From positions 375,028 through 439,027 of the forward strand of contig CAMXCT020003646.1 in NCBI GenBank assembly GCA_947184155.2: DNA of 64,000 nt, given 5' to 3'. The stretch is from Cladocopium goreaui. Its lineage: Eukaryota > Sar > Dinophyceae > Suessiales > Symbiodiniaceae. Below are positions 1 through 64,000 of this stretch, in pieces. The translations under genes were made by a program, and so were the position numbers. The notes beneath the pieces were generated by a model that was not told the origin of the DNA, made no database searches, and saw only the letters and a list, made by a program, of their open reading frames with translations. Numbering within the stretch: position 1 is the first letter of the stretch; the number at the start of each line of letters is the position of its first letter.

Positions 1-639
1 CTTGAATGTAAAGCAACTCATTTTGGAGGTGCCTACTATATATATATATATATATTTCTTGCAGTTCTCCACCCATATCAATATCAATCAATATCATTCT
101 GAATTCTTATGCACAAGGGCAAACATATCCAGACTTTTTGGTTAACCACGGTTCACTCATCTCTGGAGCTGACTGTGGGCACCGATCTCACCAATCCGGA
201 CCTGCAAAGCCCTGTGCCGTTCTGCGACCTGCAACACAAATTTGACATGTATCAAGATGTGCTGTTGCTAGGAGCCATGGAAATCTGACGAGAACCTACA
301 GGTCGTCATTGCATGGCTCACTAGCATTGTTTCCTGATCATGGTCTCCTTTCGAAACGTACTAAACATGTTCGTTTGCATGACCACTCCGCACACTTGAA
401 CACAAGTGTAAGTCAAACAAGCACCCTGCCTATCGCGAGCAAGCACACATGGCTGACCAGCCCTCTCTGGAGACCTAAAGCAGCGGAATGAGTCATGTGC
501 GGCTGGTTGGTGGTTGGTCACCAACCAGCTGGGATTTCATTCCCGTACTCAAGTCAGGCGCTCAGCGATTTCTTACACCACTCGGATGTGCAGAAGCGTT
601 GCATTTTTTGCCAGCTTCACGAGTGTGTGCAAAGCTAGG
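1..639. other. no gene recognised
   Basis: There is a short TA microsatellite at about 38-54. Otherwise this is unique-looking sequence with no exon I can support on either strand. It lies downstream of the stop codon of the minus-strand kinase-like exon and may be its 3' flank. Confidence 0.5.
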
Positions 640-2469
640 TCATATCCCTTCAGAGGGATAAAGCATTCGAAACAATGCATCTCTCAATGCATGATAGGCA
701 TCTGTTTGGGGATTTCGCTTCAAGCCTTCTAATGCACTGCCCATCATGCGCTGGGCGGCACGTCTCATGCCAATGATGATAGGTTCTGGCAAGGTCAGCT
801 CAAACCGGTGCGGGGTTCGAATGTAGTCCAACGTCTGCGAACGGCCTTCCATCAACACGTTCATGCCATCAGCTCGCATCAGTTCAGCCGCCTTTGCAGC
901 AAAACACACCACCTCCCCTTGTGTCATCTCAGCTACTGTTGGAATGTTCTTGCTCACCCGTGGTTCCTTCAGGACAGTGTTTGCCACTTCTGACACCAGT
1001 AAATCATAACCGAGCCCACATATTCGGATGTCAAAGCGACCATTGAACTTACTGAACTCAAGGCATGAAATGAACTTTTGCAACAAGTCCGGGGTGAGCA
1101 CTTCTCCCTTGAACTCAAGGTTCGATTGTTCACAATGCGTCACTGCAAGCAAGGTGAGAGCCCTGAAAACATTGCCATTTGACCAACTTGCCGCATTGGG
1201 CAAGCTTGCTTGAAGTTTGGAAACTGTAGTTCCTTTGCCAGTCCCACTCAAGCCAGTTAGAACAAGGATACATCCACTTGCAGGGGCCTTACCGAGTCTA
1301 TCAATAATGCCCTCAGCCACTGCATCCGCACTTTTGCCCAGCACATCCACTTTAAAAGTGGCTTCCACTGGGGGATTCGCTTCCAAAACACCCTTGGCAA
1401 CAGCCTTTGCAATGCCTGCAGCCAGCTTCTCTGCATCCTCCGCGTCGCGCTGCAGAATGGCTTCCGTTTCCTTCTGGGAGAATACGAGGAAATGGGAATC
1501 TGACGAAAAGCTTGAGATGATGGCATTGCTAGCGGAGTCATCCCCATTTTGCAAGGTTGTGGCAGTCAAAGGACTTGAGTAACCAAAGGATTCCTGAGGG
1601 ATGCTTGAAACAAGCATCTGGGCAAGGGCTAGGTTAAGTGACTCCTTAATATCTGCACGTTTGCGCTGTGATGGGGATGCAGACCGAATGGCTTGCAACG
1701 CACTGCCCATCATGCGCTGGGCGGCACGTCTCATGCCAATAATGATAGGTTCTGGCAAGGTCAGCTCAAACCGGTGCGGGGTTCGAATGTAGTCCAACGT
1801 CTGCGAACGGCCTTCCATCAACACGTTCATGCCATCAGCTCGCATCAGTTCAGCCGCCTTTGCAGCAAAACACACCACCTCCCCTTGTGTCATCTCAGCT
1901 ACTGTTGGAATGTTCTTGCTCACCCGTGGTTCCTTCAGGACAGTGTTTGCCACTTCTGACACCAGTAAATCATAACCGAGCCCACATATTCGGATGTCAA
2001 AGCGACCATTGAACTTACTGAACTCAAGGCATGAAATGAACTTTTGCAACAAGTCCGGGGTGAGCACTTCTCCCTTGAACTCAAGGTTCGATTGTTCACA
2101 ATGCGTCACTGCAAGCAAGGTGAGAGCCCTGAAAACATTGCCATTTGACCAACTTGCCGCATTGGGCAAGCTTGCTTGAAGTTTGGAAACTGTAGTTCCT
2201 TTGCCAGTCCCACTCAAGCCAGTTAGAACAAGGATACATCCACTTGCAGGGGCCTTACCGAGTCTATCAATAATGCCCTCAGCCACTGCATCCGCACTTT
2301 TGCCCAGCACATCCACTTTAAAAGTGGCTTCGACTGGGGGATTCGCTTCCAAAACACCCTTGGCAACAGCCTTTGCAATGCCTGCAGCCAGCTTCTCTGC
2401 ATCCTCCGCGTCGCGCTGCAGAATGGCTTCCGTCTCGCTTTGCGCCAGGACCTTGAAGGTGGCTGAATC
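640..2469 (-). CDS. tandem cytidylate-kinase-like protein, 3' exon
   Basis: A single open exon of about 610 codons encodes two near-identical P-loop domains of about 240 residues. Each has a Walker A motif GLSGTGKGTT, an NGNVFRALTL segment resembling the substrate-binding part of CMP kinases, and an MEGRSQTLD...RRAAQRM stretch resembling their LID region. The likely activity is phosphorylation of CMP/dCMP or a related nucleotide; this is inferred from motifs, not proven. The linker between domains is Ser-rich. The C-terminus is unique and ends at a TGA at 640-642. No ATG precedes the first domain: the frame is closed by a TGA just upstream of a good AG|G acceptor at 2471-2470. This is therefore the last exon of a longer gene whose 5' exons lie at higher coordinates. 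The exons at 3980-5153 are candidates for that 5' part, but the linking exon was not found. Confidence 0.7.
   Translation of the reverse strand, partial: DSATFKVLAQSETEAILQRDAEDAEKLAAGIAKAVAKGVLEANPPVEATFKVDVLGKSADAVAEGIIDRLGKAPASGCILVLTGLSGTGKGTTVSKLQASLPNAASWSNGNVFRALTLLAVTHCEQSNLEFKGEVLTPDLLQKFISCLEFSKFNGRFDIRICGLGYDLLVSEVANTVLKEPRVSKNIPTVAEMTQGEVVCFAAKAAELMRADGMNVLMEGRSQTLDYIRTPHRFELTLPEPIIIGMRRAAQRMMGSALQAIRSASPSQRKRADIKESLNLALAQMLVSSIPQESFGYSSPLTATTLQNGDDSASNAIISSFSSDSHFLVFSQKETEAILQRDAEDAEKLAAGIAKAVAKGVLEANPPVEATFKVDVLGKSADAVAEGIIDRLGKAPASGCILVLTGLSGTGKGTTVSKLQASLPNAASWSNGNVFRALTLLAVTHCEQSNLEFKGEVLTPDLLQKFISCLEFSKFNGRFDIRICGLGYDLLVSEVANTVLKEPRVSKNIPTVAEMTQGEVVCFAAKAAELMRADGMNVLMEGRSQTLDYIRTPHRFELTLPEPIIIGMRRAAQRMMGSALEGLKRNPQTDAYHALRDALFRMLYPSEGI
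734..2433. repeat. near-perfect tandem duplication, period 966 bp
   Basis: The segment 734-1467 recurs at 1700-2433 with an offset of exactly 966 bp. By eye I found only two substitutions (near 773/1739 and 1372/2338). The unique part of each period holds the inter-domain linker. The duplication keeps the reading frame because 966 is divisible by three, so it doubles the kinase domain. Confidence 0.9.
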
Positions 2470-3979
2470 CTCAGCTCGGCGTCAGAAAGACTGCGTTACA
2501 TCGCAAGTTGGCATTCAGTTTCTTCAAATAGATATAATAAATAAAAACAGGGAGACACGTGGCTGTCCGTTCTCCGCGAGCCGTGTCGCTGCCCGTTATT
2601 AAAGCTAACAACAGTAGAGAAACAACGAGAAAATGAAAAAAAATGTTACGTTCATTAGCCATTTACCATATTGCCAAATGGCTCAGGATGAAACCCATGA
2701 GATGGGAATTCTTCATGGGATATAGATGCTACAGTCCCAACACATGGGTTATGTGAACATACCCCAAATCAGCCCTAAGTCCTATCTCATGTGTCCAAAC
2801 TGTAGCCTGTAGCATTAAAAAACCATAAACCGTGGGAATGTAAAAACTTGATGCAGGTATCCTTCAAATGACTACTAGAACCACATGAGATAGGAGTTTG
2901 GCACCTTCAAAAGGCAAAAACAATACTTTACTCATGAGATGGGAAATCAAAAAAACTGGACCCTCCGACAACTCCTATCTCATCCGTATCTAGTATATAT
3001 GAATATAATATATATATATATCATATCATATCATATCATATCATATCATATATCCAAATAATTCCAAAAATATGTTTAACCCAAGTTTCTCGAAAGCAAG
3101 ATATGATGGCATTGGAGGTCTTGTCAGATTCCTCTTCCAGCAGTTCTGTAGTCAGCTCCTGGCGCAATGCTCATTAATATGCTCATATGTATATAATCAA
3201 ATCATGTAATCTCCTGCGCCTGGGGGCTCGCATGCAGTCCGCGATAGAGGTGGCAAAAAAACAGTCCTCAGAGTGGTGCATTGCAACTGAGCTGACCAAG
3301 TAGCCATAAGTAGCCCATAAAGACTGTTTCAATTGTCATGTCATCATCAGGTTGATGGTTAGACAGTGGACAGGTTTACAGTACCCAAAAGTTGCGGATG
3401 ATCAAGATCCATTCTGGGAATCCCTATTGACCACCAGTGCTATTTTCTGATTGGCTGTTGCGCATTCTTGGAGAGACCGTCTATGGAGCAGTCTATGGTG
3501 CAGCTTAGGCTCGCCAAAATTCTGGTTCCAGAAGAACTTTGGGAACCATCTTGTCGATCCGCTTTCCAAGTTGCGGATATCGTTCTAGCGATTCTTCTGC
3601 CTTGGGCGATTCTTGGACCAATTGGATCGGGAATGGTACATTCAATAGTCCATCCCAAATTATACTGGTTATATAAATAACTGGTTATATAACTGGTAAA
3701 GAAGTCTCCCCACTATGTAATGATCCCCAATAAACATCAATAAACATCAATAAACCAGTTAGTATGCCCGTCATCTGGCAAGTCACATGGTCCAAGAAGT
3801 CTTCGAAATGCCAAATCTCCGGAGACAGCTGAACCATTGGAGCCTGCACCCATCTCTTAAGAAATGCAGATCACAGGATCAACCAACAAAAATGATGAGC
3901 TTAGATATGGCTTAGGTATGGCTTAGAATAGCTTGTCTACCAATAATTGAATTATGTCTACCTATTTCAAGGGGGTCAC
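2470..3979. other. intron or intergenic AT-rich DNA with recurrent motif
   Basis: I see no convincing exon. A short motif of the type CATGAGATRGGA, in both orientations, recurs at about 2696, 2789, 2884, 2932 and 2975. A (TCATA)n/TA microsatellite lies at about 2995-3052. If the kinase exon belongs to the same gene as the exons at 3980-5153, this stretch is mostly intron. Confidence 0.4.
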
Positions 3980-5153
3980 CTTTTAGCGGTGCCTCGACAG
4001 ATGCGAAGTTTTCGGTGCTGAGGGGCAGAATCTGCTCATTGACCACCTTCAACGCCTGAGCGTTCAGCTGAAGAACTACCTGTGGGATCCTGTGGGGTGA
4101 ATCCAGTGAATTCTGCTTAAAGGTACCCCAATTCCTGGGAAAGTTCCAGGGACTTCCAGTTCTCCAAGTGTTTTTCGCATCTGCATCATCTGCTATTCTG
4201 AACCAAGATGACGAAACTGGGGCCCCCCGGCATCTTCCAGACCTTGAAACCAGAGGTCTGGAGGAACACACATCACAACTGTGAGCATCCCAGTGTTCAG
4301 CTAGGATGGGAGATCAAGAAATGTAGAAATGTTTATAATTTAAAACTATCAATCGAGGATGATTTGGTCAAATAATCCCACATCAAACAGCAACAAAAAA
4401 AGGCACCACAGGACCACAGACTTCTCCTTCACATCTCAGCTTCGCTGATTTCTGAGGATTAAACTCCCTTTCCATTGGCTGGGAAACGGTAAGCGCTGCC
4501 CCTTTCGGTCCGGCGAAAGAAAGCCCCAGCTGGTATGAACGCAACCACCAACACAATTGATGAGAGTTGGTGACTGTCTAAACATACCATGAAAATCCAT
4601 GGATCATGGAACTGAGGGAAAACGGTGACATTTGACTGTTCCACCCAACTGCTTTTCGTATCCAGCCTTCGAGGCTTCACCACCCATGGCCCCCAGGGTC
4701 TAGGAGTCTAGGCCGAACTTGGCTACAAAAATGTCATGGTTCAGTACTGAAAATCCCGCCTTGGCTCACATGCGATTTGTGAAGTGGATGATTTCTGATT
4801 CATCTTTAGACTCAAAAGTGTGAACGAATCAGTGGGATGGGCCACTCGAATCAGGCTGTAAAGCGTTGCCCAGGACTTCATGAACTTTGTCACAAAGGGA
4901 AACAAACTACTATGAGCCAAATTGCAGCGACGCCTCAAGAGATCCAAGACGCTCAAGTGCTATTTTCGTTGTTTGAATATGTTCGAATAAGCTGTGCGTT
5001 TTATCTGGGCGTTTATCTGGGTTTTCCATGTTTTTCCATGTTGCGTTCCAACTGAGGCAACAACTTGTTCGCCGGCACCCGGCCCAAGGAGAACTCCACA
5101 TGTTGCGACGAAACGCCTTGGGCAGTGTCAACGGCGTCAACGGATGAACTCAT
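3980..5153 (-). CDS. multi-exon gene fragment, probable membrane protein
   Basis: Exons read on the minus strand: a first exon from an ATG at 5153 (MSSSVDAVDTAQGVSS...) to about 5035; a hydrophobic exon at about 4640-4460 containing SIVLVVAFIPAGAFF followed by Arg residues; a 39-nt exon 4242-4204 (VWKMPGGPSFVIL); and exon 4079-3980 (LQLNAQALKVVNEQ...). The last two join in phase 0 with AG acceptors and a GT donor. The hydrophobic run suggests one membrane segment. No family is recognised. The exon at 3980 ends in phase 1 and must continue to the left, possibly toward the kinase exon. Boundaries of the first two exons are uncertain. Confidence 0.45.
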
Positions 5154-5714
5154 CGTGGCAGTCTGTGGCAGTCACGGTAGCAGCACCCAGCGGCCCAGCG
5201 GTCCTGGCCTTTTCCGATCCTGTTCTGTCCGATGTGGGCCATTTCGCCCCGAATTCAGCGAACTTGGGAAACTACATCGTTACATCGACTCCACTCAAAT
5301 GGGTAGAGCTCAAGCGGGGGGGCAATGTGTTTAGGCTGCTTGCCTCTCATTGCAAACTTTCAATCTCTGCATTTTTGCGGTTCTAAGTATTTGCCCCTGC
5401 TCCTGTTACATAACGTGTCACACCTGAGGTATAACAAGAAATTGGACAAATAGGCTGGTTCACTGTGTTTCATTTGGAGGTCAACATTGAAAACGTGAAG
5501 ATCAACACAAACGCAACGGCGTAACAGTTTTCACATGTTATCGAATGTCTGTCTCCGCTGCGTCAACACTCTGAGCTTCTTCCAAGCTAGCGATCTCGGC
5601 GGCCTGAGATTGAGAGAGAGAGAGAACAGAAGAAGAAAGAAAAACATAAACAGCAATCGTCATCTCAAAATGTGTGTCATCTCAAAATATTTATATATAT
5701 ATATATATGCATCT

Positions 5715-6594
5715 GATGTCATTATTAAATTTCACGAGCTCCTGGGATTTTGTGATTTTTAGGGAATATTGGATATCAAGGTCAAGATGCAATATTTGTT
5801 GCAGTGTACGCGCACAAGGGTGGCACCAAAAAACTTAAGCGTCATGGTTTGCACGGGTTTGCATTGGATCAGCCTTCCACAAATGGAAGTGGTCCAATAA
5901 ATCGTTCAGAAAAAATGAAACGGTCGGAAACGGTCGGAAACGGTCGGAAACGGTTGGAAACGGTCGGAAACGGTCGGAAACATGATCAGGCCAAAACTTG
6001 TTCAACCCGCATTTTTTTTTATTAAGCATTTCCGCGCAACGCCGTTTTTTTTTTGAAGGTCCAAAGGTGTCCAAGGGGAAACGGTTGGAAACAGTCGGAG
6101 ATCGCACCTTCGCTCGGCAAAAAAGTAGTTGTTTTGTAGCATATGTTCATGAAAAATGTTTGAAAATTGTGTAAAAACATGTCTTTTTTGCCGAGCGAAG
6201 GTGCGATCTCCGACTGTTTCCAACCGTTTCCCCTTGGACACCTTTGGACCTTCAAAAAAAAAACGGCGTTGCGCGGAAATGCTTATTTTAAAAAAAATGC
6301 GGGTTGAACAAGTTTTGGCCAGATCATGTTTCCGACCGTTTCCGACCGTTTCCAACCGTTTCCGACCGTTTCCGACCGTTTCCGACCGTTTCATTTTTTC
6401 TGAACGATTTATTTGACCACTTCCATTTATGGAAGGCTGATCCAGTGCAAACCCGTGCAAACCATGACGCTTAGGTTTTTTGGTGCCACCCTTGTGCGCG
6501 TACACTGCACCAAATATTGCATCTTGACCTTGATATCCAATATTCCCTAAAAATCACAAAATCCCAGGAGCTCGTGAAATTTAATAGATGTCAT
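5715..6594. mobile_element. foldback transposon with 8-bp target duplication
   Basis: Long terminal inverted repeats at 5723-6125 and 6183-6586 match almost perfectly when one is reverse-complemented. They enclose a loop of about 57 bp. The outer tip is TATTAAATTTCACGAG. The element is flanked by the direct repeat GATGTCAT at 5715-5722 and 6587-6594, a clean 8-bp target-site duplication. No transposase is encoded, so it is non-autonomous. An 8-bp duplication fits hAT, P or Mutator-type transposases; the tip lacks the CAG/TAG start usual for hAT, and the long arms favour a Mutator/foldback-like origin. Confidence 0.85.
5928..6390. repeat. decamer minisatellite in both foldback arms
   Basis: About six copies of the 10-bp unit AAACGGTCGG lie at about 5928-5981 in the left arm, and the mirror-image array at about 6329-6390 in the right arm. 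Both arms carry the same variant unit (AAACGGTTGG) at the same rank. The arms therefore share repeat number and variants, which indicates homogenisation between arms or a recent origin. Confidence 0.8.
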
Positions 6595-6744
6595 GTGATT
6601 ATATATTATATATATATTATATATATATATGTACGATTATATACGTATATGAAGTATGATACACTTGAGAGGGGGGGGACGAAAGGTAGGGGGGGAAAAG
6701 ACAGGAGGAGAGGCAAGAGAAGGTGCGACTGTTTGTAACGCAAG

Positions 6745-7316
6745 CACGCCGACGACGACGACGACTACTACTACTACGACTACTACTACTATGACGACTA
6801 CTACTACTACTACTGCTACTACTACTACTATGACGACTACTACTACTACTACTACTACCACTGCCACTACTACTACTACTACCACTACCACTACCACTAC
6901 CACTACCACTACTACTACTACTACTACTATGAGGACTACTACTACTACTACTACTACTATGAGGACTACTACTACTACTATGAGGACTACTACTACTACT
7001 ACTACGGCGACTACTACTACTACTACGACGACGACTACTTCTACTACTACGACTACGACTACTACTACTATGACGACGACGACGACTACTACTACTACGG
7101 CTACTACTACTACGACGACGACTACTACTACTACTACTGCTACTACTACTACTACTACTGCTACTACTATTACTATTACTATTACTTCTACTACTACGAC
7201 TGCTACTACTACTACTACTACTCCTCCTCCTACTACTACTACTACTACCACTACCACTACCACTACCACTACCACTACCACTACCACTACCACTACCACT
7301 ACCACTACCACTACCA

Positions 7317-7353
<37 letters not shown>
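6745..7353. repeat. ACT/ACG trinucleotide array with (CCACTA)n core
   Basis: About 600 bp of interrupted ACT/ACG trinucleotides. A uniform (CCACTA)n hexanucleotide block lies at about 7245-7325. Several frames stay open only because of the composition (poly-Thr, poly-Ser or poly-Val), so this is not treated as coding. Confidence 0.95.
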
Positions 7354-7366
7354 GACGCCCAGGCCC

Positions 7367-7597
7367 GTTAAACTTTACATTCAATTGGGAAGATCAACAA
7401 GGGTATTAGGGAATATTAAACTCCCACCCCCGTTAAACTTTACATTGAATTAGGAAGATCAACAAGGGTATTAGGGAATATTAAACTCCCATTCCCGTTA
7501 AACTTTGCATTCAATTGGGAAGATCAACAAGGGTATTAGGGAATATTAAACTCCCACCCCGGTTAAACTTTACATTCAATTGGGAAGATCAACAAGC
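7367..7597. repeat. 65-bp minisatellite, block 1
   Basis: About 3.5 copies of a 65-bp unit starting GTTAAACTTTACATTCAATT. Unit starts at 7367, 7432, 7497 and 7562 give a constant period of 65. The same family resumes at 8509. Confidence 0.9.
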
Positions 7598-7793
7598 GGA
7601 TTCATGACTTCGTGGAAATTGCGTTGAAGAGTTTGCCGATTTCTAACGTTAGATGTACAAGGTAGGCATTTTGGACAAGAATCGGTTGGAAAGAAACTTT
7701 TGGAGTTTGAAAAGCTCACCCAAGCAGCTGGAATGTTTGTGTGCTTGTTGTTGGTGAATCGTTATTCTTGTAGGTATACCGTGTTGTCAGCAC

Positions 7794-8508
7794 GTGGACT
7801 CGTTGGACGGGCCTCCAGGGAGTCGACTGAGCTAGTTGTTGACGCTGTGGAGGCGCTTCCGCCACGTCTACATAAAGTATCGTTTTTTGTTCTGTACGCT
7901 GACGTTCCGAACTCCGAATACGTGGACCCGGTGGAGGGGCCTCCAAAGGGTCAACCAAGTGAGGGGTTGACTCTGTGGAGGCTCTCCCACCGGGTCCACA
8001 GAAACTATTGTTTTTGGTTAGTTGTTGACTTTGTGATTTCTAGCAAGTTTACATATTTTAAAGTCCAACCGGGTCCACAGAAACTAATGTTTTTGGTTAG
8101 TTGTTGACCTTGTGATTTCTACTAAGTATACATAAAATATCGTTTTTTGTTCTGTACAATTACGTTCCGAACTCCGAATAGGTGGGCCCGGTGGAGGGGC
8201 CTCCAGAGGGTCAACCAAGTGAGGGGTTGACTCTGTTGAGGCTCTCCCACCGGGTCCACAGAAACTATTGTTTTTGGTTAGTTGTTGACTTTGTGATTTC
8301 TAGCAAGTTTACATAAAGTCCAACCGGGTCCACAGAAACTAATGTTTTTGGTTAGTTGTTGACCTTGTGATTTCTACTAAGTATACATAAAGTATCGTTT
8401 TTTGTTCTGCACAAGTACGTTCCGAACTCCGAATACGTGGGCCCGGTGGAGGGGCCTCCAGAGGGTCAACCAAGTTAGGGGTTGACTCTGTGGAGGTTCT
8501 CCCACTAA
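7794..8508. repeat. hairpin-forming satellite of about 254-260 bp
   Basis: The block shared at 7881, 8141 and 8395 gives periods of 260 and 254 bp. Each unit contains an imperfect stem-loop. In the clearest copy, 7921-7999, GTGGACCCGGTGG pairs with CCACCGGGTCCAC, and pairing continues inward for about 35 nt with a short loop. A degenerate copy begins near 7794 and further copies begin near 8182 and 8437. Each unit also has an internal subrepeat (AACCGGGTCCACAGAAACTA). The array splits the 65-bp minisatellite into two blocks. Confidence 0.8.
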
Positions 8509-8825
8509 CAAGGGTATTAGGGAATATTAAACTCCCACCCCGGTTAAACTTTACATTCAATTGGGAAGATCAACAAGGTATTAGGGAATATTAAACTCCC
8601 ATCCCCGTTAAACTTTGCATTCAATTGGGAAGATCAACAAATGTATTAGGGTATATTAAACTCCCACCCCCGTTAAACTTTACATTCAATTGGGAAGATC
8701 AACAAGGTATTAGGGAATATTAAACTCCCATCCCCGTTAAACTTTGCATTCAATTGGGAAGATCAACAAGGGTATTAGGGAATAGTAAACTCCCACCCCC
8801 GTGAAACTTTACAGTCAATTGGGAT
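8509..8825. repeat. 65-bp minisatellite, block 2
   Basis: About five more units of the same 65-bp family as 7367-7597, with small deletions such as AACAAGGTATT for AACAAGGGTATT. A short GATGTT/GATGAT tract follows at 8820-8885. Confidence 0.9.
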
Positions 8826-9000
8826 GTTGATGATGTTGATGTTGTTGCTGATGATGCTGATGATGATGATGATGATGTTGATGAAATGAGGGAAAAATTC
8901 GTCATCCGTTTGCCCAAACGAACGACACGGGGAATCTCACAAAACATTGGCCCTGCGCAGTCAAAACGCACTTTCCCGGGCAGCACATCCGTCCTGGCCG

Positions 9001-9041
9001 TAGTACTACTACTACTACCACTACTACCACTACCACTACTA

Positions 9042-9073
<32 letters not shown>

Positions 9074-9141
9074 TTTACTACTACTACTACTACTACGACT
9101 ACTACTACTACGACGACGACTACGACTACGACTACTACTAC
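9001..9141. repeat. ACT microsatellite
   Basis: Interrupted (ACT)n with ACG and CCACTA variants. It abuts the left end of the second foldback element, which appears to have inserted into or beside it. Confidence 0.9.
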
Positions 9142-9869
9142 TATCATTCGTATGGCACCTATCTCACTAGAATTTACCAAAGAACAGAAAACATCATTTT
9201 TCGGGGTTGCGCTTCATCTCGCCTCGATGAAGCACAACCAAGTGCTTGGGAGCACAACCAAAGTCATTTATCGCACAAACATGAGCTTGGTTGCGCCCCC
9301 AAACGCTAGGTTGCGCTTCATCTCGCCTCGATGAAGCACAACCTTGGAAAAAGATATTTTTTTATCGTCTTTGGTAAATTTATGTCATCCAGACCGTAGC
9401 ATATTCTAACTTCGCGAAAAACGCGAAAAAAGTATCAACGTCGGAAAAGCGAAAAAGCAAAGCAGCAAAATCTAAAAAACACAAAAGCAGAATAAAAGGA
9501 GAAAAAAGAAAGGAAAAACACGGAGAGGCTCAAAGGGAAAAATGAAACAAGAGTTACATTTTTTGTTTTTTCACGCTTTCTTTCAAGTTTTTTCGACAGG
9601 CAAAATAATCTATGGTCTGGAAGACATAAATTTACCAAAGAAGATAAAAAAAATATCATTTTCCAAGGTTGTGCTTCATCGAGGGGAGATGAAGCGCAAC
9701 CCAGCGTTTGGGGGCGCAACCAAGCTCATTTTTGTGCGATAAATGACTTTGGTTGTGCTCCCAAGCACTTGGTTGTGCTTCATCGAGGCGAGATGAAGCG
9801 CAACCCCGAAAAAATGATGTTTTATGTTCTTTGGTAAATTCTAGTGAGATAGGTGCCATGCGAATGATA
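9142..9869. mobile_element. second foldback element
   Basis: Inverted arms at about 9142-9400 and 9609-9869 start with TATCATTCG and read inward through ATGGCACCTATCTCACTAG. The centre of about 210 bp is A/T-rich and non-coding. Each arm contains nested smaller palindromes, for example GGTTGCGCTTCATC...GATGAAGCACAACC. No obvious long target duplication is present. The ends could be bounded by TA dinucleotides (Tc1/mariner-like), but TA at palindromic ends is not decisive. Confidence 0.75.
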
Positions 9870-10032
9870 TGAATAGGGGTCAGCATGATGTTAACGTTTA
9901 TGTTCATCGTGGCACACCCAGTGGCGAAATGCTTTGATCCAAACATATCCGACGGCGACATGATGACATGATACACTCCACTACACCACACTACATTTCA
10001 CTACTCTACATTGCACTGAATGACACTGCACC

Positions 10033-10206
10033 ACAAATAGACAGGTAGACAGGTAGACAGATAGACAGATAGACAAATAGACAGATAGACAGATAGACAG
10101 ATAGACAGATAGACAGATAGACAGATAGACAGACAGACAGATAGATAGATAGATAGGTAGACAGACAGATAGCCAGGTAGACAGATAGATAGATGAGAAG
10201 AGAGAG

Positions 10207-10255
<49 letters not shown>

Positions 10256-10262
10256 GAGAGAG
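10033..10262. repeat. GACA/GATA tetranucleotide array
   Basis: AGACAGAT/AGATAGAT tetranucleotides run almost without interruption. Open frames across it are repeat artefacts. Confidence 0.95.
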
Positions 10263-10395
10263 ATAGATTTTGAGCGATAGATACATAGACGACAGTCCAT
10301 TTGGATGGCTATGAAACATTATAAGTGGTATGACGTGTCCAGTGTTGCTTTCTTGCTTGGCTGTGACGAATTCAGAGCCAACAAATGCCCCACAG

Positions 10396-10448
10396 AATTA
10401 CGACCGAGTTTGTGAGCGGAGTAGAAAAACTCGGTCGTAATTTTTTTT
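10396..10448 (+). other. perfect 16-bp inverted repeat followed by T8
   Basis: AATTACGACCGAGTTT at 10396-10411 pairs exactly with AAACTCGGTCGTAATT at 10427-10442 across a 15-nt loop, and a run of eight T follows. In bacteria this would read as an intrinsic terminator. In this eukaryotic context it may be a small inverted-repeat relic or a structured RNA terminus. Function is unknown. Confidence 0.6.
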
Positions 10449-10539
10449 CCTTCTACAATGCACGAGAAAAGATTCTAGGTGTATGTTGCAGACCATGGGG
10501 CCAGTTGACTATGGCCACTAACCAGATAACTCCTTTGTA

Positions 10540-11262
10540 TCCATGTATGTTTGTAAATATGTCTGTCTGTCTGTCTGTATGTATGTATGTATGAATGTAA
10601 TGTTATGTAATGTGATGTAATGTTATGTCACATTAAGTCGTGTAATGTTATGTTATGTTACATCATGTATGTCATGTATGTATGTCATGTATGTATGTGC
10701 GTATGTCTGTATGTCATGTATGTATGTATGTATGTATGTATGTATGTATGTATGTATGTATGTATGTATGTATGTATGTATGTATGTATGTATGTATGTA
10801 TGTATGTTATGTTTTTTATGTATGTATGTATGTATGTATGTATGTATGTATGTATGTATGTATGTATGTATGTATGTATGTATGTATGTATGTATGTATG
10901 TATGTATGATATATAGATAGAGAGATAGATAAATAGATAAATAGATATATATATATAGATAGATGGATAGATAGATAGATAGATAGAGAGATAGAAGGAT
11001 ATAGATAGATAGATAGATAGATAAATAAATAAACAAATAGATGGATAGATAGATAGACCGATAGAAGCATCGATCGATAAATAGATAGATCGATAGCTAA
11101 ATAGATCGATAAAAAAAATAGATAGATAGATCGATAGGTAGATAGATAGATACATAGAAGGATAGATAGATAAATAGATACATAGATAGACAACTAAATA
11201 GATAGATACATGGATAGATAGATGGATAAGGAGGTAAGTACATAGTCAGAGAAAAAGAAAGA
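10540..11262. repeat. TATG and GATA tetranucleotide arrays
   Basis: (TATG)n dominates 10565-10910, with one interruption at about 10807-10820. From 10911 it switches to GATA/GATC-type tetranucleotides up to about 11262. Overlapping open frames in all phases are composition artefacts. Confidence 0.95.
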
Positions 11263-11446
11263 AAGAGATGCGGACCAGGGGGGAATCGAATGGGGGGGGG
11301 GGCCCCGTACGTTCGACACTTGGAGGCTATATCGCAAGCCAAGAGGCTATGGATCAAGACTAATCAAAAGGCAGCGAAGCAAACCATAGGCGCAAAATGG
11401 ACGCAACTGATTCCGCCTGCTTCGGGCTGCAATAGGCTTTCCAGAA

Positions 11447-12770
11447 AGACATGCCGATGAAGCCGCTGGACCCGCTGGCGCCGATCAGGCCAATTGAGCC
11501 GATGAGGCCGCTGGAGCCGCTGACGCTGATGGAGCCGAAGAGGCCGATGAGGCCGATGGAGCCGATGAGGCCGATGAGGCCGATGAGGCCGATGGAGGTG
11601 CTGGAGGCGATGGAGCCGCTGGAGCCGATGACGCCGCTGGGGCCGATGAAGCCGATGAGGCCGATGAGGCCGATGAGGCCGATGAGGCCGATGGAGCCGC
11701 TGGAGCCGATGGAGCCGCTGGAGCCGATGAGGCCGATGGAGCCGATGAGGCCGATGGAGCCGCTGGAGCCGATGAGGCCGATGAGGCCGATGAGGCCGAT
11801 GGAGCCGATGGAGCCACTGGAGCCGATGAGGCCATGGAGCCGATGAGGCCGATGGAGCCGATGAGGCCGATGGAGCTGCTGGAGCCGATGAGGCCGATGG
11901 AGCCGATGAGGCCGATGAAGCCGCTGGAGCCGATGAGGCCGATGGAGCCGAGCCATGAGGCCGATGGGGCCGAGCCGATGAGGCCGATGGAGGTAGTGGA
12001 GCCGATGAGGCCGATGGAGCCGCTGGAGCCGATGGAGCCGATGAGGCCGATGCACCGCATGGAGCCGATGAGGCCGATGGAGCCGATGAGGCCCCCCGAG
12101 CCGCTGGATGGAGCCACTGGAGCCGATGAGGCCATGGAGCCGATGAGGCCGATGGAGCCGATGAGGCCGATGGAGCCGCTGGAGCCGATGAGGCCGATGG
12201 AGCCGATGAGGCCGATGGAGCTGCTGGAGACAATGAAGCCGATGGAGCCGAGCCATGAGGCCGATGGGGCCGAGCCGATGAGGCCGATGGAGGAATAGTG
12301 GAGCCGATGAGGCCGATGGAGCCGCTGGAGCCGATGGAGCCGATGGAGCCGATGCACCGCATGGAGCCGATGAGGCCGATGGAGCCGATGAGGCCCCTCG
12401 AGCCGCTGGAGCCGCTGGAGCCGATCAGGCCGATGGAGCCGATCAGGCCGATGGAGCCGCTGAGGCCGATGGAGCCGATGAGGCCGATGGAGCTGACGCA
12501 GGCCGATGGAGTCGCTGGAGCTGTTGAGGCCGATGGAGCCGATGAGGCCGATGGAGTCGCTGGAGCCGCTGGAGCCGATGAGGCCGATGGACGCTGGAGC
12601 CGATGAGGCCGATGAGGCCGATGAGGCCGATGGAGCCTCGATGAGGCCGCTCAAGCCGCTGGAGCCGATGAGGCCGATGGAGCCGAGCCGATGAGGCCGA
12701 TGGAGCCGATGGAGCCGATGAGGCCGATGGACAGGCCGGTGGACAGGCCGATGGACAGGCCGGTGGACCA
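11447..12770. repeat. GC-rich minisatellite with 300-bp higher-order unit
   Basis: About 1.3 kb built from 9-bp units GCCGATGAG / GCCGATGGA / GCCGCTGGA. A higher-order duplication of exactly 300 bp is visible: the block starting near 11811 recurs at 12111, and GAGCCGAGCCATGAGG near 11947 recurs near 12247. Several frames on both strands stay open (Pro-Met-Glu/Arg or Ser-Ala rich) because the unit lacks stops. Coding is possible but not supported by any flanking exon. Confidence 0.9.
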
Positions 12771-13213
12771 GGTGCGCCACAATGCAAAGCACCCATGCTC
12801 TGAAAGTGGCGCTTGGCGCCGGAGATAAATCCTATATGCAGTATTGCCAGTCAGTATAAAGAGAGTTGCAGGTTACAGCTGCGCTACATGTATCGAGACA
12901 CCTTAACCCATTCCACCCTGCCTACATGCACAAGAAGTGGTGCCGCAAAATCGACGCCAACCGTCAATGGCACGGGGGGGCCCCCCCCCCTAAGTCTCCG
13001 TTCGTGACTCTCGGGTTTCAATTTCCGGGAAAGGACCAGCCACCTCCCCCAGTACTAAACTAGTACTAAAGTACATAGAACTCAGGTAGCCTAGGCTACC
13101 TTTCGTGATAAAGGCCAAAGACTACAACAGAACATTCATACACCATGAGCAAATCAAGACACTATGAATCTCTATGAATCATCTGGTCATCATCCCATGT
13201 CATCAGCAAGTCA

Positions 13214-13319
13214 TCACAGTCGGCGCACCTCGCGGGCCTGTTTCTGTTCCTCCTGCTGCTGCAGGGTCTTCTGTTTCTTCCGTTGTGCCTTCCTCAGGTC
13301 TTCCATCTCTCGATGGTAC
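13214..13319 (-). CDS. terminal exon, charged coiled-coil tail
   Basis: The acceptor TGTGGCAG|G at 13320 opens a 35-residue frame rich in Arg, Lys, Glu and Gln (YHREMEDLRKAQRKKQK...), ending with tandem TGA stops. The composition predicts a charged helix or coiled-coil C-terminus. Upstream coding to the right may include LVEFLELDKHPHPGD around 13450-13560, but no phased junction was established. The protein family is not recognised. Confidence 0.55.
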
Positions 13320-15786
13320 CTGCCACAAGATGCAGGTCACAATATGTCGCAATGGCAGCTTGACGTGATTCTAAGCTGGTGCCTTCTGCCCTGAGATTCT
13401 CCTAGCCCAAATGTTGGGATAACGCGGTGCTGGAACACCCAAAGCTGAACTGGCTCCGTTTGCATCACCAGGGTGCGGATGCTTATCCAACTCCAGGAAT
13501 TCAACAAGAACCTGACCAGACAAACACATTCTCGTGAAACCATGGCAGTCGGAACAAAATGCCTCCCCTGCCCACGGCAAAAAAGCTTCCAAGAGAGGGA
13601 GCCTCACCAACGAAGCTCATGTTGTCAACTATACCTCACAGCAAGGACTTTGAACCAGCAGAAATCGGAGAATTGTTGGAGCTACTTTCAAGCAATTAAT
13701 ATCAAATAGTGTTTTGAACCCAATGGAACGACGCCATCCCCCAATATCACCGTAAATGAGTGGGTGCGGTTAATGATACCATCCCCAAATTTAATGTTGT
13801 TTATGGATGTGTATGGCATCAGGTCGATCCAACATGACCCGAAATGTGAAGACGTGAAGACCTCAACTTGCAGATCCCAGGGACGATGCCCCACATTTCC
13901 AAAGAAGCGAAAGACCTTTCGGGGAAGTCCAGGAGCCTCCTGTGGGCGACGGTGACAGCCCTGACTGAATCCAACCCTTCAAAAATTGCTGGTGATTTAT
14001 GGTACCCTTGGAGGCATTGACCTTTGTAAGATTTGTAAGGAGCTGGGAATCCTCCGCTTGGGCATCTGAGGATGTCTCGGTCGCCTGCCGTCCAAAAGTG
14101 AACACAACTGACCCCACAGTTTCTGCCAGTAAATTTGGACTTTTCCCTTAGATTAGATTGCTGGAGGGATATTCAACTAACTATGGATCCAAAAACAAAT
14201 ACCCTGGTTTTCACGGCGAAACAGCTGATAGTTATGGATCTGCAGCCTCCCAGTCATATGAATCACTGGATCACGGTCAAAACATGGTACATGTATGGCG
14301 TATGGACTCTGGACATCTACCATCAGATTCCTTGTAAATCCTAGTAATGGATACAGTGGTACATTAACCCTATCAAATTATCAACGAGGGGATGACCATC
14401 CGCGTTCACATTGGTTGGTTAAATCCCCATGTCATGGGAAAATCCCTAGGCTTTTGATCCAACGCCACCTTCCAAGCAACCTCTGGTGCTGGAGTCTCCA
14501 CGGCCGTGGACGCCATGAACCTCCAAAACTTCAGCTTGTCGTAGAACGCTAGGGTTGGTTTCTCAACTCATCTGGAGGGACAAAAATGTATCCAAAAAAA
14601 CTAAGACATAAATATAATCATAGGTAATTCGTCTCATGGTTGTTGTTATTGTTACTCTTGCTCCTGGCATTGGTATTAAGTATCATTATTGTTTATGTGT
14701 TAGTGTTGTTATTATTGAATATTAAAATGTTATAAATACATAGGTAATTATAAATATATATATATAATATTCTGTATATATATATATATGGTTGTCGTTG
14801 TTATTATTATTACTATTATTAATATTTTATTTCATTTACTGTTGCGTTCTTGCTACTGTTGTTGTTATTACTATGACTTTTAATCATTGCTATGTGATGC
14901 TATGTGTGTATGTGTTTGTCTGTGGTCATTGGTGGCTAAGATACAGCCCAACTATTCTATGATGCTTTATGATGATCCCAGTATATAGGGATGCCAAAGT
15001 GATGATTCTAGAAAACCTGTGGCATGAGTCACAAGACTAGTGATACAAAAATGATCGACTTGTATTCGTAGGGCTTTGTTCTACGCCCGGCCGACCATAC
15101 CAACCATTTCACGTAATTCCCAGTTGTGAGAACTTTGACATGGTCAAAATTTTTCAGACCGGCGCACAAATGAAGTGATCCTGTCTAGGATCACAAACAG
15201 TACAAACCATCCCATTATGCCATTGGGTACCCGAAGACTTCACCCACCAAGAAAGCCAAGCCGCCGTTGTGCTCAGGTGCCGGCCCGTGTCGTTTACATG
15301 GGCTTTCACACGGCTGCGGAGTAGAGTCACGAATGGGAGTAGGGTCACGAATGAATTCTGGTGGTATACTGGTATACCAAGAGTTAATCATCAACACAAC
15401 TCCAAAAAGTGAATATAGGACCCCCTATAGTTCCCTTTGTATAGTGCTATAGGTTCTACATGATTGTGCTGTCTTGATAGCTGGAGGTCTTTCAACAAAA
15501 CACCGCCTGGAAACCTATCACTTCACCTGCGATTTTATTGACGGCACCTGTGCAACCCTCTGGGCTCCAAGCTAGAATCCTGGACCATCACACTGGCTTT
15601 AGGCGCTCGTCCTAAAAAGGCGACCTGGATTCAGGCCCGAATCCTGGTGAATCTTCAGCAAAGTCAGATTGGACACCCGCCTCACCAGTGCGAATCACCA
15701 CCTGACAGACTGCACAGTCTGCATTCGTAACGACTTGTAGCTGGAACTGCACGTGTCAGAACTCGCCTTGGACCCCATTCACGTTG
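13320..15786. other. mostly non-coding, a few weak exon candidates
   Basis: Weak minus-strand coding signals lie at about 13460-13560, 13990-14115 (VVFTFGRQATETSSDAQ) and 15240-15340. AT-rich low-complexity DNA occupies 14570-14900, with TA runs near 14750 and 14775. I cannot assign a gene. Confidence 0.35.
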
Positions 15787-15911
15787 CTAGCTGTGCTGTC
15801 TCATTATTGCTACCAGCTTAGAAAGCGTATTGACAATTCCTAGCTGTTCTGCCGCCTCGTGCACCGGACCCCCGCGCTGGGCAATGGCAAAGCGCACAAA
15901 TGCCGCGGCGC
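15787..15911 (-). CDS. terminal exon of an unrecognised gene
   Basis: After the acceptor GCCGCAG| at 15913-15912, a 2-nt phase remnant and 41 codons follow, ending in TAG. The peptide (AAAFVRFAIAQRGGPVHEAA...) is helical and lacks low complexity, and neighbouring frames are less protein-like. The preceding exon was not located; a (GAT)n microsatellite at 15996-16047 lies within the presumed intron. No family is recognised. Confidence 0.5.
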
Positions 15912-15994
15912 CTGCGGCGAAATGGACCAAACATCTGCAAATTTTGCTGGGAAACTAAGGAAAACGATGGGAAACTATCGAAAACTATTGAAAA

Positions 15995-15995
<1 letters not shown>

Positions 15996-16046
<51 letters not shown>

Positions 16047-16047
16047 T
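15996..16047. repeat. (GAT)n microsatellite
   Basis: About 16 uninterrupted GAT units, within a probable intron of the minus-strand gene ending at 15787. Confidence 0.95.
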
Positions 16048-16605
16048 CCAAGGCTGAATTGCTGTTGCTTGTCATCGTGCTGGAGTCTAGGGAAATGAAG
16101 GCAGGCCTGCAGTCTCCTCCTGCATTCTGCTATCATAGCTGTACCAAATGCCTTATCCACCAACACTTGCAGCTTCCATGCTCATCATCGCTTGTCTGGC
16201 CACTTGAACCTGATGTCCCCCTCCTTCAAAGCTTTAAGAACAACGTGGCTGACATGAACAAAATCAGATCTGACCGTTCTTTTTGTCGCTGTTGTGACTG
16301 ATTGTATTCGATTGGTTGGTTGCCCATGGCTTGAGAAGCGCATTGACTGACAGCGAGAAGCGTGTTTTCTTACATGATACTTTCTGCGGCTGTCTTGTGA
16401 TACCATGCTTCAGCTTTTTCCGGGAAACAGCAGCAGCGGCCGGTTGAAACTTCTCCGTAGATGAAACGAATAAACAAAACCTCCCCGCTTCAAGCATGGC
16501 AGGATCCTCATGACGCGGCAATGTTGCAGGAGTCCGACACCAAACATCACCAAATGAAGGTCAGAGCCATCACTGGAATCATAAGTTACAGTCGCTTTAC
16601 CTTTG

Positions 16606-16960
16606 GCAGTCTTTTTCTTTCTCGGCTCTCTGTTTTGGCGCGGCTGCCCTCTGAGCCACTGCCCAGGGATGAAAGTGAGACTTGAGATTCTCCTGGAGAA
16701 TCTCGGTTTGTACTGTTTTTCCGTTGGCTACTTCAACTGACCGCTTGATGATGCTTGATGAAGAAGGTTTGTTCAAGCCTGCCAAGGTTACAGTTTTGGG
16801 ATACATTCGGCCTCATCGTCTTTGCCCTCTGCGGGTCTTGCTGAATTAGCCAGGTGCCAGCAGGCAACCTGTTCGAACCTGATGACCATCTCCATCTCAC
16901 AAGCCCTGCAGGACCCCGATAGCTCTTTGAGATCAAGTGACAGAAAGGGATGGAAAACCA
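16606..16960 (-). CDS. exon pair or cluster, unrecognised
   Basis: Two protein-like frames adjoin. About 16960-16808 reads LKELSGSCRACEMEMVIRFE...DDEAECIP. About 16800-16606 reads TVTLAGLNKPSSSSIIKRS... and ends in a Lys/Glu-rich tail at a canonical donor CAAAG|GTAAAG. They are in different frames, so a junction, two alternative exons or a frame break lies near 16800. No domain is recognised. Low certainty on exact limits. Confidence 0.4.
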
Positions 16961-17444
16961 TGGAAAACCCACAGCAGAACAAACAAAAGGAGATGCAACG
17001 AGCCTTCAGCAGGGATCTGCACCATCTCCCACACCATCACTCTTCCTGGACGCAAAGGCAGGTGGGCAAGTGAAAATAAGCACAAAAGCAAAGCCTCAAG
17101 GCCTCAAGGACTGTGACTATGGAATCAATGCAATCAGTATGCCAGGTCAAAACCCTAGATTCCACCCCTGCAGGGGACCCATATCCCATGCATCAGCAAT
17201 TCCAGCCCGCCTTGACCACACCAACCTTGCAGCCCCCAGGCAAATCTGAAGCACTGAGGGTTGACACCTGCACCAGGACAAGTTCCCAACTGCGCACGTA
17301 GATTCCTTGATAGTCATCCAGCTACAGAATCATCTCCAACAACTGTATCTTCAAGCGACTCGTCTTAAAAGCAAACAATATCATCAAAACATATCGAAAC
17401 ATATATCAAATGTTGCATGTTTCAACATGGGGTATTGAAACACC

Positions 17445-17556
17445 CTTGTTGCAAGCCGCAAGCCTCCTGTCGCACAATCATTTTGTAGCCGCAAGAGCAT
17501 GGACAGAACTCCCGGTCCAGTAGCAATCTCCAAATGCTTGCTCGACTGGTCCAGCA
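17445..17556 (-). CDS. possible first exon, unrecognised
   Basis: From an ATG, about 36 codons read MLDQSSKHLEIATGPGVLSM... to a donor AGG|GTGTTT. The peptide is well balanced and helical. The surrounding frames are also open, so support is moderate. No family is recognised. Confidence 0.35.
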
Positions 17557-18325
17557 TTTTGTGGACATCAGGTCAGAGGCAAAGCCGCAAGAGAGTCGAA
17601 TGATGTCACAGACCCACCTTGGCAGCTTCAAACATTTCTTGCGATGGGCCAAGTTTAATTGGTCACTTGAATGCATTGCCGCATTTCACATCTGCTTGCA
17701 CCAGCTGCGAGTGATATTTTTTGGTTGGTTGGACAGTTGGACCTTGCGATTTCGTTGCAAGTCTAAAGTTGTTCGCGAACCGCTGTGAACCGATCTGTGG
17801 GCCTTCCAAGAGTGTGGGTCCCCGGCCACGCTGGCCATGGTCTTAGACTGGGGACAGCAAGTGGCTGGGATTCCGGTGGACGACTCCTCTCAGAAATGTC
17901 AAAGATATCAACACTATTCATCCATGGTGAAATATCGCAACACGCGCCAATCAGTAGCAGCAATGGAAAAATGGTTTCATGTGACATCATGTGACTACAT
18001 AGCTATTTATTTGCTATAGAGCCATTGTATAGCCATGGTATAGCCGAACTCCCTTCCAGTCCAAGTTCCCCTCCACACGGAGAGTCTGTACTTTTGCGGA
18101 TCCAGCGCTGAATCAGGGAGCTAGGGCTCTGATCTGCCTGTTTTCCACATGTGACGTGAGCATTCTCGCCAAGCAGACATTCGGCAAACATCTATATACA
18201 TAGATTTAACATGATTTAACCAGCCAATGCTTGATTCTTTTAAAGCAACAGAAATGGCCATTGAACATCATTGAATCAGAAAATATCGGCCCTTCTCAGA
18301 CAAGTGCCACATGATTTGGGTTGAC

Positions 18326-18412
18326 TTAGCCATGATGTTTGGCTGCGTGGCCGAGAATGGCAGCTGCTCCTTGCGTCAAAGGCAATTGAGCCAAACGCAT
18401 GGCACAGCCTAT
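18326..18412 (-). CDS. possible terminal exon, unrecognised
   Basis: After the acceptor CCATAG|GC there are 28 codons (CAMRLAQLPLTQGAAAILGH...) ending in TAA. It is short; support is the acceptor, the stop and the amphipathic composition only. Confidence 0.35.
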   Translation of the reverse strand: MGCAMRLAQLPLTQGAAAILGHAAKHHG

Positions 18413-18809
18413 GGGAAAATTGCAGACATTCTCTGCAAGTTTTTGCTCTAACGACCTATACCTCCTACCGCTTTGTATAAAGCGAAGCGTTTCGAATTTC
18501 GAAAGGTGGAAAGCATGGGAATGCGGCCGCGGATGATGAGTCATCCGCAACCTGAAAACTTCGAGGTGAGGTAGCCCTTTTTGAAAGAACCTCCGGGCAG
18601 AGTCTGGAGACCTCGTGCCTCGTGCCGGGCCCGGCTCCCGCTTCAAAAAAGACTTCAAACACAGCGACAGCGGATCAGCGGTCTCGCTGCGTCGCTGCAC
18701 TTCCTGCAGAGCCCAAGCCTCGGGTCACAGCTTCGGATGGCTATCCCATGCCCCAAGCGATTTTCCATGATTTTCCATGATTTTCCATGATCGTTTGATG
18801 CAACTGGGG

Positions 18810-19060
18810 TAGAGCCAAGGTGCTGAGACTGCTTGGTCCTCTGCTCATCATGTCCAGCCTCAGTTGTGCAAATTGCTGCTGGCCGGGTATCTTTCCAAGG
18901 ATGCTGGGCAAAGCCATATCCTGGGTTCCGCGCGTCCGTGGAGTCGCATCTGCACTGGGGTTTCCTGGAAACCAGCTTCGGACTGGAGGAGATGCAAACG
19001 AAGCAAAACCCTCAAGAAGTTCTTCACCATCGACAGGCGATGCCAAACAGCAATTAAACA
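18810..19060 (-). CDS. exon of an unrecognised gene
   Basis: About 80 codons read SPVDGEELLEGFASFASPP...GKIPGQQQFAQLRLDMM... without low complexity. The sequence is Pro/Gly/Ser-rich at first and helical later. Both exon ends are uncertain. Just left of it, at 18755-18793, lies a short direct repeat of TTTTCCATGA. Confidence 0.4.
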
Positions 19061-19553
19061 TCAATAAGTAAGGATCAATAAACTGCAATAAACAGCATCT
19101 TCAGGCAATCGCCTCAGTTTCAATCCATCAGACTGCAGCTATTCTACTCCTGACTAGGAGGATTCAGCACGGCCGGATTCCTAGGGCCAAAGGTGGAATT
19201 CTGCGACCTGGCCTGAATAGCCCCGCGCTGCAAGAACTTCCAGTGCTGCAGCCAGCACATGCCTGACGAGTGTCATCGCTGGTGACAACGGGCCCCATCT
19301 TCAGACAACATATATATATATGTGTATATATATATATTGATATATCTACATTTTTAATTACATATACGGGGTGATTCAGCATCTCATCAATCATCAAGCT
19401 GTATAAGTTTGTGGTTTATCACCTGAAAGGCATAAGTCACGGCTTACACATCTTGAAGCATTACACGATACGAATGCCAGGTGGAAACCTCTGTGACATC
19501 AACGGTGGCTCACATTGCGGCGCTGGCGGCCTCAGTAATCAGGAAGCAGTGTG

Positions 19554-19657
19554 TACCCTCTGGTAATTTAACATAGCTATTGAAAATGGCCATTTATAGT
19601 GGATTTTCCCATTAAAAATGGTGATTTCCCATAGTTATGTTAGTTTACCAGAGGGTA
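19554..19657. mobile_element. 104-bp inverted-repeat MITE, copy 1
   Basis: The ends TACCCTCTGGTAA...TTACCAGAGGGTA are inverted repeats, and the whole unit is 104 bp. The same 104-bp unit occurs at 27067-27170. Reading the outer TA as a duplicated target gives a CCCTCTGG tip, similar in logic to Stowaway/Tc1-mariner MITEs. It lies about 220 bp beyond the stop codon of the O-methyltransferase gene. Confidence 0.8.
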
Positions 19658-19874
19658 ATCACATTGGGTTGTAGGTGAATCATCTTGGAGGCGCGGCAGT
19701 TGTAACATGTTTCGACACGCTTCAAGCGTACAATCTTTTTTGTGATCTGTCTAGGCACACCATGCCCCAGAGGCCTGTACAGGTGGGCTCTCCAGAATGA
19801 AACGACCCAAGTAGCCATCCATCCCACTCCATCTTCAGCATCCACAGCTTGGAAGGCAAGCCGAGGCAAGATTC

Positions 19875-21516
19875 TCATCCCAAAAACGTGCTCACCAGCA
19901 CTTCATCAGGCTGATCGGGCCAGTACTCAAGGTGAGTGCTGTGTACCTGACGCAGCTATTGGGAAGAAACCTGCTGTTGGACACCAACACTCAAGATATC
20001 ACTTCATCTTCAATCACGCGATATGAAATTCAAAAAAATGTGGAACAACTACAGATTATATGCTTAACAGTGTATATATATATTTTAAATTACATGCATG
20101 TAGATAAATCTTGCTGCTTCTCTCTCTCCCTCTCCCCATTTTCGTCGGTCAAGATTGCCCCCGGCAGTGGCGAGAAACAAGACACGATACAAGTGCAGAA
20201 GCGAGCGCCCCTACACACGCAGATATATATATATATATCATATCATATCACATCACATCACATCACATCATATCATATCATATCATATCTCTCTCTCTCT
20301 ATCTCTATTTTATTTAACGCTCCCAACCCCCCAAGAGATCAATAAGAACAAATAGCCTCCGTCACGCCCACAAGTGGCTATCACACCCGCCTCCGTCTTG
20401 AAGAGTTTGCGCCCTTCCGAAAGCATGTACTCTTTGTAGTCCGGAGATCCAGGGTAGAGAATGTTGTCTCCTACCACCACACAGCCTTTCGCAAGGATTT
20501 GCAGCTCTAGCGCCAGTTTAAGGTCTGAGAGGTAGAGGTGCTTCACATGATCAATGAACAGGAAATCAATCTGTTTGCCTTCCTCTTTCCTCGCAGCTGG
20601 TTGGAAACCACAAAAAACACGCAGAGGCGTAAGATTTCAAAGTTGAAGCGTATATCAAGCCATTGCAGATTGGAACACCTTGGGACTAGCAGGAGGGCAA
20701 GTAGTCTATGTCTGCTATCAAAAGGTGACCACGGAACTTGAACTAACCAACCACCCTCAAATGGGAGGTTCCGGCAGAACCATTCTAGGACGATCCCGAC
20801 CGGAGATTTGGCAAGTTTCAATTTTCGAAATGCGTTCGCCGAAAAGTCGGTCTTCATTGTGATGCGATCTCGAACCCCTGCTTGCTCATAGATGCTGCTT
20901 GAAACGGCCTGGCAACTGGCTTCAAAATGGAACCTGTGGGTCAACTTTGTTCAACTTTCAGCAGCTGTTTATTTAAAAGTTTGGAAAATTGCCAAAAATC
21001 TGACCCCCAGCGAAACCCAGCCACATATGCCATGATATCTGGATCCACCGTGATGATTTCGGCCGAGGTGTCATTCAACGTTCGCACCAGGCGCAGGGTG
21101 CTGTAGCCAATGAAAGTCCCCAGTTCCAGCGCCACCTTCACGTCCCCCTGCGCCAAGCGAAGCTGCAGCGCATCATCCATGATCTTCCCCTTGACGTCAC
21201 CAACATTCATCAACCAGCCATGATTCCAGCCATAATCATCCACCAGGTCAATGACTTTTGTAAGCCTCTCCCTGCTAGAAAGGCTGTCTTTCAGCCCTTG
21301 GATCCCTTGGACCACATGATCTAGGGCAGCCAGCTGAGGGTGAGCTTCGGCAGTGCTCACGCCAGACATGAAAAACTTCAACTTCGCCTGTGACCTGCGA
21401 ATATGAACCAAGCGGCCCAAGCGAGGACCAAGAATCATTTCCGGATTGGGCGCAAAAAGGAAGGACAGAAAAAGCACCAGGGTAGACGACAGCAAAATTG
21501 GTAGAGCCAGGCCCAT
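19875..21516 (-). CDS. catechol-O-methyltransferase-like, membrane-anchored
   Basis: Four exons: 21516-21017, 20933-20801, 20582-20391 and 19946-19875, giving 298 residues from ATG to TGA with all phases consistent. Introns are 83, 218 and 444 bp; the first two use GT donors and the third a GC donor (GAG|GCGGGT). The N-terminus has a hydrophobic anchor (LPILLSSTLVLFLSFLF), like the membrane-bound form of COMT. It is followed by the class I SAM-binding region ALELGTFIGYSTLRLVR, ITVDPD, the metal-site segment DFLFIDH, GDNILYPGSPDY and a C-terminal LEYWPDQPDE. The expected reaction is SAM- and metal-dependent O-methylation of a catechol or similar diphenol at a membrane. Family assignment is strong; the substrate is unknown. 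Confidence 0.85.
20222..20310. repeat. TATCA/CATCA pentanucleotide tract in intron
   Basis: TA, then CATAT/CACAT pentamers and a CT run, wholly inside the third intron of the COMT-like gene. Confidence 0.9.
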
Positions 21517-22316
21517 CGAGCTTCAACGTGGAGCTGATCCTTTTTCTCTATGCAAATTATCCTCAACAGCTGCGGGTAAATCAGTGTGTTGCTGTTGTTG
21601 AAGTGGAAGGCACCATAGTGACCCTGAATGATCATGATTACATATAATGAATATAGTGAGAGAGAGAGAGAATATATATATATACGTATATATATATATA
21701 TATACATGGAATTCCATATTATATTATATATATGTATATATGTATATATATATATACACACATATACATACACATATCGGTGTGTGCAGAGAGATATGAT
21801 TAGTGACTATTAGGGCTTATGAGTGATTCGTACCCTTCAGATCCCTCCAACACCTTCTCAGTTGGAGCAGTGTCTCAGCTCCTGGCTCTGCAAACTGAGG
21901 GTTGCCGATGGGTGCAGCACCTGGAATCGGGGTGCCACCATGGAATTAGTTGAAGGAAATTACCACCTGACTGCTGAATATTAAATATCGATGAAGATTA
22001 ATATGAAGATTAATACACAAATACAAATGAGATCAATGAATACAAATTAATGTCATCCATGAAAATCCCCCGATCTACCGCGTGTAGAAGTTGCGGTCTT
22101 GTTGCTCAGCGTCCTTCATGATTCTTCCACATCAGAGTCCCCACCCCGCCTTGGACCAGAGCACTCATGAGCTGTTGCTGTGTTTGAAGCCTCAGGTCCC
22201 AGCTGATGCACTGCCACAAGTGGCACAAGTCATGGGACCCACACTTCAAATACCTTCACAGTCCCCTGGTTCAGCCTCCTCCAGCTGACAATTTCTTGAT
22301 TACACTACACTCTATC

Positions 22317-22510
22317 TTAACATATCTTAACATGGGCCCTTTCAAGGAAGCGATGTGGGCACCATGCTTCGCTGCAATCTAGCACTGTTTCACCATCAAC
22401 ATCATCATCACTGACCCAATCTTGCCCTGATCTTTCATCGAAATACCCCGCATCCGGAAGCCCGTGTTGTCTGGCTTGGCTCTTTTGCCACTGTTCAAGC
22501 AAGCCCTGCC
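22317..22510 (-). CDS. terminal exon, acidic, unrecognised
   Basis: After an AG|G acceptor (GCGAG|GAAAGG) about 64 codons follow (ERQGLLEQWQKSQARQHG..., then acidic WVSDDDVDGET), ending at a TAG/TGA-type stop near 22317. It lies about 350 bp beyond the stop of the J-domain gene, so it belongs to another gene or to an alternative 3' end of that gene. Confidence 0.5.
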
Positions 22511-22862
22511 TTTCCTCGCGCACAGCTACACTTTATTGGGTCCTAAAAGAAACTCTGTAAGAGAAACGGCCTGTTCTACATGTCTCGGCCAGAATCCAGT
22601 CAAATGAATTCTAAATGCACCTCACTTCCTTGCCACCTGCGGTTCTGCTTTGTTCACAACACCTCCTGCATCAGAGCAGCTGTTTTTACGTAATTCATGT
22701 GTTTTCAATGCAAGCTGAATACTGTAACCATGAATTGCTGCAACTCCAAACGCCCACAGTGGCATGAATGTCATCCTGAACGCACATACACAACCAACTC
22801 CACTGAAATTGCAGGCGGTTCTTTTAAGCTCTGCTGGCATGTGTCTGAAGATGTCTGAAGAG

Positions 22863-25800
22863 TCACGTTTCAGAGGGTTCTTCGGCCTCTTTGGGTTTCC
22901 CACTGCCACGCACATAAACGCCCGGGGCTTGTTCTTCCCAATCCCCAGGCGGCTTTGCCGACAGGTCCCATCCAAATCCACCCTTTTCTTTGCTGAGGAA
23001 CTTTTTCAAGAATGCGATGTTGGTAAGGTTGAAGCGGCCACCAGAGCGACTACCGAAGGTTGCCCCAGTCAAACGCAGTTTTCGATCATACTCCGCACGT
23101 TTCTTGTCGTCGTTCAAAATCTCATAGGCTGAGGATACAACTTTGAAGGCATTCTCTGCCTGCTTTTGAAGATCCAAATCCTCCAAATGCCCCACCTTGT
23201 CCGGATGTATGCTCAGGGACACCTGCCGGTATGCGGAGCGGATCATGGCCTTATCAGCATCGCCACTCACCCCCAAGGTTTCGTACAAGGTATGGGCTTC
23301 ACCGACTTTGTCCAGGACAAATTGGATGTGACCCTCACCATCCTCCACTTTCCACGTGATGGGTCGCACCTCTTCTTTTGGGGCTGGGAGTGCCTTGGGC
23401 GCCTCACTCACCGGTGGCCGTTTCACACTGGCAGCCGAAGGATTGCGGTAGTGGAACTCTCCTTAAAGTGAAGCCCCAGCAACTGAGGCGGGGTCACATG
23501 ACGCACCCGAAAGGCTGGAAAGCTGTCGATCTTAGTTTGGTGTGTTCCCGTGGCATACGGTATGGTAACGTAATTATGGTGTGCATAGTTGTGTTAAGAT
23601 TGTTAAGAGAAGAATGGGTTCAAAGCTTCAGTGACTTCAGTGACACTGTTTGTGGCCAGCTTCCAATGATGAAGTGCCTTACGCACGAGCAACTGCAGCG
23701 TCTGCAGGAAACCTCTTCCAGGGTGTCCCCGGTGCGCGGCCTTTCCCCATACTCTGCCAGCACGAAACCATGACAGGAGCAGTCCATGCAGCGACCACGG
23801 AGATTTGCCAAAGGGTCAACACCTTGGCGGGAAAAAGCTGCTGCAAGTGAGATACTGTGCGCATACAGGAAGATCATTCATTGTGAGTGGAATCGTCTAC
23901 GTTGACTTGTAGATGAGTTTATGTGCACATCTCATCATAATTCCTGAAAGGAAGATGTTAGAGATACTTTGAAGACACCACAAAAAATGCACCCAAAGCC
24001 TTCAAAGGAGCAGGGACTGGGCTTGGGTGCCATTTGTCAGGTGTATTCACCTCTCTCCCCCCACAAATCCCCTACAATCAGCTAAGCAGCAAAGGTTGCC
24101 TTCCTCCAGTTTCTCAATGGTTGCACCAGTCTCTGCTTCCTCCCAGGGCCCAACAGCTTCTGTGAAGATCTCACCCCCCTGCTCCGGTGGTGCAGTGTAC
24201 ACCTTGGCGGTCAACCGGAAGATGAGTCGAGAATCTGCAGGTAATTCATGCACTCGTGCCATGGTCATGGTCTCCCTTGACCTGGCCACCGTGATCTTGT
24301 CCTTCTCACTTTCATCCGCCCATTCCACTTGGTACTCCACGTGTCTGGCCGGAAACTTGGTCCATTCCACCACCACGGCCTCCGAAAAGGGCCGGAGCTC
24401 CTTGGGAACAGGCCACTGGGCTTGTGCCTGTTGCCCCAGACCCAAGCAGCTGGCATCCACCAAGACCCAGCCACCCGTGGTGCTTTTGGGTGTGGTCCCC
24501 TTCTCCGCCAGCAGCAGCCAGGACTCCTGCGGCCATCCACTGACGATCTGCCCCCGCTTCAGCTGACCCAGCGTTCGCGAGCTGGTGGAGGGTCGGCGAT
24601 GGATCGGCAGCTGGGGTTTCAGGATCAGATAGTCCACCTGGCTTCGTGCACCCATCCCCGAGAAAAAAAACGGTTGTCTGTCCACTGTAGTCGATGGTAA
24701 TCTCATCTCAAAACAGATGACGACAAAATTACTAGTACAGTGTATTGATTGGGATCGTTGTACCCTGTACCCTTTCAATCCAAGAGGAAGGAGGAAAAAA
24801 ACACTGAAAATCTTGAAATCAGCCACGGCTTTCGTGTACAAAACCTCCATCAAGTTTTGCAGCGGCTCCTTCAATTTCACTGCATCTGCTTCATCTTCGC
24901 TGTCTGGCTCTTTCACCTCCTTCAGGGCATCTGTCTCCCATTGGGGGTAATTGAATCAGCCATGATGTTAGCCACTGTTTCATTGCGTGTGGATTTTATG
25001 CAGAAAATAATCAAGTTGGCCACGGAATGGCGGGGGATAAGCATAACCCCACCCAATTAGCGAGGTGTTCTTGCTCAGAGGTGTACACTACTGGCAGCCA
25101 CTTTGGATGATGGTCAAGCGGAGGAGCTGTCTGCATTAAAACATAGATTGCGATGAGGGGTGTCCATTCGTAGCCACATCTTCCCTGGGTTTCATCATCT
25201 CCATATGTACCGACTTTGCCGACTTTGTTCAAAATAATCTGACTACATCCCCATATGAGCGATCCCTCCCTACTGGTTAAGTAAATATTCAACATATTCC
25301 TATTGTGCCTTATGGTTCTCCAATTTAACTTCTTCAAAGCAAACCGAACACCAGCCCCTCAACCCATCATCCTTGGCAGCATCCTTTCCTTTCCGCGTCA
25401 CCTTCTTCTCCTGGCTCTTCTTGGCCACCTCTTCCCGTCGCTTCTGTCGCGCCTCCTCCTCCTGCTGCGCGCGTTCGCGCAGCTCTGGAGGCGCCAACTC
25501 TTCGGGTACCAACAAGTCCGAGGCGATGCCAATGTGACTTCCGTCCATCAACACCTTGCAGTGTCATCTCTCAAAAAGTGACAGCTGGCAGTGCTGGCAA
25601 TGGGATGATTATGATGTTTGACCATGACAGACCCATCTATATAAGTTTTTGATATTTGTGATCCCACAAACTTAAACAATCTGAAAGTCTGAAACACCGA
25701 AAAGATCCAAAAAGACAAAAACTGAACATCGGGGGATGGCTACAATCCATCCAGGCACCCAGGCATCAACATATCTCGTGTCGCTCTTGTTTTTGGGCAT

Positions 25801-28800
25801 GGCATTCACTGCCTGCGCACTTTCACGTGACAAGTGGAGCCATCTGCCCTCGGTGCAGCCCGAAATTTCCGTGCCCTGCTTGATGGCACCAATGGCATCT
25901 CCAGTGGTACTGCGCTTGCTTCGGACGAAAACTCGGCTATGTGCCACCAGGAACGTTCTGGCAGGGCGACTATCCAGCAATCGCTCTGCAGCTGGTGTGC
26001 CAGCCCTGGTGTGTGTGGCAAATGGATCACCACATCTGATGCATTTGATGGTGTCGGGATCTGCGTTCAGACCTACCCGTTCGGACTGTTCCTCTGAATC
26101 GGCCTGTTCCTCCAAACCCGGTCGCCAGAAGAAGCCGTAGCAGTTACAATCCAAACACCCTCCACGCGCTGTGCCAAAGGGGTCCAAACAGGCCTCCGCA
26201 TCTTCATCATCCTCACCTCAACACAGCAAGTGAAGGTACAACTCTTGGTACTGCCAGTATTGATTGGACTTTCAGTGGTTATGGTAACGGGTACTGTTGA
26301 GGCCAAGTATAGTTTATATAGGGCGTAGGGAACCTTTGACATATACTTCATGCCAGGAATGATGGTACTGAGTGATGGAGGATATAAGGGATACGACAAT
26401 TATGATCAAGTATGTGCCAATTGTTTTGGTGGATAGGTAGTATTATGATCAACTATGTGCCGGAACCATCCAGAACTGCTAAGTTTTGGTGGGAATGAGT
26501 GGGGAAACGATGGTTCTGTACCAGTTGTTTGGATAGGGTAAGAATGCTAATTGCACTCCTAACTATAGTCTTTTTGAACCTCACCAGGGTGAAATGGTAG
26601 AAAAGCTGTTATAAGTGGCAAGGGGGCAGGGGAGGGTCAGCCTAGTTCAGCCCATAGATTATTTTCCTATGAGTTAACAGTTAACTGATTTCTCTTGAAT
26701 CACAACGGAAAAAACCCCAGGTAGATCCCATTTTTGATGCCAATTTTTTCCACCTGAAATTATCCCCCCAACGTCTGCGCTTCCACCAGGTTCCACCAAA
26801 CGATGGCAAGGTCAATATGGTAAATCCATGTAAATTCCTGTCTCCATGCCGTTTCCCCACCATTTTTCCCATGATTTTCCCACCATTCCACCAAGGTGCC
26901 ATCCTTGGGATTCAACGTCTGCGCTTCCACCCAGGGCCCCGCGAAGCGCACCTCGGGCGCGGCATCCACGCCGGGCGCCAGGGCGCCGCGGAGCCGCACG
27001 GCCACGTGGATTTCGAGGACCTTGCCAGGTGGCCTGGGTACTGGCAATGGGACTTTGCTGGGATGATACCCTCTGGTAATTTAACGTAGCTATTGAAAAT
27101 GGCCATTTATAGTTGATTTACCCATTAAAAATTGTGATTTTCCATAGTTATGTTAAATTACCAGAGGGTATGGGATGTGAATGGGATGTGAATGGGATGT
27201 GAATGGGATTCTAATTTTGGATGAAATATGATGAAATTGTCATTCAATTCCCATGAAAATCCCGATTGATGGACTTTAATCCCATTAAGACCATTGAAAT
27301 CCCATTAAGGTTATGGGCGGCTAATGGGATTTCAATGGGGTTCTAAATGGGACTTTAATAGGATGTAAATAGAATTTTGATCCGTTGAAATTCCATTAAA
27401 GTCCCACTAAAATCCCAATTGATGGGATTCTATGGGATTTTGGTGGGACGGTAATTGGATGTTGATTCGATTTATGGCATTCTCCGGTGGGTGTAAGTGG
27501 CACCCGCACAGCCCTCTTGATTCTTAATATATAGGACTATTAGGCTTTGAATGACGTTTTGATGGGATTTTCTAATGCTCTTTCTTGTTAAGCAATTTCC
27601 CCCCCTCTCTTGCTCCATCGCCTTCAAACAAAGCACTGTTGATCGTATGTTTTGGGGATCACATTCGAAAAAATGATATGAGAAGATAGGGGACCATCAT
27701 CCCATTTGAACGCATGGGAGGAGAAAACAAAATAGAAAACACTGCTTGAAATCGCCACCAAGTGGCATATTGGAGACGACCTCATGGGTCTTCTGACACA
27801 CGGTATGACCAGCAGCCCCGCTCTTGCGGCAGCGCCACTCCACGATGTAGATCACCTGAAAGGTGCTCACACCGGCCGAGCGATACTAATGTCTGTGTCG
27901 GAAATATCTTGAAATACCTACCTACCTGCCTACCTAAGCGCGCCCTCGTTTGTTGGCTTAAAGTTTATTTGTTCCTATGACAGTGCTCTTGCCGATTTCA
28001 TCAGTCAACACCACATTCGAATCAATCGACGGATGTTCAGTCGAACCTTCACACCAGGCTTCAGGAGACCAGAAAAGCCAGGCCAGGTGAGATCGATGGC
28101 TTCAAGGTATCTGGCACGGATCGTGGGCACCAGGCAGGTGAGAGCCAGGCTGCGACCTATATGGGCCCAACCTTTCCCAGCACTGGGTTGCAGCTTCAAC
28201 CATCCTCCTCCTGGATACCCTTGGAGAACTTGGCCCACAGAGAAGTTCCGAATCTCCCTGGAGTTGGTATCTGGATCAGAATAGCACGGCAACGCTTCAC
28301 GCACTTCGTATTCCAAAGGCTTCTGCAGCAGCTGACTGAGGACATCCGACGCCTTTTGCGCCGCTGCACGGACGGCCTCGGGGTCCATTGGGGCCTTCTC
28401 CTGTTTCTCCTTGTCCGGAACTGCTTCCGTGGTGCCAGTGCTGCCAGTGCTGGATGGCACTGCTGCTTCAGCTGATTGGCTGCTCACTGGAGTTGGGTCA
28501 GCTGACTTCGGGGCCTTCTCCGCGGTTGAGGTATCCTCCACCTTTGGAGCTGGCAAAGGATCAGACTTCATAGGTGGCTCCTCCACATCAGCTGATGGCT
28601 GTGGCACTGGCACCTCAGTTGCTGGTGGCTGAGATACCGGTGCCTCAACTGGTGGCTGTTGTGCCTCAGCTGGTGGTGGCTGCAGCACCTCAGCTGCTGG
28701 TGGCTGCAGCACCTCAGTTGCTGGTGGCTGCGGCACCTCAGGTGGCTGTTGTGCCTCAGCCGGTGGCTGTTGTGCCTCAGCTGGTGCTGGCTGCGGCTGC

Positions 28801-29240
28801 GGCACCTCAGCTGCAGGAGGCTGCGGCACCTCAGCTGGTGGCTGTTGTTCCTCAGCTGGTGCTGGCTGCGGCTGCGGCACCTCAGCTGCAGGAGGCTGCG
28901 GCACCTCAGCTGGTGGCTGTTGTTCCTCAGCTGGTGGCTGTTGTATCCCAGTTGGTGCCTGAGGTACCTCAACTTTGGCTTGAAGTGAAGCCTCGGCCTG
29001 TTCAGCTTCGTTTGTTGCCACGTGCGATGAAGCAGAAAGTGCCGCTTCCGCGGACGGCTTTGAATCCTTGGTCTCAGGCTCCAGCTCGAAGTGCCCATCA
29101 TGTGCATCATGGTGCTCTTTGGCTCTCAGGAACTCTTCTATCTCTTGCTCCTCTATGTCTCGTAGTTTGGCACTCCATTCCTCCGTAAACTTCTGCAAAG
29201 CAGCATCATCTCGCCACCAGTGGCTCGGTAACGGAGCCAT
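22863..29240 (-). CDS. SH3b/FN3/Cys-module protein with C-terminal J-domain
   Basis: Nine-exon model: 29240-28047, 27855-27767, 27033-26931, 26211-25759, 25554-~25330, ~24919-24827, 24637-24127, 23822-23683 and 23456-22863; about 1,133 residues. The protein has an acidic N-terminus, then a Pro/Ala/Gln repeat (about residues 100-210). Next come an SH3b-like fold (308-365), FN3-like (376-462), a Cys module GGCLDCNCYGF...CIRC (463-537), a second SH3b (540-632), a Lys/Glu-rich linker, a third SH3b (720-790), a second FN3 (795-887), a second Cys module RCMDCSCHGF...CRRC, and a J-domain with HPD (about 993-1062). The J-domain would stimulate an Hsp70; the repeated modules probably bind partners. 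Phases agree at every junction except exon 5/6, which is ambiguous. Intron 2 uses a GC donor (AT|GCCACT). Alternative readings exist for exons 5 and 6. Confidence 0.75.
27067..27170. mobile_element. 104-bp inverted-repeat MITE, copy 2
   Basis: Same length, ends and interior as 19554-19657, with a few substitutions. It sits inside intron 2 of the SH3b/J-domain gene, only about 33 bp from the acceptor of exon 3. The rest of the intron (27172-27480) is dominated by ATGGGATTT/ATGGGATGTGA-type short repeats. Confidence 0.8.
28640..28960. repeat. coding Pro/Ala/Gln repeat
   Basis: In-frame degenerate repeat encoding PPAEVPQPPAAEV-like units within exon 1 of the J-domain gene. A 78-bp unit is duplicated nearly exactly (about 28777-28854 and 28855-28932). 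Confidence 0.8.
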
Positions 29241-30835
29241 GGCAGTGTCTTTTGGAATGATGTTTGCTGCTTAGTCAGGCCTGCTTGAGGGCTATCTCAA
29301 AACTGCTTAACTGATGACAAAGCTGCTGTTGTGTGGGGAGAATGCAATGTGTTTTGCGCAGTTCTTCAGCAATTCCAATCCTGACAAGTCATTGTGAATC
29401 TGGATGTAAGACCGACTAGAGCATGGCATTGGAAATAATTAATGAAAACGGTCTTGTCATGTCATGCCTGAGCATCTTGTCCCAGGTTTGGACTGGAAGA
29501 ACCTTGACACAGGGGATGCGTTTTGGCAGGCGGGATCTGCTTTCATCTTTTCGCGGTGAATCATGTGTGGCATGAGAGGGAGGTCTCAATGATTAAAAAC
29601 AGTGCTGCGTGAACATCCAACATGAACTAAACCAGCTACGAGACATACAATCATGAGCTGACTGTGATCACAGCCTGGCCATATTGTGCCCAAAACAAAA
29701 CTGCAACAAGCATCAGCCACATCTGTCCTGGAGCAAAGCTCGATTTCGTGATACAGCGAGTGCAGTCCTTGGCAGTGACACACTCCATCCATGTGAGCTT
29801 AATGCCATCAAAGTAGTGCTTGCTCTTCTGATATTTCTTGTCGACAATTCTGAGCCCAGAAATGCTTTGAAATAAAAAACGATTATATTAAAAAAGAAAA
29901 CGGAAGCCTTTCAAGCATTTTCAAGCGAAATGTCCACATCATCCAGCAAAACATAAACCCTGCCTACTGCCTACTAACAGGATTTCATCGCACGCCGCAT
30001 ACGCATGCTTGCATGCTCAAACCTTCTTTTTCACCAAATGCCAATTGCTCGATTTCATCCTGTGGCAGCGCTTTGGCAATTCACTCCACCACCTGAACAG
30101 TTTTCAAAACTAGCAATAGGGCTGCATCGGCTGAAGGATACGTGACAGTCTGCTGTGGGTGTGAAAGGCTGGTACAGTAGGGAGACAAGTTGACACCTGA
30201 TCCTGTCAAATACTTCGGGCTCAAGGCTTTCATGTGTGCAGTTGCATGGCAACGAGTGCCCACATCTTCAAAGCTGCAAAATGGGGCATACCAAAAATTG
30301 CCATGTTCATTCAGAAAATTATGATGAAGTAGTTAGTTCGGGGTATCCTATTTATTTGAGGAACCCTGTCTTACCATGCCTTGGATGCCAAAGGCTGTGG
30401 CAGCACCAGCAAGGCCCAACGCTTTTCGGAAGCGCCGGCGGGTGCACCAGCGGCTTCGCGCAAGCGTTTGATCTCTGGCGCCCGCTTCTCAGCATGGCGG
30501 CCTGGTTGCAACGATTCCCGTGAGATTCCAAGCCAGGGCCCCGAATTACTGTCCAGAAATGGGTACGAACAATACCATCCCCAATTCAAGAAGTGAACAA
30601 TCCTATGACCCATCTTAGCTCCTACCTATATAGACCCTCCAAGTCTGCGTTTGCCACCTATCTCAAGTGCACATGTTGCTTTTGGCTGCAGGCTGCAAAT
30701 CGAGGTTGAACTTTGAAAAATCGGCGAAGTAGAAAGGTCTCGACCAAGACCAGACTGGGGTCAAGGAGGCCAATGTATGGTTTCCTGATCGGAAATTGGT
30801 GAAAGAGACTCGCTGCCGAGACCGTTCAAGGTGTC
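29241..30835. other. intergenic, one weak exon candidate
   Basis: 5' flank of the J-domain gene and 3' flank of the caspase/NB-ARC gene. One minus-strand coding-like frame (AEKRAPEIKRLREAAGAPAG...) lies at about 30500-30385, with no phased partner. No repeat or RNA gene was recognised. Confidence 0.4.
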
Positions 30836-33800
30836 TTAGAATGCGCTGCTTCGCTGGGTGTCCGTCAACCCAGGTCTTTCCACCTTGCTGTACCAGCGTT
30901 CAGCCTCGGAATGGTTTCCGTTTAGAGAACTTACTTCCGCAACAGCCAGAAATGCAAAATGTGCATTCTCTCGAGTATCTTGAGACTACTCATTGCAAAG
31001 CTCCAGTGCCTTTTGCGCTGTCGCTCGTGGATTCTGCATCCTGAGCATGAGTTTGGGCAGTCGCCAATCGTGACAACGCCTCAACCAAGTGATATCCGCC
31101 CACCTCAGTCGCCTGCACAGCTAGCAAACCTTCTTGAAGCAAACCCACCGCAGTCGCGGCAACCTCTTTGGTTACCTGACCATATCGTTTGCATGATAGA
31201 TCCAATACAATGGCCCCTTGCAGTTCAAGACATCTTCCATGCCAATAAGAGCCTGGAGTCGACTTCTGCATGGCTGTTTCGCAGGATTCTTTTGCAAGGC
31301 TCAGCTGGCCAGAATCATAGGCGCAGTCAGCCAGAACACAATAGGCAAATGCAGTGTCATGATGTTCTGGTCCAACCAAACTTTCCTTGGAATCAAGTCA
31401 GGTGGCAGTCTACCTTGTACCGCTCCTTATCTACTTACTAGTGATTCAACCGAAAAAAGGTTCCAGCATCGTGACCAGACAGAAGCGCGGCAAAGCAGAA
31501 GATTGAAATCAGTCATGGATCGGATGGGAATTGGCACTGGAGACCCTTTCCTATAACTATATAATTGTTTTACTCATTCTGACTATGAAAGACATCCTCC
31601 ATCTATCCTGCGAAGGAGAATGCAAAGGAAAAACTAGTAATTACACGGCTGGCTTGCAGCTGCAGGAAAAGCTAGCAGATCTTGAAACGATATGCAAGCT
31701 AACAGCTAAATGGTCTTCAAACATCTTCAAACAACAAGATTGAATGTCTTGCACGACAAGGATGTCATACCGAAATAAATCCTGCAAAGCTTTCACCGAC
31801 AAGCGATCTGAAAACAAATGTTCAAGCATGACGCAGTGCGTTGAACAAGCTCTTCTCCAAGCAGAACTCCTTGAGTGGGGTCAACGGGTTGATATTTCAA
31901 CACAAGGGTCCGGAAAGCGTGAATTGTGAGGAGCGCATCGTCACCCAACAGCGTCCTTCGAATATCATACATGCTGTGGCTGGCTTCCAAGGCTTTTGCC
32001 ATATCACCACATGCTGTCTCCACACAAGCTACTGCCTCCTGTAAGCTAGCCTCTCTCTCCCTTCATCATATCTTCCAAGATAAATGTTCAAAGAAGCCGC
32101 TATGCTGTGGGCTTCGATTTCGTAGAAGTGGTCATCCATCTGCGGCACCAAACATTCCAGCGCATCAGCAAGCTCAGCCACTGCTCTTTGCTTGGCATCG
32201 ATGTCTTTGTCATGCTGAAACCTAGCAAGCAGCACTGTGGCCCTCATCTTCAATACATCTGATTTCGCACTATTTCTTGCAGTGCATAGCAGGTCAATGG
32301 CGCCGTCGCTTTGCTTGCAAGTTTCGTACAAATACTCTGCCAGATTGATCTGCAACAAACCCAGGTCCTCAGAATCCTCCAAGCAAAGCTCTTGGGCAAA
32401 TTTGGCGATTGAGCTACAATGAGGCGCCAAACTTGCGTAGTAGGCTGCTCGACTGCCACAGGCTGACCCCACATTCCGGAGCAAATCAAAGTTGAACAAA
32501 TCGGCAGCAGTTTCGACCGCAGCGCTCACAACTCTCATGCTTGAATCTCTGTAAGCCTGCATCCAATCTTGCCTTACTGTTTGCGCCAAGCGATGGATGT
32601 CGAAGCAACAAGCAGTGTCACCATCATCTGCAGCTGTTATGAGGGAATGATCGCAAAGTTCTTTAAGAATTGCCGAAAAGCCTGATTCTGTGACAGCCCC
32701 ACTCCCCTGCCTTGCATGGAATGATCTAAGAAGGTCATATGGAATGTGGTCTGGAGATGCAATGGAACACAAATCAAACAAATCTGCAGCTGCTTCAGAT
32801 TTCAAGACCGGTATGGCGAACTCAACAGTGGCCGCAATTGTCGACTTGTAGTCTTGCTGCATGAGCGAATCTGGCGCTGAACGTAGCAATTCGCGGCGTT
32901 CAGGTCGGCTTTTCATACTTGGCCAAACCCATGTTGGTCTCCCGAACCCAACCACCAGCCTGCATCAAGGCCAAAGGATGATGACCCAACATCTCGGCGA
33001 CATCTGCTGCACAATCCAAAGCTGCGCCTTCCCCAACCAAACCGACCAACAATTGCATTGACTCCTCCGGAGCAAACACTGGAACCGTAACGGTCCTCTC
33101 CCAATGGGGGCTTCGAGATGTCACAAGCACAATGCCACCGTGCGCAGGAACCCATTCTTTTACGGAGCTGTAGTTCTTGGCATTGTCAAAGGCCAAAACC
33201 CAGCTTTCGAGTTCCTCTTCCAGAGCCCAAACAGCTTTCTTTGCCACTGTTTTTGGTTCATTGATGGCTTCAGCTTCAGCCACAATGCCAGCTCGAGTGG
33301 CTAGGTCAGCCAAGCCTTGCTCCAGAACAAGCTCTGACTCTGCATTGAGCCACCAAACGTTTTCGTTTGTTTTGGCAGCGTGAGTTCAGGAACTCAATCA
33401 ACAACTGGCTTTTGCCTACTCCGGCCAGCCCAGACGTTGCAACTAAGCAGAGCAAACCGGGTTCTGTAAGTCGGGATGCAAGCTGATCTATCAACACGCT
33501 GCGCCCAACAAAGCGTTTGTTGCAGTGGGGGACGTTCCACACCTGAGCAGACCAGCGCTTGGATGATCTGCTCAGAAGCTCTGGGCGTTGAAGGTTGCAA
33601 GTTCGTTTTGCAACTGCTTCAGTCACACATGCAACAGTTTCAGAAGTCATATTGAACTTCGATTGGGAATTAATAAATTTTGCCAACTCACTGGTAAATA
33701 TCCCATGACCATACATCAAGCTCTCCTGGGCACGTTGCCCAGACCCACAAGCAAACAACACATAGAACTGTCCGTGACGTGGAAACTTTACCATGGTTGG

Positions 33801-34155
33801 CATTGGCTGCAGTGTGGCTCTCGACAGCAATCCAGGATTACCACAATTTTCGTGTCTCGTGCGTTTGGTGAGCACTCCACCAATCTTAAAAAAATGCTGT
33901 GCAGGTTGTGATCCTCCTGCGAATATTGAGGGTCGCTGTCCAAGCACAAGAAGGCATTCTGTCCATTTCTCTCCACCGCATGTCCGGCAAAGTAAAACAG
34001 GACTTCACAGTGTTGCCCTTTCAAGGCTCCCTTCACCTCTGTGAGCTGTCGATCAAGTTCATGCAAAGTGCAATCCACTTTCTGCTTGATGGCGAAACCT
34101 TTGGCCATCAGCGACCTTCCAATTAGCTGGACATCTGCGCAAGGGTCACATCTTT
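30836..34155 (-). pseudogene. caspase / NB-ARC / TPR protein with frame breaks
   Basis: Order on the minus strand: a caspase (C14-like) p20 segment from about 34155 with LFYFAGHA (catalytic His) and VVILDCCR (catalytic Cys); a p10-like FYVLFACGSGQRA...GHGIFTSEL; FVGR and the P-loop SGLAGVGKSQLL; NB-ARC continuation VWWLNAES, WVLAFDNAKN, GIVLVTSR, LGHHPLALMQAGGW; a helical/winged region; and TPR-like repeats to a TAA at 30836. Proteins of this plan act as STAND switches that trigger proteolysis or cell death. The frame changes near 33805, 33355, 32915 and 32055, again near 31020, and a TAG occurs near 30985. There is no room for introns at these points. Either the gene is decaying or the assembly has indels. 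One probable intron lies at about 31380-31830. The N-terminal strand before p20 was not found. Confidence 0.65.
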
Positions 34156-34613
34156 GCGGTCAAAAGGCATGGAAGGCATGGGAACAGCAAATCAAGCGCA
34201 ATCAAAGTGAGATGATCCAAAGTAACTCTACCAGTAACTCTGCAAACAGCACGGATTGCTATGAAATTCAATGTGGAGTACTACAATGATCTACCATGTT
34301 TGTCCTCCAATCCAGTCTGGGTCTTTAAAGTATGCTCAATGCAGTGGCCCTTGGTCTTGCTATCGAGCCAGCTACAGCAGTGTGATCTTTCATGATCTTT
34401 CTAGGTCTCAGGAGATCTCAGTGCCTATGACATTGAAGTCCATGGGTGCCTATGATCACACACAAAAGCCTTGTGGAAGCCTTGTGGCAGTGGATTCACA
34501 ACACGAAGGTCAACTTTACCAAGACCAAGATTATTTTGGTAGAACCATCTCCAATTATCCAGACAGAAAGTTCAGCCGCCTGTTTCCAACATGGCGGCGA
34601 AGGCGTTAGCAAC

Positions 34614-37106
34614 CCCACGGCGCCAAAGTGCTGCTCGGCCCGGGGCAGAATGTCGCGCCACATGGTCTTGAGCTGAATGAAACAATCCTGGCAGGGTCGT
34701 TGCAGCAATACCTCGACATGGTTTCTTGTAATCCCTTTCCCCTACTTTTAGATTCACCCATATGGGCCCCAAAATGGTTCCCAAGCGGTCCACGGAATCT
34801 TTCGGGGGATGTGATGATTGCCTTTAGAAGCAGCACTGGACATCACCTTTGGGGATTATTGACTCCTATTTCACCCAAAAAATGATGTTTACCTAGAAAC
34901 ATGCTGTGAAATATAAGGATGCTGTGGTTGTTTGCCACTCATCACTGCCTTCAGCAGTAATTGCATCACCCGCTGCATTTGTAAGCGTCGCCAGCGCGGT
35001 CAAAGCCCGGAAGACCTCACGTCGCATGGCAGTCCCACTGCAAATATCAGCTCTTATGACCTGGTCCTGTTGTTGGACTATCAGCTGATATTCATGTGAA
35101 CACATGTGAACCATTGAAAAAGCCATCGTTGATTGGATATTATATAAATTATAGGAGGGCTGATATTCTGCCGCATGTATTGAATGTATTGGCCATTATA
35201 TTCTGAATAGTAATGTCAACTCCTTGCGATTCAACTGATATGTTGTGCTAATTTCCTGCTACATGATCACAACTCACAGCTGAGTTGCAACGGCTTGACC
35301 CGATGGATCTTTGGGCTGCAGCCGGTCAAAGTCCTTCAGCGTCTTTACCAAACTCTCGCGCACCCACTTGTCCTTCAGACCTGTGAGGCCCCGCAGCAAA
35401 ACTGTCCAAACTCAAAACCCTAAGATACCCCGAATGTGTGGGAGCCCAAGACCTGAAAACAATTGAAAACACATGTTAAATTGCACATGTTTGCTGATTA
35501 CATTATATATATATACATATCTGTGTGTGTATACCTTAATGTGATACATAGATAGATAGACCCCGTATCGGACATTCGTCTCAAAATCTACGGAAATGTG
35601 GTTTGATCTTGATCCACTATAGATTCACGAAACCACATCATGTTTAATCATCGCTTTGGGTAATTCTGCAGCAATCCATTCACACCCCGCCTGCCATCAC
35701 CGCCAGCTCCCCAACAGTACAGCGCAACATGAGCTCTGAATCGGGCTTCAAGGCATCCAATTCATCCAGCTCGCGAAGAATGTCTTTCAAGGCCTTTTCG
35801 AGCCAACTGATGTGAGCCATGTAATGAAAGGGTGTGGCATAACCGTCCGGACCCGGTTCTGCTGCAGAACTTTGGGCAGAACTTTGGGCGAAACCTGAGG
35901 CGGTTGTGTATCAAGGAGATGTGATCACAGCATATCACAGCCAGAACAGTGACAAGATTGTTGCTTGAGGCAGCGACTTATCAGCCGATTCAGCTTCATC
36001 ATGGCGGCAGATTCACCAGACAATCCATCTGCAGAAATGTCCTCCAGAAGCAGGGGCCCAGCTGTAATCATGCAGCCAACCAGACACAACTGGATGATGG
36101 TGAATAACCACCACTGCCACTGTCAGAGTCCTGGTCACCAGCAACGACGCGCACGGCACTTTGCAGCAACGCTGCGGGGACCTTGACGTCTGCCAAGCTG
36201 GAGGTCAGTTTCGTGGCCTGGCAACACAGCATGGAGACCTTCAACTGTGGAGGTCAAAGTGAAACCCATGGTTTGAAAGATGGGGACAGAGGACGCATGA
36301 TGACACATGTTTGTGGATTTCTTGTGTACTGTATCTGTTGCAAGCTCCTTTGGCACCCATCTGCCTCCTCAAATCGTCCGAGCTCAAAAAGTATCAGAGC
36401 AGCCCCCTGGCAGCGGTCATCGCCGTGGGCCACGATACCACAACCCCTAAGCCCGGCTGAGGCTCTGGCAAGAATCAAGTGGTCAGAAGAACTCTTGGAC
36501 ATCACGCGCGTAGCTTCTTCGTATTGGCCTGTTTCTCATCCATGTGTTCAAACTATTGTTGTGCTCCTCCGTTCAATGTAACAAAGATGCACAGAATCAT
36601 ATTCCATCTCAAGTAATTCCATCCCTTCATTTCCTAAGAACTGTCTACCCCACCCCTTCATTTCCTATACACGGACCAATCCAACCCACCAGTCATCCTC
36701 TTGTAGCACCTATGTACCACAAGCAGGAGCCCAATGAGGCGTGGCACTCATCCAGCTCTGCACCTGCACCAGCCATTGGAGCAGGGAATGCTGGTGCCTG
36801 GGCATCCCAACCTGCGTCGGCTGGGAAGTAAGCATCTGCCACCTGCCATCAGCATCCAAGACATCCAAGGCATCCAATCAAGGCACAATTCGTGCAGTTC
36901 CCACCTCAACGGCTCGCTTCAAAATGGGGAGAGCTTCTGAGAACCTCCGGAACAGCTTCACCCAACAGGCTCTCAGTTTTGAGGCCCGCCCCACCGCAGG
37001 ATGCCGCCAAATCACCGCTTTTCTGCAAGAGCTTTTGACCCTGCTGCATAGTCGGGCAGCTGCTCCAACAGCGAGAAGGCCCGTGTTTGGGCCAGGCGGC
37101 TGGCGC
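34614..37106 (-). CDS. multi-exon helical protein, family unknown
   Basis: Exons with matching phases: 37106-37016 (SRLAQTRAFSLLEQLPDYAA), 36842-36764, about 36490-36380 (QGAALILFELGRFEEAD, TPR-like), 36217-36121 (TKLTSSLADVKVPAALLQSA), 36061-~35965 (GPLLLEDISADGLSGESAAM), 35894-35691 (MAHISWLEKALKDILRELDE), 35380-35278, 35037-~34927 (MRREVFRALTALATLTNAAG) and 34687-34614. Four of the junctions could be checked and agree in phase; one donor is GC (GCAG|GCGGGG). The product looks like an alpha-solenoid or helical scaffold. No catalytic motif is visible. It lies directly upstream of the caspase/NB-ARC gene on the same strand, and whether it continues into that gene is not resolved. Both termini are uncertain. 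Confidence 0.6.
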
Positions 37107-38030
37107 CTGGGCCATTGGAACACATGCCCACCACACGGCCACCTGCTCCCTGGACATGTTTTGACATCGACACTTCCCAAAACCGTCAGAACTGGGACGT
37201 TGGCATCTAGCTATGCAGAGGCGGTGCAAAGGAAATACATGGGCCAAGCTAGCCATGGCTCCAAAGTTCGACAGCTGGGTGCATCAAATGTGTGGAATAT
37301 GGTGAGGCATCAATCAAGTCCGCAAAAGTTATTTTGCAAAAGGCTGTAGGTGCATACGGTTAAATTTGGCAATCTGAGGCGGTGCAAACCTGGGTGGAGT
37401 GCATGCGCTGACACCGACACCAAACCGTGATACCTAAGGCATGTGGGTTGTCTGACCATGGCTGGAATCCTTGACTGCTGAAGTTCCCGTAAAGGAGCAA
37501 ATGCTGGTTCAGCACATGAGCTATGCCATGACAACTCATGTGACTAAGGTGTGACAGCCACGCTGCCCGTGAAATGAATAGTTTGCAAAGCAGGGTGCCC
37601 TAAAACAAGCAAAGGATAGTAAAGGCCAATTGTCACGTTTGCTTCAGCTTTTCAAATCGCCAAGAATGGGGATACAACCAACATCAACCAACCACAATGC
37701 ATCAATATGGATCAATCTTGGGGAAAATCATGGAAATTAACTTCCAGGAATCGGGCAAAAACTGATGAAACTTCCGAGAATTCCAGCTTTCAACCAGCGT
37801 TCCTTTTTCCCTGTCACCCCGTTGGCGAAACACCTGTGGTCTCCTGCACAACGCCAGTGCGGTGCCATGCCAACCAAAAATCTGGGACCCCTAAGCTTCT
37901 ACCATGTTAGCCACAGGATTCGCTAAAATATATTCAAACATACTGAAATACCAACAATGGTAACACACCAACTAAATTATATGGTTTTATAATGTTTTAT
38001 ACATTCAATAAAAATTTACTCAAATACCAT
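37107..38030. other. no clear gene; one weak exon candidate
   Basis: A minus-strand frame at about 37510-37440 (NQHLLLYGNFSSQGFQPWSD) ends at a possible donor and may be a 5' exon of the neighbouring gene. The rest shows nothing I can support. Confidence 0.35.
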
Positions 38031-38041
38031 GCATATGTGTA

Positions 38042-38172
38042 CATATATATATGTGTGTGAGTGTGAGTGTGAGTGTGAGTGTGAGTGTGTGTGTGTGAGT
38101 GTGAGTGTGGGTGTGAGTGTGAGTGTGAGTGTGTGTGTGTGTGCGTGTGCGTGTGCCTGTGTGTGTGTGTAC
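38042..38172. repeat. GTGAGT/GT microsatellite
   Basis: GTGTGA and GT runs adjoin the left copy of the direct repeat that follows. Confidence 0.9.
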
Positions 38173-39534
38173 CATCTGAATAGATGTAAAACTTCTATTA
38201 ACCAACGAAGACACCTCCCCGGGACCCGTGCAAACGTACCTGCGGGACTGTGGTGGTGCACCTGGGCGCATTTAAGTCGCAGCTGGTGGCCACCACAGTC
38301 CCATATATATAATTTTCATGTCTCTTGTTATAGGTTTTACTGGGGTGTTTTTGCACGTCCGATGCATTCCACATCACCAATTCGCAAAGATGTTTCTGAG
38401 CAAGTGTGTCATTCCTGCTGTGTACGTCAAGTTGGCAGGAACCCTTCGGGGAAAGCCTTTCCAGGCTAACAATTGACAGTAAAACGATGTCTGAATTTAC
38501 ACTTTTGAATTAGTAATTCGTCTAAGTAAAGTGAACTGCTGGCCATTTTTCATTGTTTCACATGTCGGTCGGGTGAGTGTTGAACAGCTTCCCGCTGTCT
38601 CGGGGATTCCTTTTTTACCGATCTGCATAGCTGGCAGCCACGTCAACATCCGTTTTTTCAACGTTGCTCGAGAGAACGCTCAGCATTATGCATCATGCTC
38701 ATGATCAGGAGAGGCAACAGGACATGCTTTAGGTGTGGTTTTTCTTTCTTTTGATGGTCGTTGGTGAGGTTCAATTGTGCACGCAATTCAGGGGTTGAAC
38801 ACGTAAGCCGTCCAGAGGGTTGTGAATTGAAAGCCGAGGGCCTTTGAGCCTTATCACGAATACTGCATGCGTTGTGGGTGCATCATGTCATGAACTAGTT
38901 CCCCATGGGTCCCTTTCTCATGTGTTTCTGCGTTCTCCTCCCTTTAGGTAGGTTGGGTCCTGCGCGTGCCGAGGTAGGCTTAGGTTTCGCCGTGGTAGGT
39001 TGGTTCAGGCGCTTCCGTCCTCCCCCTCCTCCGCTGGTCTTGGTGCGTTTCCGTCGGCCTCCGCTTTTTTCTTTTCCCTTGCCTTTTCAGGGTTCGCCCG
39101 CTCCGGGCTAGGTGTGTTGGTGTGTGTTTGCTCTTTCCCTCTTCTTTTGCGTTCCCCTCTTCGCGTCCTGGTTAAGTAACTTTCATTTCATTTTCATCTT
39201 CATCTCACTTTCATTTTCATTTCATCTGCCCCGCTGCGGTGGGGCGTGTGTGTGTACCATCTGAATAGATGTAAAACTTCTATTAATTGCAGGGGGTCAC
39301 CGGGGTCCCGGGGGGGTCGGTGACCAACGAAGACACCTCCCCGGGACCCGTGCAAACGTACCTGCGGGACTGTGGTGGTGCACCTGGGCGCATTTAAGTC
39401 GCAGCTGGTGGCCACCACAGTCCCATATATATATAATTTTCATGTCTCCTGTTATAGGTTTTACTGGGGTGTTTTTGCACGTCCGATGCATTCCACATCA
39501 CCAATTCGCAAAGATGTTTCTGAGCAAGTGTGTG
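38160..39534. mobile_element. direct-repeat pair, possible TRIM-like element
   Basis: A segment of about 250 bp starting GTGTACCATCTGAATAGATG occurs at about 38164-38411 and again at about 39246-39534. The two copies share almost the whole sequence; the second has an extra insert of about 38 bp (39286-39323). Each copy contains GGGACTGTGGTGG...CCACCACAGTCCC, a 13-bp perfect stem. The interior (38412-39245) is non-coding and includes CT-rich tracts. The arrangement resembles terminal repeats of a small non-autonomous element, but TG...CA ends, a primer-binding site and a target duplication were not recognised; a segmental duplication is equally possible. Confidence 0.5.
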
Positions 39535-39736
39535 TGTATTAATTTATATAGGCATTTACAGACAGACAGACAGACAGACGGACAGACAGACAGATAGACA
39601 GACAAATAGATATGGATAGATAGAGGTACATATAGATATGATATAGATGTACAATGTAGAGATAAAGAATATAGACTATAGATATACATATATATATATC
39701 CACCATCTTTTGATAGACAATTTGAGGTCCCAAAGG

Positions 39737-41586
39737 TCACCAAAACTGACCCAATCTCCACCCAGCAAGAAGTTCCTCCAAGAGCTGATGCCAGGGACGA
39801 AGGTCCGCAGCAGGATAGGGCTGCATCTCCATCTGCGATTTGAGGTTAGAGAAAATGATAGGAACCCCCTATTTTACCCACTTGTCCCATGTTGTCCGTG
39901 GATTCCGTGGATCCACAAACCTCAGAAGTTCCTCTACACCATGAGGATTTCCACCGCCTTGGCGGCCTCAGCCAGTGCTGATTGCAGCTGCTTTGGCTCT
40001 GCAGCCATGGCCTCAACACCCATGGTGACCCGACATTTTGAGGCCATGATTGGGAAGTACCAGCTGAATCAACATGGCATTGCAAAATCGATGTGGGTAA
40101 TTTACGTTGATCATCATTGATTAATTGATTAATTTTCGCCTGTTTCTGTTTCTGCCTAAGTCTAACCATCGCCTTCTCAAAGATCTACCTATTGAACATG
40201 GTGATCTTCCTTTGCACGCGATTGCTGACCCCTGGCTGCACTTGGGACCCCAAGGGCACCCGACACAATGGCCTCTTTGATGCATCGCCTCTGCTCGCAG
40301 GCCCCATGAACAATGCATCACTAACGTCACTGTCATGAAGAACTGTAGCACCAAAAATGGCTTCTATCATGAAACAGTCATGTTTGTTTCACATCAAATG
40401 CTCACGTTTTTACACGTTTTTACGGCCAAACATCGAAGTTTCCCTGCATTTCTTCAACTGCGGGAGTCTGGCCTCAGCCACCTCCAACTGGTGGTTGTCC
40501 ATCAGAACTGGGTTTACTACGACCAGAAGTCGCCTTCAAGAGACTGGGCCACATTGGTTTCTTGGCAAGTGTTTCTTATGTTTCTTTCCATCTGCTTTTA
40601 AGATCTGTCATGATGTGACATGACAATAAACGGATTCAGATACACACTAAACTATATTGACATGTAAAGTCGAAATAAATGAAAATAAACCACAATCTCC
40701 GAAATTGTGTATGGGTTTTCCCTTTAGAACTTGCGGACTTCTCCGTTGCATTCTTCGATTGCCCTGAGGGCAACCGCCATGAGTCCAAGGCAAGGAACCC
40801 CCCCACCTCTTCTGTCGCAAGGCTTCGATGATGGAGCCGGCACCCGCGTGGGAAATCACCAAGGATGCACTGGACATCTGCAAAGCAAGGTACAAATGGT
40901 ACAGTCAGCCATCAACTGGGTGAGTACCGAAACCACAAATGTATATGACTGGTGCAACTGGCATATCCTAATGATATCAGATATCATGGCCTCATCTTCC
41001 AAGCTTGGCTTCAGGTCAAATGACCTTGCTCGCATGAACAAAGAATGACTGAATAGATCCACAAGTCATGCTCTGGTCCATTTACTGTCAAATTTCCTAC
41101 AGAATCCAGAATGCCTTCGGTAGATGCGTGAGTCGCTACACATGGATTCGAGGTTCTATGCATCAGCGCCTGGAAGCACTCCGAGGACCCTGCTCCACTT
41201 CCAGAATCGCAGGATCTCGCTGGCTCAACCTGCCCCAGGAATCACCTAGTCAAAACATATAACAAGAGTCTGAAAGAATAGCCACAAGGCATAGCAGCAT
41301 AGCCATTTTCGTGTTGCACTGGAGCTGCTTGAGCCTGTAGGTACCACGACCACGCTGCACCACCAGGCGGTTGTAGCCCAGCGCTTTCGCCTAGCAGCTG
41401 GTCTGGCAGCAGCTCCCCAGTGACCCGGTTGTGGCCCGTCTCGGCCCTTAGGTGGGCGCGGCCAGTGGCCTGCTCCTGGAAAGAGGGGGAATCCACTTCC
41501 TTCACCAAATCGTCAAAGGATGTGGTGCCAACTGTGACCTCGCAAACATGAGCAGTTGACAACGGGCCTTGTACCAGCATATCCAT
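39737..41586 (-). CDS. ALG13: ALG13-like UDP-GlcNAc transferase subunit
   Basis: Exons: 41586-41470 (ATG; VTVGTTSFDDLVKEV), 41390-about 41330 (ALGYNRLVVQRGRGTY), about 41010-40989 (SFDLKPSLEDE), 40877-40807 (ASLVISHAGAGSIIEALRQK), 40533-about 40440 (LLVVVNPVLMDNHQLEVAEA), about 40370-40189, 40063-39940 and 39832-39737 (YPAADLRPWHQLLEELLAG, TGA stop). These are the hallmark motifs of ALG13, the catalytic GT-B half which with membrane-bound ALG14 adds the second GlcNAc to dolichol-PP-GlcNAc at the ER cytosolic face. Phases match at most junctions. At least two introns start with GC (CAG|GCCACT and GAG|GCCATG). The exon at 40370-40189 adds a stretch of about 55 residues not expected in ALG13 and may be mispredicted. 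The ends of exons 2 and 5 are uncertain. Confidence 0.85.
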
Positions 41587-42359
41587 GGGAGTTCTGAGGT
41601 TCTGTAATCAGCAGAAACCTAATGAGCACTTTGAGCTTCACACAAAGATCATGGCTTCGGCAGGTTCAGTCAGAAGATTCGTGCCATCTTTCCCCAGTAT
41701 TTGGTTGAAGCCCACTAGGTTTGAGAGTTTAGACAATCCCGGAAGTGGAATGTCATGCCTAGTGGGCCGGCGTAGGCACCACTGCACTGCGGCAAGCTGT
41801 TTATATACTGTTCAACAACATTGTGGAACATGTTCAGGCTATTGAAAGTTGCATGCCCATGGAATGAATTTGGAGCAGGGATAAGTTCAATTTCTCTAAG
41901 TTCCGAGAAATTCGAGCCAAGTGGTGTTGTCAAGTGCTGCCCCACAAGCACAAAGGTCAACACCAAGCAATTTCCAACAGCATGCAGTGCAGTCTGTTTT
42001 GCTCAGCGCTTCAGGAAAATCAGCCGCAGCCGCGACCAACGCAAAGTCTGAGCCTCGCCCACATCCACCCAAACAAAACAGTCAAAACAGAACAGTGAAA
42101 AATAGTGAAGGCAAATAGACACTAGCTTTGGTGAGTTGCTCATAAATCAGGGCCATAGTTTACCCCAAGTGGCTGTGCCTGCGACAGGAGGCCTAACACA
42201 GTTTCAATGCAGCGTGGTTGCAGCTCCTGGCACTGCTTCACTGCTGCTTCCCTGCCAGTACCCTGAAAGAAAGGACCTATACCTTGAAAGAGAGGACTAC
42301 TGCTGCCAAAAATAGGAAAACAGCAGAACTTTTGAACAAAGGAAGAATGCGAGCTCACA

Positions 42360-45005
42360 ATTCACACAAGCACTGCTCCTTCCGGCGTCGTGTGAGCTGG
42401 GGGGAGTTCATTCCGCTTGACACCTCGCAGACAGTATCCTGAAGCAGCCTCCCTTTGATGAATATTTCGATCATGGTTTTGGCAAAATCCTCGTAGATTT
42501 GGTTTCCCTCCAACTGCCTCAGAGCAACAACGACTGCCCTCAGTGGCCCCAGCCTGCAAGCGCGGCCCAACCTGCCCCATAAAGTTCCGCAGCGCTCGGC
42601 CCCGCGCTTCCTGCGACAGCCCCTCCTTGGGCCTCCAGGTGTGCAGCACTTGGGCTTGCAAAGCCGGAGTGGCTAGGAGAAGCCTTGGGCTGGGCCATGG
42701 TCCCCAAACGCAGAAAAAATGCTGAAAGATTGTCCTCTGAGATCTGCTTCATGCTGCTTGGACTCAAGAGGGAGCCACTGATATGCTATGCAAGCCAGGG
42801 AGCAAATTTGCCTCTTTGACACCAAGCTGGCTTCGATGCCAGAACTGTTCAGAAGAAAGAACCTGAGTGGAGATTCGAACAAACATCTCTTCTCTCATCC
42901 ACCACCTTAAAGAAATGCAGCTGGACTGATTAAATTTCCTGCCATCAAACACCCATGAACTGCGCATATTTCAGAGGCACTGACCACATTGTAGTTGCCT
43001 TCATCAACAAAGTCTTCATAGGCAGCAATCTCTGCCACCAGCTGCATGAGGTCCGAGTTCCTAGAGACTGGGTTAAAGTTAACGAATTGCACTGGGTCAA
43101 CTGGATAATTCCCCTGACACATCTGTCCTCACTGCTGCCTCACAAGATGAGAAAACCTGGCCAGACATCGACAGGTCGGAGCTGCAGACTAGGGCTCTAC
43201 AATGGTCTGATCATTGTGCAGCACCTCATCCCACAAGGCCCTGTTCTGCACAGCTTTGGGCAGAAAGCAGAGGTGCTTGTTGTGATAACCTCAGCCAACA
43301 TGCAAAACATGGTGACGACAGCATGCTTTCATATCTTTCATCCAGCACGCTTTCATAACTTAACATACTGACAAAATGATCCAAATTTGGTACCCCAGTC
43401 CCATGGAGGCCTTTTTCAGGACTTCAGCCCCACGGATCCCCGCGGATCACAGATCCCTCGATGAAAACTCATTCCACTGGGGCTGCGACGTTGGGCTTCG
43501 TACAATATCAGTTCTCCCAGTTTTCGTTCGACCTGTCCGCAGCTGTGTACAACATGATGGTCTCTGGTGTCAGTTGGATTGTTGAGGATTGCTCAGGAGC
43601 TGCTGAATTTTGGACAAACCCACTTACGTTTACTGTCGCCATGTCTTTTTCCCCCCATTTTTGGCGCAGCACCAAGTGCTGCCCCCCGTGCCTCAGCGAG
43701 GCGTTTCTGAGGGCCTTTAGGCTTTGCCAGCGACTCCCATCGCACTGAAAACCAGCGCGAAAAGCGATGCTTCTCAACAGAGTCCTGCCGCGCAAAGAAA
43801 GGACTGATTCAAACTGAAGATTGTCTCAGGCCAGTCCTCTGTCAATTTCTGCCAGCGCAGCACCTGGCCATTCCTGGCAACGACGGGCCCGCATCTGATG
43901 GGCTGCGATTTGCCCACGGTCCTGCGGCACCACTGGATCTCTTTGGATCCGATGCTTCGCACTAGGACAGACTGGTGCTTGCCCCAGACAACCTCAACGA
44001 TGGCTGGGTGTGTTGGAAGTTGATGGGATCTCAACGATGCAATCTGAACCGATTTAAGACTTCCACTCTTCCTCTGTTGTCCAGCCATAGCGTTGCCTGG
44101 AACTGTTGGCGCTGCAGTGGGAAGATCTTCACCATTGATCTCCAAGGTGGAACATCTCAGATGCAAGGAACACCTAATTGATCCTAATTGATCCTAATTG
44201 CACCTTCCCTTCAGGTCCATATGATGCCAACCCAGGATTCACAAACCACTGGCACCCTTGATGTCCTCCACTGCTCGGCACCTCCGCACTTTGGCGTGAG
44301 CCACCGCGTTCTCTTCGCACTTTCAGTGCGTCACCAACCTGACCACGCCATGCCATGCAGCTCCATGGTGATTTTGCCAACTGGCGAAGCTGCCTGCTGC
44401 ACAGTGAAGTCTTGTCCATCGCCCTGCCATTGGCCAACCAGGTGATGAACCTGCAGCAAGTCCAACATGGCCAACTCGAATCGTCGAAGATATGTCAAAT
44501 CGGTCAAATTCTTTCCCCAGTGAAATTGGCATTTCATGGAGCTATACCATAGGTATACCATAGGTATAGCATATTTTCCAATTGTCTGACATTCAAAAAT
44601 TCTTGGCACAAGCTCCACCAGGAGCTAACCAGGTGCCGCTGGGACTCCAACAATTGTTTCCCAAAGCTCCTGTCGCTCCTGTTTGGCCTCAGAGGCAGCT
44701 TACCCGGGCGGCCCACCGCCTACCCTCTAGAAATCTGGCATGGCTGGGAAATCCATGGAAATCCCCGAAATAACTAAATGGAGGCTCTAAATGGAAAAGA
44801 ATTAAACTATATAAATAGGATCTTTTAGATTGCCATGTTTGATTGCCAGAGAACTGCTTATACAATTATACAATCATTATCAATTATTAATATAGCTCAA
44901 CTGGCCGCATCATGCTGCACCTTCTTCTCATCTTCCTCTCTGATGGCATCCATCTGCTGCTGGAACGCCAGAAGGAACTCAGCACCCGAATCACCCCAGA
45001 ATGGT
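42360..45005 (-). CDS. exon-rich unrecognised gene(s)
   Basis: Coding-like exons on the minus strand: 45005-44902 (FWGDSGAEFLLAFQQQMDAI), 44698-44630 (ASEAKQERQELWETIVGVP), about 44500-44335 (ELAMLDLLQVHHLVGQWQG), about 44160-43820 (INGEDLPTAAPTV...), about 43780-43637 (SVEKHRFSRWFSVRWESLAK, donor GTAAGT), about 43290-43195 (LPKAVQNRALWDEVLHNDQ), about 43070-42985 (NSDLMQLVAEIAAYEDFVDE) and about 42640-42430 (VVALRQLEGNQIYEDFAK). The first junction is exactly phased. No domain is recognised and gene limits are unknown; more than one gene may be present. Confidence 0.55.
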
Positions 45006-45439
45006 CTAAAAGTCAAGTAATTTGCAAGTATCAGAAATGACACCTGCGAAGCAAATCATAGCAACCACGCCTCTGCCCTGGCCTCCTCCGGCCAGTCTTC
45101 TTCAACTTGAAGCCTGCAAGAGGATTCATACCGTCACTTTAAAAGCTAGATGAATTCGAAGCCACCTGAAGCTCTATAGACTATGGAACACGACGATATA
45201 AGCTGGACTGGGTGACAGCCTTGGAGGGGCCAGCGGTGCGCGCCGCACCTCCCGAGGGCCCGTCAGCAAGGCGGGCACTGCCTGCCACGGACAACTCAAA
45301 TGGCACAAGGTGAAGCCGCATCCGAACACTTTACCCAATCAGAGTACACTATACACATTGCTCAACATGAATTCCCTCTGTGAAGTAGCTTCAACAGCCA
45401 TGTCTTCTGAAGAAACCCCAAATTCGCGATTCGATCTTG

Positions 45440-46140
45440 GCACTTACCAGAAAGCGCTTCAAATTTGGCCCGTCGCACTCCTGGCACTCCTGGCCTCCGC
45501 CCGCTGAAGCGCAGCTGCCACAGCCCGGCGGTCAGGCAGAACGAACTCAGCTTGTTTGGAGGACTCCGCTGTGGGCACGTTGCTCCTGCCATCCGGAAAG
45601 GATCAAAGTCTTGCAAAGGCCCTAGGTACACAACTTGGAATCTTGGAATGCGCGTAGAACCCTCTGTGCCAGAAATTTAGAGCTCTGCAGCTACACCGCC
45701 ATCCTTGGCATGGTGGTTTCATCCCAGCTGCCACGCAAGTCCACGGAATCCGCCAGTAGCGGCTTGTCAAATGCCAACCTCAGCAGCTGATTACATCCTG
45801 TGGACGACCCCCTGGCCCTTTGGAGCACACAACAACTTGAGGCGGTGGCTCGTCAAAGCCCTTACTTTGCCGAGTGAGACCTGCACGCCTGGGTGCTTGA
45901 TGAACTTCCTGCCAGGGCAAAAAGGATTCACCGTCACCTCACACTGACAGAGGCTGACGAAAATCCAGGTCACGGAATCCTTCTGAAGTGCCTTTGGCAA
46001 AATGGACATGTTCACCGAGAAGCCAAAACTGCAGCGGCCCAGCGGCCCAGCCTCTGGCATTTCATCAGTTGAAAACGCCCTGCACCAAGGCTTTGGAAGC
46101 CGGCCTGTTGGGAGGCCACATTCCCCGCTGCCCTGACTTT
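45440..46140 (-). CDS. exon cluster, unrecognised
   Basis: About 46135-45953 reads SFPWQSQGSGECGLP...GFSVNMSILPKALQKDS to a donor CA|GTGTGA. A short exon ending at about 45867 (KFIKHPGVQVSLGK) joins it in phase and ends at AAA|GTAAGG. About 45630-45450 reads LQDFDPFRMAGATCPQRSPP.... The spliced peptides look folded but match no family I know. It probably belongs with the flanking minus-strand exons. Confidence 0.5.
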
Positions 46141-46659
46141 GCCACGGAAAGCTTCACAGGTGGTGACTCTGGTTGGGGGGTTGTGATACACTGCATGTGG
46201 CATCCAGTGCATCCATGATTTTTGTTGGCTACATCACACCCCTACAAGTACCCTAATGTTCGAACATTTGCTGTTTAAATGTGTTGGCTATTTTGAGATA
46301 TACCCTCAGCTGGTGGAATCCCAGTGGCAGAATGACCAGGTTCTATGCCAATGGGGCCCATTTGTAGTATCCGCATTTGATCATTTTTATATATCCCAAT
46401 CAAAAGCCAATTGTTGGTTCAACTATTGTTTAAGCCAAATAATGTCACATCTGAACTTCCGTTGCTTAAATGCCAGTCTTGCAGTCAGTCTCAACCCTCT
46501 GAAAAATACAGTTTTTGTTTTGGGATCATCAGCGCAACTACGACTGAAAATGACAAATACATACAGATACTAGAAACCGCCAACCAAGAAATACTGGTGA
46601 AGATCCAGATTAGTCCACATTTTTTGTGGGTTCGAAGCTGATTGCTAGAAACCTACCAG

Positions 46660-48513
46660 CCTTTTTTCCCCCGATTGGCAGCCTCCCATGCCTTCTGCCC
46701 TCAGCCGCGCCATGGCCCAAGTGACATGGCAAGTATCGTTGCGGGCCGAGTCTTTCCCAGCGTTTTTCCAGCGTCCCAGCTGCGCACGGTACGATTTTTA
46801 AGAACCAATCAGGAAATATTTGAGAATCACCTACCAATATCTACCAACGATTTTCAAGATGGCAAGATGGCAAGTCGTTGAACTTTTCGAAACCAACAAT
46901 TGATATTTCCATATATTTCCAGCAATCAGCCAGTAGTTGAGTCCAAATTTGGGGATATCACTATGCAAGCGCGAATCAGAACCCGTGGCATCAAACCAAT
47001 TACAGTATATATGTGATGGGAACCTACCCTACAGCATATGATTGATCAACAAAGTTGCGGAATATGACTTGTCCAGAGATAGGCATGCATAAGCTCCGTA
47101 AAGGCTCCACAAAGTCTGGACCTGAAGCATAAGGCATGTCAAAAGAATTGTCCTTTGATGACAAGTCTGGGTTTAGTCGCACACTTGGTATCAATGGAGC
47201 TGATCCAAATGAAAAAACAAAACCTCTCGCAACCAAGCATCTGCTGGCAGCAGCCCTGTTTGGCACCATCATGCAGGCCATGCAGGCGGGGGGTTGCCTC
47301 GAACACATCAAGCTCCTCTAACAGGAAATCCACAAGAAAACTTGGATGCAACATCATTCTGAAATTAAATTGCAGAATGAAATGGATAAATCTGCGAGGC
47401 GCTGGGGGCATTCTCCATGGCCACTGTGTTTTTGTGCGGAGTTCAGCTCTGAATGTACAGCTGGTCAACTCTTCTTTAAGAGCCGCTAACTTTATGCAAC
47501 AGCTGCCCTTTGGCCATGCTGACCCATGCTGCTCTGATTGTCAGAGGCAAGGAATTTGGCTCCAGGTTCTGTGGATCTCCGAAGTTCCCCTTGAGGAGCC
47601 AGAGTGGCCCAGTGCGATCCAAGAACAAACCCCATGCAGTTGAAACACCCAGGATCCCGTGCTCATCCACAGTCTGCACTCTGTTTGTCTGGATCGCACT
47701 TTTGGCCCTAGTATTGCTACATAAATCAAGCTAAACCTCAGTGCAAAGTCTGCATCTAAGTCTATATCTTCTTGGCCATTCGCATGATCGAATCCGTGAC
47801 AGATGCACAAGGCCGTTTGCAGGCATGCTGATCCCTGACATACAAGGCCTGCTGAGCTTCAGCAAAGGTGGGCCACTGACTCAGCTCGGGCCACACCTGC
47901 GGGGATTGATGGATTCCCTTTTTCATCAACCACTTCACTCCCCAGAAGCAGTCGGTCCCATGGGCCGCATCTTGACAGTCACCTTTGTCAGCTTCCACGT
48001 CCTTGGCGAAGAGCCTTAGTACCCAAAAAGATCAAGGTACCGAACCGTACCGAACGGTGTCGTCTGCGGGTTTGCCAACACAAACCGGGAAATGTGGAAC
48101 ACAATGGCAACAGTTGACTACTAGTTGACCACCAGGACTACCATATTGCATCATATTACTGCACCTCCACATCTGAATACGGAGTGTATTTGTGCTTTGT
48201 GGCCTTGGCTCCACATTGTGTTTGTGATGGCCACAGCTGCAGCGTGCTACATCTCCACTATTGCTGCTGTACCATATTACCGCAACATTGGTAGCCCAGC
48301 AACAGTTGGGAAGCTTGGGAGTGGCTCATGTAGCGCACATCCCAGGTGGCACCATCACCTTGCAGACCAGTCATCTTGGCATTGGTGAGAACGACAACTG
48401 GCAACAGGTCGCAGTACGTCCAAGTCACAGGTGCCGTGGTAGTCGGAGGGCATGACAAGGGAGCAGGGCGCAGGGCAACCCTGATGGTTGGCAAAGAAGG
48501 CTGCTTGAAACTC
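46660..48513 (-). CDS. multi-exon gene, Cys-containing, unrecognised
   Basis: Exons: 48513-48359 (EFQAAFFANHQGCPAPCSLV...), 48014-about 47800 (DCFWGVKWLMKKGIHQSPQV...), about 47675-47492 (TVDEHGILGVSTAWGLFLDR...), 47315-47224 (DVFEATPRLHGLHDGAKQGC), about 47129-47042 (CGAFTELMHAYLWTSHIPQL) and a candidate at about 46790-46660. Junctions 48359/48014, 47492/47315 and 47224/47129 agree in phase. Conserved-looking Cys and Trp residues suggest a compact domain. No known motif was identified. Its first exon is not found; the retrotransposon lies immediately upstream. Confidence 0.55.
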
Positions 48514-48679
48514 CTGCCAAATCTAAATCACAAATATATACATATCAAATAAAATTACATAGTTGTATTAGTTATATTTAAATATGTGTGTGCGCGTGTG
48601 CGTGTCATATGAATATATATATATATACATATATATATAGGATTATATGTGTGTGTGTGTATATGCGTATACATATATA

Positions 48680-49124
48680 TGATTGCGCTGTTCCTCACTC
48701 GCCTCACTCCTTTTGGCCAGACTGCGCGTTGCACTCAGCTTGTTTGAGAAAAGTTCTGCTGAACACTTGGAGTACATCCATTGCTTTGGATGGTAAACGG
48801 AAATTGCAGCAGTAACCACATCCCAACTTCAAAATGTCATCCCTTTAGGAGGTGGCTGGGGTGGTTGGAGGCCACTAGTTAGAACCCTTGAATATAAAGA
48901 CGGCCAACATGGATGCTCAATCGATAGACACTTCATCAAAGACCTGCAGAGCAGTGGGTATGATTGCGCTGTTCCTCACTCGCCTCACTCCTTTTGGCCA
49001 GACTGTGCGTTGCACTCAGCTTGTTTGAGAAAAGTTCTGCTGAACACTTGGAGTACATCCATTGCTTTGGATGGTAAACGGAAATTGCAGCAGTAACCAC
49101 ATCCCAACTTCAAAATGTCATCCC
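48680..49124 (-). repeat. split direct repeats B1, A2 and B2
   Basis: B1 (48961-49124) and B2 (48680-48843) are 164 bp each and differ by one base seen (ACTGTGCG versus ACTGCGCG). A2 (48872-48961) lies between them and abuts B1 directly (GTGGGTATGATTGCG). This junction is what an A-B joined circle would contain. Confidence 0.92.
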
Positions 49125-49131
49125 AAATCCC

Positions 49132-52100
49132 TTATCCTTTAAGGACCTGGGCCACCAAAGCTGCTATCTTGTCGGTCAGCTCGGTGGGGTAGGGCTGAGC
49201 GCGAAGGGTCCAAAAGACCCCTTTTTCGTCTCGTCCTGCCAGCCGCAAGTGTGGCCGTTTGGAACGTGAACAGTTGCTGTGAAAGGGTTGGCACTGTAAA
49301 GCAACAGAAGACAAATCCAAGTAGTTGAACAGCAACTGTGTGGGTTTACGCCATGGTTCGCCAAATTGACAATAGTCCAAATGAATAATGTGTGGTGAAT
49401 ATGTGCGTAAAAATCGCTGAATAGGAGGCATCAGCCATGCCACGCTCGACAATGGGTTCTCCAAGACATATGGTATTCGATACTTCTCACAGAGTCGCAG
49501 CAAACGAATAGTGAAATATAGCAGAGCATTACCAGTATCCACTTTGTTTTTGTCTGCAAAGGAAAGGTCAGGAAGGCCCCAAAGGTAGTCATCTGTACGA
49601 ATTGGACCTGGGCCTCTGCCATCCCACTTCCGTGCTCGTGAGAAAGAGGTGCAAGGCATACCACACCACACAAAAGACACTCTTCCAGTACGAACCAAAT
49701 TGAATAAACGATGTTCCAGTTTACTGTCCAAAACATTATGGAAAGGAGAAATGCATATATCAACAGGAAAAGCTTGTATGCCACGTTGCTGCAAGGATTT
49801 TGTGATACGTGCTGTACCCGCGAAAACTTCCAAACCAAAGCTATGAGGAAGACATGTACTTGTAGCTACATCTTGCGTTTCACCGCCACTCCGAAGCTTC
49901 GTGCTTGAACTTCTCCCTTGAAAGCTTTCTCCATGTTCCTTACTGACCATTGACAAAATGCCAAACCTCCTGGTAACAACTGGTTCATGAGCTGTTGAAT
50001 CTTGCCCACCTTCGTGTATCTGCGGACGCTGGCATCTGTTTGCCAACGCCCTCGGGCTTTGACTCCTTGGTAACTTCGTGTCCCTGCATTTAGATCCTCG
50101 GCTGCACCTCCGTGACGGAGTTGGTATGGATGGAGGTTGGGCACTCCCATCATGCTGGCTACTGTCACAAACTCCTTCCGATACTCCTCTGCACTGAAGT
50201 CGAACAGTCTTGAGTCCTTGCTCTTCCTCAACTTGGCCATCTGATGAAGCAGGGGACCCAACCATTTGCGATCCTTGGAGTCCAGGGGGATGCTGTTGTC
50301 GAAGATGCCCACTTTGTCGGGTCGCAGCTCGTCGAAAGGTCTTACCACTATGGCATACCATTGATACTGTTTCCCCCCTCCTTTGATCGGAGGGACTAGG
50401 CTCTTCACCGTCAGGTCTATCCCTTCCCCAGGCCTCATGTAGGTGTCGAAGTCCATGATCATCTTCAAAGCCTTCGTGCGATGGCCCCGATGCAGCATAG
50501 TCATCGCCATGCCAAACACCAAGACCATGGGGACTGGAATTCTGCTCTCGGGTGGAACCTCTTTTCTCCACCCCCTCAGTGCTTTCCGAGATCTCACCAT
50601 CTTCCCTTTCAAGGTGCAGTGATGATATTCTATGCTTGCAAGGATCTTTTCTCCCTCGTTCATGCCCTTTCCTTCTAGGTACAACTGATCCATAAATTCG
50701 GCCAAGTGGTCGTCTGTGGATTCGTTTGGAGGAAGCGGCAAACCTTCCGCCCTGCAGAAATTCTGAAACTTCTGGTAAGTAGCCCTTGACACTGAGCATC
50801 TCTCGAGGGTGGTCAGTCGACTCTGCTTGGCCAACGCTTCCGCCTCCAAGGACACTGCTCTTGCTTTCGCCATCACCCTCAAGGGTTTGTGAGCCTGACT
50901 GGCTCGAGTTTGCTCCCCCTTCACCTGAAGATTCTTTTGCTTCTGCTTGGTACTCTTCTGAATCACCTTGATCACACCTGGCGCCTTCAACACTCTCCCA
51001 GCTTTCGTCACCTTCTGCGTAGTTGCCAATCTCACCATCGGCTTGGGTTTGGACTGAACGCTTGGAGTATGCACATGGGGTTTGGTAAGCACCCGCTGCG
51101 ATCTGACCGCGGGACGGCCCATCTGCCACATTCCTCTCAGATGGAACCCATCTCACTCGAACAGAGAAGCCAGCGGCCAAACAAAGTGCTGAAAGTTGTT
51201 GCATACATCTCAACATCTTGAAGTTGCATGCTCGCCCTTTGTTTACCGCCATGCACAATGCGAAACTATCCAATAAAACCAGATGTCGTTGTCCCCTGGA
51301 TGAAGAACTCCTAGTCAACCTCTTAATAGCCAAAACTAAAGCTCTTCCCTCTTTCACTGTAATATGCTCACCAGTGTTAGACCAACGACCCATAAGTTTT
51401 GTTTGCCAAGCTGAAGGTTCGGTTACATCTAAAGGTACCTCTGGGAAATAGTTGTTGTAACTGTACATATCCTTAATATCACCCTCACTCTTTGAAGCCC
51501 TAGCAGTCCGCGGGTCTCCCACCACATCCAGTCCTTGGGCTCTCTCACGTGGTCGCCAAAGGCTGGGCTCAAGGTGCTTGAACCTCCAACGGTCCTGCCA
51601 GGATCCAAGCTCATGCACTCGGTCTTTCTCCAAGTGCCGTTGGCATACTCCATATCCTTCTGGACTAGAATCTGAGCATGATATAGTAGTACTCCATGGC
51701 CTTTTCATCTCTCCTACAAGCAATGGTACCAATCCAATAAAAGTGAGAACTTCTTGACGTTCCTTCTTGTTCAGAGGCCGTGGTATGGGAGCAGCTTCCA
51801 CATAGTCGTACAAGCTACGAAAAATGCACATGCCATATCGATTGATTGTACAAATAGTCATAGCGTGTCCTAAAAGACGTTGCAACACTACCCAATCCAC
51901 TGGTCCCTCCAAAAGGCTCTCGAAAGCAAGAATCACATTCCAAGCCCTGCTTGGAGTTGGCTTGACCTTGCCATTTTTGCCATCAATGATCCCACCAAGT
52001 GTGGGGAAAAAGGAACTAGCTTCTGCATCCTCATGCAAAGTAAAACCCAAACCAGTGAGATCCTCACACATGCGATCCTTTCCCCTCTGACAGCTCTCCT

Positions 52101-53352
52101 GATCAAGCGACATGCAATGCACGTTGTCACAATACGGCATCGCAGCAACCTGGCTTCCGAACAGCTTGGGTGAGGGGTATCCATCTAAAATCAATTGACT
52201 TCGATCACATTGGAGGGCTCGCAGTGCTGATTGTTCGTGCATCTTCTGGATGAGATAGAAGCTCCAAGAAAACCCCATAGGCAACACAGTAATACAAGGT
52301 GATATACGTCCAAACTCATTGCAAGTAAATTCATCACCAAAAATACTATGTGCTTCACTTGAAGTAATATCCGAGAGAAGGCAGAAAAAATTGGAGAACT
52401 CCGATGAAATCCTAGCAGCATAGAAGCAATCCTGTATATCTGACCCACTAACGAACAAAGTTTGATCCTTCTCCAACACCATCTCAGAAACCGCAGCTAA
52501 AGAACCAAGCTCGCAGTGTGGTGGCTCTTTGAATTGCAAGTTCACCTGCCTACAATCCAATATGAGTCGTTGTCTAGGACAAAGAGTATCACCAACAAGC
52601 TTGGGTTTCTTTGACACACTAAAAGCGCCAACTCGTCCCCTGCAGACTGAGGTAGTGCCAAGGATACCACATGAGTTCAAGTGTTTGAGAAAGGCAATGT
52701 AGGTAGGACGATGGGCAAGAGAGGGATCATTGTAAGGTTTTATTTTGTAAGCATCATCACAAATAGAGCTCCATGTGCTTGCGTCTTGTAACATCCAATG
52801 TTCAAAGTCATGTACCATCATCTCTAGCGGCCCCTCTAAGGATCCATCCAAATTGACACCCGCTACCGACCCCCTAGGTAAAGAGAGTTGGCTAAGCTGC
52901 ATGTCTACCACATCTCCAACTCCAACTTCAGGCTCACAATACCCTCCGCTGGATGCCCTGAGCGCCTGAAGGGCTCTTGAGCGGCTTGCTGCAGGAGGCG
53001 GAGCACCAAAGGCAGAGACACTTTCGACTATGCTTCTGATACACTCACGTTGACCTTGGGGAAGTGAAGATATGTTTGCAACCTCACCGCCACAAGGACC
53101 ACTCCTACCAAAGTAAAGTGAATTCATTGCACCGATGGCCATGTTCACACGCTCTCTGATGTGCTCACGACGATGCAATCTCTGTCGCACAGAAGAACAC
53201 GCTTGCCCAGCAATGTCCCCAGCCCCTTTGAGGGTGGGGAGAGGAAAGAGACTTCTTTGCCTCCCATCCTCACAGACCGGCTCATGAAAAATTCTGCTGC
53301 GCCACTTGCGAACCATCGCACAAAACTGAAGCCAGCTGTATGCACAAGGCAA
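49132..53352 (-). CDS. RT / RNase H / C5-cytosine methyltransferase polyprotein
   Basis: A single ORF of 1,406 codons. The first apparent start (ATG-like CCATGCGC context) needs checking; RT-like blocks begin at about residue 200: RLILDCRQVN, SDIQDCFYA, LPMGFSWSFY, and the catalytic box PYCDNVHC (about 430), where the usual second Asp of YxDD is Asn. RNase H-like residues follow (LLDSFALCMAVNKG ... VPSERNVADGPSR, about 670-740). Residues about 741-1162 are low-complexity Ser/Gly/Glu/Arg and are overprinted by the recombinase ORF. Residues about 1172-1406 form a C5-methyltransferase: motif I GLEVFAGTA, motif IV WCGMPCTSFS, motif VI ENP, motif VIII QFGEPWRKPTQL. It would methylate cytosine, perhaps on the element's own DNA. 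Confidence 0.88.
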   Translation of the reverse strand: MPCAYSWLQFCAMVRKWRSRIFHEPVCEDGRQRSLFPLPTLKGAGDIAGQACSSVRQRLHRREHIRERVNMAIGAMNSLYFGRSGPCGGEVANISSLPQGQRECIRSIVESVSAFGAPPPAASRSRALQALRASSGGYCEPEVGVGDVVDMQLSQLSLPRGSVAGVNLDGSLEGPLEMMVHDFEHWMLQDASTWSSICDDAYKIKPYNDPSLAHRPTYIAFLKHLNSCGILGTTSVCRGRVGAFSVSKKPKLVGDTLCPRQRLILDCRQVNLQFKEPPHCELGSLAAVSEMVLEKDQTLFVSGSDIQDCFYAARISSEFSNFFCLLSDITSSEAHSIFGDEFTCNEFGRISPCITVLPMGFSWSFYLIQKMHEQSALRALQCDRSQLILDGYPSPKLFGSQVAAMPYCDNVHCMSLDQESCQRGKDRMCEDLTGLGFTLHEDAEASSFFPTLGGIIDGKNGKVKPTPSRAWNVILAFESLLEGPVDWVVLQRLLGHAMTICTINRYGMCIFRSLYDYVEAAPIPRPLNKKERQEVLTFIGLVPLLVGEMKRPWSTTISCSDSSPEGYGVCQRHLEKDRVHELGSWQDRWRFKHLEPSLWRPRERAQGLDVVGDPRTARASKSEGDIKDMYSYNNYFPEVPLDVTEPSAWQTKLMGRWSNTGEHITVKEGRALVLAIKRLTRSSSSRGQRHLVLLDSFALCMAVNKGRACNFKMLRCMQQLSALCLAAGFSVRVRWVPSERNVADGPSRGQIAAGAYQTPCAYSKRSVQTQADGEIGNYAEGDESWESVEGARCDQGDSEEYQAEAKESSGEGGANSSQSGSQTLEGDGESKSSVLGGGSVGQAESTDHPREMLSVKGYLPEVSEFLQGGRFAASSKRIHRRPLGRIYGSVVPRRKGHERGRKDPCKHRISSLHLEREDGEISESTEGVEKRGSTREQNSSPHGLGVWHGDDYAASGPSHEGFEDDHGLRHLHEAWGRDRPDGEEPSPSDQRRGETVSMVCHSGKTFRRAATRQSGHLRQQHPPGLQGSQMVGSPASSDGQVEEEQGLKTVRLQCRGVSEGVCDSSQHDGSAQPPSIPTPSRRCSRGSKCRDTKLPRSQSPRALANRCQRPQIHEGGQDSTAHEPVVTRRFGILSMVSKEHGESFQGRSSSTKLRSGGETQDVATSTCLPHSFGLEVFAGTARITKSLQQRGIQAFPVDICISPFHNVLDSKLEHRLFNLVRTGRVSFVWCGMPCTSFSRARKWDGRGPGPIRTDDYLWGLPDLSFADKNKVDTGNALLYFTIRLLRLCEKYRIPYVLENPLSSVAWLMPPIQRFLRTYSPHIIHLDYCQFGEPWRKPTQLLFNYLDLSSVALQCQPFHSNCSRSKRPHLRLAGRDEKGVFWTLRAQPYPTELTDKIAALVAQVLKG
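49866..51131 (-). CDS. overlapping tyrosine recombinase
   Basis: 421 codons in a different minus-strand frame, wholly inside the RT/methyltransferase ORF. The N-terminal part is Lys/Arg/Gln-rich and Pro-containing; a core-binding-like region follows. Catalytic landmarks are an Arg in TYMRPGEG (about 231), YQLRHGG (the HxxR-type box, about 345), a Trp in RGRW and the nucleophile Tyr in RRYTK (about 371). It would integrate a circular DNA copy by strand exchange, explaining the lack of target duplication. Expression must use frameshifting, reinitiation or a separate transcript; none is evident from sequence. Confidence 0.88.
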   Translation of the reverse strand: MWQMGRPAVRSQRVLTKPHVHTPSVQSKPKPMVRLATTQKVTKAGRVLKAPGVIKVIQKSTKQKQKNLQVKGEQTRASQAHKPLRVMAKARAVSLEAEALAKQSRLTTLERCSVSRATYQKFQNFCRAEGLPLPPNESTDDHLAEFMDQLYLEGKGMNEGEKILASIEYHHCTLKGKMVRSRKALRGWRKEVPPESRIPVPMVLVFGMAMTMLHRGHRTKALKMIMDFDTYMRPGEGIDLTVKSLVPPIKGGGKQYQWYAIVVRPFDELRPDKVGIFDNSIPLDSKDRKWLGPLLHQMAKLRKSKDSRLFDFSAEEYRKEFVTVASMMGVPNLHPYQLRHGGAAEDLNAGTRSYQGVKARGRWQTDASVRRYTKVGKIQQLMNQLLPGGLAFCQWSVRNMEKAFKGEVQARSFGVAVKRKM

Positions 53353-53377
53353 TCAACAAAGGGGACCCCCAGTTGGC

Positions 53378-54562
53378 CTACTTGGCCTGGCCCCCTCCGC
53401 CTTTTGGCTCGGCTTTCGGGGGCTGAAAAGGCTTGCCACCACGACCCTTTCCTTTGTATTCACCTTGCTTGCGGCGCTCTTTCATGATCATGCTTTCTTG
53501 ATGCATTCGATCAGCAACGTGTTTGACCAACTCGGGCACGACAATCGCTCCACCAGGTCGGTGAGTGGTCCCCATATAGTGGTCGGAACCTTCATACGAT
53601 GGAGCACTGGGGTTATACGAATGTGCATCTGCCAACAGCTGTCGCCTTCGAACAAGGAGCTCAAATGATGCTAGATTGCAGATGTTGAGAGAATCATATC
53701 CCACAGCTAAGTCGATTGCTCGAGCCAACACTTCATCCTCGTGGATAGCACGATCACCATCCGGAATTTTGGATTGCTGCACCCAAGCAAGGTGCTGTCC
53801 GAAGGCTGATTCAGACACACTGCATACTGCCTTAAGGTAAGGCAGTGTGGTGCGTGGTTCCAGTGGGAAGTCCTCGAATTCCACCTGGGCCATCTCAAGC
53901 ACCGTGTCCTTGAACTGCCTGGATCTGCTTCCATTCACTCCGAACTTCACTTCCAGAGTGCGAACATCATCACATGCACTGATGTCTTCTCCTTCAAGTG
54001 CTTCACTTTTTCTAGCCAACTCAATCCTTTTCTCACAAAAGCTGCCAATGCTGTCAACTGGGGTCTGGTAGATCAAAGTGGGACGGGCGTTCCCTTCACC
54101 ATCTTCTATCTGAGCTAGCCCATACGAACCATCTTGAAGAAAACCTGCTGGAGGTACTATCTGCTCTCCAATGCGTTTACCCGGTAGCCACTCCGCCAGA
54201 ACCCAAACGACCTGGTTTGGTGCAGGGGCAGCCGCAACTGCCAAGCCAAGTCTCAATCGCTCAGCTTCGACCGCTCTCCTGCCAGCAGTGAGAATGGCAT
54301 TGAGCTGAGCAACCGTAAGTGGGGCAAAACCATAAACTTCTCCTGGAACAACCCCATGCGGCAATGAGCCATCATCCGGCCCGATGTGGAATCCCACCAA
54401 TTCTGGGTTTGATCCATCCAGTGTCTCAATGTATTCGTCTCCATCGGGGGTACGAATCAAGTGGTCAAACCCTTGAATGTGCCCCAAAACCAGACGGGTG
54501 TGAACGCAAGGAGGAGCCTCCCCATAATTGAGGTAACACAACTGCCCTGCTTGCAGAGCCAT
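53378..54562 (-). CDS. Gag-like ORF
   Basis: About 394 residues from the ATG at 54562 (MALQAGQLCYLNYGE) to a TAA-type stop at 53378. The C-terminus is basic and Gly/Lys-rich (KGKGRGGKPFQPPKAEPKGG), suitable for nucleic-acid binding, and the centre is helical. There is no zinc knuckle. Position before the RT ORF and the basic tail support a Gag role; the sequence is not otherwise recognised. Confidence 0.7.
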   Translation of the reverse strand: MALQAGQLCYLNYGEAPPCVHTRLVLGHIQGFDHLIRTPDGDEYIETLDGSNPELVGFHIGPDDGSLPHGVVPGEVYGFAPLTVAQLNAILTAGRRAVEAERLRLGLAVAAAPAPNQVVWVLAEWLPGKRIGEQIVPPAGFLQDGSYGLAQIEDGEGNARPTLIYQTPVDSIGSFCEKRIELARKSEALEGEDISACDDVRTLEVKFGVNGSRSRQFKDTVLEMAQVEFEDFPLEPRTTLPYLKAVCSVSESAFGQHLAWVQQSKIPDGDRAIHEDEVLARAIDLAVGYDSLNICNLASFELLVRRRQLLADAHSYNPSAPSYEGSDHYMGTTHRPGGAIVVPELVKHVADRMHQESMIMKERRKQGEYKGKGRGGKPFQPPKAEPKGGGGQAK

Positions 54563-54570
54563 GCCCACTA

Positions 54571-54918
54571 GCCAGTGATGGCCAACCCACGGGCTGCTCC
54601 GTGGACTCCTTGGCCCTTACTTTTGCCCTTGATGTTCACCTGAAATTCTCTAGCGGTCCCCGATGAACTTTCCCGTAAAGTAACCTTGCAAACCAAAGCC
54701 ACGTTACTCAGAACCACCACCGTAACCACCGCAATTGCCAGAAGGATCCCCCACAAAGAGCTGCTCTGGCCAGAAACGTTGTGCTCCACGATGGGGGCAC
54801 CACTCCACTGGCACTGGCAGTGACAAGCTGGAGGATCTACCTTAGCCTCACTCTGGCCTCGAAGCCAGAAACCAGCTGAAAAGCCAACCAGCCCTGCAAT
54901 GGCGTGCCACTGGTCCAT
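54571..54918 (-). CDS. small transmembrane ORF of the retrotransposon
   Basis: 116 residues from ATG (MDQWHAIAGLVGFSAGFW) to a TAG at 54570-54568. It has a short N-terminal hydrophobic stretch, a Cys/His patch (PPACHCQCQW), and a strong membrane segment LWGILLAIAVVTVVVLSNVA, then a basic/Gly tail. It begins 13 bp inside repeat A1, and the next ORF starts 6 bp after its stop, so the two are likely translated from one RNA. No family is recognised; a membrane-located product upstream of Gag is unusual for this order. Confidence 0.65.
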
Positions 54919-54930
54919 AGCACGGGAATC

Positions 54931-55020
54931 CCACTAGTTAGAACCCTTGAATATAAAGACGGCCAACATGGATGCTCAATCGATAGACACTTCATCAAAG
55001 ACCTGCAGAGCAGTGGGTAT
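54931..55020 (-). repeat. split direct repeat A1
   Basis: 90-bp terminal repeat (plus-strand CCACTAGTTAGAACCC ... GCAGTGGGTA) nearly identical to A2 at 48872-48961. It is the 5' end of the element. Confidence 0.92.
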
Positions 55021-55696
55021 ATATATATATGTATATATCCAAAGCTGTCATGACAATTATGACAGTCCAAAAGCCACAGGCAGCTGTGTCCACCTGTGGC
55101 AGCCAGTCCTCGAAGGTGGAGGATGGTAGCAGTCCTGCTGCCGGCCTTGGTTACCCGTAATCAAACATGGCTGGAAAGTCACCCATTTGTACATGATTTT
55201 CCTATTAATTTCAGGAGCCTAAAATGGAGGTACTGTACCATATAAGATATATAAGGATATATAAGGCAAAAATTAAAGGAGGTTCCCTTACAAAGCCGTT
55301 GATTTTCCCCTATGAAGCTGGGCCGTTGAAAATGGGCATCCGATTTTCAGAAGCCACATCATGACATGACACTGCGCCAAGTTGCCATTGGCAAACCCCC
55401 ATTCGCTGTGCTTTTGTCATGGCCTCTGTCACCTTCGTATAGCACCCGTGCTGGCCATGCAAAACGCTGTGGCAGCTCTGATTTCCCACGTGGAACGGGA
55501 TCGAAGCTGAAGCTTCACGGACAGTATGGTCCCCATAACGGGTCCTGGACGACTGGGTCAATTAATATCAATCAACGAATGTCAATGAGAGGCCTATGAT
55601 GAGGCCAAAACATAAAATATATTAATTATTTTTTATTTTATCAGCATCCTCCAATTCCAATAGATATTCTAATAGCTACAGCCACTAGCCACTCCG

Positions 55697-56640
55697 TTAT
55701 CCACGTCTCCTCCTTGCGAAGGCATAGAGCCGGTAGCTGCCGGGCTTTAGGAGCTGAGTTTGGACAATACCACGGTAGCCGTTCTTGCAGTAAAAAACGG
55801 CATTGGGAATGATGTGCATCGGCTTCTCGGGCACATTGCCATCGGATTTGCGGTTCACAGTCGTCTCCTAGGCGCGAAGCCACAACGCATTCATTTCTCC
55901 GTCTGTAGGTTTGTGGATTGTTTTATTCTATCTGGGTGTGCATATGTGGGGTGTGTGTGTGTGTGCGCGCGCGCAGGTAAATACCTGCCGGCCACTCTCT
56001 CTCTCTCTCTCTCTCTCTCAGTCTATGCATGTGTGCTGATTCATCTGTGTGATTTTTCAGTGCATTCAGTTGCATTTCACGATACCATTGACAGTTGACC
56101 TGGGGAAGAACGAATCAAGCTTTTGGACTAGCTGCTGGAGCAACATACCAGTTCATCCAAATGTTCCCTTCAGCTTCATCAGGCGTCGCCTCAGCCGCAG
56201 GAGGCTCAGGTGATGAGGACCACGTGAAAGAAACCTGCACCTGGATTCAATGCTCCTCAAAAGATTATATTTCGAAATGCGAGTTTTTGCTACTAGAGTC
56301 GGCAAATCAGTTTGTTTCTCTAACCCTCAGCCTGCTAGGAACCTTCCAGGCCCCGATTTCCCTGGTCAAGCTGCCACAATCTTCAGATCCACCGGCACCT
56401 GCGCACCCTGATGCGCATTGAAGCCCAGGACCGGATTTCCAGACGTTCCATTGGGGCTCCAAATGATGACATTCTCCAGGTGAATCCTGCACAGTTCAAT
56501 GAGCCCCCAGACACCTTGGGCCATAGATATTACCTATCTTCCAAACCTACCAGGTTTCCCTGCGCCTCAACTTCATGGGCCACGCCCAATCTGGACTGAT
56601 CTCATCCAGCATGGGCTGCGAAACATCGTTCAGGTATCCT
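55697..56640 (-). CDS. multi-exon gene 3' part, beta-rich C-terminus
   Basis: Exons: about 56637-56560 (YLNDVSQPMLDEISPDWAWP), about 56480-56395 (LENVIIWSPNGTSGNPVLGF), about 56235-56150 (VSFTWSSSPEPPAAEATPDE) and the terminal exon 55867-55697 (56 residues and TAA; MHIIPNAVFYCKNGYRGIVQ, then LKPGSYRLYAF). The end resembles a C2/calpain domain III-type beta sandwich (L-x-PG-x-Y pattern), but that is only suggestive. Internal exon limits are approximate; more exons may extend right, to about 57 kb. Confidence 0.5.
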
Positions 56641-57409
56641 GTCAGCCACGGGCAAAACTTTGCCCTGAAAACTGCCGCCAAGAAAATTGGTTCTCCCCTA
56701 CTCAAGTAAACGTTTCGCGGACTTATTGCATCTTGGGATATCTCAAAAACTCCCCCCCCAAAAGAAATGGCCAAGTCACCACTCGGAATGCCACCAGCTT
56801 CAGTCCAGGTGTCCAGCAAACCGAACCAAGTACCGGTCTTCTCCCACTTCCAGCCCCAAAGGAAAGCGAAAAAACCAACGCAGCGGTCCTGGGCGCCATG
56901 GCATGACGGGCTGTAGCTGCCAGCGGTTGCAGCTTGGTAATCTACCAATGGAATAATGTAAATCTAAAACAAATTGGAAGCTCGGGCCCGTCATTGCCAA
57001 TAGACGTAGTAAACCAAATCATGAATGATCCTCAATATCACCAGAAATGTTTGGGTTAATAATACCATCCCCAAATGGGTATTGTTTATAACTAGGTTTT
57101 CCCACTTTTTGTTTATGACTGAGTTTACCACATGAAAATCCGCAAATCTTGAACCCAGCGACATCCAGCTTGCATCTGTGAAGGCCATTGAAGATGAACT
57201 GCCCCTTGCGGGTGGAAGTCCTAAAGTTAAGCCCGGATGCCGAGGCAGCCGATGTTCCATTCCACAATGGAAATATATGAAATAAGCTTCGGTGGTATCC
57301 CCAACAGCCGCAACGTTGAATTTTTACAAATCTTTCTGAAGCGTGCTGCGAAGCCAAGCGCTGGAAACACCTCAGCTGGGTTTCCGTCAATTAAATTGCC
57401 GCAAATCCT

Positions 57410-58850
57410 GTTGAACCTGACCTCGCTCTGCACCAAAGCCTCCCACACCTTCTCCGGAACCTTCTCCGGAACCTTCTCCCGAACCCTGTTGACCCTGACC
57501 GCTGCACCAAAGCCTCCAGGAACCATTTCCGGAACCTTCTCCGGAACCTGATCCAGAACCCTGTTGAACTTGACCTGGCTCTGCACTAAAGCCTCCCAGA
57601 CCTTCTCCGGAACCTTCTCCGGAATCTGTTGCACATGCCCTGGCTCTGCACCAAAGCCTCCTGGAACTTTCTCCGGAACCCTGTTCAACCTGACCTGGCT
57701 CTGCACCAAAGCTTCTCAAACCTTCTCCGGAAACTTGTTAAGAATCCTGTCCAAAGCCTCCCGGAACCTTCTCCGGAACCTTCTTCGGAACCCTGTTGAA
57801 CCTGACCTGGCTTTGCACCAAAGCCTCCCGCACCGGAACCTTCTCCCGAACCTTCTCCGGAACCCTGTTGAACCTGGCCTGGCTCTGCACCAAAGCCTCC
57901 CACGCCTTCTCCGGAACCTTCTCCGGAACCTTCTCCGGAACCTTCTCCCGATGACCTGGCGCTGCACCAAAGCCTCCAGGAACCTTTTCCGGAACCTGAC
58001 CTGGCTCTGCACCAAAGCCTCCCAGACCTTCTCCGGAACCTTCTCCGGAACCTTCTCCCGAACCCTGTTGACCCTGACCGCTGCACCAAAGCCTCCAGGA
58101 ACCATTTCCGGAACCTTCTCCGGAACCTGATCCAGAACCCTGTTGAACTTGACCTGGCTCTGCACTAAAGCCTCCCAGACCTTCTCCGGAACCTTCTCCG
58201 GAATCTGTTGAACATGCCCTGGCTCTGCACCAAAGCCTCCTGGAACTTTCTCCGGAACCCTGTTCAACCTGACCTGGCTCTGCACCAAAGCTTCTCAAAC
58301 CTTCTCCGGAAACTTGTTAAGAATCCTGTCCAAAGCCTCCCGGAACCTTCTCCGGAACCTTCTTCGGAACCCTGTTGAACCTGACCTGGCTTTGCACCAA
58401 AGCCTCCCGCGCCGGAACCTTCTCCCGAACCTTCTCCGGAACCCTGTTGAACCTGGCCTGGCTCTGCACCAAAGCCTCCCACGCCTTCTCCGGAACCTTC
58501 TCCGGAACCTTCTCCCGATGACCTGGCGCTGCACCAAAGCCTCCAGGAACCTTTTCCGGAACCTGACCTGGCTCTGCACCAAAGCCTCCCAGACCTTCTC
58601 CAGAACCCTGTTGAACTTGACCTGGCTCTGCACTAAAGCCTCCCAGACCTTCTCCGGAACCTTCTCCGGAACCATATTTTAAACCTGACCTGGCTCTGCC
58701 CCAAAGCCCCCAAACCTTCGCCGGAACCTTCTTTGGAACCTCGTTGAAACTGACCCGGCGCCTGCACCAAAGCCTCCCAGACCTTCTCCGGAACCTTCGG
58801 AACCTTCTCCGGAACCTCGTTGAACCTGACCCGGCGCCTGCACCAGTGCA
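57410..58850. repeat. TTCTCCGGAACC minisatellite with 579-bp duplication
   Basis: Built from the 12-bp unit TTCTCCGGAACC and a longer spacer containing CTGGCTCTGCACCAAAGCC. A 579-bp higher-order unit is duplicated: the marker at 57481 recurs at 58060. Frames on both strands are open over hundreds of codons, so coding potential cannot be judged from openness. Confidence 0.9.
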
Positions 58851-59690
58851 CACCGGAGCTATTCTGGGCTGAAGACCCAATTAGCTTACGCTGTTGGGGA
58901 AATATGTCTGAAAATGCAATCACTCACTGATTGACCACAACCTTTTGGGAGACCCCCAGACAAACCAATGTATTAGCGTACCAAGATGTGGCAAGGTGCA
59001 TTGGTTCCATCAATCCATGCCACGAGGTTTCTGGCACCTGCCACGGTGCTGCAGTTCCACATTCGGTCAAAGCCCAGGCTTTCCACCATCCAGCTCGCTG
59101 CAAGGTTTTGCTGATGCCCCAGTGGTCATTGCCTCCAAGCACTGAAGAAATATATGAAATGCAGTGATCAGTGACACATTTGATGAAAGCCTCGGCCCGT
59201 TCTGAGCTCTGGGCCATACAAATTCATGCCCAAGATGTCGACATCTTTGCAAATTGCTGCAAATCTCGACAGCTTCAACCTCGCTTGGGACAAGAGAGAA
59301 CAGGTGACACATGCCCACGGCACCACATAAATTGGGTGCATATTTTTGGGGTGGAATTCTTTTTGTTTGTTTTCGGTATTTGTTTGTTTTCTCAGTCTGG
59401 GGCACTTTTCCTTGCTATTTGCTACATTTTGGAGCAAAAACCTATACTTTGTTGAATTTTGGGGCTAAAATTTGCCATTTGCACTGTTCATTGATTTTTC
59501 CATGGTTTTACTCGATTTTTCCATGGTGTTCATTGATTTACCCAAAGGGTTCATCGATTTTTCCATAGTTGTCATGGAGTTTTCCATGGTTTCAATGGGT
59601 TTTTCCATGGTTTAAATCATTTTTTTCCATGCATAACATGCACCTGGTGAACATGTAGAATATAGGTTGAAGCACAACTGTGTTGGGTCT
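58851..59690. other. no gene recognised; TTTTTCCATGG motif cluster
   Basis: From about 59490 to 59630 the motif TTTTTCCATGG recurs at least five times. Around 59160-59440 several frames are open but nothing recognisable emerges. Confidence 0.4.
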
Positions 59691-59724
59691 AAATAGTGCC
59701 ATTGGATGCTATCATAGTGTTGGT

Positions 59725-60175
59725 TGGTTTCGGGTTTATTTGGGGTTGGTTTAGGGTCATTTAGGATTGGTTTAGGGTTGGTTTAGGGTTTATTTAGGGC
59801 TGGTTTAGGGTTGGTTTAAGGTTTATTTAGTGTTGGTTTAGGGTTTATTTAGGGTTGGTTCAAGGTTTATTTAAGGTTTATTTAGTGTTGGTTTAGGGTT
59901 ATTTAGGGTTTATTTAGGGTTATTTAGGGTTATTTAGGGTTGGCTTAGATTCATTTAGGGTTGGTTTAGGGGTTATTTAGGGTTGGCTTATGGTTGGTTT
60001 GAGGTCATTTAGGTTTGGTTTAGGGTTTCTCTAGGGTTGGTTCAAGGTTTATTTAAAGTTTATTTAGTGTTGGTTTAGAGTTTATTTAGGGTTATTTAGG
60101 GCTATTTAGGGCTATTTAGGGTTATTTAGGGTTGGTTTAGGGTCTATTTAAAGTCTGTTAAGGGTTGGATTAAGG
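59725..60175. repeat. degenerate telomere-like TTTAGGG array
   Basis: GGTTTAGGGTTTATTTAGGG-type sequence in which TTTAGGG and TTAGGGTT recur dozens of times with ATT, GGT and similar spacers, T/G-rich on the plus strand. It is interstitial, not a clean telomere. Confidence 0.8.
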
Positions 60176-60204
60176 TACATATAGGGATACAATGTGTGTA
60201 TATA

Positions 60205-60490
60205 AAGAAAGATAGGTAGATAGATAGGATAGGATTAGATTAGATTAGAAGAGAAAGATAGATAGATTAGTATTAGATTAGATTAGACTAGATTAGAATA
60301 GAATAGACTAGATAGATTAGATAGATTAGATAGATTAGATAGACTAGATAGATTAGATAGATAGATAAAATAAAATGAGATAAGATAAAATGAGATAAGA
60401 TAAGATCAGATAAAATGAGATTAGATTAGATTAGGTTAAATTAGATTCGACTATAGGTTAGATTAGATAGATACATAAATAGATAGGTAA
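60205..60490. repeat. GATTA/GATA repeat tract
   Basis: GATTAGATTA and GATAGATTA units, grading into GATAAGATAAAAT. Directly after it, 60500-60575 has repeated CAAAAGCCA units. Confidence 0.9.
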
Positions 60491-60958
60491 AGCATGGCAA
60501 AGCCACAAAAGCCACACACCCACAAAAGCTACAGAAGCCACAAAAGCCGCAAAAGCCACAAAGCCAGGCTGGAAAACAAAAAAAAACGTAGCCCTCCACA
60601 TAAATTTCTCACTTGTTGACATGCAAGGTTAGAGGGCAAGGAGCGGGTCGCAGCCGGCAATGGCTATGCCAACAGGGTGCTTCTTATCGATTTCCTTCAG
60701 CTTGTTCGCCATCCTTGGAGTGCAATCAGCTCTTTCGGATCGTGCGGCGAGCATGCTTTTTCTATAGGATCTGTTCATCAACCGATCAACCCCATGCCCT
60801 CAAGAGATCCAGAGATTAGTAGCTCAGCGGCCAGTTGACTCTACGCCATACACAATCTTGTTGATCTAGTGGATGTGGACTCTCCAGCTCGTTCCCTACC
60901 TTTGGAAGCAAGAATTCTCTCAGGCCGCTTGTCACGTCTGTTCTGTTTTCGTGTCATT

Positions 60959-61204
60959 TCATTCGACTTCACCCTTTTGCTGCTGTCCAGTCACTATCCA
61001 CCACAGGATCCTTGGGTTATCCTTGTTTTGTCGCACGACCTTCAGAATCTGGTCAGCCTCACTGCGCCACCACTTGCTCTGATCCATGTTTTTGCAGTTC
61101 TCCGGTCCGACATAGTACTGCGGATCTCGCTTCATGTCAAGACCAGCCTTGGGAGAGGCTGTATCTTGGAGAAACCCTTGCAAGGGGAACACAAGAGGAA
61201 TAAG
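60959..61204 (-). CDS. terminal exon, unrecognised
   Basis: 82 codons after the acceptor GACAG|CTT at 61206-61205, ending in TGA. The peptide (MKRDPQYYVGPENCKNMDQS, then a Trp-rich SKWWRSEADQ and ILWWIVTG) is clearly protein-like, unlike the overlapping plus-strand frame. No family is recognised; the previous exon was not located. Confidence 0.6.
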   Translation of the reverse strand, partial: LIPLVFPLQGFLQDTASPKAGLDMKRDPQYYVGPENCKNMDQSKWWRSEADQILKVVRQNKDNPRILWWIVTGQQQKGEVE

Positions 61205-61639
61205 CTGTCACCTTCTCCCCTTTCGGATACTAGCATGACATGCCAAGCCGAGATGCAACTACCAAGGCATCCGCGGTCGCTGCTGCTTGCAAGGCCCAGG
61301 GTGTCGAGCCCCCGCCCCATGTGCGAAATGCCTTGGGCGTTGCTCAAAATAGGGATGGCCCGGGATGGCCTAGTGGCATTCAATGCTAAGTCCCGTCCGA
61401 AACTCCAAAAAAATCCAAAAGGCCCTGATACTGAGAAACCACAAACTTGACATCCTTTCGCCTCAGACCCCGGCCTCAAAGCCTAAATCTTTCGCAAGGG
61501 CTGCGTGCATGTAGCCACCCACACCTATCCGATCCAAGAACCGATGCAAACTCGAACAGTCAACACTTCTCAGCTGGATGCGCGATGAGAGTGAAACATG
61601 TTGGCGTGGTGGTAAAAATCAAAACTATCACCCGTCAAA

Positions 61640-62590
61640 AATACCAAAAAAAATGTAATTCAACAAAAAAAACTGTGGAAAAAAAATGGGCCGATGCCAT
61701 ACCCATAGTTTCTTCATGTTTTTACCCCGGAGGATCCTGCCTATCACCTTGCCAGGCAGTCGACCAATGGCTTTGCCACCCATTCTGAGGTGGCCCTGTG
61801 AGAGGTCAACAGCCTGGGTTGCCCAGTGGATGAAAAATCGGATGGTTGATGACCTGATGACCTGATGGGGTTGGATACCTTGGTTGGATACCTTGGGTAT
61901 CATGGATTGAATGTAGTCGGATCATTGACCCAAGGCCACATTGGATGGATTTGGGAATTTGGGGGTCTGCAATATCAGATGCCTAAACAATACCACAATC
62001 CTGGAGCAGAATCAGAGGGAGATCCAAGCGGCCTGCCCCAAAGGAAAGCGCGAGCCCTTGGCGGTCCACCACACATGAAACCAACGCTTGAGGATGCGAA
62101 CGTGGCATGTTGAAAAGATATCCACAAGCATCACCCAAACAATGCTGTTTGCAAGTGGAATGCCATCAGTCGTCGTTCTCCACGAAAGGACTCCAGTGGT
62201 GGCAACCTGGCCCGTCATGTCAAGGCCAAAGGGAGATCGGGCGATCGCTAGGAGTTGGTTGTTTCAACTCCCTGAAAATATGAGTCAACTTTCCAGATGA
62301 GCTCCGGGATCGGCCATGAACGCTGCCAGCATGGCGTACTCCTATCATGAAATCTTTATACTCACAAGCGACCAAACGACCATGAAGTCAACCTCCAATA
62401 TGAGTGAACTGGGGGTCATCATGCCAACTAAGGCGAAATGTTTGAAACCATCCGTAAGGCTGCCTAGGCACGATATCCCAGGCACTTTGGCCATTGGAAC
62501 TGTAAGGAAGAGGCAACCGACCACGGCAACAGCACCCAACGCACAAGTGAAACGGACTGGCCCCAGCATGGCTTCGAAAGTTGGAGGCTT
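61640..62590 (-). CDS. multi-exon membrane protein, unrecognised
   Basis: Exons: about 62585-62345, with hydrophobic CALGAVAVVGCLFLTVPMA and a second segment ending VDFMVVWSLVS; about 62218-62020 (TTGVLSWRTTTDGIPLANSI, then VWVMLVDIF and basic residues); and about 61822-61738 after acceptor CCCAG|GCTGTT (AVDLSQGHLRMGGKAIGRLP). This suggests a polytopic membrane protein. An ATG at 62569 could be the start, though the frame stays open slightly beyond. Splice limits are approximate. Confidence 0.5.
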
Positions 62591-64000
62591 GCTTCAAAAC
62601 TTCAAGCCTCTCGCTTTGAGCCCGTGATTGCGCACACAGTTTGTCCGCAATTGAGTTGCTAAGTAACCTCGCCACTCTCATGAATGCATATGCAAACTCT
62701 CAGGATGTGCAGCCTGACAGCCTCAAGATGGGCACCGGCAACAAATGGCTGGATTTGAGCCTGAACTGCCTGCTGCGGAAATGGCAAGTTACAGCCGTTG
62801 TGCTGACATAGTTGCCACAGGTTAGGTGAATCGGGTCAATCCGGTGAATAACTTATATATAGTATCTCAATCGTGTGATTTTTGCCGGAGCTTCTCGGGC
62901 ATGTCTAGGCAAATACATAAGTGAACAAACACAATGTCATTACATCTATCGATCTCTCTCTATATATATACATAAGTGTGTGTGTGTCTGTCGTTGTTCT
63001 GTCGTTCATTAGTCGTTCATTTATTCATTTGTTTCTCTGTGTGTGTGAGTGCATGTGTACCTTGCGAGGGATCAATGGGCCAAGGAGAAGAAATCTTCCA
63101 AGCAACAAGATAGAGAGCTGGTCAGCGACTTCGTTGACTTCTCTGCTGCTGTTCCTAGCAACCGAAAAGGATGAAAGACAGATTAGAGTGGAGTAGAGTA
63201 GATCAGATTAGACCAGATCGGGTTAGATTAGATTCGATTAGATTATATAGCTTGGATTGGATTGGATTTCATGCAAATAGATAGATTGCAGACGGACAAA
63301 CAACCAACCAAACAAACAAACAAACAAATAGATAGATGTTATCCTCTAAGACCCAGGGATTGGTAAATTATCATGAATTGGGGTGTAACCCATTTGGCAG
63401 ATTAGTCAATAGCGCACAGTAGTTGGGGCCACCATGCATCCAACTTCTTTCATTTGGGGCCAACCGTATATTGCAACAACTTTGATTGCTGGATGATTCC
63501 TTTTACAAAAGTACCCATCCTGGAGAAAATGGACTTGGACCATTCCAAAAACGAAAATCGTCCAAACTAAAATCAAGAGAATATGGTTGCTGCATCTGCG
63601 TGATTCTAATTGTATATCGTATGCACGAATAACATGGCTTCATCTAGGGTATCCCCAAACCCAACAGATAGTTTATCATATGGCAATTTTGGGGCATATG
63701 GTACACCTCACGTCTGGACAAACCCATACGATATTATTGGCTGTATGTCCAATTACACCCGAAATTTGTTGCTTATTGGTTATATATGGTTCTTAGCTGT
63801 TTTTTCATCCCCAGTTTTTGTTTCTTCTATGCAGATTACTCGGTTAAGAAACGCTGCGAGTCCCCCAATCTTTGTTGGTTGCCGTCTCGGCTACGTCCAG
63901 TCCCGGGTGTGGGGCACCGGTCCTGTGAAGTTCGCGTCCCAAAATGCTGGGACGGGGTGTTGTGCTGTTCGACATGGGAGGACTCAGGGTGTCATCCGAC
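62591..64000. other. no gene recognised
   Basis: Contains TA and GT microsatellites near 62955-63055, GATTA-like repeats at 63180-63250 and (AAAC)n near 63300-63325. The last 150 bp are GC-richer and unique. Nothing coding can be supported. Confidence 0.4.

What the first reader, a model, noticed from the sequence alone, without database searches (positions are those of the whole stretch)
48680..55020. YR retrotransposon carrying a C5-cytosine methyltransferase
The long ORF joins RT and RNase H to a C-terminal domain with C5-methyltransferase motifs (EVFAGTA, PCTSFS, ENP, QFGEPWRKPT). Classical DIRS and PAT elements carry an adenine-type (Dam-like) methyltransferase at this position, so a cytosine enzyme in the same place suggests domain replacement. 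Capture of DNMTs by dinoflagellate retroelements has been reported; whether this split-repeat family is among them I cannot tell. A selfish element methylating its own DNA could hide from or exploit host methylation.
Basis: partly seen in the sequence, partly recalled or inferred. Interest (0 to 1): 0.9.

Follow-up and report, generated by a model that had tools for sequence, protein, structure and literature searches.

The report
Retrotransposon with phage-type DNA cytosine methyltransferase
A jumping gene in an algal (dinoflagellate) genome carries a small cytosine-methylating enzyme that resembles those of bacterial viruses and differs from the host-type enzyme already known from related elements, so such elements seem to have taken up DNA methylation from more than one source.

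Summary
Confirmed and refined. Window 48678-55020 (minus strand) is a tyrosine-recombinase (YR) retrotransposon with split direct repeats. Its Pol ORF joins RT and RNase H to a 235-residue C-terminal domain; the YR ORF is nested in Pol's +1 frame. The predicted fold (pLDDT 93.5) and motifs are those of C5-cytosine methyltransferases; no adenine-type Pfam family matched. Dinoflagellate DIRS-like elements with a Dnmt3 domain were published in 2018 (SymbioDIRS-Dnmt3, PMC5890265). The window's domain appears to be another class: a DNMT3A query finds 138 places in the same genome, none overlapping the 150 places that match the window's domain, and four fetched Dnmt3 loci form a 100/100 clade with DNMT3A that excludes it. 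Profiles and trees place the window's domain nearest compact phage C5-methyltransferases. The same domain sits at the N-terminus of Pol in a second element type. Most likely it methylates the element's new DNA before YR integration; activity and substrate are inferred. Caveats: a deeper sister relation to Dnmt3 is not rejected in the largest tree (AU p 0.19), and the published sequences themselves could not be compared.

The parts
48678..55020 (-). whole element, inserted in an AT-rich simple repeat; both ends carry ATA
   Evidence: repeats; ends and flanks
54931..55020 (-). repeat A1 (left end)
   Evidence: 100% identical to A2
54568..54918 (-). ORF of 116 aa with a hydrophobic stretch; function unknown
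   Evidence: overlaps the next ORF by 1 nt
53378..54568 (-). ORF1, 396 aa, gag-like by position
   Evidence: 70% identical to the N-terminus of P0002, 27% over 182 aa to Prorocentrum P0144
49132..53352 (-). Pol ORF, 1406 aa: RT, RNase H, YR-overlapped stretch, methyltransferase
   Evidence: homologs
52114..52575 (-). RT core motifs (LILDCR, DIQDCFY, PMGFSWS, PYCDN)
   Evidence: RVT_1 matches in relatives only
51109..51678 (-). RNase H motifs (D, E, D, D)
   Evidence: motif reading
49866..51131 (-). YR ORF, 421 aa, in the +1 frame of Pol; R, HxLRH, W, Y motifs at 50447-50016
   Evidence: relative P0058 (47% over 319 aa) passes the PF00589 cut-off
49135..49839 (-). compact C5-cytosine methyltransferase domain, 235 aa
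48959..49124 (-). repeat B1
48872..48961 (-). repeat A2, sharing 3 nt with B1 (circle-junction-like ATA)
48678..48843 (-). repeat B2 (right end)

Best explanation
A recent, apparently intact copy of a PAT/DIRS-like YR retrotransposon of a dinoflagellate (probably Symbiodiniaceae). Pol makes cDNA with RT and RNase H; its C-terminal domain is a compact C5-cytosine methyltransferase without the large target-recognition domain, of the phage type rather than Dnmt3. Most likely Pol methylates cytosines of the newly made double-stranded circle before the YR, read from a nested frame, joins it to an ATA in the target. The mark would make new DNA look like the host genome, which is published as mostly CG-methylated in Symbiodinium. 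Shown here: anatomy, fold, motif conservation, selection, class of the enzyme, a second element type with the same domain. Inferred: catalytic activity, DNA as substrate, timing, benefit, phage or virus donor.
For: Fold and motifs. Phage-type: PHROG 757 E 4.4e-8, 15 of 18 relatives at E<=0.01; profile comparison with 76 compact phage enzymes E 2.7e-16 over 191 columns; with 5-row profiles each, compact phage 1.7e-14 over 185 columns against Dnmt3 0.011 over 29. Trees: element domains + compact phage enzymes 99/96, 100/99, 99/95, 99/97; Dnmt3 clade of DNMT3A and four loci of the same genome 100/100 without the window's domain. 0 overlaps between 150 and 138 places. Selection: the domain is as conserved as RT (mean pairwise identity 0.491 against 0.476 in 63 Pol proteins); pN<pS in 321 of 325 pairs; Pol frame open across all 421 YR codons whereas 0 of 5000 synonymous recodings of the YR leave it open. 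Recent: A repeats identical, B 99%.
Against: Sister relation of the compact domain to the five Dnmt3 rows is not rejected in the largest tree (AU p 0.19), though smaller sets gave 0.023, 0.0047, 0.045, 0.017. Branches are long (warning). Canonical C5 enzymes also match (8.1e-8 over 98 columns). 3 of 30 best matches in the genome have altered the PC motif, two of them with open frames of about 1400 aa. CpG observed/expected of the element (0.55) is only slightly below the rest of the window (0.63), and that of the domain is higher (0.70). No activity or expression was shown. The published SymbioDIRS-Dnmt3 sequences were not at hand.
Confidence: 0.7

Rival explanations
1. It is simply the published SymbioDIRS-Dnmt3 family.
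For: Same host group, A-coding-B-A-B repeats, methyltransferase in the Pol ORF, separate YR ORF (PMC5890265). The second element type found here (L136, L137: YR first, domain before RT) resembles the paper's words on shuffled ORF and domain order.
Against: That paper found its domains with PF00145 and places them in the Dnmt3 clade. The window's domain and three S. kawagutii-type proteins with it are not seen by PF00145, while L141 and L142 pass its cut-off (28.4 and 24.4 bits, cut-off 22), have RT-Dnmt3-RNase H, and L144 has Dnmt3-RT-RNase H: two Dnmt3 architectures that fit the description without the window's type.
Confidence: 0.15
2. The domain is an RNA m5C methyltransferase acting on element or tRNA RNA.
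For: The C5 fold includes Dnmt2, which methylates tRNA (recalled and PMC9998398 passages); small size; weak DNMT2 profile hit 4h0n (E 0.22).
Against: Nearest relatives are annotated as phage DNA methylases, one lying between two canonical C5 DNA methylases; yeast assays of other DIRS enzymes in the paper gave DNA methylation.
Confidence: 0.12
3. A non-catalytic or decaying fold kept for binding DNA or for Pol folding.
For: No large target-recognition domain; 3 of 30 best genomic matches with an altered PC motif.
Against: Cys 82 of 83, Glu 78 of 78, Asn 77 of 78; purifying selection.
Confidence: 0.1
4. A Dam-like adenine methyltransferase as in classical DIRS1/PAT.
For: Same place in Pol as in DIRS1 (PMC3266345 passages).
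Against: No adenine family in Pfam at E<=1 for the window domain or 18 relatives; T4 Dam only at rank 44, E 0.05, in Foldseek; motif IV is PC, not DPPY.
Confidence: 0.02

Closest known systems
SymbioDIRS-Dnmt3 (de Mendoza et al. 2018, PMC5890265)
   Same: YR retrotransposon of the same host group, split repeats, C5-type domain in Pol
   Different: Dnmt3 domain seen by PF00145; in the loci fetched here Dnmt3 lies inside or before RT/RNase H (L141-L144), not at the C-terminus; separate clade
DIRS1 and PAT elements
   Same: RT-RNase H-methyltransferase order, YR overlapping Pol, split direct repeats of the PAT type
   Different: their methyltransferase is Dam-like (PMC3266345, PMC5890265 passages)
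Compact phage C5-methyltransferases (PHROG 757; Bacillus phage BM15 gp128)
   Same: about 220 aa, ELFAG, C in motif IV, ENP, YCQYG..KPT, conserved Cys/His near the C-terminus
   Different: free-standing phage genes, about 23-26% identical; form their own clade
SymbioLINE-Dnmt (PMC5890265)
   Same: C5-type enzyme in a dinoflagellate retroelement
   Different: LINE, domain in an upstream ORF, groups with canonical enzymes in the trees here (two ORFs tentatively taken as this kind: L089, L100)

Membership tests
C5-cytosine methyltransferase superfamily | C5-MTase fold | tested here: met
C5-cytosine methyltransferase superfamily | motifs I, IV (PC), VI (EN), VIII, X | tested here: met
   VI is ENP not ENV, VIII is WxKxT, X is by my reading AQPYP
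C5-cytosine methyltransferase superfamily | methylates cytosine C5 | not testable with these tools
   needs an assay
SymbioDIRS-Dnmt3 | A-coding-B-A-B repeats and YR ORF | tested here: met
SymbioDIRS-Dnmt3 | DNMT domain in the Pol ORF with RT | tested here: met
SymbioDIRS-Dnmt3 | DNMT domain belongs to the Dnmt3 clade | tested here: not met
   Dnmt3 clade 100/100 excludes it; a deeper sister relation is not rejected (AU p 0.19)
SymbioDIRS-Dnmt3 | domain found by PF00145 | tested here: not met
   window: no match at E<=1; 4 of 18 relatives at E<=1, best 0.0061
PAT/DIRS YR retrotransposons | split direct repeats with 3-nt junction | tested here: met
   also L140
PAT/DIRS YR retrotransposons | RT-RNase H and YR | tested here: met
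   motifs; profile support only through relatives
PAT/DIRS YR retrotransposons | Dam-like methyltransferase | tested here: not met
Ngaro | no methyltransferase domain | tested here: not met
   domain present
Compact phage C5-MTase (PHROG 757) | full-length profile match | tested here: met
   RT-attached domains form a clade of their own

The most novel reading that the evidence does not exclude
YR retrotransposons of dinoflagellates took a TRD-less cytosine methyltransferase from a phage or large DNA virus, independently of the Dnmt3 capture, spread it through at least two element types with different domain orders, and use it as a phage-style self-mark on their cDNA; in the N-terminal slot of one RT lineage the two enzyme classes stand in for each other (L136/L137 against L144).
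Probability: 0.45. Interest if true: 0.8.

Novelty: new variant of a known kind. Interest (0 to 1): 0.6.

Why it matters
If true, the slot for a DNA methyltransferase in DIRS-like retrotransposons has been filled by three kinds of enzyme: Dam-like, Dnmt3 and a compact phage-type C5 enzyme. Repeated filling by unrelated or distantly related enzymes argues that methylating its own DNA is a real need of these elements, and two classes in one genome make that testable side by side. It also adds a large enzyme source to the unusual, mostly CG-methylated Symbiodinium genome that Pfam-based surveys would overlook.

Tried and rejected
Dam-like reading: no adenine family in Pfam at E<=1. PF00145 and NCBIfam on the window domain: nothing. 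PDB by sequence: nothing convincing. Relatives in IMG/VR by the window domain or its alignment: none confirmed; Inoviridae relative: none. One bacterial-genome hit (L001) is itself an element of this kind, so no bacterial donor was found. A first idea that L136/L137 were the published second architecture was set back by L144, a Dnmt3-RT-RNase H locus. Ka/Ks is limited: synonymous sites are saturated (median pS 0.76), and near-identical pairs have too few changes. No Rfam match and no tRNA in the window.

Rows dropped: 5 of the 80 phage loci (stops or under 180 aa); 4 of 30 genome loci before the pN/pS count; trees used hand-picked subsets of the domains.

Full report
What is there. The element lies on the minus strand, 55020 to 48678. 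Repeat A (90 nt) is at the left end and again at 48872-48961; repeat B (166 nt) is at 48959-49124 and at the right end, 48678-48843. B1 and A2 share 3 nt, ATA, and ATA is found at both ends, within an AT-rich simple repeat. This is the split-direct-repeat plan (A-ORFs-B-A-B) described for PAT elements (PMC3266345, passages) and for SymbioDIRS (PMC5890265, section 6). ORFs: 116 aa, 396 aa, Pol of 1406 aa and a YR of 421 aa. The A copies are identical and the B copies 99% identical, which suggests a recent insertion.

Domains. RT, RNase H and YR are supported by motifs in the window and by Pfam only through relatives: P0058, whose YR part is 47% identical over 319 aa, passes the Phage_integrase cut-off (29.4 bits), and P0141 and L135 pass the RVT_1 cut-off. 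The window proteins themselves match no Pfam family above cut-off. The RT catalytic motif is PYCDN in 112 of 136 collected proteins.

Nested frames. The YR ORF lies inside the Pol ORF in the +1 frame, and the offset is the same in five of five elements checked (window, L135, L139, L140, L001). The Pol frame has no stop over the 421 YR codons; 5000 synonymous recodings of the YR gave a mean of 33.7 stops and never fewer than 16. Between Pol proteins the overlapped stretch is only 22% identical on average, whereas the methyltransferase is 49%, RT 48% and the RT/RNase H part 50% (63 proteins; many were found through the domain or the RT, so the sample is not neutral). The frame therefore seems to be kept open to fuse the methyltransferase to RT and RNase H.

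Which C5 class. PF00145 does not see the window's domain and sees 4 of 18 relatives at E<=1, best 0.0061. PHROG 757, a phage DNA methyltransferase family, matches it at 4.4e-8 and 15 of 18 relatives at E<=0.01. tblastn against phages gave weak matches, best E 2e-3, one to a Bacillus phage BM15 gene annotated as cytosine-C5 methylase. Its relatives in IMG/VR (132 stretches, 80 kept, 75 used) gave a profile that matches the element profile at E 2.7e-16 over 191 columns; Cys, ENP and KPT are invariant in all 76 rows. On equal footing, a 5-row compact phage profile scores 1.7e-14 over 185 columns, a 3-row canonical profile 8.1e-8 over 98, and a 5-row Dnmt3 profile 0.011 over 29.

The genome. The window is part of an unnamed 1.17-Gb assembly. 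The window's domain has 150 scored matches of 5180 candidates, 46 of the 150 in open frames of 1300 aa or more; after the window itself the best is 65% identical. A DNMT3A query has 138 scored matches of 515 candidates, 79 in open frames of 1300 aa or more, and none overlaps or lies within 6 kb of the 150. PF00145 gave 125 matches, none in an open frame above 558 aa, but only 123 of 2685 candidates were scored.

Four element types. T1 is the window's: RT-RNase H-compact domain, nested YR (also L135, L138, L139, L140). T2 (L136, L137): a YR-like ORF, a gag-like ORF, then Pol with compact domain-RT-RNase H (the YR rests on motifs, Pfam shows none). T3 (L141, L142, L143): RT, then Dnmt3, then the rest of RNase H, then YR. 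T4 (L144): gag-like ORF, Dnmt3-RT-RNase H; no YR was identified in the 9.5 kb fetched. The T2 domain is 34% identical to the window's (E 3.7e-38), although their RTs show no BLAST match beyond RNase H. T2 and T4 share related RT-RNase H (25.6% over 450 aa) but carry different enzyme classes at the N-terminus. T3 and T4 fit the two SymbioDIRS-Dnmt3 structures of the paper as its text describes them; I could not compare sequences.

Trees. Element domains plus compact phage enzymes are one side of a branch (99/96; 100/99; 99/95; 99/97). DNMT3A with T3 and T4 is a 100/100 clade without the window's type. AU tests of the compact element domains joined with Dnmt3: p 0.023, 0.0047 (with a long-branch warning), 0.045 with both Dnmt3 rows and 0.017 with L141 alone, and 0.19 with five Dnmt3 rows. 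So it is outside Dnmt3, nearest to the compact phage type in the best trees, but a sister relation is not excluded. Rows were hand-picked.

Selection and decay. In 26 genome copies pN<pS in 321 of 325 pairs; the 21 pairs with dS between 0.01 and 2 have a median ratio of 0.245. Of the 30 best matches, L108 and L128 have lost the Cys, L107 the Pro before it, and two contain a stop.

Mechanism. Inferred from DIRS biology and anatomy: RT and RNase H make DNA, the internal B-A junction templates a circle, the C5 domain held in the same polyprotein methylates it, and YR recombines ATA with a target. In the paper, DNMT domains of SymbioDIRS-Dnmt3 methylated CG de novo in yeast, and the genome is mostly CG-methylated (sections 10 and abstract). 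That assay concerned the other enzyme class as far as can be told here.

Literature. Read of PMC5890265: abstract and outline, sections 6, 7, 10, 11, 14, 15 and passages. Passages only: PMC6338049, PMC3266345, PMC9998398, PMC12344493. Full-text searches of the open-licence PMC library found no report of a non-Dnmt3 C5 domain in DIRS-like elements; subscription journals, preprints, Repbase and supplements were not searched.

Spread. Named relatives are from Symbiodinium sp. CCMP2592, S. necroappetens and 'Skav' models (S. kawagutii, prefix recalled). The Prorocentrum cordatum relatives share RT and gag-like parts, but no compact domain was detected in those gene models. L001, in a contig filed under a Chromatiales MAG and probably misbinned, has the same plan with a 33% identical domain.

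Noticed in passing
52137-52114 and relatives: RT catalytic motif reads PYCDN instead of YxDD; PYCDN in 112 of 136 collected proteins, PYCDD in one.
   Followed up: partly
L136, L137: Second element type with a YR-like ORF first and the compact methyltransferase at the N-terminus of Pol.
   Followed up: partly
L141-L143: Dnmt3 domain appears to sit inside RNase H, between its first and later motifs.
   Followed up: partly
P0041: LINE-type RT protein with a C-terminal compact methyltransferase-like domain, 28% identical, EHP in place of ENP.
   Followed up: partly
L001 (PBZD01000127.1): YR retroelement in a contig filed under a Chromatiales MAG; probably a misbinned eukaryotic contig.
   Followed up: partly
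G000:C1: 7.4-Mb contig with several strong PF00145 matches; may be an associated bacterium in the assembly.
   Followed up: no
49374-49270 (residues C157, C183, C190, H197 of the domain): Conserved Cys/His set, partly shared with the compact phage enzymes; a possible metal site.
   Followed up: no
54568-54918: 116-aa ORF with a hydrophobic stretch overlapping ORF1 by 1 nt; Prorocentrum gene model P0146 has a hydrophobic N-terminus and the gag-like part in one protein.
   Followed up: no
P0058, P0121: Element proteins named AMY1.1 in public Symbiodinium records, probably a naming error.
   Followed up: no
57376-58867 and 59710-59995: Tandem repeat arrays, the second with TTTAGGG-like units.
   Followed up: no
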